Origin: Halichondria panicea
Lineage: Eukaryota > Porifera > Demospongiae > Suberitida > Halichondriidae
Assembly: GCF_963675165.1 (NCBI RefSeq)
Contig: NC_087393.1
Span: 4,790,702 to 4,854,701 of the forward strand
Direction: 5' to 3'
DNA length: 64,000 nt
Position numbers and translations under genes: made by a program. Positions 1 to 64,000 of this stretch are shown piece after piece. Numbering within the stretch: the stretch's first letter is position 1; the number at the start of each line of letters is the position of its first letter. The notes under the pieces were generated by a model. The model saw only the letters and a list, made by a program, of their open reading frames with translations, was not told the DNA's origin and did no database searches.

Positions 1-154
1 CAGTTTTTCGATCTTCACATTGTAACAGAGAAATGATACTAGCCAGCATTGTAAGTCCATCAAAAATGTATTCGAACAGCATGACAGGTAGTAGCAGCAA
101 CATAAGCACTATGTTCAGAGGTAACTGGACAGCTCTTAGCAACATTTCAGACAT
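1..154 (-). CDS. N-terminal fragment of a putative membrane protein, cut by the window edge
   Basis: An open frame begins with ATG at 152-154 and runs off the left edge for 51 codons without a stop. The peptide begins MSEMLLRAVQLPLNIV and continues LMLLLLPVMLFEYIFDGL, a long hydrophobic stretch suitable for a signal anchor or membrane segment, followed by a second hydrophobic patch and the charged CEDRKT. A second in-frame Met lies at codon 4. The family is not recognised. The frame may be a first coding exon of a gene whose body lies to the left, but no splice donor is visible, so it could also be a chance open frame. Confidence 0.4.
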   Translation of the reverse strand, partial: MSEMLLRAVQLPLNIVLMLLLLPVMLFEYIFDGLTMLASIISLLQCEDRKT

Positions 155-648
155 TTTTTGGTAGGGTTCTATAGGGAAATCTGGGGAGGACAAAGACAAT
201 ACAATAGTGAACACTTGAGAGTTTTGACTTGCTTTTTGCTAGTCTGAATGCAACTGCTTAGTTTAGATCTACTATCTATAGCTATAATTATATAAAGCTA
301 GCTGGCAGGCTTGTACCAAGGTTCAAGCTACACAGGTAGGCACACACCACTCACCAGATATTCTTAGAATCACTGAAAGGTGTATGAGCTCCAATCACTT
401 CACACTGCTTCTCCAAAAATTTTAATAGTGGAAAATGAATTTTGTCAAACTTGTTTTATCCTCATCTACACAGCATGTGTGTGACGTATGCCACATATGC
501 TGGACTCGTGCACACAATCATTCATGCACATGCGCTCTAGACTGTTTGGCATGTGCGTTGAACATGCATGTTGCATAATGGCTGCAAATGACTGCATTAC
601 ATGTGCTCAATAACAATGAATAGGTTTACAACAATGGCTGTAAGTTGG

Positions 649-3600
649 TTAAAAGTTTGATACAGAAGTGAGTCCTCTCTCAGCGAAAAATTTATGTCTT
701 TTCTTGTCCGGGTTTTCAGATTTCGGGGCAAAGAACGAGCTGATCTTGGCAATACCAGCACTGTCCTCGTCTTCATCATCATCAGGCCTGTGTATGTGTG
801 TGGGGGGAGGGGGGGATTTATGTCACATATAGTATTGAACTTTCCTACATGTATATTGGTGGAAAAGCAGGGTTGGTTTCAATGCACAAAGAAAAAGTTA
901 TAAAATGAGCTAATTAGTTACCTCACCATTGCACATCGACTGCCTTTGCGTCCAGTATCGTCTGACAGGTGGCCCAGCTGAACCTCACCACAGTAGGGTA
1001 GCCAAACACAGGGTCTATGTTCCTGCCCAGCCAAGACTTAGTGTTAGGGTCTAATGGGAGTGCAATCAATCAGTGTACATACAATTACAATAATTATATT
1101 TAATAACAAAATGCTTAAAATACCATTAACACAATGTCACCATACACCAACAATACATGTGAAAAAAGCTCATGAAGGCAGTGCAACCAATAAAGAGACT
1201 ATTGTCAAGTACTCTCCTGTTGTTGTTGTTAACTACAGAAAATGCTAATCAGAATGTCACCTGATACTGTACCACATTAGTTCTAGGTTATCCCATAACA
1301 GGGTTTCATGCATCAGTAATATTGGTAATACACAGATAATTACCATGAGAACATTGTGGACTCAACCACAGGCTCCATGTAGCCTAGTAGTAGCTCCATG
1401 TAGCCTGACCCAGAGGAAGTATGACAGAGTACCATCGATTAGGCTTGGTCACATACAAAAATTCAACAGTAGAGTCATTGTTGCACGTGACCAATTACCT
1501 CTAATCGAGGTTCAGAGGTACACATGTCGGACCTCCTCTGGCCTTGACCAAAAAACTTTGGGGGCTACTGAAAAGTGTTATCAAGGCATCTTTAGAACTT
1601 CTTGAAGAGCTAATAACTTTTTATTGAGCTAAGGCCAAAAAATAAAGGAGGGTAGGTACATTGTAGAAGGAATGTGTGTGAATCAAAGATAAATCAAACT
1701 GTTAACAACATGTTGATGACAACGCCATCACCTCATGAATGGGGCTGGCAATGAGGTAATATATACACAGCAGCGGAGTACTCTAGCAACATGAGCGTAT
1801 GAATAACATAAAAATCAGTGAGAACACTCCACTTATCTTAGAAATGACATCAAACCCATGTACCAGGTTGATGTACCATCGCTTCCTAATTACTGACCAC
1901 AACAGAGACAACTTGTACATGTACATGTAGTGTAGTGTAGGATACAAAACAATGATTACAGAATTGTCATAGCTATTGATGTAATTATAGATTCCTCTCT
2001 CAGATTACATGGTCACTATAGCACCCAACTGCACAGTTCCTAAACTGTTGACAGGAACAAGAGCACTTCCTATAGGCTTCAGGGAAACTAAGTACCACCT
2101 AAAAACACCAGAGGCTATATTGAATGATAGCAAGATGAGACCAATGCACTCTCCCCAGCTGCTAAATTGCTTGAATCTATTCATTGTACACTTAAATAGG
2201 TAGCATTCTTAAATGAAAAATCAAGTACAGATGTGAATAACGGTTAAGACATCAAATACCATCTGGAAAACGCATGAAACTAAGCAAAATCATGGCAACT
2301 TCCTCTATGAATTCTAACGAAAATACATGTATAGCTATACGATACGATAGTGCGTATGAAACCAATCAGAACCAACCAGCCTACATGTATGTATAATCAT
2401 AGTTTATAACACACCACCCAGACCGCACTGTGTGTGTTGTATTACACTACCAACCACGCACTCTTGTGCAATATCAGCTGTTACGTACGTAGTGAGGATT
2501 TGTGAAATTATTCTATGTTTGGCTTTAAAGCGACGGACTCCAAACAATGGAGCTCATTGTGTGTAAGACAATGCCAAAGACTTACAATATACAGCAGTTA
2601 CTAAATGCTAATTAAGGCATTTACTGTAATGATTTAAGAGCTCAGGACAGTGACAAAGTTCAATGCTGAAGGACAGTATAGTTCAGTGGGTATTGAGGTG
2701 AATACATTGAGGTGAAAGTGCACACACAAACAGTGAAAACCTCGACACATAGAGTAGAGAGGTGGCCTACATAGCTAGCTGCTAACACAGGTAGAACCAC
2801 ATGTATAAAGGCTGACTGTATTATAGGAAAGGTGACCACAATACCTTACATTAACACTACACACACAGACTATTAACACTACACACACAGACTACAGAGA
2901 GCAAACACCCACAGCAAGACAAGGATTGAGCTATTATAAGGTACCACAACACACCCACACACCCACACATACACCCATTTACCTGTATTACCACATGCTA
3001 GAAGGCTGACTGCATTACAGGGTGACCACAACAGAAAGGTTTCATAAAGAAATACATTAACATTACACACATGGTGACACAGGCTCTAAGAGCTAGCACC
3101 CAGCAAGACAAGGCATGAGCCATTAACACACACACACACATACAGACCTGCAGGATAGCCACTTCCAAGATCACTGTCACCAAACTCCTCCTCCACAAAC
3201 TTCCACCTCTTCAAGCACTCATCTCGTATCACCTGTAGCCATGGACATGCATGAATCTCTAGTAGTACTTGTTAACAATTATATGTTCTCCCAATGTTTA
3301 GGTTAAGTGCTCAAACCACAGCACCGCCACTACTGGGAACACGTTACTAATGGTTTCCAACTATTCCCATGCTCATGGTTTGTCTATAAGCCAGCACATG
3401 GTCGATTGATAGACAACATGATGATAGCATGTGCTCCTGATGACAGACTTGCAGCACTGATCACTGTATATTGTGTATTGTGTTTATGTGTTGCCTATAG
3501 TTACCTGTGTATGCACAATTGAACAGACAGGCATACCAAACATTGTGTGATGCACGTACAACTTTTCACATCACTTGAAATACATGAAGTTTGTTGCTCA

Positions 3601-5283
3601 GGGGACCACATAACTTCATTAATGTACTAAGAGGATTGTACCTACAGTATATGCAGTATATACACTATACATGATGCAGTGACCATGGAATCACACTCAG
3701 TAATAACATTACACAGCTTACCTTAGCACAGATACTGGCTGCACTGACTATGGGGTAGAGAGCGTCAGCCTTCTTGGCCACTGTGATGCTCAGCTGGGGA
3801 AACAAGTCACTCAGCTTGGCCTCATACTTGCCAGGGTCACCCACTGTGTCCACGTACACCTGTGTTGATGAGTACACGTAACTAAAGTAAGTACAAAGTG
3901 AGGCCAATCGAATGATGGTTGAAGTTAACAAGTGTACAAAGAGGAGGTAAACACTCTTAATTAATTAATTTTAGTGACTAGCGGATACCAGCAAGGGCTA
4001 GTGTGTGTCACTAGTCAACAGTTTACACACACAACTGGCGTGTATAAGGTAGCACGAGGTAGCATGAGGGGTGATTGTGTGTGTAGTCACGAATAACAGG
4101 ATATCAGCAGGTAGATGTTGGCCAGCTTCATACTTTGACAAAACACACAAACACGCCATGTGAGAGAAACTCCCACAGTGCTAGTTAGCAGTAGATACAG
4201 AATTCTAAAATTAGACAATACTATCTCATGTTCTGGCAACTTCTGCCTATTAAATTATACCTCAGTCAGTTTAACTCCATCAGCCAGGGTCCTGCGAATG
4301 AGCCCAATAGCAGCATCATGTGACAGGGCATTCAGACTGTACTTGGTCCTATAGCGAAGAAATTCAAACATAATAATTATAATGGTTGGAGGAGGCTAGC
4401 TGTCATTATTATTGCAGTCTGATTGCTGGCTGGCCTTTAAAGTCGAGGCTGTATGCACAATTGATCTATGATAGCTTTGTGGAAACAGCTACTAGTACTC
4501 TACGTTCTATTGCTAAACGCCATTAAAGATTATCTTTTGCTACCTCTGTAGCATGCTGTTGGAGATGTGATTTGGAGAGAGGACCTCAACTTTCCATCCT
4601 ATGTACTCCCCCGATGAATTGATATCCTTGAATAATTTGTCACGCTGATGTTCCTTCAGGACCTTTGAGTCTGCATGCATTAAAAAACAGTGTCACTTAA
4701 CATTAGTATATATAATACACACAAGTTAGTATTACCTGCTACACCAAGATCTTTGACTTGCTGTTTCTTCGATACAGGGCAGAAAGCTGCCCCATACACC
4801 ATCGGACCTAATGGGAGGAGCAGAACAGAACAAACTTTCAAAGTAAGGTGCCAATAAAAAATAGTACTACGTATACGTAACAGCAAGACACGCACACAAA
4901 ACCAATGAATTTTGGTGCTAATAATAATAAAAATGGGCGAAATGTTGCATATTTAGAGAGAGGGTCGCCTTTTAACACTTTATAGGCCAAAACAAACTAT
5001 TTAAAATCAACGCTGTTTACAAGGCGAACTACACCTTCATACCTTCATACAAACCATTGACTTTATGAGCTCGAGCCAATACAGAATAAAATACTAGCTA
5101 AGCTGAGGTCAAGGGTCAGGGTCGTTTAGTTTGCTTACCTAGCACAGGACCTCTACCAGCTTCGTCTATTCCCAGACAGCACTCTTCATCTCTGCTGGAG
5201 GCTGGTACTTGTGACTGCAGACTACGACTGAAGAGAGTATCAGCAAGGAAGAGATCAGCACTACTAGCTTCTTCACTCGCCAT
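649..5283 (-). CDS. RNASEH2A: Ribonuclease H2 subunit A, multi-exon
   Basis: Catalytic subunit of nuclear RNase H2, which cleaves RNA in RNA-DNA hybrids and removes single ribonucleotides from DNA. Exons read right to left. The first (ATG 5281-5283) gives [12 protein letters not shown] and ends in the active-site block [28 protein letters not shown] is near 4740-4805, then [16 protein letters not shown] (about 4540-4672), [20 protein letters not shown] (about 4255-4350), [14 protein letters not shown] to [16 protein letters not shown] (about 3720-3860), [20 protein letters not shown] (about 3145-3235), [20 protein letters not shown] (about 928-1050) and the C-terminus (649 to about 787). The tail has a PIP-box-like ISSFF and ends [14 protein letters not shown], matching the vertebrate subunit's PCNA-binding tail and conserved end. 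The intron from 1051 to about 3140 is unusually long for this window and holds only short CA-rich repeats. Confidence 0.95.
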
Positions 5284-5404
5284 TCTGTGCCGGCCACGTG
5301 GTCAAGGTATGCGGAAAATAGGGATTTCTGTATACTATAAATATCCTAACACACACTCACACCCACGCATAATCACCTACCCACCCACGCACACACAGGA
5401 AAAC
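5284..5404. promoter_or_regulatory. Shared head-to-head promoter of RNASEH2A and the GNAT gene
   Basis: Only 121 bp separate the two start codons, which point away from each other, so both promoters must lie here or in the untranslated leaders. A CACGTG E-box sits at 5295-5300, just outside the RNASEH2A ATG. No TATA box is evident. The promoter role is inferred from geometry. Confidence 0.6.
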
Positions 5405-5923
5405 ATGTCTCTGTCACTGGCTACACGAGAGGCAATACCATCAGATGCTGACTCGATCCATGCTATTCATCTTGCTTGTATTCACGAAATATGCTCGACG
5501 TTCTACAATAAAGATCAAGTAGACACATGGTCAAAACGTTCTACCCCTGAGCAATTTGCAAAACACATCACCAACGAAGACTCTGTGTTCTTAGTTGCGG
5601 AGACACCCACAAAAGAAGTAATCGGTTTTGCACACTTTGGTAAAAACAAAGACTCAAGATTTTCCAGCAAAGTTGACTTTGAGATTTACGGATTTTATGT
5701 TAGTCCATCCCATGGTAGAAAAGGTGTAGGGAAAACGCTAATGGCTGAAGTGGAGAGACAAGCTGTTGATTTAGGACGTAAAGGAGACATGGGTGTGTGC
5801 TCAACACTGAATGCTGTGCCTTTTTATGAGAAGTGTGGATTTGTTGTGATCAAAGATGGTACCCGCTGCATAGGGGGCGCCTGTCAAGGACTGGAGAGCA
5901 AGATTATGGAGAAAATAATTTAA
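5405..5923 (+). CDS. GNAT-family N-acetyltransferase, single exon
   Basis: A 172-residue protein with the GNAT fold: acetyl-CoA-dependent N-acetylation of an unknown substrate. The N-terminal strand reads TREAIPSDADSIHAIHLACI. The central strand and acetyl-CoA loop are IYGFYVSPSHGRKGVGKTLM, with the R/QxxGxG-type pyrophosphate loop RKGVGK. The C-terminal signature is LNAVPFYEKCGFV. An upstream in-frame ATG at 5309 would add 32 poorly structured residues. ATG 5405 is preferred because the GNAT fold starts immediately after it and the RNASEH2A promoter needs the space. A poly(A) signal AATAAA lies at 5961-5966. The gene has no intron, and its short single-domain form resembles bacterial enzymes (YafP-like), so acquisition from bacteria is possible. 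The substrate cannot be told. Confidence 0.85.
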   Translation: MSLSLATREAIPSDADSIHAIHLACIHEICSTFYNKDQVDTWSKRSTPEQFAKHITNEDSVFLVAETPTKEVIGFAHFGKNKDSRFSSKVDFEIYGFYVSPSHGRKGVGKTLMAEVERQAVDLGRKGDMGVCSTLNAVPFYEKCGFVVIKDGTRCIGGACQGLESKIMEKII

Positions 5924-5960
5924 CTTTATTAGGGACTGCAGTTAATTGTGTATTGTATGC

Positions 5961-6021
5961 AATAAAGAAACGTTTGTAATTTTATTGTCACTGTTTTGCA
6001 CATGCAACAATCAATTTTATT
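5961..6021. terminator. Converging poly(A) signals of the GNAT gene and TTLL9
   Basis: AATAAA on the plus strand (5961-5966) serves the GNAT gene, and AATAAA on the minus strand (TTTATT at 6016-6021) serves TTLL9. The two genes converge with 186 bp between stop codons, so their transcripts probably end within tens of bases of each other or overlap. Confidence 0.6.
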
Positions 6022-6109
6022 GCCATTTGTGTGTGTACAAACTGATAAAAATTATATACAGTCAGTATACGTTATAATTATAGATAAAAGTGATCAAAAG
6101 AATTAAAGT

Positions 6110-7447
6110 TTAAGATTTTTTACACAGTTGCTGCAGTTGTTCCTCTCTGTCATTGTAACAGCCTAGGAAACTGTTGCTTGAGTAGACCACGGGTTGTCCA
6201 CAATGAAGTGCTAGCTCATCCGACGCAACGGGACCATCATTCCACATCAAATCAAATCCACCAATTCTCTTTTCAGTGCCACTTAGTCGTCCCTCCATGT
6301 CCACAATGTGCAGCATATCCGTTAGGAGTCCAAACTTGAGGTCATAGTCTGTTTGGCTGCTTGCTGTGAGGCTAGGAGAAGCGTTGACTTCAATCAGCCA
6401 CGGCTTGAGGTTATCATCAAACATAATGTCAAATCCATACATCTCGAAACAGTGCTTGTCATTGATAATGATTTTTTGAATACTCTGTAAGCTCTTTATG
6501 AATATTTCGTCAATTTGCTGAAACAACCTTCGCACAACTTCATGACCGTGTCTTGCCGTCAGGTACATACGAAATTCCTGAAGGCTCCACTTGCAACCTT
6601 TTTGAGGATCGTAATCTGGTGCCGTTTTTTGTATGGCCACATTTGTAAGATGCACGAAAGCGTCACTAATCGAATTGAGAGAAAATCGGGCGTTTGAGAA
6701 TCTTGCAAATCCACTTCTGTACAGCCAGACCTTGAGTGGTGTGTAGGACATCACTAGTACATACACACGAATATCGAATTTCTTTCCACCAATTAGATAA
6801 GGGTTTTCGATGTAACGCTGAACAACGTAAGTCTCGGGAGGTTCACGTTCGTTTTTTTCATCATCACGATTGCGGTGATAGTAGTCTTCCTTCTTCCAGT
6901 CAGTAATATCTTTAAGTTTTCGAAACAGGAAAATTCCTTTCCCCTGTGCTTTGCCTGCGGGTTTCATGATCCAAATAGTGCCCGGGTTGCGTTTGAATTG
7001 GTCGACAAACATATGATATTCTGACGGTAGCTCATATGTCGTGGGGAAAAAATCACATTTGGCAGCTTCAATTTTCGATTCTTTTTCGTACTGTCGTTTC
7101 AGTTTCTTCAGATTTCGTGCCATGAGATTTTTTCGGCTGATTTCGTAATGATTCCTGAAATGGCAAATTCGCTGATGTTCCTCGAAGTAACATTGATCAA
7201 AGTGATCCTTCATCCAGCCCACATCACACCAGTAGAAGTCCCAATCCTCTCCTTCCTTGACTTCTTGCCATCCTCTTGTTTTCATAACAGCTCCAATGGT
7301 GTTGTGCAGAAAAGTTCGATAGCGGATTGCTCGATCATGAACCTTGGTTTGTTTGACTGGCCTGGTACTTATAAGATATGAAGGGACTACAGTGGTAGTA
7401 CCTTCAGGCTTTGTAGTTGCCTTAGAGTCTCTTTTGCTTGTGGCCAT
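6110..7447 (-). CDS. TTLL9: Tubulin polyglutamylase, TTLL9-type, single exon
   Basis: A 445-residue tubulin tyrosine ligase-like enzyme that adds glutamate chains to tubulin in cilia and flagella. The TTL domain starts with [20 protein letters not shown] and [23 protein letters not shown]-grasp elements follow: [20 protein letters not shown] (nucleotide-binding lysines), [20 protein letters not shown] and [29 protein letters not shown] and the metal-binding block [20 protein letters not shown] come next. The end ([24 protein letters not shown]) matches the vertebrate TTLL9 C-terminus, and vertebrate TTLL9 has a similar length of about 440 residues. The whole gene is one uninterrupted frame, whereas RNASEH2A and U2AF2 on either side of this block have many introns. 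That suggests a retrocopy or wholesale intron loss, but the frame is intact and every catalytic motif is present. Confidence 0.95.
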
Positions 7448-7753
7448 CTTGCTTGAGTTAGCTGATTTCCATGGTAACTATTATACCCTGTACTTGTGAA
7501 TTATCTCACCATCATACAGATTGGGAAGATAATGTATTCATAGGCATAAAAGTTTGTCATACAAAAGAAGCCCATTTCTTTTACAAAACCTTTCCAACAG
7601 CCACATGTCTACTATTGAGAGGTATAATAATGCCTCTTTTTAGTTAGACCACATGCACTTATAATAATTTATGCCAACAAGAAACATCAAAATGCATAGT
7701 ACAGTCATAATTATAGTCATACACGTACGTACATTCATAAGTTCACTGATTGT

Positions 7754-12630
<4,877 letters not shown>

Positions 12631-12869
12631 CTTGTGCAGTATCGCATCCACTAGGAAAAAGGAAGAGAAAATTCGTGGTTGGTGATGGAGTTTCTATTGA
12701 AAGCCCACCTTAGTGTTCTTTTTTAGTCACGTGGGCTAGACCTTACACCTTACTTTCTATGTGGGCGTGTCTGGGCTTGGCCATTTAATATTTTGGTATT
12801 TTGGGATATTAAATCACAGAAAGCTATACAGTCTTTATAAGAGTGTTATCAAGTAGAGGAAGACAAGCA
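12631..12869. promoter_or_regulatory. Shared head-to-head promoter of U2AF2 and the G gamma gene
   Basis: There are 239 bp between divergent ATGs. A CACGTG E-box lies at 12728-12733 with GC-richer sequence around it (GTGGGCGTGTC at about 12761). Function is inferred from geometry. Confidence 0.55.
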
Positions 12870-14357
12870 ATGGATCAGGTATGAAAGGGCTACCTTATAA
12901 TAAGCTAGATGTGATGTTGTTAGCTTGTAGAGGGAGATAAGGGCAGAGAGGTTGTTGTTGACAAACAGTGCTTTTGTGTTTTTGACTCTCTGTTTACAAA
13001 GTCAAGTTCCTCTACCCTACATGTGAACTGCTAAAAGCTTAATAGACTGTTTCTAGAGTCCTTGGCTCCTCTCATAATGAAACATGGCATAAATATAAAT
13101 TATCACTATTGGTGTAAGCAGCAGGAGTACATGTACTCCTGGTGTAAGTACACACCCTCCGTGTTGTTTGGTATTTCTTTGTTTACTGGAAGCAATGACA
13201 GTTTGTCATAGCACACTTCATTATCACTCGACAGTTGAGATTTCTATCAATAGCAAGTCTGTTATTTAATAATCAAGTCTTGAGACGTTGCTCTCCTCAT
13301 TTAATTTAGAGAATGGATTCTGAGAAACTTGAACAGCTGAATGCACAGTTGAAGAGAGAAGGGAACATTGAGAGAGGCCCAGTATCAGCCAGTGCCAATG
13401 CGTGAGTGAACCTCTACAGCACTACTAACTTGTATAGTGTCTACTGTGTAGATTCTGCACTCAAATTTAATACCACTAATTCATTGAAGTATGTACCATT
13501 TTAATAGCTTGCTCTTAACAGCTTGTTCATTATACCACCATAGCTTGCTCTAAGAGCATTAAGCTACCATACCTTGTAACTGCATGCTGTGTAAGTGAGC
13601 CTCTACAGCTTTAGCTTGTATAGTGTATAGGTGTAGATTTTGTACCAAAGCTTAGTACCACTATTTCTCATTAAACGACCTAGGTCACTCTTGAGAGCAT
13701 TGAACTACCATACCTTGTACGTGCGTACGTACTTGTAATTATACACTTAGTTCCGCTGCACTGGAATGCTGTTCACACATGCAAGTGATCTCGTACAAAG
13801 GAAGCAACTGGTATATTATACATAAGCCTTTGATAGCCACATATCAATTTACATTGAATTTCCCCGAGTGGGGTCAAAACTATGGGATTAAGTTTCGTTT
13901 GCAGTAGTCTACTTTTAACAAATCCAAACACAATATTAAGTGCCTATTGGTATGCTTTCAACATCAAGGTACTTAGTGATGCTTCACTAATGAAAGTACC
14001 GCTGGTGCTGATGCCTCGGTGGAGGTGCCAAAGCTATAATTACAATTTACCGAGTACACATGCAGAGAATGGTGAAAAAGAGTGGGAAATGATTGTTGTA
14101 AAGAAGATGCTGAAAGTTCAAAGTTCATAATTATTAATGGCTGCAAGCTAATGAAGAACAGCTAGTGTGTCTTTGCTGCTCTTTTCTCACTCTTGCAGCT
14201 ACCAATAGCTAGCATTCTAGTACACACTACATTGATTGCTTACTCTCTCCCCTGCAGGATTAAAGACTTCATGATGGCCACACCAGACCCTCTGATAGAG
14301 GGCGTCCCTAACAAAGACAACCCCTTCATATCCAAGAGAACCTGCACATTGCTATAG
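12870..14357 (+). CDS. Heterotrimeric G protein gamma subunit, three exons
   Basis: Encodes a 66-residue G gamma chain, which pairs with G beta and anchors it to membranes by a prenyl group. Exons are 12870-12878, 13310-13401 and 14258-14357, all with GT-AG borders, and the phases add up to 201 nt. The first coding exon is only nine bases (Met-Asp-Gln). Exon 2 gives MDSEKLEQLNAQLKREGNIE and exon 3 gives KDFMMATPDPLIEGVPNKDN then PFISKRTCTLL. The NPF motif and terminal CTLL CAAX box are family hallmarks, and a final Leu predicts geranylgeranylation. The 66 residues fit the usual 65-75. The vertebrate orthologue cannot be assigned. A palindromic insertion sits in intron 1 (see 13111-13148). Confidence 0.93.
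13111..13148. mobile_element. Palindromic micro-insertion with 8-bp direct repeats
   Basis: A perfect 20-nt palindrome, CAGGAGTACATGTACTCCTG (13122-13141), lies between GGTGTAAG direct repeats at 13111-13118 and 13141-13148. The arrangement looks like a target-site duplication around a tiny inverted-repeat remnant, as left by hAT-type elements. It lies in intron 1 of the G gamma gene. Confidence 0.4.
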
Positions 14358-14853
14358 AGACGGACCCAACATTTCAAACTGTTACGTAAAAACAACACTG
14401 ACCAACACATTTTGTTATCTAGTCTAGAGAGAGAGCAATTGCACTGTGTCGTTTATCTGTTTAGTTTCCTTTGGTGTATTAAACGTGTGCTGTGAAAATA
14501 CATTTTTTAATCCTTTCCTTGTTGCTGTGAAAAGTTGCACTATATTAAGGGATTTGTACTTGATTTTAAGTGTACATGTAAGCCTTTAAGTTAATAGATT
14601 CTGTAAAGATTCACCTTGGAGTGATTGCCATTAGCGGGTGTAGTTTTGGGGGACAAAATATTTGTCATGTTGAGCAATATTTATAGTCATGCAGTTCGTG
14701 GATCATATTTTTGTGGTTGCTGCTTGCACTGCAGGTATATAAAGGGTAGTCAATCATTCTTAGTTAAAATATTCAAGTATATGAAAAAATTTGACTTACT
14801 AATTTAATGTTGTACAAAAATTTCCATAATTAACCTAGCTAGCTATTCAGTCT
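14358..14853. other. Gap between converging G gamma and LMF1 genes
   Basis: Contains the 3' untranslated regions of both genes. No convincing open frame, RNA gene or transposon is seen. AT-rich. Confidence 0.5.
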
Positions 14854-15575
14854 TCAACTCTTAGTTTTGTTGTACCAAGTCCAGCCTTGCTGTTTGGCTA
14901 CTTTTTGGAGATGTTCCTTAGCAACGACGGGAATATATGGACCAATCAGTTTTCTTTCCCACCAGTGACCTTCGTCAGCTGCTTTACTGCCGAGACGAGC
15001 GTAGGTATATTGATAGTGCTGTGCACGAATGAACCTGTGTGAGGAGTGTGGGTGGATGTGTGAGTGGATGTGTGAGTGTGTGTGTTAAGTGCTTTGTACG
15101 ATACCCCACTTATCGATAGGTCATGTAAGAAAGAAAATGAGCAAAACAATCTCTCAAGATTATCTCTGTATAATGGCTTCCCCCAAGGTGCCCACTATAA
15201 AAACGATTCCACCGCATTAGATTTGTGAAAAACCGGTTTTTAGCAGTATAATGCACTAGGATCACTTTATACTTACTTAGGTGGTTTGTTCCTGAAAGGG
15301 TTGTGTTCGACCAGACTCTCCACTGAGGGGTCCTCGGACACTATCTTGGCAGCCAAATGAACCAGCCACGGGTTATTATTGTAGTCCTGGAAAGCTGCAA
15401 ACCACATCATCCAGTCCAGGCGGTAATGATAAGGGGAAATGATGCAAGGACGACGATCTGTGCGGCCAGGTTTGCATTTAAATTCAATCTCTAGCCACGA
15501 TGCGTTTGGTCCAGGGTCTGAGCTGAAGGTGCCTTCTAGGACCACTTCTGTACGGCTCTTGGTGACGCTGTGAAG

Positions 15576-15669
<94 letters not shown>

Positions 15670-18158
15670 TGGATACTGTTAAGTAAACTCAGTACACCTA
15701 TATACTCAACTTGAGGGTCAAAATATACAACCCTACCAGGAAAACAGGCATAACGATAACGGTGACAAGTATATGAAAAGTGACCTCCGACAGTCCACCC
15801 ACTCTAGATAGTGCAGCAATACATACCGTACAGCCCCTGCAACGCACACATGCACTTGGTACTACAGGCTGTACGGTCGTAGACACATAGGCTGGACTAT
15901 GTACGTACCTTCCAAACGCTCCGTATGTGTTGACAATCTTGAGAGAGTTGAAGGAAGTGTTCATGACTTGATGCTGAGAGAGGAGGTTTAGGACCACTGG
16001 GATGCTCAGGTAACCTAGCAACAATGCCACGCCCACATTGGACACTTGTCGAACGTAGTAGCCTGAAATAAAAAACGATTTTCACATGCATGCAATTACT
16101 AACAAGTACATTAAGATCTGGGCATATTTCTTAAAATGAGGCCTTTTGACAACTATCTTTGACTGCTCATAACTTTAGCATTCCCGCAAGTATCAGAGAA
16201 ATCGATACGCTGGATGACGAGCACTTTTTTAAACCACTAGGGGATTAATTTTTTGCTCCTAAGGCTAAACGATATATGAATCATAATATCTCCCATAGCA
16301 CTAGGAATGGTGTTCTTACCCAAAGGTTTAGCTGTTTCCTTCTTGGCCTCTTGTTGGAGTTGCACCACTTTCTCTTTAGTAGCTGCAGAGAAGAGCCATT
16401 GCAGGGAGAGGTCATCAAAGCAGAAGATGGCTGACAGAATGGTGAGCCAATTGAGGAAGCTTAGATTACCGCTGAGTATCAGCATCACCTACAGTACAAT
16501 CATTGTAAGTGGTAGCGGCGATTCACAATATTCAATCCCCAGATCTTAAGGTATGGCTGATAAAAACATCGAATAAATATCGTATAGCAGGTGAGTTTCA
16601 TGAGTAAACATTTTTTGCTTTTTAACAAGCACTGCATTGCATGCGTTCCAGTGAACCACGCCTGGGTAAAATTTTCGCTGAGGTCAGCTTGCCCACGAAA
16701 GTTACCCGCTATACGGTAGGCAGACTACAACAAGAGTGTTATGTTTATACCTGAAAGATGATCTGCACCACTCCACAGGTCAGTCTAAAAGGACGAGGGA
16801 GGAAGATGAGAAACGGAACCACTAACTCCACAAAATGGTTGCCCAGAGTCTCAAGCTTGTGCACAAAGGCAGGACTCTGATGGAGAAAGTAACTGAGAGG
16901 GTTGGGAACTGGCTGAGTCTGTAGGGAGTGAATAGTAGCAACTAACACCTTACACTAGTATACATGTATATACGTGCATGAGGAACAAATGGACACATTA
17001 TGATCACACTATAATACGTAACAGGAGTCCTGCACATAATTATTAGATTATTACCATCGCTGACCTCGTAATGATAGTCCATGCATGTCAAATCCCCCCA
17101 GCACTCGTCACCTCTGATCTTGATCAGTCCCTGTAAAATAAATAAAAAGTTTGATCTTTTCACCTAAATCAGTATTATTGTCTAAGCGTTCGTCCACTCA
17201 CAGCTCCTATCATGATTCTGAAGAGAAGCCATCTGTTGGCCCACACTGCTACCCAGGGAGTGGGTGTGCCTCGGGGAAACTGCCTCAGGCTGAATAGAGG
17301 CACCATGATCAACGCTAGGAAACCAATCTCAAGAAGCTGGACCTCCCAACCTGTGTGAAGGGACTGTGTGTGAAATGATAATACAATGTATAGCTATAAA
17401 TTCAGACAAAATATGAAATAAACGACAAGATGACTACTATCAGGATGTGTGTTGTGTGTATGTACAATAAAAATGACAAGTTCCAGTAGTGCAAGTTAGG
17501 CTGGAGAAAGCAGCAAAGGTGTGAGGTAGGCATCACTAACTCTCAAATACAACAACTACAGGGCAAGATGGACTAAATGACAAGACTACTGCCTTTTCAA
17601 GTTTGGAACTTCAATGCTGATAATGAAATCTCACAATACACTCTAGAGTCACATGAAATAATGCAGCAATTTGATTGGACGACTCACCAAAGGCATACCA
17701 AATCTGCCCCACGAATACAAGAGAGTGGTACAAAACTCTCAACACAACAAAGATGAGCACATTTCCTGAGCCCAGAAACAATAAGATGGCCGAGAGTGAT
17801 ATTCCGAGGTAAGCCACCAAGTCTAGAGTGAGGTCAACATAGTGTTCAGAGATCCACCAAAACAAACTGGGCCCTTTCAAGAATGCATCCATAGTAACAG
17901 TCGAGTTAGCGGGCACCTGAAATAGGTAAAAATATCATGAAGTAACCTGTTGGTCCATTTAATTTAGCGTAAATTTAGAGATTCGCAAATGCAAATGCAA
18001 AAATTGTGTAGCCTATTTATAAATTGAGAAAGAATGCACAATTGCTTCTCACTCACTTCCAGAGCCGTTCTGATTCTGGAATAGAACACTGGAATGGGGA
18101 GTAGACCGTTGGCACCGATAAGTTCCTTGTTCTGGTTCAGTGCCACCAGGAATGCTAC

Positions 18159-18202
<44 letters not shown>

Positions 18203-18410
18203 ATGTGTGTGTGCATGCATGTACTGAGCTGATTGACAGGTGCTCACAATAGACAAAGCCAATGGATCGAGTAAACACGATCCTGGTAAGCCAGTAGGTC
18301 CCAGCATCCATCTCAAGATGCTGCTCCACTGGAGCCTCTTTCTCTCTCACTTCATCTTCAGCAGGCTTTCTACTAGCAGCAACAGCTCGTCTTCGCACAG
18401 AGGAAGACAT
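14854..18410 (-). CDS. LMF1: Lipase maturation factor 1, multi-exon, intact copy
   Basis: Multi-pass ER membrane protein needed for folding and dimerisation of lipoprotein lipase and relatives. Start ATG is 18408-18410 (MSSSVRRRAVAASRKPAEDE). Right to left the exons give TYWLTRIVFTRSIGFVYC, VVAFLVALNQNKELIGANGL, SLFWWISEHYVDLTLDLVAY, GWEVQLLEIGFLALIMVPLF, WLLFRIMIGAGLIKIRGDEC then WGDLTCMDYHYE, TQPVPNPLSYFLHQSPAF, ILSGNLSFLNWLTILSAIFC, VVLNLLSQHQVMNTSFNSLK, CIISPYHYRLDWMMWFAAFQ and WWERKLIGPYIPVVA, to TGA 14854-14856. IKIRGDxCW and the MNTxFNSL/YHYRLDW blocks match LMF1. A (TG)n tract of about 88 bp (15580-15668) adjoins the exon ending near 15570. The 5' half, from 16818 rightward, was duplicated (see the pseudogenes near 27.7 and 33.8-35.6 kb); this is the only full copy. 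Confidence 0.95.
15580..15668. repeat. (TG)n microsatellite in an LMF1 intron
   Basis: About 88 bp of uninterrupted TG. Similar dinucleotide tracts occur at about 18166-18217, 46472-46560 and 48839-48956. Confidence 0.95.
16579..16718. mobile_element. MITE, GTATAGCG family, copy 2
   Basis: Starts ATCGTATAGCAGGTGAGTTT and ends GTTACCCGCTATACGGTA, about 140 bp, in an LMF1 intron just outside the duplicated segment. Confidence 0.65.
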
Positions 18411-18594
18411 CTCTCATGTCTCTTCACACCCTCAGCAGGTCCATGTGGGTATGGACTATCTTTCGAAAATTGGCCGCAAGATTTTAGCGGTAAAGATCAT
18501 TAGTGGAGGACACCTTTTATGGAGATGTGTCAAGTGCTGGAAGAGTTGTCCTGCAAAACACAAGCCATCACTGTTCTGCACTGCAGCAATAATT
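18411..18594. promoter_or_regulatory. Head-to-head region between LMF1 and the RTK-like gene remnant
   Basis: 184 bp separate the LMF1 ATG from the divergent signal-peptide exon at 18595. The same arrangement is kept in unit 3 (35554-35736). LMF1 still needs a promoter here. Confidence 0.45.
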
Positions 18595-18887
18595 ATGGAG
18601 ACTCGAGTTGTCCAGATTCTGCTGTTGTGTATTGTGTCCACCTGCTGGGGACAGCAAGGTAATCCTGTGCTTATTGATAGACTAGAGGTGCTATGAACTT
18701 GATTTTAATCAGATAGAACAGTTCTATCTATGTTTTAATTAACCTGAACAGCCTCACTGACCCTGGGCCCATGGAATCCTATTGTCACCACTAACAATAT
18801 GGAGATCCTCATCACTGACGTTGGAGAAGATGGTAGTCTTCCCTCTCCGGCTCACCTGTCACACTGACCTCACTACCTAGTATGGGA

Positions 18888-19003
18888 TCAGGTGGCTTAT
18901 ACGGCACCGGATGTGGAAACGCCCTAATTTTAGTTATTTTCCCTAAGCTAACCCGAACCCCTCCCCCTTCAAAATAACATCCGGTGCCGTATATGCCACC
19001 TGA
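18888..19003. mobile_element. 116-bp MITE inserted in a receptor exon (unit 1)
   Basis: The first 27 bases (TCAGGTGGCTTATACGGCAC...) are the reverse complement of the last 27 with one mismatch. GTATGG occurs on both sides (18880-18885 and 19013-19018) and may be the target duplication. The same insertion is at 36032-36147 in unit 3, so it predates the duplication. Confidence 0.75.
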
Positions 19004-19843
19004 CCCGGACCCGTATGGCTGAGAACAATGGTCAGGGAGGACTGGGACAGTGGACGTATCCTGACGGGAGTGTATTACTGAACACTGCTGCATTATACCA
19101 ACTCAACCTGGGTGAGTGGAACAAATTATTATCATTGCCGTACTTCTGTATATTATGTCAGCCACGTGTTCACCTTCTTCATGAGTTCATGAAACTACCT
19201 ATCCCCCTCCCCCTACAGTTGCACCAGTATGTTCTGGTAATCTCCAGGCCATTTAATGGTGGATCCAGACCAGTGGCCTCGGATGCAGCCAGTTACAAGT
19301 GCTTCAATCCCCACAAAAATTAACACCGACCACCATGTTGGTTTCATACACTCTGATTGGACTGTCAGTCAGTTAGGACTTGTGGGAGTTATGGAGCTCA
19401 TCAACAGCTGCAGTGTGTGAGCGCAGAGAATGCCTTAATGTATGCAATGGCAAGTACATAGAGATTGATCAATAATAATTATTGTGACTCATGCATATAT
19501 ATACTCCATATTTTGCAGATGGTCATTAATTGGTGTGGCACTGTAAGAGCTGCATGGTGACTGTGGGTGTATACCCCTAGGCCCTATATATATGGGAAGA
19601 TTCAGACGAGGACCTCTATACTTATATGGAATGGTGAGAATTTCCTGTTCTCAGCACTGCGCCCACAATATATGAGTGTAGGCTTACTGTATACTTAAAC
19701 TGTTTGTAATACCACCACAAAGATACTGAAGTTATTCTATATGACAACCACAATCATGTTTACTGTATATACCCAGCTGTTTGTAACTGTCTGCACCGTC
19801 TATATATGCATGGCAACCCACATGCACCTGTTACATTGAGATC

Positions 19844-20758
19844 TACGGTGGCCCTGAGTGCTACTCTAGTTGGGAGTTGGCAGTTGCTAGTTGGGTGTTG
19901 GTAGTTGGCAGTTGGCAGTTAGCAGTTGGGAGTTGGCAGTTGGTAGTTGGGAGTTGGCAGTTGGGAGTTCGTGACCTTTAAACTTTGTAACGAACTAATG
20001 CCAGGAATTATTCTGTTTCTCTAAGCCTTCATTGATGGGGGCAAGCCCTACCTAATGTACATTGTATAGTGGACACACGTTAGCTGTCTGAGGCCAGCAA
20101 AGACTACATCTTCTACACCAGTTAGCAAATGTTGTATATATAGATCTTTGCACTGCCTCTAATCGTTTAACCATAACTTTAAATGGCCTCAATAGAATTA
20201 AAAGTGCCATGCAAAACCTGTTTCTATATTGCCCCCCCCCCTCCCCACTGCATGGGATCCGGGAATATAGGTGCATGGGGATTAGACTTGAAATTACCTC
20301 CCTACCTAGATGTGTACATATAAGATTAATATTGCCGTCTTAGGCCAGCTAGATATCTATTGGTGTCAGTATCATAATTTTAACTTACATAAAAGCCGGC
20401 TAATGTTGAAAGGTTACGAACTGCCAACTACCAACTCCCAACTACCAACTCCCAACTGCCAACTCCCAACTACCAACTCCCAACTGCCAACTGCCAACTC
20501 CCAACTCCCAACTCCCAACTGCCAACTGCCAACTACGCGTTTGAACTATCAATCAGCAACTGCGAACTACCAACTACGCATTTGAACTATCTTAGTAGCA
20601 ACTGCGAACTACCAACTACGCATTTGAACTATCTTAGTAGCAACTGCGAACTACCAACTACGCATTTGAACTATCAAGTAGCAACTGCGAACTATCAACT
20701 AGGCATTTGAACTATCAAGTATGAACTATCAACTAGAGTAGCACTCAGGGCCACCGTA
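19844..20758. mobile_element. Foldback-type transposon with heptamer arrays (unit 1)
   Basis: Perfect 29-bp terminal inverted repeats (19844-19872 and 20730-20758, beginning TACGGTGGCCCTGAGTGCTA) enclose subterminal arrays: a left array of AGTTGGC/AGTTGGG/AGTTGGT heptamers (about 19866-19970), its reverse complement on the right (about 20418-20532), then about four 41-bp repeats containing ACTACGCATTTGAACTATC (about 20533-20700). The middle has no coding capacity. Unit 2 carries the empty site near 28408. Flanking GAGATC on the left and AGAGATC on the right may be the target duplication. Confidence 0.8.
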
Positions 20759-20945
20759 GAGATCCTATATCTACACTGTGTGTACATCAATACACAGATA
20801 CTGTAGTATGGCAACTGCATGTTGTTACAGCTTGACCACTATTTTCACTATTGATATATTTTAAGCCTGAGTGTGTTCTTTCCCTTGCAGAACTCATGCT
20901 GGACTGTTGGAGGAGGAATCCAGTGGATTGCTCTGTCATCCATGA

Positions 20946-22050
20946 GAAGCTGGCCTATTCATGAGTTCATAATTAGTTTGATTGTCATGTTGCTTCTTTA
21001 ATATACCACATGCATGCATGCTTGAGCTACATCATATTATACATATTACATGCATGTACGTACGTACATGTGTCTCTTTATATGCATGGCTCTCTATGGC
21101 TCTATGTATAATTATAATTATGATCATTTGTGTGCTATTTTCACTGCAGAATCTGTTGGCCGGTCGGTCGCTCAATCAATTACTGTTCTATATAGCACTA
21201 ACACTCGTCATGACACTCCAAACCTTTTATTGATCGTTTCTCAATCACGCTTCATCTATTTTTTTGACCGTATATAGTGATTTGCTTTTAGTTTTATCTT
21301 CATGCAGTGTTTTTTCTTCAGTGTCTCAATCATCTCTCTTGTTATCTTATCAAACAGTGTGTCAAGCTAGTCCATATAGGACTTAAATGAAAAACCACAA
21401 CTTTGTGGATGTGGTATTCCTATTCATTATTATCTATCTATCAAGTTGTGTTACACATTTGGACTCTTGAAATTTTAACTGCATTGATTAACAGCAAAAT
21501 AATAGGTAATTATATAGTACTGGCTAATACTAACTCTAACAATATCACACCTAATAAGCAGACACGATTTTATGTATGCAATTCAAGTTGCATGATAATG
21601 TGTACAATATTAACAAAATTATTTACAAGCTAGGCTGCATTCTTGTACATGCACAAAGTCAATGTGTTTAATGGAGATATCAAACAAATTAAGTTGTCTC
21701 ATCACTACTCACCACCGGCTGCAGTGAAATGGGAAAGTTTAATTCAATGATGTATATATATATATATACATGTATACTACAATTATATACTTCACCTGCA
21801 GTTCAGTCTCTGGAAGAGGACTATGTAAGTCGCATATCACGGCGTGGTCCCCACTGACGTAGAAAAATGTTAATGAGCATGGTTGAGAGTAAACCAGGGT
21901 ACTACCAGGATCAAGAGTATACATGTACTCCTGGTACCACGCAATAAAGAAACTTGGAATAAAATCAAAAATGTGCATGTATTATTAATTGTACAAAAAC
22001 AAAAATATACACATATTCAAGGTATATAGTAGCCAATCTTCTCATTCCTC
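20946..22050. other. Non-coding spacer in unit 1
   Basis: Homologous to 22770-23550, 28620-29570 and 38075-38800. It has many ATGCATGCA and AT tracts. An inverted pair (GTACTACCAGGATCAAGAGT against ATGTACTCCTGGTAC) lies near 21898-21940. No gene is supported. Confidence 0.5.
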
Positions 22051-22054
22051 TTAA

Positions 22055-22770
22055 CACAAACAATCACCATGTTGGTTTACATACACTCTGATTGGAGTGT
22101 CGGTCAGTTAGGACTTGTGGGAGTTATGGAGCTCATCAACAGCTGCAGTGTGTGAGCGCAAAGAAATAGTTGAATGCCTTAATGTATGTATATACATGTA
22201 TATCAATCTATATGTGCAAGTACATTATATAGATTGATCAATTGTGACCCATGCATATATATACTCAATATTTTGCAGACTGGTCGTTGGTGTGGCACTG
22301 CATGTAAGAGCTGGTGACTGTGCATGGGGGTACCCCTATAGACCCTATATATGAGAAGATTCAGACCGAGAACCTCTACTTATATGGAATGGCGAGAATT
22401 CCCTGTTCTCAGCACTGCACCCACAATAAATGAGAGTGTACGGCTTACTGTATATACTTATACTGTTTGTAATACCACCACAAAGATACTGAAGTTATTC
22501 TATGGCAACCACAATCATGTTTACTGTATGCCCAGCTGTTTGTAACTGTCTGCACAGATACACTGCACCTGTTTAAAACCTCTACCTGTTGTTACAGCTT
22601 GACCACTATTTTCACTATTGATATAAGCCTATAAGTGTGTTCTTTCCCTTGCAGACATGAACTCGTGCTGGACTGTTGGAGGAGGATTGCACACACACTT
22701 CTCTGTCATCCATGAGAAGCTTGAAGACCTTACCAATTCTAAAAATAATGATGAGTTCATATTATATATA
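22055..22770 (+). pseudogene. Second truncated kinase remnant in unit 1
   Basis: Repeats the 3' part of the unit 1 kinase remnant (from the 19.33 kb equivalent) without the signal-peptide and ectodomain exons. The terminal exon after CCTTGCAG (about 22655) shows LDCWRR, then a shift, then FSVIHEKLEDLTNS, which completes the kinase C-terminal motif seen only in part in the other copies. Not translatable as one frame. Confidence 0.5.
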
Positions 22771-23549
22771 AGTTCATTATACTAGATTGTCATGTTGCTT
22801 CTTTAATATACCACATGCATGCTTGATTAACAAAGGTGTTTAGAGCTTAACTCTATTACATAATTACGTACATATGTCTCTATATTATTATATGCATGGC
22901 TCTATGTGTATGATCATTAATTGTGTGCTATTTTCACTGCAGAATCTGTTAGCCAATTGCTCAATCAATTACTGTCCTATAGATATAGCACCAACACTCG
23001 TCATGACACTCCAAATGTTTTATTGTCAATTCCGCTTCATCTATTTTCTTGACCGTGGTGATTTACTTCAGTGTCTCAATTATATCTCTTTTGTTGTGTG
23101 TCAAGCTAGTCTATAATTATAGGACCCACATGAAAAGCCATAAATTTGTGCCGATGTGGTATTCCTATTCATTATTTATCTATCAAGTCGTGTTACACAT
23201 GCACGCATTTGGACTAAATTAAGAAGATTAACTGGACAATTGCATTGATTAACAGACAAAATAAAGGTATATAGTACTGGGTAATACACTAATGGACTCT
23301 TGATAATTATCACAACAATATCACAACAATATCACATAAGCAGACAAGATTTTTTGCATGCAGTTCAAGTTGCATAACGTGTACTACAAAAAATTATTTA
23401 CAAGGCTGCATTCTTGTTCATGCACAAAGTCAAATGTGTTTGATGGAGATAATAAACAAATTAAGTTGTCTCATCACTACTCACCACCGGCTGCAGTGAA
23501 ATGGGAAAATTTAATTCATATTTATACATGTATACAATATATTCTACAA

Positions 23550-26350
23550 TTACTTTAATACCTGATGTTCGGACACTTGATCAGGACCAGGGAAGGGAGT
23601 GCCGTCTCTGGAATACGATTGTGGAGAGAAGACACCACTTACCTATATATATAACCAAAAGAATAACCTCTATATACTTTTCAGACCATGCAGACCCGCA
23701 TGAACTGATGACTATGTATATATAATGGTTACACGCTTGCATGCATGTAAATGTTTTAAATGTGAGTTTCTTAGAGCCAATAATTATATGATAATTATAT
23801 GCATCGTATATATATTACCTCGATGTGGTGGTCTCTCTGAGACGGTTTAATCCCTTGCGTGTCAGGAAAATCTCTGTGTTTATAGCCATGTACTAGCAAA
23901 GATACTGCATGTGTGTTGTTGCTGCGTTGGGCTTTATGAAGCATTGTCCTTTCGTTCGAATCGGTGTATATTTTATTAATGTCAACTCCATTTTTTTCCA
24001 TTAAATCTAGCACTACTCTAAACGTATCCAACTCGTTACGATCATATGGAATACAGTTCATGAGATAGTGAAAAGGTGTGTGATCCTCTTTATCCAGAAC
24101 TTGCATAGCAGGAAGGATATCGTGTTGAACTTGTTTACATGCGTCAATAACGATGTCAAGGAACCATGACCACATACCCTCTCTACAAGCAATGTGGAGA
24201 AGAGTGTTACTTCGGTCACCCAGATTAAACTTGATTCCTGTCAGATTGGATAGAACATTGTGCTGAACACACAGGTTAAACAGTAGCTTGACTGCTGCAC
24301 GGTGTTGCATTTCGAAAGCTAATTCGATGGGAGTTTTTCCATTACCGTTTTTTGCACGCAGAATATAACTAATTTGCTGAGAATCTCCCTTGACGAAAAG
24401 ACCTATCTTGTTTTGATTGACTCTAATCCCACTCTGAATAGCACTATGAACTGGCAAATCTTCATCCTTATCCGTTTTAACAAGTTGTTCGGGAGGCATC
24501 TTAGAAATCATTTTCTGCATTCTTTCAAAAGTGAAAGATGTACTGCTCCTAGCTAGGCCATGAGTTGCAGTTCCTCGGAATTTCTTATCAAGTTTGTCAA
24601 TTGAGTCTTGATACGTGTACCTCACATTGAGGGGATTATCATCCACCAGATCATCATAGTTTTCTTTTAGCCACGTCTCCCACTTTAGACCCTGTATATA
24701 ATTATATATATACATAATATACTATAGAGCACTGTATATAGTGATATATCCTCGACAGTTGACATCTCACAACCATGACGTGCTGTTGTACAAATTATGC
24801 AAACAACATGCAGTACATATAATATATATAATTATATATATATATATGCATGGGCGTTTCTAGAAAGTGCACAAAGCAGAGGGGTGCTGAAGTTTAACCT
24901 TGCGCAAGGTATGACCTCACATTGATTAGGTTGCGCCTTTTGTGGAATTCTATTTAACGTGACTTTGTAACTAGAGCACTGAATTTGTGCTAACCCTGGA
25001 CTATTTCACGTCTCACAACCAAGCAGGTAACGATACGATACGTACATGAACATGGAAGAGCTGCAATTACCTAAACATTGTAATGCAACTAACCTACTCA
25101 CACAGTCTACAATAATTATACTTATGTTACCATACCTCTGATGCTTTCTCGTATTTCCAGAGATCTGATAGGAGAAACTCGTGCTCAGACAGGCGAACAA
25201 CATTTTCGACTTTATCCTGCATTAATAGGATCTTGCATAAAGCTTAAGTGTATGGTACTAGTGAATGATGTGTATATAGATCTACATGTACTTAAGTTGA
25301 ACAACTTTCCATAGATATGTTTAAACATCAGGCCCGGATCTAGGGGGTGGATTTCAGGGGTCGCAACCCCCCAACACTAACAAAAACTAGCTTAACCTAC
25401 ACTCGTGTTGCTTGTGGCTATGAGCAATGTGGTTAACAGGGCTGCATCCAGGATTTTGGATCAGGGGGGGCGAATTGGGCAATTTAAAAATGTAGGAGGG
25501 GTGAAGTCATCAGAATTATAGCAGTACAAATGAATCTGCCAGATCCTAGGGGGGGGGGGCGAATTACCCCCCTCGCCCCCCCTCAATGAAGGCCTGATTA
25601 ACTTACAAGCTGTGAACTACTATCTGTTGACATGAGTACAAGTCCAGGACACACTAAGTATATTATAGTAAATACACATTCATTCCACACATGTATTATG
25701 TATATACATGACAAGGCACCTAGCTGTAGTAGACAGTTAGATTTGTAAGTATATTTTGTGCACGTTTACTATGATGTCAATTTCAATTAAGAGGCATGGT
25801 CAAATTTTGCGCGCGCTTTTGTTTTATAACCCCCCTATAAATTTTTGCCTGAGCCCCCGAATATCCTCATAATTAGACTCACTGATATACCCTCGACAGC
25901 AACACAACCATGACACGCTGTTGTACAAATTATGCGGCAAAAAACATGCAGTACACATGCACATATATAATTATATATATATACGTTCCTCGCACAAGGT
26001 ATGACCATTAATTAGGTTGCGCCTTTTGTGGAATTCTGTTTAACGTGACTTATAGTAATAACAGTTAAGAGCCAGGGTTGCAAGTTTGTGTATAATTATA
26101 GAATAGAAATTACCTTTTCTAATAACACTCTGTGAGGGAAAGCAAAACATGGGGAGAGGCATCATCATAAAATATTCGTAAATAGTGTGCACGAAAGTAA
26201 CCCTAATAAAAATGCACACTGTATATACGAAGTACAAACCTCTTCACTCTGACTCAGAGTCTGAGTCTCACTTGGGATGGTAGAGCTAGCCTGTGATGTT
26301 TGGTTCTGGTCCTGATCATCAAGCACCGGAGATATCGATGGTGTGGCCAT
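23550..26350 (-). CDS. Ankyrin-repeat protein 1 of a local family
   Basis: Predicted exons right to left are 26350 to about 26240 (MATPSISPVLDDQDQNQTSQ...SEE), about 25218-25138 (DKVENVVRLSEHEFLLSDLW...), about 24692-23817 (the main exon, starting GLKWETWLKENYDDLV) and about 23637-23550 (VSGVFSPQSYSRDGTPFPGP...). All internal borders are phase 0 GT-AG. ATG 26348-26350 is preferred over an upstream ATG because paralogue 3 keeps only this Met. The main exon has ankyrin-like units (GKTPIELAFEMQHRAAVKLL, SNTLLHIACREGMWSWFLDI, HTPFHYLMNC, RTMLHKAQRSNNTHAVSLLV). No other domain is recognised, and the Ser/Gln-rich ends look disordered. The main exon ends earlier than in paralogue 2, at HHIE. Function unknown; the frame is open. 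Confidence 0.75.
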
Positions 26351-26359
26351 TCTAGATAA

Positions 26360-27545
26360 ATTCACAAAAAAGAGTTGACAAAAACTGTTCTTGGCATTGA
26401 TTGGCTTCTCTATCTGGCATGCGCATAGCCTTCTTTTCCAGGCCAGAGTCTAGTTAGCCACGAGACCAGTAATCGGCCTAGATTCGAGGCTAGAGTCTAG
26501 CCATCAACCAACTTCTTCTATTAAAAAAAATCGGCCTGGGACCGAGACTAGCATGCACAATGCTGGAAGAGCCACGCCCATAAAAAAATTTATGTTAGGC
26601 CGTGTTTTCTCCATTGTAACCATCACAGGCACTTCCGTACCGGTATATTAGAGAAATATCGTCCTGGAAATGGCCGTGTGGTTGGGTAAGAAACTTTGTT
26701 GTTTTGGTGTGTGTTCATAGCAGCAGGTATAACTTCCAGGAAAAAACAATTGTGTATTAATATTAATTTTATAAGTCATTTTCGTGGCGTTTGGTATTCG
26801 TGCTCAGGGAGTCAACCTTTTGCCCCCCCCTCCCCCGAAAGTTACTCGATATACATTATTAGGTTAATTAGAGGTCAATTTGAAAACTCAAAGAGAGAAA
26901 AACTGTATTTTATATGCATACATTGTCTAGGTGCTACCAAGGGCGTATACACAGAAGATTCTCTGTATATGCCCTTGGTGCTACAAAATGAAATTATAAT
27001 AAGGAGGAAAAATTACAAGAGGGGAAAATTGAATACGTGCTATGATTGTTTGTCTGTATTTCTGGCTTTCCTTTTTGCCATCCATTCATTGAGAGTGTCT
27101 GCCATTTCTGTGATTGACCAGTCGGGTCCTCCAGGTAGTAGGTCCTGCTCGGCTGCAGGGGTGGGGAGGGGACGAGACAGAGAGTATTAATACCCTCGGC
27201 AAGTTTACATGAGGATTAACCTAAAGACTACACATGGGCTGGGTAGGAATAGAGCAATTTCCTCAGCAAGTTTGCTACGAAACAATCAAAATTAACCTAA
27301 GAACAATACATAGGCTGCAGGTAGAGCTACAATAAAGTATGTATAAGCTAGGCACTGGAGTGTGCTTACTATAGTCAGTCATGCAGACAAAATGCACTTC
27401 ATTTTCGCCTATAAACTCCAGTTCTTGACCTCTATGGTCATATAGAGTCTGACAGAGGCACCTCTCCCTTGAGGTCCATATTGACACATAGTAGAGCTTT
27501 GGCTTGTCAGTCAAAATGAACGTCGCCTCTTACTGAACAGACCCT
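26360..27545 (-). pseudogene. Copy of the PDPK1 3' end, unit 1, frameshifted
   Basis: Sequence at about 27040-27160 matches the last PDPK1 exon (SRTYYLEDPTGQSQKW) but lacks one base after QKW. Sequence at about 27380-27530 matches the PH-domain exon (TDKPKLYYV) but has a short deletion after YYV and lacks the KNWKIFFVHT end. The copy is transcriptionally downstream of duplicated LMF1 exons, not of a kinase domain. It also carries the 39-bp insertion at 26938-26976. Bases 26360-26640 are the 5' flank of ankyrin gene 1. Confidence 0.8.
26930..26984. mobile_element. 39-bp hAT-like micro-element with 8-bp target duplication (unit 1)
   Basis: GGTGCTAC repeats at 26930-26937 and 26977-26984 and encloses a 39-bp near-palindrome that begins CAAGGGCGTATACA and ends TGTATATGCCCTT. 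The intact PDPK1 3' flank at 44998-45005 has a single GGTGCTAC with no insert, which is the empty site. Unit 2 has the same insertion at 33065-33119. Confidence 0.8.
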
Positions 27546-27680
27546 ATATATACACATGTCTATAGGTGAAAGGAAACACAATTAACCCTGCATGTGTATC
27601 ACACAGGATATTGCAATACACATACCTTGTACTGCCTTTTATTACACACACACGTATTACCACCCGCACACACACGAAAA

Positions 27681-27855
27681 CACTAATGGTTGCCCAGAGT
27701 CTCGAGCTTGTGCACAAAGGCAGGACTCTGATGGAGAAATTAACTGAGAGGGTTGGGAACTGGCTGAGTCTGTGGAGAGTGAATAGTAACAACTAATACA
27801 CACCAGTACATGTATGTGTATATGTACACAAGGAATAAATATTGGACACATTACT
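27681..27855 (-). pseudogene. Single-exon LMF1 fragment in unit 2
   Basis: Matches the LMF1 exon TQPVPNPLSYFLHQSPAFVH (16818-16920) but begins mid-exon at the duplication junction and has lost the ACTCCACAAA stretch. Confidence 0.8.
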
Positions 27856-28620
27856 GGAGCCAGTTACAAGCTAGTGCTTCAATCCCCGCAAAAATTAATA
27901 CCGACCACCATGTTGGTTTCATACACTCTGATTGGAGTGTCAGTCAGTGAGGACTTGTGGGAGTTATGGAGCTCATCAGCTGCAGTGTGTGAGCGCAGAG
28001 AAATAGTTGAATGCCTTAATGCATGCAATGGCAAGTACATAGAGATTGATCAATAATATTGTGACTCATGCATATATATACTCAATATTTTGCAGATGGT
28101 AGTGTTAATTTGTGTGGCACTGTAAGAGCTGGTGACTGCATGTGGTGGTATACCCCTAGGCCCTATATATGGGAAGATTCAGACTGAGGACCTCTATATA
28201 CTTATATGGAATGGTGAGAATTCCCTGTTCTCAGCACTGCGCCCACAATAAATGAGAGTGTACGGCTTACTGTATACTTATACTGTTTGTATAATATCAC
28301 CACAAAGATACTGAAGTTATTCTATATGGCAACCACAATCATATTTACTGTATATGCCCAGCTGTTTGTAACTGGTGTAACTGTCTTCTATATGGCAACC
28401 CACATGCACCTGTTACATATCTACACTGTGTGTACATCAATACACAGATACTGTAGTATGGCAACTGCATGTTGTTACAGCTTGACCACTATTTTCACTA
28501 TTGATATAAGCCTGAGTGTGTTCTTTCCCTTGCAGATGAACTCATGCTGAACTGTTGGAGGATGAATCCAGTGGATTGCCCACACACTTCTCTGTCATCC
28601 ATGAGAAGCTTGAAGTTTTC
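27856..28620 (+). pseudogene. Receptor tyrosine kinase remnant, unit 2
   Basis: Starts within the DAASYKCFNP-like exon. It shows the frame REIVECLNACNGKYIEIDQ near 28000-28055 and the terminal kinase motif ELMLNCWRMNPVDCPHTSL at about 28535-28600. The foldback element of units 1 and 3 is absent here (empty site near 28408). Confidence 0.55.
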
Positions 28621-29526
28621 AATTAAGGCCTGGGAAATTCTAGGATATAAGTTCACTATAATACTAAATTGTCATGTTGCTTCTTTAATATACCACATGC
28701 ATGCGCTTGATTAACAAAGGTGTTTAGAGCTAACTCTATTACATGCATGTATATACATAATCATGTATCTATATATGTGGCTCTCTATATGGCTCTGATA
28801 ATTATGTGTATATAATGATCATTTGTGTGCTATTTTCACTGCAGAATCTGTTAGCCGATCGCTCAATCAATTACTCCAAACCTCAATCACTATTTTCTTG
28901 ACCTTGGTGATTTGCTTTTAGTTTTATCTTCATGCAGTGTTTTTTCTTCAGTGTCTCAATTATCTCTCTTGTTATCTTATCAAACAGTGTGTCAAGCTAT
29001 AGTCTATATAGGACACATGAAAAGCCACAACTTTGTGGATGTGGTATTCCTCTATCTATCAAGTCGTGTTACACATTTGGACTTGACATTTTAATGAAGA
29101 ATTAACTGGACAATTGCATTGATTAACAGACAAAAATAATAAGGTATAGTTACAGCATACCGTATAGCGGGTAATTTTCGTGGGGCAAAATATTTGTGGT
29201 TTTCGTGGTTGGAGGTCTGACCACGAATATTTTACCCACGAATGAAGCGACCTTGCCTACCTTTACCTATACAATCCAAGCAGCAACCACGAAAATATTA
29301 CCCACGAAATGTCTCAATATTGCTGAACCACGAATAATTTGTCCCACGAAAATTACCCACTATACGGTATACTGGGTAATACACTACAATATCACACCTA
29401 ATAAGCAGACACGATTTGATGCATGCTAACGTTTAAAATTATATATACAGTATTAACAAAAATTATTTACAAGGCTGCATTCTTGTACATGCACAAAGTC
29501 ATGTGTTCGATGGAGATAACAACAAA
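28621..29526. other. Non-coding spacer in unit 2
   Basis: Equivalent to 20946-22050. It contains GTATAGCG MITE copy 3 (29157-29370) and otherwise AT-rich sequence without a supported gene. Confidence 0.5.
29157..29370. mobile_element. MITE, GTATAGCG family, copy 3
   Basis: Begins ATACCGTATAGCGGGTAATT and ends AATTACCCACTATACGGTAT. It is 214 bp with several internal TTTCGTGG/CCACGAAA blocks. Absent from the matching places in units 1 and 3. Confidence 0.8.
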
Positions 29527-32486
29527 TTAAATTGTCTCATCACTACTCCTCACCAACGGTTGCCCTTCAGACACTTGAGTACCACTATGGAAGGGAGAAG
29601 TGCTGGAATATGACGGTGCAGAGCTCGAGGAGACATCACTTGTCTATATAACCAAAGGAATAACCTCTTTCAATTCAGACCAGACCCGCATGCATGCATA
29701 GCTGTTTTATATGCATGTCGAACTATATATAGTTTCTGCTCGATAATATGGTATATCTATCAGTATTAACATAATTATACGTATACATGCACCTTATCAT
29801 GCAACCTATATAATTGATATTTACGCGTGCATGATGGAAATGTATTAGAAGTGACTTTCTTAATCAGAGCCAATAATGATACATGAATTATATATATATT
29901 ATACCTCAGATAGTACTAGACTGGTCACCCTCTTGTCCATGTCTTCGAATTCGATGTGGTGGACTCTCTGAGATGGTTTAGTCCCTTGCTTGTCTGGAAC
30001 ATCTTTGTGATTATACTCGACTAGCAAAGATACTGCATGTGTGCTGTTGCTGCGTTGGGCTTTATGAAGCATTGTCCTTCTGTTCTTGTCTGTGTATATT
30101 TTATTGATGTCAACTTCATTTTGTTTCAGTAAATCTAGCACTGCTCTAAATGTATCCAACTCGTTAGAATCATCTGGAATACAGTTCATGAGATAGTGAA
30201 AAGGTGTGTGATCCTCTTCATCCAGAACTTGTATAGCAGGAAGGATATCGTGGTTACATGCGCCAATAACGATGTCAAGGAACCATGACCACATACCCTC
30301 TCTACAAGCAATGTGGAGAAGAGTGTTACTTCGGTCACCCAGATTAAAATTGATTCCTGTCAGATTGGATAGGACATTGTGCTGAACACACAGGTTAAAC
30401 AGTAGCTTGACTGCTGCACGGTGTTGCATTTCGAAAGCTAATTCGATGGGAGTTTTTCCTTTACCGTTTTTTGCACGCAGAATATAACTAATTTGCTGAG
30501 AATCTCCCTTGACGAAAAGACCTATCTTGTTTTGATCGACTCTAATCCCACTCTGAATAGCACTATGAACTGGCAAATCTTCATCCTTATCTGTTTTAAC
30601 AAGTTGTTCGGGAGGCATCTTAGAAATTATTTTCTTCATGTTTTCAAAAGTGAAAGATGTACTACTCCTAGCTAGGCCATGAGTTGCAGTTCCTCGGAAT
30701 TTCTTATCAAGTTTGTCAATTGAGTCTTGATACGTGTACCTCACATTGAGGGGATTATCATCCACCAGATCATCATAGTTTTCTTTTAGCCACGTCTCCC
30801 ACTTTAGACCCTGTATATAATTATATATATATACATAATATACTATAGAGCACTGTATATAGTGATATATCCTCGACAGTTGACATCTCACAACCATGAC
30901 GTGCTGTTGTACAAATTATGCAAACAACATGCAGTACATATAATATATATAATTATATATATATATATGCATGGGCGTTTCTAGAAAGTGCACAAAGCAG
31001 AGGGGTGCTGAAGTTTAACCTTGCGCAAGGTATGACCTCACATTGATTAGGTTGCGCCTTTTGTGGAATTCTATTTAACGTGACTTTGTAACTAGAGCAC
31101 TGAATTTGTGCTAACCCTGGACTATTTCACGTCTCACAACCAAGCAGGTAACGATACGATACGTACATGAACATGGAAGAGCTGCAATTACCTAAACATT
31201 GTAATGCAACTAACCTACTCACACAGTCTACAATATACTTATGTTACCATATACCTCTGATGCTTTCTCGTATTTCCAGAGATCTGATAGGAGAAACTCG
31301 TGCTCAGACAGGCGAACAACATTTTTGACTTTATCCTGCATTAATAGGATCTTGCATAAAGCTTAAGTGTATGGTACTAGTGAATGATGTGTAGATCTAT
31401 ATGTACTTAAGTTGAACAACTTTCCATAGATATGTTTAAACATCAGGCCCGGATCTAGGGGGTGGATTTCAGGGGTTGCAACCCCCCAAACACACAAAAA
31501 CTAGCTCAACCTACACTCGTGTTGCTTGTGGCTATGAGCAATGTGGTTAACAGGGCTGCATCCAGGATTTTGGATCAGGGGGGGCGAATTGGGCAATTTA
31601 AAAATGTAGGAGGGGCGAAGTCATCAGAATTATAGCAGTACAAATGAATCTGCCAGATCCTAGGGGGGGGGGGGCGAACTGTGCCCGGGGGGGGGGCGAA
31701 TTACCCCCTCGCCCCCCCTCAATGAAGGCCTGGTTAACTTACAAGCTGTGAACTACTATCTGTTGACATGAGTACAAGTCCAGGACACACTAAGTATATT
31801 ATAGTAAATACACATTCATTCCACACATGTATTATGTATATACATGACAAGGCACCTAGCTGTAGTAGACAGTTAGATTTGTAAGTATATTTTGTGCACG
31901 TTTACTATGATGTCAATTTCAATTAAGGGGCATGGTCAAATTTTGCGCGCGCTTTTGTTTTATAACCCCCCTATAAATTTTTGCCTGAATCCGCCCCCGA
32001 ATATCCTCATAATTAGACTCACTGATATACCCTCGACAGCTACACAACCATGACACGCTGTTGTACAAATTATGCGGCAAAAAACATGCAGTACACATGC
32101 ACATATATATATATATATACGTTCCTCGCACAAGGTATGACCATTAATTAGGTTGCGCCTTTTGCGGAATTCTGTTTAACGTGACTTATAGTAATAACAG
32201 TTAAGAGCCAGGGTTGCAAGTTTGTGTATAATTATAGAATAGAAATTACCTTTTCTAATAACACTCTGTGAGGGAAAGCAAAACATGGGGAGAGGCATCA
32301 TCATAAAATATTCGTAAATAGTGTGCACGAAAGTAACCCTAATAAAAATGCACACTGTATATACGAAGTACAAACCTCTTCACTCTGACTCAGAGTCTGA
32401 GTCTCACTTGGGATGGTAGAGCTAGCCTGTGATGTTTGGTTCTGGTCCTGATCATCAAGTACCGGAGATATCGATGGTGTGGCCAT
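29527..32486 (-). CDS. Ankyrin-repeat protein 2 of a local family
   Basis: About 404 residues in four exons with the structure of paralogue 1: about 32486-32376 (MATPSISPVLDDQDQNQTSQ), an 81-nt exon near 31260-31345 (KNVVRLSEHEFLLSDLWKYE), the main exon about 30813-29909, and 29527 to about 29640 (TSDVSSSSAPSYSSTSPFHS... to SSDETI and stop). The ankyrin units are the same, with few substitutions. The main exon extends further than in paralogue 1 and ends in EFEDMDKRVTSLVLSE before the donor at the GAG/GTATAA border. The frame is intact and the splice phases agree, so the gene is probably functional or very recently duplicated. Function unknown. Confidence 0.78.
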
Positions 32487-32499
32487 TCTAGATAAACTC

Positions 32500-33690
32500 A
32501 CAAAAAAGAGTTGACAAAAACTGTTCTTGGCATTGATTGGCTTCTCTATCTGGCATGCGCATAGCCTTCTTTTCCAGGCCAGAGTCTAGTTAGCCACAAG
32601 ACCAGTTAGATTTGTAATCGGCCTAGATTCGAGGCTAGAGTCTAGCCATCAACCAACTTCTTCTATTAAAAAAAATCGGCCTGGGACCGAGACTAGCATG
32701 CACAATGCTGGAAGAGCCACGCCCATAAAAAAATTTATGTTAGGCCGTGTTTTCTCCATTGTAACCATCACAGGCACTTCCGTACCGGTATATTAGAGAA
32801 ATATCGTCCTGGAAATGGCCATAAGAAACTTTGTTGTTTTGGTGTGTGTTCATAGCAGCAGGTATAACTTCCAGGAAAAAACAATTGTGTATTAATATTA
32901 ATTTTATAAGTCATTTTCGTGGCGTTTGGTATTTGTGCTCAGGGAGTCAACCTTTTGCCCCCCCCTCCCCCGAAAGTTACTCGATATACATTATTAGGTT
33001 AATTAGAGGTCAATTTGAAAACTCAAAGAGAGAAAAACTGTATTTTATATGCATACATTGTCTAGGTGCTACCAAGGGCGTATACACAGAAGATTCTCTG
33101 TATATGCCCTTGGTGCTACAAAATGAAATTATAATAAGAAGGAAAAATTACAAGAGGGGAAAATTGAATACGTGCTATGATTGTTTGTCTGTATTTCTGG
33201 CTTTCCTTTTTGCCATCCATTCATTGAGAGTGTCTGCCATTTCTGTGATTGACCAGTCGGGTCCTCCAGGTAGTAGGTCCTGCTCGGCTGCAGGGGTGGG
33301 GAGGGGACGAGACAGAGAGTATTAATACCCTCGGCAAGTTTACATGAGGATTAACCTAAAGACTACACATGGGCTGGGTAGGAATCGAGCAATTTCCTCA
33401 GCAAGTTTGCTACGAAACAATCAAAATTAACCTAAGAACAATACATAGGCTGCAGGTAGAGCTATGGAAAAATCAATAAAGTATGTATAAGCTAGGCACA
33501 AAAGAGTATGCTTACTACAGTCAGTCATGCAGACAAAATGCACTTCATTTTCGCCTATAAACTCCAGTTCTTGACCTCTATGGTCATATAGAATCTGACA
33601 GAGGCACCTCTCCCTTGAGGTCCATATTGACACATAGTAGAGCTTTGGCTTGTCAGTCAAAATGAACGTCGCCTCTTACTGAACAGACCC
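32500..33690 (-). pseudogene. Copy of the PDPK1 3' end, unit 2, frameshifted
   Basis: Near-identical to the unit 1 copy: the last-exon remnant at about 33175-33300 and the PH-exon remnant at about 33530-33680 (TDKPKLYYV, then out of frame), with the same deletions. It therefore descends from one damaged ancestor. It contains the 39-bp insertion (33073-33111). Confidence 0.8.
33065..33119. mobile_element. 39-bp hAT-like micro-element, unit 2 copy
   Basis: Same insert and same GGTGCTAC flanks as at 26930-26984, inherited through the duplication. Confidence 0.78.
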
Positions 33691-33818
33691 TATACACATG
33701 TAGGTGCATGGAAACACAATTAACCCTGTGCATCACACAGGCTATTTGCAATACATCTACATTGTACTGCCTTTTATACACACACACGCATTACCACCAC
33801 TACATACACATGTGCGAA

Positions 33819-35553
33819 ACCACTAACTCCACAAAATGGTTGCCCAGAGTCTTGAGCTTGTGCACAAAGGCTGGACTCTGATGGAGAAAGTAACTGAGAG
33901 GGTTGGGAACTGGCTGAGTCTGCAGGGAGAGAATAGTAACAACTATTATAAACCAGTACATGTACACAAGGAACTAGCGGACACAGTATGATCACACTAT
34001 AACACGTAACAAGAGTCTTGCACAGATTATTACCATTGCTGACCTCGTAATGATAGTCCATGCATGTCAAATCCCCCAGCACTCGTCACCTCTGATCTTG
34101 CAGGATCAGTCCCTGTGAATGAATTAACCGTATACCGTATAGCGGGTTATTTTCGTATTTCGTATTGTAGAGCATCACACCACAATACGTTGAACGTCAC
34201 TATCCTGAGCTGTACTAAATACAAAATATTTAATTGGACAATTCATACGAAAACTTGCACTAACAAAAATTCCCCGCTACTATACGGTATCTTCGTTAAT
34301 TTGATTTATTGTTTTTACCTAAATCAGTACAAGTATTGTAACTAAGCATCCCTCCACTCACAGCTCCTATCATGATTCTGAAGAGAAGCCATCTGTTGGC
34401 CCACACTGCTACCCAGGGAGTGGGTGTGCCTCGGGGAAACTGCCTCAGGCTAAATAGAGGCACCATGATCAGCGCTAGGAATCCAATCTCAAGAAGCTGG
34501 GCCTCTCAACATGTGTGAAGGGACTGTGTGTGAAATGACAATACAATATGTGTAGCAGACAAAATATGAAATAAACGACAAGATGACTACTATCAGTATG
34601 GATGTGTGTTGTGTGTATGTACAATAAAAATGACAAGTTCCAATAGTGCAAGCTAGGCTGGAGAGAGCAGCAGGTGGGAGGTAGGCATCACTAACTCTCA
34701 AATACAGCAACTACAGGGCAAGATGGACTAAATGACAAGACTACTGCCTTTGCAAGTTTAGAACTTCAATGCTGATAATGAAATCTCACAATAGCCTCTA
34801 GAGTCACATGAAATAATGCAGCAATTTGATTGGACGACTCACCAAAGGCATATCAGATCTGCCCCACGAATACAAGAGAGTGGTACAAAACTCTCAACAC
34901 AACAAAGATGAGCACATTTCCTGATCCCAGAAACAATAAGATGGCCGAGAGTGATATTCCGAGGTAAGCCACCAAGTCTAGAGTGAGGTCAACATAGTGT
35001 TCAGAGATCCACCAAAACAAACTGGGCCCTTTCAAGAATGCATCCATGGTAACAGTCGAGTTAGCGGGCACCTGAAATAGGTAAAAATATCATGAAGTAA
35101 CCTGTTGGTCCACATTTAATTTAGCGTGAATTTAGAGATTCGCAAATGCAAATGCAAAAATTGTGTAGCATATTTATAAATGGAGAAAGAATGCACAATT
35201 GCTTCTCACTCACTTCCAGAGCCGTTTTGATTCTGGAATAGAACACTGGAATGGGGAGTAGACCGTTGGCACCGATAAGTTCCTTGTTCTGGTTCAGTGG
35301 CACCAGGAATGCTACCACTGTGTGCGTGCGTGTGTGTGTGTGTGCGTGTGTGTGTGCATGCATGTACTGAGCTGATTGACAGTTGCTCACAATAGACAAA
35401 GCCAATGGATCGAGTAAACACGATCCTGGTAAGCCAGTAGGTCCCAGCATCCATCTCAAGATGCTGCTCCACTGGAGCCTCTTTCTCTCTCACTTCATCT
35501 TCAGCAGGCTTTCTACTAGCAGCAACAGCTCGTCTTCGCACAGAGGAAGACAT
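33819..35553 (-). pseudogene. LMF1 5' pseudogene, unit 3
   Basis: Copies LMF1 from the start codon (ATG 35551-35553, MSSSVRRRAVAASRKP unchanged) to the mid-exon breakpoint at 33819. Exon 2 keeps VVAFLVPLNQNKELIGANGL. In the exon starting VPANSTVTMDAF, the Trp codon of GQIWYAFG is TGA (near 34850). At about 34500-34515 the next exon has lost its AG acceptor and a second Trp (GWEV) is TGA. MITE copy 4 sits in an intron. On the minus strand it would read on into PDPK1 3' exons, but the nonsense codons rule out a full fusion protein. Confidence 0.9.
34132..34290. mobile_element. MITE, GTATAGCG family, copy 4
   Basis: Begins ATACCGTATAGCGGGTTATT and ends CCCCGCTACTATACGGTAT, 159 bp. The matching intron in intact LMF1 (about 17138) lacks it, so it was inserted after the duplication. 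Confidence 0.8.
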
Positions 35554-36031
35554 CTCTTCACAACCCTCAGCAGGTCCATGTGGGTATGGACTATCTTTCG
35601 AAAATTGGCCACAAGATTTTAGCATAGTTTGGTAAAGATCATTAGTGGAGGACACCTTTTATGGAGATGTGTCAAGTGCTGGAAGAGTTGTCCTGCAAAA
35701 CACAAGCCATCACTGTTCTGCACTGCAGCAATAATTATGGAGACTCAAGTTGTCCAGATTCTGCTGTTGTGTATTGTGTCCACCTGCTGGGGACAGCAAG
35801 GTAATCCTGTGCTTATTGATAGACTAGAGGTGCTATGAACTTGATTTTAATCAGATAGAACAGTTCTATCTATGTTTTAATTAACCTGAACAGCCTCACT
35901 GACCCCCTGGGCCCATGGGATCCTATCGTCACCACTAACAATATGGAGATCCACATCACTGACGTTGGAGAAGATGGTAGTCTGCCCTCTCCGGCTCGCC
36001 TGTCACATTGACCTCACTACCTAGTATGAGA

Positions 36032-36147
36032 TCAGGTGGCTTATACTGCACCGGATGTGGAAATGCCCTAATTTTTGTTATTTTCCCTAAGCTAACCCAA
36101 ACCCCTCCCTCTTCAAAATAACATCCGGTGCCGTATATGCCACCTGA
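36032..36147. mobile_element. 116-bp MITE in receptor exon (unit 3)
   Basis: Same element and site as 18888-19003, with one more change in the left end (TATACTGCACC). Confidence 0.72.
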
Positions 36148-36999
36148 CCCGGACCCGTATGGCTGAGAACAATGGTCAGGGAGGACTGGGACAGTGGACA
36201 TATCCTGATGGGAGTGTGTTACTGAACACTGCTGCATCATACCAACTCAACCTGGGTGAGTGGAACAAAATTAATTATTATCATTGCCGTACTTCTGTAT
36301 TTTATGTCAGCCACGTGTTCACCTTCTTCATGAGTTCATGAAACTACCTATCCCCCTCCCCCTACAATTGCACCAGATGTTCTGGTAATCTCCAGGCCAT
36401 TTAATGGTGGATCCAGACCAGTGGCCTCGGATGCAGCCAGTTACAAGTGCTTCAATCCCACAAAAATTAATACCGACCACCATGTTGGTTTCATACACTC
36501 TGATTGGAGTGTCAGTCAGTTAGGACTTGTGGGAGTTATGGAGCTCATCAACAGCTGCAGTGTGTGAGCGCAAAGAAATAGTTGAATGCCTTAATGCATA
36601 CAATGGCAAGTATATAGAGATTGATCAATAATATTGTGACTCATGCATATATATACTCCATATTTTGCAGATGGTCATTAATTGATGTGGCACTATAAGA
36701 GCTGCATGGTGACTGTGGGTATACCCATATAATATAGGCCCTTATATGGGAAGATTCAGACGAGGACCTCTATACTTATATGGAATGGTGAGAATTTCCT
36801 GTTCTCAGCACTGCGCCCACAATAAATGAGTGTAGGCTTACTGTATACTTAAACTGTTTGTAATACCACCACAAAGATACTGAAGTTATTCTATATGACA
36901 ACCACAATCATGTTTACTGTATATACCCAGCTGTTTGTAACTGTCTGCACCGTCTATATATATGCATGGCAACCCACATGCACCTGTTACATTGAGATC

Positions 37000-37875
37000 T
37001 ACGGTGGCCCTGAGTGCTACTCTAGTTGGGAGTTGGCAGTTGCTAGTTGGGTGTTGGTAGTTGGCAGTTGGTAGTTGGCAGTTAGCAGTTGGGAGTTGGC
37101 AGTTGGTAGTTGGGAGTTGGCAGTTGGGAGTTCGTGACCTTTAAACTTTGTAACGAACTAATGCCAGGAATTATTCTGTTTCTCTAAGCCTTCATTGATG
37201 GGGGCAAGCCCTACCTAATGTACATTGTATAGTGGACACACGTTAGTGCTGTCTGAGGCCAGCAAAGACTACATCTTCTACACCAGTTAGCAAATGTTGT
37301 ATATATAGATCTTTGCACTGCCTCTAATCGTTTAACCATAACTTTAAATGGCCTCAATAGAATTAAAAGAGCCATGCAAAACCTGTTTCTATATTGCCCC
37401 CCCCCCCTCCCTACTGCATGGGATCCGGGAATATAGGTGCATGGGGATTAGACTTGAAATTACCTCCCTACCTAGATGTGTACATATAAGATTAATATTG
37501 CCGTCTTAGGCCAGCTAGATATCTATTGGTGTCAGTATCATAATTTTAACTTACATAAAAGCCGGCTAATGTTGAAAGGTTACGAACTGCCAACTACCAA
37601 CTCCCAACTACCAACTCCCAACTGCCAACTCCCAACTACCAACTCCCAACTGCCAACTGCCAACTCCCAACTCCCAACTGCCAACTGCCAACTACGCGTT
37701 TAAACTATCAATCAGCAACTGCGAACTACCAACTACGCATTTGAACTATCTTAGTAGCAACTGCGAACTACCAACTACGCATTTGAACTATCAAGTAGCA
37801 ACTGCGAACTATCAACTAGGCATTTGAACTATCAAGTATGAACTATCAACTAGAGTAGCACTCAGGGCCACCGTA
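37000..37875. mobile_element. Foldback-type transposon with heptamer arrays (unit 3)
   Basis: The same 29-bp ends as 19844-20758. The left heptamer array is longer and the right-hand 41-bp array is one repeat shorter than in unit 1, so arrays changed length after duplication. Confidence 0.78.
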
Positions 37876-38074
37876 TAGAGATCACTATATCTACACTGTG
37901 TGTACATCAATACACAGATACTGTAGTATGGCAACTGCATGTTGTTACAGCTTGACCACTATTTTCACTATTGATATATTTTAAGCCTGAGTGTGTTCTT
38001 TCCCTTGCAGAACTCATGCTGGACTGTTGGAGGAGGAATCAAGTGGATTGCTCTGTCATCCATGAGAAGCTGGC

Positions 38075-38800
38075 CTATTCATGAGTTCATAATTAGTTTG
38101 ATTGTCATGTTGCTTCTTTAATATACCACATGCATGCATGCTTGAGCTACATCATATTATACATATTACATGCATGTATGTACGTACATGTGTCTCTTTA
38201 TATGCATGGCTCTCTATGGCTCTATGTATAATTATAATTATGATCATTTGTGTGCTATTTTCACTGCAGAATCTGTTGGCCGGTCGCTCAATCAATTACT
38301 GTTCTATAATTATAGCACTAACACTCATCATGACACTCCAAACCTTTTATTGATCGTTTTTCAATCACGCTTCATCTATTTTTTTGACCGTGTATAGTTA
38401 GTTTTTTCTTCAGTGTCTCAGTCATCTCTCTTGTTATCTTATCAAGCTAGTCTATATAGGACCCACATGAAAAGCCACAACTTTGTGGATGTGGTATTCC
38501 TAATATTATCTATCTATCAAGTCGTGTTACACATTTGGACTTGAAATTTTAACTTGACAATTGCATTGATTAACAGACAAAATAATACAGGTAGTACTGC
38601 ATGGCTATATAATAAATGGACTCTTAATATAATAACAATATCACACCTAATAAGCAGACACGATTTTATGCATGCCGAGTTCAAATTGCATGCATGATAA
38701 CGTATATATAACAAAAATTATTTACAAAGCTGCATTCTTGTACATGCACAAAGTCATGTGTTCGATGGAGATAACAAACAAATTAAATTGTCTCATCACT
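38075..38800. other. Non-coding spacer in unit 3
   Basis: Equivalent to the spacers in units 1 and 2. AT-rich, with no supported gene. Confidence 0.5.
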
Positions 38801-39262
38801 ATATACTACTACTCCTCACCGATCGTTTCCCTTCAAACACTTGAGTACCACTATGGAAGGGAGAAGTGCAGGAATATGACTGTGCAGAGCTCGAGGAGGC
38901 ATCACTTGCCTATATAACCAAAAGAATAACCTCTTTCAGTTTAGACCAGACCCGCATGCATGCATGCATATAGCTGTTTTATATGCATGTCGAACTATAT
39001 ATAGTTTCTGCTCGATAATAATGGTATATCTATCAGTATTAACATATATATATACGTATATACATGCACCTTATCATGCAACTGATGACTGCATGCAACC
39101 TATACAATTGATATTTACGCGTGCATGATGGAAATGTATTAGAAGTGAGTTTCTTAATCAGAGCCAATAATGATACATGAATCATAATTATATATATCAT
39201 ACCTCTGATAGCACTAGACTGGCAACTCTCTTGTCCATGTCTTTGATGTGGTGGACTCTCTG
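38800..39262 (-). pseudogene. 3' fragment of an ankyrin gene in unit 3
   Basis: Holds the last exon (about 38820-38912, ASSSSAQSYS type) and the last about 60 bases of the main exon (about 39203-39262, VHHIKDMDKRVASLVLSE) of an ankyrin gene close to paralogue 2, then stops abruptly. The rest of that gene is missing and is replaced by a second copy of spacer sequence (39265-39540). Confidence 0.75.
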
Positions 39263-39558
39263 AAACGATTGACAGACAAAATAAGTATATAGTTTAGTAT
39301 ATACTGGGTAATACACTATAGTCAATATCACACCTAATAAGCAGACACGATTTGATGCATGCAGTTCAGGTTGCATGATAACGTATAAAATTATATATAC
39401 AGTATTAACAAAAATTATTTACAAGGCTGCATTCTTGTACATGCACAAAGTCAATAAATGTGTTTAATTAATGGAGATAACAAACAAATTAAGTTTTCTT
39501 ATCACTCACCTGCAGTGAAATGGAAAAGTTTAATTCAATTATGTATATTTACATGTAT

Positions 39559-39762
39559 AGCGTATAGCGCAAAATTTTCGAGGGGCTTAATTTTTGCTGA
39601 TTTCGTGAGTTAGCAAACCTACACGAAAACTGTTCTTTATCTGCTATAACGTGCAAAGATTAAAGGCGTGGCTTCCGGTAAGCAATCATTCCGCGAACAT
39701 TGTGCAATGAAATGCTTTTAGAGGCCATTCCATAAGTGCCTCGAACATTTCGTGCTATACAT
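39559..39762. mobile_element. MITE, GTATAGCG family, copy 5
   Basis: Starts AGCGTATAGCGCAAAATTTT and ends TTTCGTGCTATAC. The interior resembles copies 1 and 6. Confidence 0.6.
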
Positions 39763-39766
39763 AATA

Positions 39767-39901
39767 GTTAGATACTGTTTAGTCGGTATCTATGGGAATT
39801 ATAAGCCCGCAGGCACTCGTAGTACCCTCGCTTCGCTCGGGATACTACAGCAGGCCTTTGGGCTTATAATTCCCATAGATACCTCCTAAACAGTATCTAA
39901 C
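39767..39901. repeat. 135-bp hairpin with 42-nt arms
   Basis: GTTAGATACTGTTTAG...TATGGGAATTATAAGCCC on the left is mirrored by GGGCTTATAATTCCCATA...CTAAACAGTATCTAAC on the right with few mismatches. An inner palindrome (CTCGCTTCGCTCGGGATACT) lies at the tip. It directly precedes the Crypton-like remnant. Confidence 0.75.
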
Positions 39902-39942
39902 GAGTTTAGTTGCTAGGTTCATTTCAAAAACTAACCGAAAGA

Positions 39943-40504
39943 ATGGCCGCGGACGAAGACCTAGGCCTAGACAAGCTCTTTTCTGAAGAAGTACTCGGCA
40001 TAATAATGACCGAGCCCATACACCCCGCCCTCTACGACATAAATGTGGAGGCGGAGCTGGCTACTCAGAACAAAGAAAGGAGGAGGAGCTGGACGAGCCA
40101 ACAGAACCTGCACAATCTTCTCTACCTAACTCAAAGCGAATGAAGCAAAGTGTCTGCAGGCCTCTTATCACGGCAGGTGCAGTGTACAGTTTGGATAGTG
40201 ATATCTGCATAAGGTGAATAGGAAATCCCGGGATTGACCTGTTCAAGGATGCTTGTTTTGCTGACTTTCGAGTGTGCCTAGACTCCGAAATGAAGCGCTT
40301 GCAGAGAGCTGGACTAGGGTCACAAAAGAAGGCTGAACCTCTAATACATACTCCGTGCAACTGCTGCTACTAGACTCTACAACGCTGGAGTGGACGAACA
40401 AATGATAACGGAAAAACAACTGGACACCGAAGCTTGGAAGGAGTTCGCAGCTACAAGAGAACTTCTGAGTGTCAAAAGAAGTCAGTTTCAGACATCCTCA
40501 ACAT
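39943..40504 (+). mobile_element. Crypton/DUF3504-like tyrosine recombinase remnant
   Basis: ATG 39943 opens a 66-codon frame (MAADEDLGLDKLFSEEVLGI...). After its stop, broken frames give CFADFRVCLDSEMKRLQRAG then LGSQKKAEPL (about 40245-40341), and ATRLYNAGVDEQMITE then a stop after SVKRSQFQTSST (about 40359-40506). EMKRLQRxGLGS and ATRLYNAGVDEQ are motifs I associate with the DUF3504/KIAA1958-like tyrosine recombinase domain of Crypton elements. The catalytic middle, including the RTGHRS block that should follow DEQ, is absent, so this is an internally deleted, dead copy. Confidence 0.55.
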
Positions 40505-40919
40505 AAAGCCAATTAACATATATACTGGCACACACTGATCACTCACAGATGGCAGTGCAACAAAACTCACAAACCAACTGCTGTCAATTTATGCCTCCAA
40601 ACTTTAACTTTAGTGCCTGCAACGTTATACCATCAATCTCTCTATATGCCTACATCCAACAACCAACGTATTAACAGCGACTGAACATTATAATTTTTTG
40701 TCATTACCAAAACAAAACAGTTACTTCTCTTTTTATAATACAATAATTATACAAAAAACATGTTTGAAAAACACAAAAATTAATAATGAATGGTTGTTGT
40801 GAACATGAAAATTACAGGTTTATATGAGAATTTACAGGTTAATATGGGAAATATAAACCCTGTACTGACCAATCAGATTGCTGGATTCTGGGCTACTAGT
40901 AACTAAGGTATACTATACA
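40505..40919. other. Non-coding sequence between Crypton remnant and ankyrin gene 3
   Basis: AT-rich with no open frame. Contains a direct repeat ACAGGTT(A/T)ATATG near 40815-40850. Confidence 0.4.
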
Positions 40920-43900
40920 TTACTTCACCTGCTGTTTGTGCTTGGGCTCTGCCACGGGAATAGAAGCAGGGAAGCTAGGAGAGCCGCCTCTGGAATATGA
41001 CTGTGTAGAGGCCGAGGAGGTATCACTTACCTATAACCAAAGGAATGACCTCTTTTAATGACGTTTTCAGATCAGACCAGCATGCATAGCTGTTTTATAT
41101 GCATGTCGAACTATAATTTCTGCTCGATAATTAACTGATAAGAATGATAGTGGTATTTTAGCTCAGCATTATAATATACGTATACACTTATCATGCAACC
41201 TATAATATAGTAATTATAATTGTTACGTGTGCATGCATGGAAATATTATACCTCTGATAGTACTCGACTGGAAGTCTTCTTGCCGACGTTGTCGATGTGG
41301 TGGACTGTCTGAGACGGTGTAGTCCCTTGCTTGCCTGGAACATCGTCGTGTTGACACTCGGATGGTGATCGACTGGAAGCCTTTTTGCCAACATTGTCAA
41401 TGTGGTGGACTCTCTGATACGGTTTAATCCCTTGCTTGTCTGGAACATCTTCATGTTCATACTCTACTAGCAAAGATACTGCATTTGTGTTGTTGCTGCG
41501 TTGGGCTTTATGAAGCATTGTCCTTCTGTTCGAGTCAGTGTATATTTTATTGATGTCAACTTTTTTTTGTTTCAGTAAATCTAACACTGCTCTAAACGTA
41601 TCCAACTCGTCAGAATCATATGGAATACAGTTCATGAGATAGTGAAAAGGTGTGCAATCTTCTTTATCCAGAACTTGCATAGCAGGAAGGATATCGTGTT
41701 GAACTTGATTACCGGTACATGCGTCAATAATAATTTTAAGAAACCATGGCCACATACCCTCTTTGCAAGCAATGTGGAGAAGGGTGTTACTTTGATCAAG
41801 CTTGAAAAAATTACTATGTCTTCGGAGGTTAATTCCTGTTAGACTGGATAGGACATTATGCTCAACACACAGATCAAACAGTAGTTTAACTGCTGTACGA
41901 TGATGCGTTTCGAAAGCTAATTCGATGGGAGTTTTTCCATTAATGTTTTTTGCACGCAGAATTTTCTTAATTTGCTGACGATCTCCTTGGACGAAAAGAC
42001 CTATTTTTTTTTGATCGACCCTAGTCCCACTCTGAATAGCACTATGAACTGGCAAATCTTTATCTTTATCCGTTTTAACAAGCTGTTTAAGAGGCATTTT
42101 CAAACTAATTTTCTCCATGATTTCAAAAGTGAAAGATGTACTGCTCCTAGCTAGGCCATGAGTTGCAGTTCCTCCGAACTTCTTATCACGTTTGTCAATT
42201 GCGTCTAGATACCCCTTATTGAGGGGTTCATCAGCCACCAGATCATCATAGTATTCTTTTAGCCACGGCTCCCACTGTAAACCCTGCATGCACATGCATA
42301 CAACATAATAATTATACTAGAGTGTAGTGGTATATACCCTCGACCATGCAGGGGCGTACGCAGGAATTCCAGGAAGGGGGAGCTTAGTTAGAGGGTGTAT
42401 AGTGTGTTTTCCACCAGAACCACCTACGGCGCATCTAGCGTCGAAATTTGTTGAGGTTTAACCAGAAGCCACACCTCCTAATCAATTAGTCATTGTCCAG
42501 GAAGTCAGGCTCACCTCTCCTTGTGAAATAGTGGTCCAGTGACAGTGCAGTACGCATGTGTAAGATCTCTTAGTTTAGCCACACCCTTTATTTGTGTAGC
42601 ACTGTTGTTAGCTAGCTAAAGAAGCTTACATAATACAGTGCTGCATTGAAGTATCAAGTTACTATAGCTAAGCTCTTGGGCATGCTGATGGTGCCAATCA
42701 TCTTTACCAGTACTGTATTGCATGCTCAAAAGTTGCACAGAGACGGTGGGACTCCTGTTAGTAATTTTGCAGAGGAAGGGGGCTCTAGCCCCCAAAGCCC
42801 TGCCCCTCCCTACGCCCCTGTCGACACTGTTGGCATCACACAACCATGACGTGCTGTTGTACAAATTATGCAAAAAAACATGCAGTATATATTATATGCA
42901 AGGGCGTTTCTAGAAAGTGCACGAAGCAGAGGGGTGTTGAAGTTTAAAAACAGTCCCTTGCGCAAGGTATGACCCCACATTAATTAGGTTGCGCCTTTTA
43001 GAATTGTGACATAACAAGAGCCAGCGTTGCAAGTGTATACTTTGCGTATATATATATATATAATTATAGAGCTGCATGTGCAGTAGCTACCCTATGCATG
43101 CAGTACTGATAGCTTCACAGTTGTCTGCTATAGGCCCAGTGGTGCTCAAGCCCACCGGCATATAGACACGCCATGCACTCGTATGAACATTGAAGCATGG
43201 TAGCAACTATATAACACAGGCTAGCCTCAATTCCAGACCGCGAAGAGAAAGGTGATAAGTACGGTTGCACGTTGGATGAGCCGCTCAAATACCAAAAGGA
43301 AACAAGAACAAAGGAAAGCCCAGATACAAAACGTCATTAAGATCTCCATTGAAAAACAGGACCACTTATAAAAGTTAACTCTCCATAATTAGTCTTGTGT
43401 ATACCATATATGCTCGATCAGAGGCCGCACTCAAATAGTAGCCTCCCTTGCTAGCAAAATGAAACATTAGTAGCCGCTCTCAAATAAAATAGCCTCAGTG
43501 AACTTTGACTCTAGCATTTCTGCACGTGGCAGCCAAAAAAATCATTACTAGCAACTAGCTATAGTTACATGTACGTAGCTACAAGTAGCAGCTTGTTAGT
43601 GCTTTACAAAGACTTTCTCCTAGCAGAGTTCAAGTTTATGCAGGTGAAAACAACTTTTGATTACAAACTAAATTATCTGGAGCTAATAAACACCGCTCTT
43701 GAACAGTGGCCTCTCTTGAATTGTAGCCTCCTCTTCCAGCAAAATGGTAGCCGCGGCTCCTGATCAAGCATATCTCTCGTGTACTTTCAGTTGATTATCT
43801 ATGTTAGATAACATAATTATGGTCATAGATAACATAGAACATAGATCTAATTGGTGTTACATTTATAATGCAGTGGAAAAAGTTTACAAACAAGTGCAGT

Positions 43901-44568
43901 AATTTTCGAGCACCACCCAGTATATAACCGGATAATCTCATTGAAAGATGACTCGTAAGCTGGCTAGAAAGTGAGCAAGTAACTGGATCTCAATATCATA
44001 CTTTTATAGTTCATTTTACAACATGTGTTGACCAAGAACTGAACAGAATGGGTCCAAGTCCACCTCATATGTCTCACATTCTCTCACAAGGTAACAGCAT
44101 GCCCAGAGAGTCCTTACAGATGGATATCACCAGCTATATAGCTACCATGCACTGTGCAAGCTAGCTAGCTCATAGATAAACAAAATTAGCTGAATTAATT
44201 TCACTAATATCCTTCGCATTGAAAAAGCGCTTCAATTCGAGTACAAAAAACCTGTAGTTGAGCATGCGCTTAAAATAAGATACGCTTATAGTCGAGTAAG
44301 CGCTAATCCAGTATAATAGTTATGCTGGAACATACCAGCCAGCACAGCCACGGTTTTTAGACCTCCCTCCCTCAAAACATTATAATGTCAATAAGATATT
44401 CGTAAAAATAGTGTGAAAGCATATACTGATCCCCTAATAAAAATGTACTGCACTGTATATACAAACCTCTTCACTCTGAGTCTCATTTGGGATGGTAGAG
44501 CTAGCTATAGCCTGTGATGTTTGGTTCTGGTCCTGATCATCAAGCACCGGAGATGGTGGTGTGGCCAT
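40920..44568 (-). CDS. Ankyrin-repeat protein 3 of a local family, diverged member
   Basis: Exon 1 (ATG 44566-44568) gives MATPPSPVLDDQDQNQTSQA...QSEE. After a 2.2-kb intron full of transposons, the main exon (about 42283-41254) gives GLQWEPWLKEYYDDLVADEP, ankyrin units (GKTPIELAFETHHRTAVKLL, SNTLLHIACKEGMWPWFLKI, CTPFHYLMNC, RTMLHKAQRSNNTNAVSLLV) and two copies of a C-terminal module (DVPDKQGIKPYQRVHHIDN... and DVPGKQGTTPSQTVHHIDN...). The last exon (about 41031-40920) ends VAEPKHKQQVK. The small second exon of paralogues 1 and 2 is not found; phase 0 borders let exon 1 join the main exon directly. It also has a short insertion (RRHSNFFK region). The frame is intact. Function unknown. Confidence 0.75.
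42349..42820. mobile_element. hAT-like MITE in the ankyrin gene 3 intron
   Basis: 472 bp with ends CAGGGGCGTACGCAGG and CCCTCCCTACGCCCCTG, typical hAT-style termini. Flanks TCGACCAT and TCGACACT may be a decayed 8-bp target duplication. The same intron stretch in paralogues 1 and 2 lacks it. Confidence 0.7.
43411..43770. mobile_element. Inverted-repeat element in the ankyrin gene 3 intron
   Basis: About 350 bp between GCTCGATCAGAGGCCGC and GCGGCTCCTGATCAAGC, with repeated GTAGCC(T/G)C and GCAAAATG blocks inside. No coding capacity. Confidence 0.5.
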
Positions 44569-45060
44569 TCTAGATAAATTCACAAAAAGAGTGGATCTTT
44601 TGGTTTCATTATTACGTAAACTGTTCTGGGCTTTTGATTGGCTTCTCTTTTGACAATCATTCATGCGCAATGAACCACACCCATGAAAATTAAACATGAC
44701 TTGTGTTGGGTAAGAATCATTAGTGGAACAACTGTTTAGTCATTTTTTGTGGCTGATGCTTCTTTCAGATGGTATTTTAGCCTCGACCCCCAGGCCGATC
44801 CGTCTCCAATTAACGTATTTTTCAACTTCGTTCTATTAAAAAAAAATCGGCCTGGGACCAAGGCTAATGGTATTTGTGATCACGGATTCACATTCCCCCC
44901 CTCCCCCCCCAAAATTAATACATTATTAGAGGTCAATTGAAAACTCAAAAAGAGAAGAACTGTACAAACAGTATATTTTATATGCGTACATTGTCTAGGT
45001 GCTACAAAATGAAATTATAAATAGGATGAAAAATTGCAAGAGGGGAAAATTGAATACGTG

Positions 45061-50901
<5,841 letters not shown>

Positions 50902-51168
50902 ATCCAATTCCAAGTTGAATAGACAGCTTAACCAGCTATAGATGACACTACTATAGCTACTATAAGCCTTGGAAATAGGCTCAGATTTTGCGAAGAAAAC
51001 TCTAGGCAAGATTAATAGTATCCGGTCTATACCCGGAAGTTAAAGCTATGAATATCCGAGAAAGGAAACGTAAACGAAAATTATTAGTATCCGGAAACTT
51101 GACCTTTGAGTATGCGGAGAAAGAGAGGTGAAAGAAAGTGAACGGGTCCTCAAAGAAAGATTAGGAAG
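50902..51168. promoter_or_regulatory. Shared head-to-head promoter of PDPK1 and ATP5PD
   Basis: 267 bp between divergent ATGs. An ETS-type site CCGGAAGT lies at 51033-51040 and a related TATCCGGAAACTTGACC near 51088-51105. TATCCGG occurs three times. The promoter role is inferred from geometry. Confidence 0.55.
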
Positions 51169-51907
51169 ATGAGTGGTCGAAAGGTTGGCCAGAAGGCGTT
51201 TGACTGGGTAAAGATATCCTCCAGGATACCTCGGGAGGCCAGGCCAATGTTCAATACCTTCAGGTCAAGACACGAAACAAACAAGGCAAAGTAAGTTGTG
51301 TGTGCACTAATTAGAGCTCACAACATTAATATGTTTTGTCCAACACACAGCCTGTTAGCCTACACTGAGAAGCCAGAGGCCATTAACTGGGACTTGTATA
51401 GAAAGACCGTCAATGTGCCTGGACTAGTGGACAAGTTTGAGAAGTCTTTTTCGTCGGTCTCTGTCCCGTACCCAAAGGACACTGGCACGGCTGAGATCGA
51501 GAGCAAGAAGAAAACAATTGTAAGTGGCACAAAGTTTGCCCTCCTACATTTGTTTGTTTGACGGTGCTGTGCATTTGTTCTTACGTGCAGGAAGTACAAG
51601 TAGCTGAAGCTGTAGCAGAGTCAAAAAAGAAAATAGCCCAACTAGAAACAGAGGTATAAAATGAATGTTTGCAAACAACAATTTATGCTCATATAAATTA
51701 TTTTTTCTTTTGTAGTTGATCACAATAAATGCGGAGAAGTCGTATGAAGACATGACGGTAAGAAATAAGGGAGTCTGTGTGTGTACAGTGTCATTATGCT
51801 CTTCTTTGCTGCCTCAGGTGGACGATTACCTCGCCGATAAGCCTGCTCTACGTAAAAAGATTGATGACGACACAAGAAACCACGTCTGGTACCTTGGAAG
51901 AGACTAG
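51169..51907 (+). CDS. ATP5PD: ATP synthase peripheral stalk subunit d, five exons
   Basis: Peripheral-stalk subunit of mitochondrial F1Fo ATP synthase. Exons 51169-51290, 51351-51519, 51591-51653, 51716-51757 and 51818-51907 add up to 486 nt (161 residues), matching the usual length of about 160. The start reads MSGRKVGQKAFDWVKISSRI. Exon 2 gives KPEAINWDLYRKTVNVPGLV and KFEKSFSSVSVPYP. The last exon reads YLADKPALRKKIDDD and ends HVWYLGRD. The INWxxYKxxVxxxGLVDxFxKxFxxxxVPYP pattern is diagnostic. All introns are 60-72 bp with GT-AG ends. Confidence 0.95.
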
Positions 51908-52325
51908 ACACACGACGTGTTTCAGACAGTTCATAGAGTTAGAGCCTAATTATCAGTGCCTGTACTGTTAGCTAGAGATCTCTTTGTTAATATTGTTGCA
52001 CTGCATGTTTGTTCAGTGAATATACATACCTTTATTTATGGCCATTTTTTGATTGGGAGGGAGTACCATTGAATTAAAGAAGCCAAAAACATTCTGATTC
52101 ATGCATGCCAGCCCCACCCCCTTTTTCACACCTGACTCTAGCTAGAGTTTTTCACTGTATAATTATCATGTCAACGATATCGATTAAATAGGAGCGTGTA
52201 CAATGTAAATTAAGCAATCGTAATAATTATATGTAAACGGAAATCAGCATTACAGCCACAGTTCATACACGAGTATTATAATTATATAATCCAGCTGGTA
52301 GAGTTGGTACGGTCACTGCTAGTCT
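51908..52325. other. Gap between converging ATP5PD and the LUC7-like gene
   Basis: About 420 bp of 3' untranslated and AT-rich sequence. No further gene is seen. Confidence 0.5.
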
Positions 52326-55300
52326 TCACCTGCTGCTGGACCGGGACCGATCTCTGTGCCCATTGCGATCCCTGCATGCACAGAAAAAGCAGTAAAACAA
52401 GAACTTGAGAAACTCATTTCGTATAGATTCATACATTTGTACAGTTGCAGTATCATAGTACATATTCCATTCATGACTACTGTGCGGTAATGCACACAAC
52501 AATCAAAATACACATAACGAATATAAGTACATTATTATACTGCTACTGCTTCTCAATACGTTGTCTGATTAGAATAGATTAGAATGGCAAAGAGAGTGAG
52601 TGAGTCATCATGATGACCTGAAACATCAGACACACACAAAAACGAAGGATCTGGTAAAACCACCATTGGACACAACAAAAGACGTCAGGTATGTGTACCT
52701 GCTCCTGCTGCGATGTCTCCGCCTCTCCCCAGACCTATCCCTCCGCCTCTCCCCAGACCTATCTCTCCGCCTCTCTCCAGACCTATCCCTCTTCCTCTCA
52801 CGACTCTTACTCCTCTCTCGGCTCCTACTCCGCCTACTCCTGCGTCGCTCACGGCTACGGCTACGACGAGTCCTCTCTCGGCTGCGACTGCGTCTGCCTC
52901 GTTCACGACTACGGCTTTTTCGTCTCTCCCTACGATCAGAACTCCTGTGGAACAAAACATACGAGTGTTAGTATGGAATATTACACTATATGTATTGTTA
53001 GGAATGGCATCACTTTTGTAGCTTTTTAGCATCTGACTGTTATATATTTCTGCAGGGAAGGATCAAATCTGAAAACTGACAGCTCAAATAATTTGTGGAG
53101 TATGTATACGTAGGCATACAGTTGACAACAAAGGCAGGCTGGAAAGCACGCTTGATTGAACAGCTACCAGGGAATTGTATGGAAATATGTACATTGCTTT
53201 ACGATAAAAAAATAAAATGCAGAAAAACAGTACACATCACGAGTGTCTATATTGACTTGACACTACATCACACAGTAGAAATGGGGACTTAAATTAAGAA
53301 TGGACAAAACTTTAATTAGCTTCAATTAGGCTAACATAATTATGACCGTTAATTTGTACCTTGACCTGCGTCTCTTCTCCCTCTCCTTCTCCCTCTCCTC
53401 CCTCTCACGCTGGTGCTCCTCCCTCTCCTTCTTACGACGCTCCTCCTTCTCAGCAATGGTCTCCTAGAGATTGAGTATTAACACACGTACATCAACAATG
53501 TGATGTTTAAAAGGTGAACATGTAATTAGTGTATTTTTTAAGTCTAGCATACGATAATTTAGCTTCTAAAGTGACACATAAATGTAACCCCCTAACTCTA
53601 AGCTAAAGGGTTGGGCCATGTACATATGCAACAGTATACACAGAATTACCTCTAGGTGAGCAATCTTCTCCCTGATGGTCACAAACCCAATGTGCAGTTT
53701 GCCTCCGAAGTGGTCGGCCAGCCTCCGGTCGTTGTCGTACATGCTCAGAAAGGCACCACACACCTCACATGCTCGCAGCTTCTGCTGTTGCTGGGCGTGG
53801 CGTGGTATGGCATTGTGGTACTCGTCCTCCATATTCTTCTTCCTCATCTTTATCTCCTCCACCTCGGACATCATGGCCAAGGATTCGTCCACTTTGCCTT
53901 CTGCTCCCAATCCTTCGGCTTTGGCTACTTTTTCTCCAATTTGCACAGACAACTCATGGATCTGGTCCACCTGCAGTGAAGTACCTCGTACAATAGCTCT
54001 GTACTATCAACTTCATTCAAGCTACTTCAACATCATTTTAGCACTTGGAAAATCTATTGAATTCTACGGGTAGTACATAATACTAGCAGTAAAAGTGTAC
54101 ACTATAGTCTGGGTAGACCACACACACACAACAGCTACCTCACAGGTTACAAATACAGTGTACATGCACATACTGTACTTTGAACTGACAACACTAAAGT
54201 GATCGGTAACATGTTATATCTAACTGCACCAGCCCACACACCCACTCACACCCCCACACACCCACACACACACACCTTCTCCTCCAGACCAGGTGCCTCC
54301 TGAGTGAGTGTGAGCCTCTTCTTGGCCGACTCTATCTTCCTCTCGTTGTCAGAAATGAAGGACCTGTGGGGCAGGTAAGTCATCCACACCACTGTAACAA
54401 TGTTTTGCGAGCATCAAATGTTGTGAGCACTACTAATTGCTTTGCAAAAATATGATGGTAAAACTTGAATGACTATCACAATCCTTGCCAGATTGCATGC
54501 AAAGTGTCAACATTTCTGCTAATTTGGCTCAATCGCGAAAGGTTTTCACCCACAAAACATCGTAATACAGGAAACATTAGCACACTTACAGGCTATACAT
54601 GTTTCTATAAAGTAGAGCCTCTAGTAGGTAAGTCACAATCTAGCATGCCCTCACCTGAGGTAGTTGAGCACCTCTTCCTCGACGTAATAGTCTCTGTTCT
54701 TGGAGGCTTTCTCGTACTCTTCTTTCAGCCCTACTGAGTGGATCTTGGGGCAGTCACCCATCTCAACTCTCTGCGGGGGGTCGGGGGGGTCGTATTAATA
54801 GAACAGGTGAAGAACAATAAAAGGCTAGATACATAATCTACAGTAGTGCTTAATATTACATGTCTCACCGTGTTGGTGAAGAGAGAGTTCATACATATGC
54901 CCAGGAAGAAAGGATGGCAGACATCTTTGTCCATAAAGTGCCTGAGCTTGTCATCATCATCCCCTGCACAAAACAAAGAGCTCTAGAAACACACACAGCA
55001 ACTACCTATAGATAACACACACACACAAACACGCAATATTAGTTTTCTATAAGTATAATTATGTACTTTATATTAATAAGGTGCATGTGTGTATATACAT
55101 GTAGGTAGGTTGTCATACATGACCATGTGTGAATGGTTTCTCTTCCATTTGGAGAGGATGCCTCTTTTTGCCGCAAACACAGCTAGCCAGTATGCAATTC
55201 AAAACTTACCTCTCGCATACGTTACTGACAGTAAACCACACCCCCAAAATACTTTCTATCCGCGATGATATCAGTAATCAAGTAATTAAAGTAAGTATCT

Positions 55301-55745
55301 TATTATATAATTGCAACAAAACTCACTCAGCAAGCTTTTTTCCCCCGAAAATTAAGGTACTCGCGTTTCAATAAGACGTAAATAGATGGCTGATGACTAC
55401 TACGACATAAATGTCTAGAGCTACTTGTACTTTTAATTTATTATGACGTTTGTGGAAAAACGTTTAATCTGCTACAAAGTAAGTACGTACGTAACCACGG
55501 ACGTTTAACTCACAGCACAACAACTCACGGTTTATCAATCAATCAGACGTACATGGTGTAACATAGTTCTACAAGAGTAGAGACATTACATGCTCATCAT
55601 TCTATATTAATACACGTACTCAAAAATAAGCTTTCTTTAATACAATAATGCCAGCTTTGTGTGAGAATCACAATGGCCACTCACCGTCTCTGTTTTGGCC
55701 CATGAGCTGGTCCAGCATTTTAGCCATCTGTAAGTGGGCAGACAT
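52326..55745 (-). CDS. LUC7-like U1 snRNP splicing factor, about eight exons
   Basis: Metazoan relative of yeast Luc7p, which helps U1 snRNP select 5' splice sites. ATG 55743-55745 gives MSAHLQMAKMLDQLMGQNRD. Next come DVCHPFFLGICMNSLFTNT (first CCCH zinc finger, about 54870-54963), VEMGDCPKIHS (about 54660-54773), the coiled-coil exon about 54280-54362, and VDQIHELSVQIGEKVAKAEG to KLRACEVCGAFLSMYDNDRR then LADHFGGKLHIGF (second, C2H2-type finger, about 53651-53970). A basic helix (about 53360-53463) and an Arg-Ser/Arg-Glu tail (about 52700-52944) with GERRRDRS repeated three times follow. The final exon is read as DRNGHRDRSRSSSR to TGA 52326-52328, the phase that continues the RS tail. The second finger is closer to LUC7L/LUC7L2 than to LUC7L3, so the paralogue is left open. 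Confidence 0.93.
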
Positions 55746-55878
55746 CTTCGGCCGTGCTTCTCGACAGCTACAGTACAGCTAGCTGGTTTCAATAACCATG
55801 TGGCGTCGTTTAGAAATACCTCCACCCACTTCTTTGCTCAATCAATGGCCGGCGGACATATAAACAAATATATGTGCA
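55746..55878. promoter_or_regulatory. Shared head-to-head promoter of the LUC7-like gene and TMF1
   Basis: 133 bp between divergent ATGs. A GGCCGGCGG block lies near 55849. No TATA box. Inferred from geometry. Confidence 0.5.
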
Positions 55879-58800
55879 ATGAGTTGGTTTGATTCCAGCT
55901 TCTCCTTGGCTAAGAACGCCTTTAGCCAGGCTCAAAAGTCCATAGACAAAGTACTAGACATCAAAGAACATAAAGCAGGGCAAGAGAGTCTTGAAGAACC
56001 TCGTAAGTTAGAAATAAACACTGACGTACGTGACACCAATATACGTTACATCGTGTATTCCCGTTCAGATGCACTCCCAAGTTCTGTGGAAACGGCGAAT
56101 GCTAAGAGTTCGAAATCACCATTTGAGACTAAATCTTTTTCGAACCCTCACACACCCCATCGCACTGATACACAAAACTCCACCCCACCCCCCACACACA
56201 CTACATTTGATTCAACTTGGGGCCAGAGTGACTCCGTGTGGGGAACTCCCTTCACCTCACCACCCTCTAAGGGTTCAGGGTCCAAAGACTCGAGTTCAAA
56301 GGTCACCCTACCGGCAAGCAGTCAGGGGTCATCAACGGTCAAGATCACACCCACTGGTCATCGGACAAAGCCGAGACGATCCAAGAGCCATGCTACCTCC
56401 ACACCCATTGGGACAGGGGGTGGGGTGGGAGGGGGCGACGTTCAAGGTTTAACCCCTGTGAAACCCATCGATGAGGGGTTATCGCCAACCACTGACAAGT
56501 CTACAGACTCTAATATTATGATCGCATCAGACGACGGTAATGAAAAGAACGAACATTTAATAGATCCCAGTGATAAAAACACAGAGCTAATTGCACCATC
56601 CACTACACCTAAAGAGGCTTCAACAGACTCACGACAAAACGATAGTTCATTGGATGGAGATACACAATTGGACATTTCTAAGCGTACAGTTACAGCGCTG
56701 CCCCTCCATGACTCACAGCCGTCTGCCCAATCAAATTCTATTGGTGGTGGTTCGGGAGAAGTGAAAGTTGCCGACAAAGAAAATAAAGAAGAACCTACTG
56801 CCTCTGTAAATGAGAACTTACCTAGTACGTGTATGGATGCATCTGTACCGATGGTAAAAGACGCAATTATTGATAAATCTGTTTCAAAAGACACTAATAA
56901 AGTTGAAGCTGATACTTCTGACCCAGTGACTGGTAATGGTGGACTGCATGATGTCCAACTATCTGTACCTAAAGAAGTGGCTGACCCACTCCAGAGCCAT
57001 GACATCATTGACACAGTTTCTGAAGGAGATGCTACAGCAGGTACCCTCACTGGTGACTCTAATGAAGGCTTGCAAACACTGACAAAAGTAAGTTATAATT
57101 GTGAAGTGAATGTGGTACAAATTAAATAAATGGCGTACTGTGCATTCAATATTATGTTTTAGCTAGTGTGTCCATGTATCTACATATTGGTGTAGTAGTA
57201 AGTGTAAGTGTTCCGAATATGTGATAAAACTTCTTTTATTTCTTTATCTCTCCGATGTCCCTCACGTAGTCGTATGCGTTATCCTCTGACATGTGTTGGG
57301 TCTTTCCCTTTAGGGCTGATTTCATCTTCTTCAATAGCTTGCTTCCAGGCACGGTTTTACTGTGTGCGGAGAGACCATTCATTTAAATGTGTGCATAACC
57401 GTTCTACAATTTGTGGTCTAGAATGGAATGTGATTGGCTATACCGTACATGTATAGCGGGGTTATTTTCGTATGGTGAACATTTTTATATTTTTCATATC
57501 AGTAGAGCATCTATGAATATTAAAACTGCTCTGGTACAATAGATTCAACGTAGTAACTAACTATCCTGAGCTGTACGATTAAACGAAAATTTGCACCAAC
57601 GAAAATTACCTGCTATTATAATTATGATATATAATTATGGTAGAACCTTGAGCTAAATTAATGTGCTCACCTTTGACCCCCGTGGTCCACTATCTCATAG
57701 CCAGATGAATCTTTCTTTGTCTCCCCTAAGCCCCTCACATAATCGTACGAGTCATCCTCTGAAATCTCTGTACTTTTCTTCTTCAATAGCTTGAATAGTT
57801 TACTGTCTTGAAGCTTACCTCCGCTGGGTGTACTCCCACTCTGATAGTCGTTTATTACATAATCGTTTTCATCTTCTATGGAATCATTTTCAACCATGCC
57901 TTTACCCTTCCCTTTTGACTTGGATTTCTTTTTATCTTTCGATTTTTCGCCCTCTTTCCACGGCCCAGGAAGGTCGTAATCTTTCTCTGTGTCTTTCGTT
58001 CCCATTAGTAACTTTGTGTAGTTACCGTCGGCTGGCACTGCTTCTATGCTGACTGGGCACTTTTTGTCACCCTTTTTCACTCCTCTGAAATCCCTAACAT
58101 AATCGTATTCGTCATCTTTTGACTTTCCCTTTGATTTGAGTTTCTTCTTATCTCCTTCCCTGCATAAAGATATCTCATTTATATGCCACATAGATTTCAT
58201 ATTATGTACCAACCACACTGACACACGTAATACAAAAGCATAGCACTTATACCAGGCATATTTAACCCATTTGTGTAATCGTAATGCAAATATCTCCTTT
58301 GTAGTGCATACCACACTACATTCCACACTACATAGTCCCCTGGGGAAACCATCCACTTGCCCTGAGGCTCATTATAATGTTTATACATGACTGTACAATT
58401 GATGTATGCACTTTATATTCACTCACTTTTGACTTTCATCTTGCTTCGGTTTTATTGGATCATTGTAATCGTTGTTCTCGTAGTAGCTAGTGGGCTCCTC
58501 CGCAATCTTCACTTTCTTGGCTTTCTTTTTGTTTTTTGATTTCCCTTTACTTACAGGGCTTTTCAGTTTGTCTCCCTCCACTCCATGGTAGTCGTTATTC
58601 TCGTAATAGCCAGGGTCTGCCTCAACGCTCGTAGCCGTAGCCGTAGCCGTAGCTGTAAATTCTTTGAGTATCGCGTCAATTGAGCTCCTACCCTTTGCCG
58701 AAGCTTCGGGGACGTCGTAATCTTTCTCTTTCTCTTTTGTTCCCATTACTAGCTTTGTATAGTTACCGGCAACTTCTGGTGCAATACTGACTGGGCGTTT

Positions 58801-61800
58801 TTTGTCAGCTCCTACTCCACCCACACCTTTCAGTTTCGGTGTCCCATCATAATCGTTATTTTCATACAGGCCAGTGTCATCATCTTCTACGAATGCTGGC
58901 TGACGCTTGACTTTTCCTTTCAACAGCTTGAATTTCTTGCCTTTTGTTTTCTCACTGCTTGCAGCTGTCTGATCTTTCCACGGCCCAGGAAGGTCGTAAT
59001 CTCTCTCTGTGTCTTTCGTTCCCATTAGTAACTTTGTGTAGTTACCGTCGACCACTTCTCGTGGCACTGCTGCTATGCTGACTGGGCGCTTTTTGTCACC
59101 TCTTATTGCTCCTCTGCAGTCTCTCACATAATGGTAGTCATCATATTTTGATATTCCCTTTTTGAGTTTCTTTGATTGGCCTCCTCTATAAAGAAATGGA
59201 TACGTATAAGTACTGTACTTTAATTAACGTTAACTGCGAAGTGTTGAACTCACTTTTGACCTTCGTGGTCCACTATCTCATAGCCAGATGAATCTTTCTT
59301 TGTCTCCCCTAATCCCCTCACATAATCGTACGAATCATCCTCTGAAGCCTTTCTTTTCGGTTTTGATTTCTTCTTCCCCTTTGGTCCAGGTAGGTCAATC
59401 TGACAATAATCGTCATTCAGGTCGTCTGTTGGACCAATGGCCAGATCCTTATCTCCGAGTACATGTACAGTCACTGTATCGTACTGGTGTGAGGAAGTGT
59501 CTTCTACTTCTTGTCTTCCTTTCAGAAGTGTGTCAGAGATCTTTTGAATCCACGCCATTTTGTACTGTAAGCTAGTATATATATACAGCTGCTCTATTAA
59601 TGCACGTTCAAGTTATTAGTAACTCAATCTGCTTAATGCTTCTCATGCGGTTACGTACGTCTCTGTAGACTATAAGATAACCAGTTTTAACTGATTCTTA
59701 GCATTTGTGACAAAATGTACGTACTTCTTAATTAATTGGAAGCTGTGGGTAATTTGTCCAGCTGTGGGTAATTTGTCCATCCATCATGCAGGAATGTCTA
59801 TTATGCCTGGAATCATCTCCCTCTAGTTTGATAGTTTGAAAGTATTGCATTTCTCTGCATAATATCTAATCACATGCTTAGCGGGCTGAATAATTGCTAG
59901 ACGTACTTGAACAGAGAACTTGCTAGTCCATGTAATTATGTGTGTGTGGGATCATAATTATAGAGTAGAAGAGGGATTGGAAACGGAAGTGATTCACGTG
60001 ATGTTTTACAATGAAGTCTATGTAGTGGCTCTGGGACCATCCGTGTATCTCCTCATAACTCCCGCAAAAGCCCGGGAAACTTATTGTGTCCAAAGCATAC
60101 ATCATGTCTTGAATCCTTGAAAACATGCCATCTCTATATATTGTCTATCCTTTCGATCAGACACACTTGAGTCTGTGTAGCTGAAATTAATACTGTATAC
60201 CAATTAGGCCACAACAAGAGGTAGTTCTGTTTCTGGTCAGGTTGCTTGCCTGATTACGTGAGGCCAAGAGGGACAACAGCAACTGAGCCACACATATTTG
60301 CAGTGTCATCACTTTTTTATTTTTCACAGTTTGTCTTTAAAAACAGTTTACAACACAATAATACCATCTAAATAACATACAGGAAGAGGTATTTTAGGCT
60401 TTGGAAACCAGAACATTGAACTGAGAATTGTCTCTATATCAAACACCTATATAATTATGTCCTTGCACTAGCTTGAGCCATTGTACGTGCTTGCTCTGTA
60501 TCAAAGCAAAAAAGCAAAATGAGACCACATAATTATTGTGTTAGCATAATAACATCTTTCATTGCAAAATACAAGATAGTATATACAAGATACAAAACAC
60601 TAGCTTACTGAATATTGAAGTGTTGTAGGTGGTGCTGTACATGTAATTATTGCAACACCCACTCAACCAAAAGTGAGTGGGTGTGGTTTGCGCATGCGCA
60701 TTAGGTGTATTGCTGAAAAAACAGCCCAGTGAAATATTGAGCGGCGGATGGACCAGAAACAGAACTACCTCTTGTTGTGGCCTTAAGTTGAAAGTTATAG
60801 TGTCGGCTATAATTACACATTATGTGTGGGGGTGGGTGATAGATGTTCGTGATGTCACTATTCATGGCTAGCAAGTAATTATGTACGTACTCTTACAAGT
60901 TGCCCTCCCATAATTTAAAGGGCTGCATATGAATTGTAATAGGGCTATAAGCATGTTCATCTGTAACTAGCTGAATGATTCAAGAAAACTATAGTCAGCT
61001 TCAAAATAAGAATTGATTTTCTGCAAACAAGGTCTTAAATATAATTTACATGTTTGAAATGTCCTTCTTTACCGCTCCTTTTTTACTATGTGCGTGTATA
61101 TACAAATACAGTTCGTGTACACGTGACAATTGAATTATATTTCTCTCGCGGCCGCTATAGGAGTCTGCCCGTCTGTCCGAGTTGCTTGAGGCTAGAGAGA
61201 GCAAGATGATGGACATGAGTCGACAGCTAGTAGCCCTCACAGAGGAGAACCAAACCCTCCAGTCACAACTAGCCGAGGCACGGGAGGCGGGGCTAACAGA
61301 CATTGACGAATTGAGGGCAGAGTTCACTCAGAGAATTGGCACATCAGACAAGAAACTGCAAGCTGTCAGTAAGGTGGGTATAGGCAGTAAATGTTTGCTC
61401 TAGATAGTGTTTGTACGAACAAACATTCTTTATATGTTTTCTTGTTGTGAGGTGTACTGTATTGTTTGTGTATGGTAGTGGTTGGAGTCAAGTGTAACTA
61501 ACTAACTGTGTGTACACAATCTGTAGGAGAGGGACAGTCTCCGTAAGCAGCTGCAAGCCATTCAGAATGAGCAGTCTCAACAGTAAGCCCTATGCATGCA
61601 CTCCACGTACGTATAGTCATGCATTGTATATAGTGTGTACTTTGCGTAGTTGTAGTGTTGGTCGAACTTTATTGGTTGTTGTGATAGCTCCTGGAGTTCA
61701 TTGGAGTCCATAACCAAGAACATTCAATTTCACGATATGTTTTTTGTAGCTCTCAGAGCTCTATTTGATGATGTGATTTGATTTTGACGTGCCCCGGTCA

Positions 61801-63979
61801 AAAATCGATCATTTATAGCGTTTGGTTTGTTCTTCCAGGAAGAAGTCACAGTCAGACTCTCTCACTACACTGCTTCAAGAGAAGGAGGAACAGATAGCCC
61901 AGCTTATGGAGGAAGGTGAGAGTTCTTTAACCCCCCACCCCCCTACACACACACACACAGCACTTAGCTCTGTTACGTTGCAACGACAACATAGTGCTTT
62001 GTACATAAACGATAACTCTACTGTAATACATGCATACCTCCCCTTAGGTTAATTAATGGAGATCTAGTTTGATTTGTGTATCACAGTGATCATGCGCACC
62101 AAAGGCTAAAATCACACCATTGGCACCCCCAGTGCTGGTTATGCCCCTCCCCTCGTGCTAACTGTTTCATTTGCCACAGGAGAGAAGCTATCTAAGCAAG
62201 AGCTGCAGAGCAACAGTACCATCAAGAAGCTGAGGCAAAAAGAGAGGCAAAACGATCAGCTGCTCTCATCACAGAAGTCAGTAAATTCTTGTATTCTTGA
62301 ACACTGTGTTGTATACGTATATTTGTACTGACAGTGTGTGCAATGACACTTGTGTGTGCCATAAACTTAGTCTTAGTTCAGAAAGGAGGGTTCGCCATCA
62401 CTGAACCGTTTTCAACTTCTGTTATACACTCAGATGGATAGCAATTAATGCATATCGTAAGTTTTGCTTATCCCCAACTGTAGGCAGCATATAGAGGACC
62501 TGGAGAGCAAGGCGGTCAATCTCAAGGAACAGTGTAAGAAGAGGGATGAGAACGAACGCAAGTACCAAGGTAACACATGCACATGCACATGACATGGCAC
62601 TAATGATAGTGATGTACTGTATCGGATGATTTCCAAGGGTCTAAAACTATTGATAGAATTTTATGGAGAGCAGTTGTCTTTTTGCTGTATTGGATTGTTA
62701 TGGACCATCAAAGTTTACCCTGAAAACAGGCCTGATTTAATACATGCATAACCCACCTTTTTTTTTTACAATTTGAACTCGACTGATCTCTATAAACACA
62801 CCACAATTATTGTAGACTATCAAAGAGTTACTAAATACAAACATATTGAACACCAACGTAATGGCCCTAAAACAATCCATAATTATAGCTTGTGGAGCTG
62901 CAGTTTTACAGTTGTCATGTAATAAGGTGGAAACTACGTACATGCATGAATTGTATTCAGATCCCTTATCACCTTACAGAATCTCTTGGCCAGTTGAATG
63001 TAATAGCGGAGCAGCAAGCTAAAGAGCTGACTGCACTCAAGGTATATAGCCATTCTCTTTGTACGTATCTCTGTTGTAAGGTGTGTCATGTCCCCCCTCC
63101 CCCCGTTCTCTCTAGACTGAGAGGGATGCTCTGACTGACAAAGTGAGGAGCTTGCAAACCAACCTGGACAATGCTTACAAGTACGTGTGTTGACTTGTGG
63201 TTACACAGTGTGCATGCATGTGTTACTACATGTAACATACGTATTTGTTCAATATTTTTGTGGTCAATTATAATATGTCCCTGAGGCATTTAATTATAAT
63301 TATGTACAGTGTATACACACACGCACACATCTTTCCTCATTAATAATAGTATGTCTACTGCTTTCTTCTCTCTGAAGGGAGTTGTCAGATCTACAGAAAG
63401 AGAATGCAGTCAGCCAGACAGCTGCACAGGAGGCGGCCATTTCAGCCCAGTCCTCCGCCAGAGATGAGGTGATGGGACTGTTAGAGACACAGAAGGCAGA
63501 GACACAAAGAGAGAAGGATGGCCTACTGTTGCAGGTCTGTGACCGAGAGGGGGGGTCATGTGTGCAATGTAGCTGGGAAGAAGAGGTCTGACATGCGTGT
63601 CACAGATCACTACAAGTTCAGTGGATTGATATATCATTTACGGTCATGTGGTAACGTCCAGGCCAATGCATTGCACTTGTAGTGATTCGTACACGCATGT
63701 CGGACCTCTGGTATCAAAATATCTGTATAATTATTATTGGAGCTATTTTATTATCTTTCATTCTTAGCTGGATGAACTGCGCATGTCCATGACTCGAGCA
63801 GAGCAGCTGTCAGCTAGAAAAGAGGACCACCTGAGGCAAGAAATATCCGATCTACAAGAGGTACGTAATTACATGTACATGTTTTTAAACTCCTATTAAC
63901 GGGAAATTCTGTAATTTTATGTAGAGGCTACAAGAAGCCGAAACAAGGAATCAAGAACTTACTTCCACCATTTCACAAG
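55879..63979 (+). CDS. TMF1: TATA element modulatory factor 1 (Golgi coiled-coil protein), 3' end outside window
   Basis: Golgin that binds RAB6 and tethers vesicles; the family is a long coiled coil. Exon 1 (55879-57087, 403 codons, phase 0) starts MSWFDSSFSLAKNAFSQAQK then SIDKVLDI, matching the vertebrate start, followed by a low-complexity Ser/Thr/Asp-rich region. A 4.1-kb intron holds an antisense gene. Exon 2 (61161-61373) starts ESARLSELLEARESKMMDMS. Later exons are 61527-61582, 61839-61915 (LLQEKEEQIAQLMEE), 62180-62276 (GEKLSKQELQSNSTIKKLRQ), 62484-62569, 62980-63041, 63116-63180 (RSLQTNLDNAYK), 63378-63534, 63768-63860 (LDELRMSMTRAEQLSARKED) and 63925-63979 (LQEAETRNQEL). All phases agree. 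The C-terminal TMF domain lies beyond the window. Confidence 0.94.
57236..59558 (-). CDS. Nested antisense gene: repetitive tyrosine-motif protein, probable phosphotyrosine docking scaffold
   Basis: Four exons (59254-59558, 58427-59185, 57671-58159, 57236-57359) join in phase with GT-AG borders to give 558 residues. The whole gene lies inside TMF1 intron 1 on the other strand. The start is MAWIQKISDTLLKGRQEVED. No known domain, signal peptide or membrane segment is seen. The body is short tyrosine motifs between Lys/Asp-rich linkers: YDYV four times plus YHYV, YENNDY three times, NYTKL three times (two NYTKLLMGTK, one NYTKLVMGTK), YDLPGPW twice, YDVPE once, GYEIVDH twice, plus YDTV, YCQIDLP and YVINDYQ. 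YDVP/YDLP fit the Crk SH2 consensus YxxP and YENN fits the Grb2 consensus YxN; those consensuses are established knowledge. Exons 1 and 3 end with nearly the same 30 residues (SEDDSYDYVRGLGETKKDSS), so the gene grew by internal duplication. Docking function is inference. Confidence 0.82.
57440..57620. mobile_element. MITE, GTATAGCG family, copy 8 (diverged)
   Basis: Starts ATACCGTACATGTATAGCGG and ends GAAAATTACCTGCTATTATA. The interior (GTAGAGCATC, TATCCTGAGCTGTAC) matches copy 4. It lies in the last intron of the nested gene. Confidence 0.65.
59559..61160. other. Remainder of TMF1 intron 1
   Basis: Contains the presumed promoter of the nested gene, a direct repeat AGCTGTGGGTAATTTGTCCA (59740-59779, almost two tandem copies), and the transposon at 60207-60782. 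No other gene is supported. Confidence 0.5.
60207..60782. mobile_element. 576-bp non-autonomous DNA transposon
   Basis: Terminal inverted repeats of about 31 bp: GGCCACAACAAGAGGTAGTT... (from 60207) and its complement ending CTACCTCTTGTTGTGGCC (60782). TTA lies outside both ends and could be the target duplication. No open frame of note. Confidence 0.8.
63582..63711. mobile_element. 130-bp inverted-repeat MITE in a TMF1 intron
   Basis: AGAGGTCTGACATGCGTGT plus GATCACTACAAGTTCAGTG on the left is mirrored by CATTGCACTTGTAGTGATTC plus ACACGCATGTCGGACCTCT on the right, with a few mismatches. A related ACATGTCGGACCTCCTCTGG string occurs at about 1522-1541. Confidence 0.72.
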
Positions 63980-64000
63980 GTATGTACGTACATCATGGCA

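Follow-up and report, generated by a model that had tools for sequence, protein, structure and literature searches.

Within the window, the 64,000-nucleotide stretch of Halichondria panicea DNA analysed here, a gene of four exons lies on the minus strand at 57236-59558, its 1677 nt specifying 558 residues and a stop codon. Coding exon 1 (59254..59558) is an open frame from the start ATG at 59558, in a context with A at -3 and G at +4, to a GT donor, and has a YDYVR...YEIV unit at its end. Coding exon 2 (58427..59185, 759 nt) carries the motifs in the order YHYVR, NYTKL, YDLP, YENNDY, NYTKL, YDVP, YENNDY, YENNDY, and coding exon 3 (57671..58159, 489 nt) in the order YDYVR, NYTKL, YDLP, YDYVR, YEIV; both are symmetric (phase 2-2). 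Coding exon 4 (57236..57359) holds the final YDYVR unit and the stop codon, which is overlapped by an AATAAA at 57240-57235 on the same strand. The exons are separated by introns of 68 nt (59186..59253), 267 nt (58160..58426) and 311 nt (57360..57670), every one with GT-AG borders and in phase 2, exactly the coordinates and exon chain of the original prediction.

The gene sits antisense within an intron of TMF1 (57088..61160, plus strand), whose donor and acceptor can be read from the sequence; the flanking plus-strand exons end at 57087 and resume at 61161. This nesting had also been predicted and is borne out by the splice borders and by the downstream TMF1 exons, which, joined by eye, match PF12329 (TMF_DNA_bd, E 2.6e-18); the upstream open frame, taken alone, matched no Pfam family. 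We do not regard the nested position as a special feature, because Amphimedon queenslandica has 3358 nested genes, as listed in PMC10282587, and nesting is thus not unusual.

Growth by internal duplication, proposed from the near-identical ends of exons 1 and 3, is supported. Those ends, including the splice donor of exon 1 (repeat D2, minus strand, 59249..59346 against 57666-57763), are 95% identical over 98 nt and share 29 of 31 residues. Further blocks on the same strand repeat the pattern: a NYTKL...YDLP block in exon 2 (D1, 58973..59050) is 99% identical to the reference at 57953-58030 in exon 3, the third copy (58694-58771) reaching 76% against the reference, and a YxYVR...PVSI block in exon 2 (D3, 59062..59161) is 83% identical to 58033-58132 in exon 3. 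Across units the tyrosine motifs mostly keep the residues at +1 to +3, the exception being YHYVR for YDYVR in one unit, and the Lys-rich linkers are more variable than the motifs. The codon pattern of YENNDY occurs three times genome-wide, each time inside this gene; the reversed control gave 0.

The reading frame of the internal copies is under constraint. Their dN/dS is 0.32 in frame compared with 1.54 and 0.69 in the shifted frames (Fisher p 7e-5), a value pooled from 6 of 9 realigned pairs within one gene of one genome, some of them overlapping, and biased low because the pairs were picked for protein match. The comparisons of the second unit of exon 2 with exon 3, of exon 1 with exon 4 and of YENN 1 with YENN 3 were excluded from the pool. 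Codon usage modestly favours coding status: under a model trained on three genes only, the gene scored -4.1 against a null of -25.0 (sd 7.4, 500 draws, of which one came up to -2.6); one antisense frame, interrupted by 17 stops, had a score of 3.2. That the bias is modest would suit a pseudogene or chance open frames, a reading that we consider very improbable, given that the four exons are open for 101, 252, 162 and 40 full codons and are joined by phase-2 sites, whereas the alternative frames of the same strand contain 36 and 42 stops. A chance open frame was rejected on this phase-consistent chain together with the frame-specific constraint.

The 558-residue protein contains 31 tyrosines and 17.2% lysine, with basic runs such as KKKSKSKGKGKG, and its charge and hydropathy are disorder-like. 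No Pfam family was matched up to E 1, with SH3, PH, PTB, Serine_rich and CAS_C among the domains looked for, and a PDB search gave no match at E up to 10. The protein therefore has, as had been predicted, no folded domain and no N-terminal SH3, PH or PTB domain at the Pfam threshold, and no known non-signalling family was matched in either database. Hydropathy windows reveal no hydrophobic N-terminal signal peptide, and no membrane span was found in the 558 residues, the top 19-residue window, starting at residue 271, having a mean of 0.72. The N-terminal segment is helix-like, and basic amphipathic stretches occur, for example at residues 474-487 and 523-536.

The recurring motifs are Y[D/H]YVR (5), NYTKL (3), YDLP/YDVP (3), YENNDY (3) and YEIV (2). 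The protein had been described as consisting almost entirely of tyrosine motifs; the motifs are real and their extent was overstated, with 82 of 558 residues in the named motifs plus YDTV and 297 of 558 within repeat units, the bounds of which were hand-drawn. Enrichment was tested against 2000 composition shuffles of the protein, with counts that are not independent because the repeat units are duplicated and reflect few independent events. YDxP (3, shuffle mean 0.14) and YDxV (5, shuffle mean 0.21) both lie above all 2000 shuffles, Nck-type YDxV, a label that the original observation had not used, being the commonest of the enriched adaptor-type motifs. YxxPhi is also enriched (13 against 5.3, p 0.0015), as are acidic residues before (p 0.0035) and after (p 0.007) tyrosine. 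YxxP overall (4 against 1.32, p 0.04) is not clearly above chance, YxN (3 against 0.90, p 0.05) is marginal and ITIM is not enriched (2 against 1.03, p 0.27); readings based on ITIM or YxN find no support against the shuffles. Of the sites originally proposed, those of Grb2 type number just three, not clearly above composition. An ITAM consists of YxxL/I twice, 6-12 residues apart; read by eye, the protein has none, YDLP/YDVP following NYTKL without L/I at +3.

The searches for relatives favour close kin, such that a distant low-complexity relative could escape, and their eukaryotic scope was the Halichondria panicea genome itself. Here a search with all 558 residues up to E 10 recovered only the gene's own four exons (three candidates scored), the 58-residue repeat unit hit three places, all within the gene, and a 123-residue piece found nothing beyond it at E up to 0.001. 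Exon 2 gave 25 pattern matches in a collection of genome contigs and 7 in viral contigs, with no relative confirmed among them. No sponge protein of such a kind appeared among the open-licence papers searched. The suggested new class of docking protein is not demonstrated by searches of one eukaryotic genome, and SH3-less YxxP-repeat proteins have already been published from choanoflagellates (PMC5043372).

The same genome encodes CRK, GRB2 and NCK adaptors, with Pfam scans covering the SH3 portions of both GRB2 and CRK, and contains 71 SH2 exon matches. Scoring 129 of the 1749 candidates gave at least 156 matches to PF07714, a family that includes Ser/Thr kinases; at least three open frames (417, 407 and 406 residues, on C2) combine SH2 with a PF07714 kinase. 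PF02174, consulted for the PH and PTB domains of docking proteins, matched 14 times in other parts of the genome. A complete Cas, distinct from this gene, is also present, with SH3, Serine_rich and CAS_C domains and six YDxP. Silicatein-like exons occur in this genome too, as expected of a demosponge and in agreement with the early-branching animal that had been named as the setting.

We consider it rather probable that the product of the gene, if expressed, is a phosphotyrosine docking scaffold, intrinsically disordered and cytoplasmic, with phosphorylation and binding predicted from its motifs. Its numerous tyrosines, set in an acidic context, would be substrates of tyrosine kinases, and pYDxV sites may then recruit NCK, pYDxP sites CRK and pYENN sites GRB2, under motif-to-adaptor rules that derive from vertebrate and choanoflagellate work. 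In a choanoflagellate, the SH2 domain of Crk binds peptides with pYDVP taken from a YxxP-repeat protein (PMC5043372). With several sites of each kind on a single flexible chain, the scaffold would gather and cross-link SH2-SH3 adaptors, with predicted output to actin and to Ras/Rap regulators; multivalent phosphotyrosine tails are reported to cluster with Nck and N-WASP (PMC4238058). Access to the membrane may be gained through the basic amphipathic stretches and the helix-like N-terminal segment, or through partners.

Alternatively, the predicted protein could be the intracellular portion of a membrane-spanning adaptor or receptor, either LAT-like or resembling the choanoflagellate YxxP proteins, with a 5′ membrane-span exon that was missed. 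An acceptor-like CTTACAG stands directly before the ATG, the frame is open through it (59250-59612), and the five YxxP-repeat proteins in Figure 6 of PMC5043372 are all membrane proteins. However, the start context at the ATG is strong, the extra intron would be in phase 0 where the others are in phase 2, and the minus-strand frames of at least 40 residues between the ATG and the next TMF1 exon show, by eye, no Tyr/Lys-rich continuation. The most hydrophobic stretch noticed there sits within an inverted-repeat element, and we judge a missed exon unlikely. Slightly less likely again is a structural, adhesive or nuclear protein outside phosphotyrosine signalling, in which tyrosine would serve cross-linking or stickiness and the basic runs would be nuclear signals. 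The lysine content, with runs like KKKSKSKGKGKG, and the repetitive protein from a single-copy gene would fit such a role, but the tyrosine motifs are better kept than the linkers, YDxP and YDxV exceed every shuffle, and the hydropathy profile offers neither a signal peptide nor a window above 0.72.

It also seems scarcely credible that the gene is a relative of Cas/BCAR1 or of Gab/IRS/FRS/DOK that has lost its domains. YDxP sites are common to the putative scaffold and the genome's Cas, yet that Cas is complete, lies elsewhere and is unmatched by the full-length scaffold query at E up to 10, and the scaffold is without PTB, PH and SH3. Membership of Cas, Gab or IRS was rejected on the absent domains and the presence of a real Cas.

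The docking scaffold is the reading that we favour. More tentatively, and with considerable doubt about the combination, it may be a sponge-lineage scaffold without a folded or targeting domain that arose by exon-end and block duplication in a TMF1 intron, carrying Nck-, Crk- and Grb2-type sites on a disordered chain that basic amphipathic stretches hold at the membrane. The Cas/LAT idea would then have been invented independently, beside a conserved Cas. If the protein works as a docking scaffold, an early-branching animal would possess a second multi-adaptor scaffold, made of short motifs only, beside an ordinary Cas, and would provide a direct case of phosphotyrosine hubs gained by motif copying rather than by shuffling of folded domains.

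Among known systems, the Cas family (p130Cas/BCAR1, NEDD9, EFS) shares with the putative scaffold several Crk-type YDxP sites in a region that has no recognised fold, whereas the scaffold is without SH3, Serine_rich and CAS_C and additionally carries YDxV, YENN and YEIV. It has four YxxP (three YDxP), below the range of 6-25 per species published for Cas (PMC5043372), and it is not Cas because the genome has a separate, complete one. The choanoflagellate YxxP-repeat proteins (PTSG_05573 and others), as they are described in PMC5043372, likewise combine YxxP repeats with the absence of SH3 or Cas-like domains, in organisms with a conserved CRK; they are membrane-spanning and the predicted scaffold is not, the comparison being with their published description. 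With Gab, IRS, FRS2, DOK and Dof the scaffold has in common the idea of multi-site phosphotyrosine docking through Grb2- and Crk-type sites. Gab, IRS, DOK and Dof have folded domains, PH and PTB among them, or lipid anchors. FRS2 has a myristoylation site and a PTB domain (PMC7260276). The PH and PTB domains of this class are absent from the scaffold (0 Pfam families). LAT/NTAL and the nephrin tail are alike to it in having a disordered tail with multiple phosphotyrosine sites, although they are membrane-anchored and the predicted scaffold frame has no membrane span. In a LAT-type adaptor a short extracellular part and a membrane span precede the tyrosine tail, and the phosphotyrosine sites of LAT serve Grb2. 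Those of the nephrin tail serve Nck (PMC4238058).

All four exons of the proposed scaffold gene lie exactly where the original prediction had placed them, on the minus strand between 57236 and 59558, and are joined across three introns, each GT-AG and of phase 2, to give a product of 558 residues. The proposed nested antisense arrangement was also borne out, the entire gene sitting within intron 57088-61160 of a gene on the plus strand; the coiled-coil exons farther down that gene, when joined by eye, gave a match to PF12329 (TMF1; E 2.6e-18). This position alone is unremarkable, since some sponges are rich in nested genes, according to an excerpt of PMC10282587. The same intron carries a 33-nt perfect inverted repeat (60206-60238 and 60751-60783, 512 nt apart) that looks like a small terminal-inverted-repeat element, and by eye the first open frame of TMF1 contains a probable 66-nt in-frame intron (56003-56068, plus strand; GTAAGT...TTCAG). 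Elsewhere in the window, three similar long open frames form a local family (23795-24721, 29899-30915 and 41246-42316 (-)), with Pfam ankyrin repeats in both frames scanned, the first (E 1.4e-11) and the third (E 2.5e-12). Two nearly identical plus strand frames, 20310-20582 and 37476-37700, lie ~17 kb apart and end in a low-complexity NSQLPTPN-type repeat.

The scaffold gene appears to be coding, as three sequence tests agree. The exon chain is open, with 36 and 42 stops in the remaining two same-strand frames. Its internal copies differ more often per synonymous site (26.2 differences in 86.3 sites) than per nonsynonymous site (38.8 in 339.7), yielding a dN/dS of 0.32 in frame and 1.54 and 0.69 in the shifted frames; the in-frame value is biased low because the six of nine pairs pooled were picked for matching proteins and partly overlap. 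A codon-usage score trained on three genes from the same genome placed the gene closer to those genes than most of 500 synonymous recodings (-4.1; null mean -25.0, sd 7.4), weak support given that the null extended up to -2.6 in one draw and that the score of one antisense frame was as high as 3.2.

The predicted near-identity of the exon 1 and exon 3 ends was confirmed (95% over 98 nt, donor included). Moreover, exons 2 and 3 share a 78-nt NYTKL...YDLP block at 99% identity (58973-59050 and 57953-58030, respectively), next to one of 83% identity, suggesting that sequence was recently copied locally within the gene. Both of these exons are symmetric (759 and 489 nt, respectively), so that either is easily duplicated with the frame kept intact. 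Judged from sequence, the DNA repeats show the way the gene grew, by internal copies across exons.

The protein has 31 tyrosines, 17.2% lysine, 112 basic and 101 acidic residues and low hydropathy. Its units, YxYVR (5), NYTKL (3), YDLP/YDVP (3), YENNDY (3) and YEIV (2), are separated by lysine-rich linkers. When the sequence was shuffled 2000 times at constant composition, no shuffle reached the counts of YDxP (3 observed, 0.14 shuffled) and YDxV (5 observed, 0.21 shuffled), YxxPhi was enriched, general YxxP (p 0.04) and YxN (p 0.05) were marginal and ITIM showed no enrichment, all counts being inflated by duplication, as copies are not independent inventions. All three occurrences of the YENNDY codon pattern in the 131 Mb genome lie within this gene.

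The likeliest reading is that of a phosphotyrosine docking scaffold. YxN is the Grb2 motif, and the YENN sites would recruit GRB2. The YDxV sites would bind NCK, following the YDxV-Nck rule given in PMC3507883 and in a title cited by PMC4238058. Similarly, YDxP sites would bind CRK under the YxxP-Crk rule; an excerpt of PMC5043372 describes choanoflagellate Crk binding pYDVP peptides of a choanoflagellate YxxP-repeat protein.

Candidate partners occur in the sponge's own genome, with 71 SH2 exon matches and at least 156 matches to PF07714 (129 of 1749 candidates scored), a family that also takes in Ser/Thr kinases; contig C2 has three open frames that match SH2 and kinase together. For two SH2 exons, GRB2 and Crk-like proteins came first among single-SH2 PDB chains, the best whole-chain E-values belonging to two-SH2 SHP2 chains. 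The open frames around these two exons contain SH3 pieces, giving the orders SH3-SH2-SH3 and SH2-SH3-SH3, with four of five pieces passing a Pfam SH3 cut-off and one half-domain falling below it. A third SH2 exon best matches NCK2 and NCK1. Kinase matches cluster densely on contig C10 (1.70-1.94 Mb), mostly within open frames of ~470-1090 residues. Two SH2 exon pairs, L024/L025 (contig C7) and L022/L023 (contig C1), have identical or near-identical translations 23-25 kb apart and are probably recent duplications or assembly duplicates. Among 15 papain-family loci inspected in translation, two exons encode serine where the catalytic cysteine would be and have silicatein alpha as their best PDB match; silicatein-type exons mark a demosponge, and the genome is read as that of one.

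The 558 residues contain no membrane span. The main rival holds that a missed 5' exon encoding one precedes the predicted start, and an acceptor-like site does lie just ahead of the ATG. For the docking scaffold as predicted, membrane access could instead come from basic amphipathic stretches (residues 474-487 and 523-536) and the amphipathic N-terminus.

No Pfam family (E up to 1) or PDB relative (E up to 10) was found for the protein, nor any relative in its own genome or, in one scan each, in prokaryote and viral contigs. The new class originally proposed is not established, as the comparison covered a single sponge, through its own genome, together with those contigs and the PDB. A complete Cas/BCAR1-type protein is encoded on a different contig (locus L043, contig C9, minus frame from 4230), where a single open frame of 730 residues includes SH3, Serine_rich and CAS_C domains along with six YDxP sites. 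The predicted scaffold protein shows neither the domains of Cas nor those of PH/PTB docking proteins; if the docking inference is right, it would work like both.
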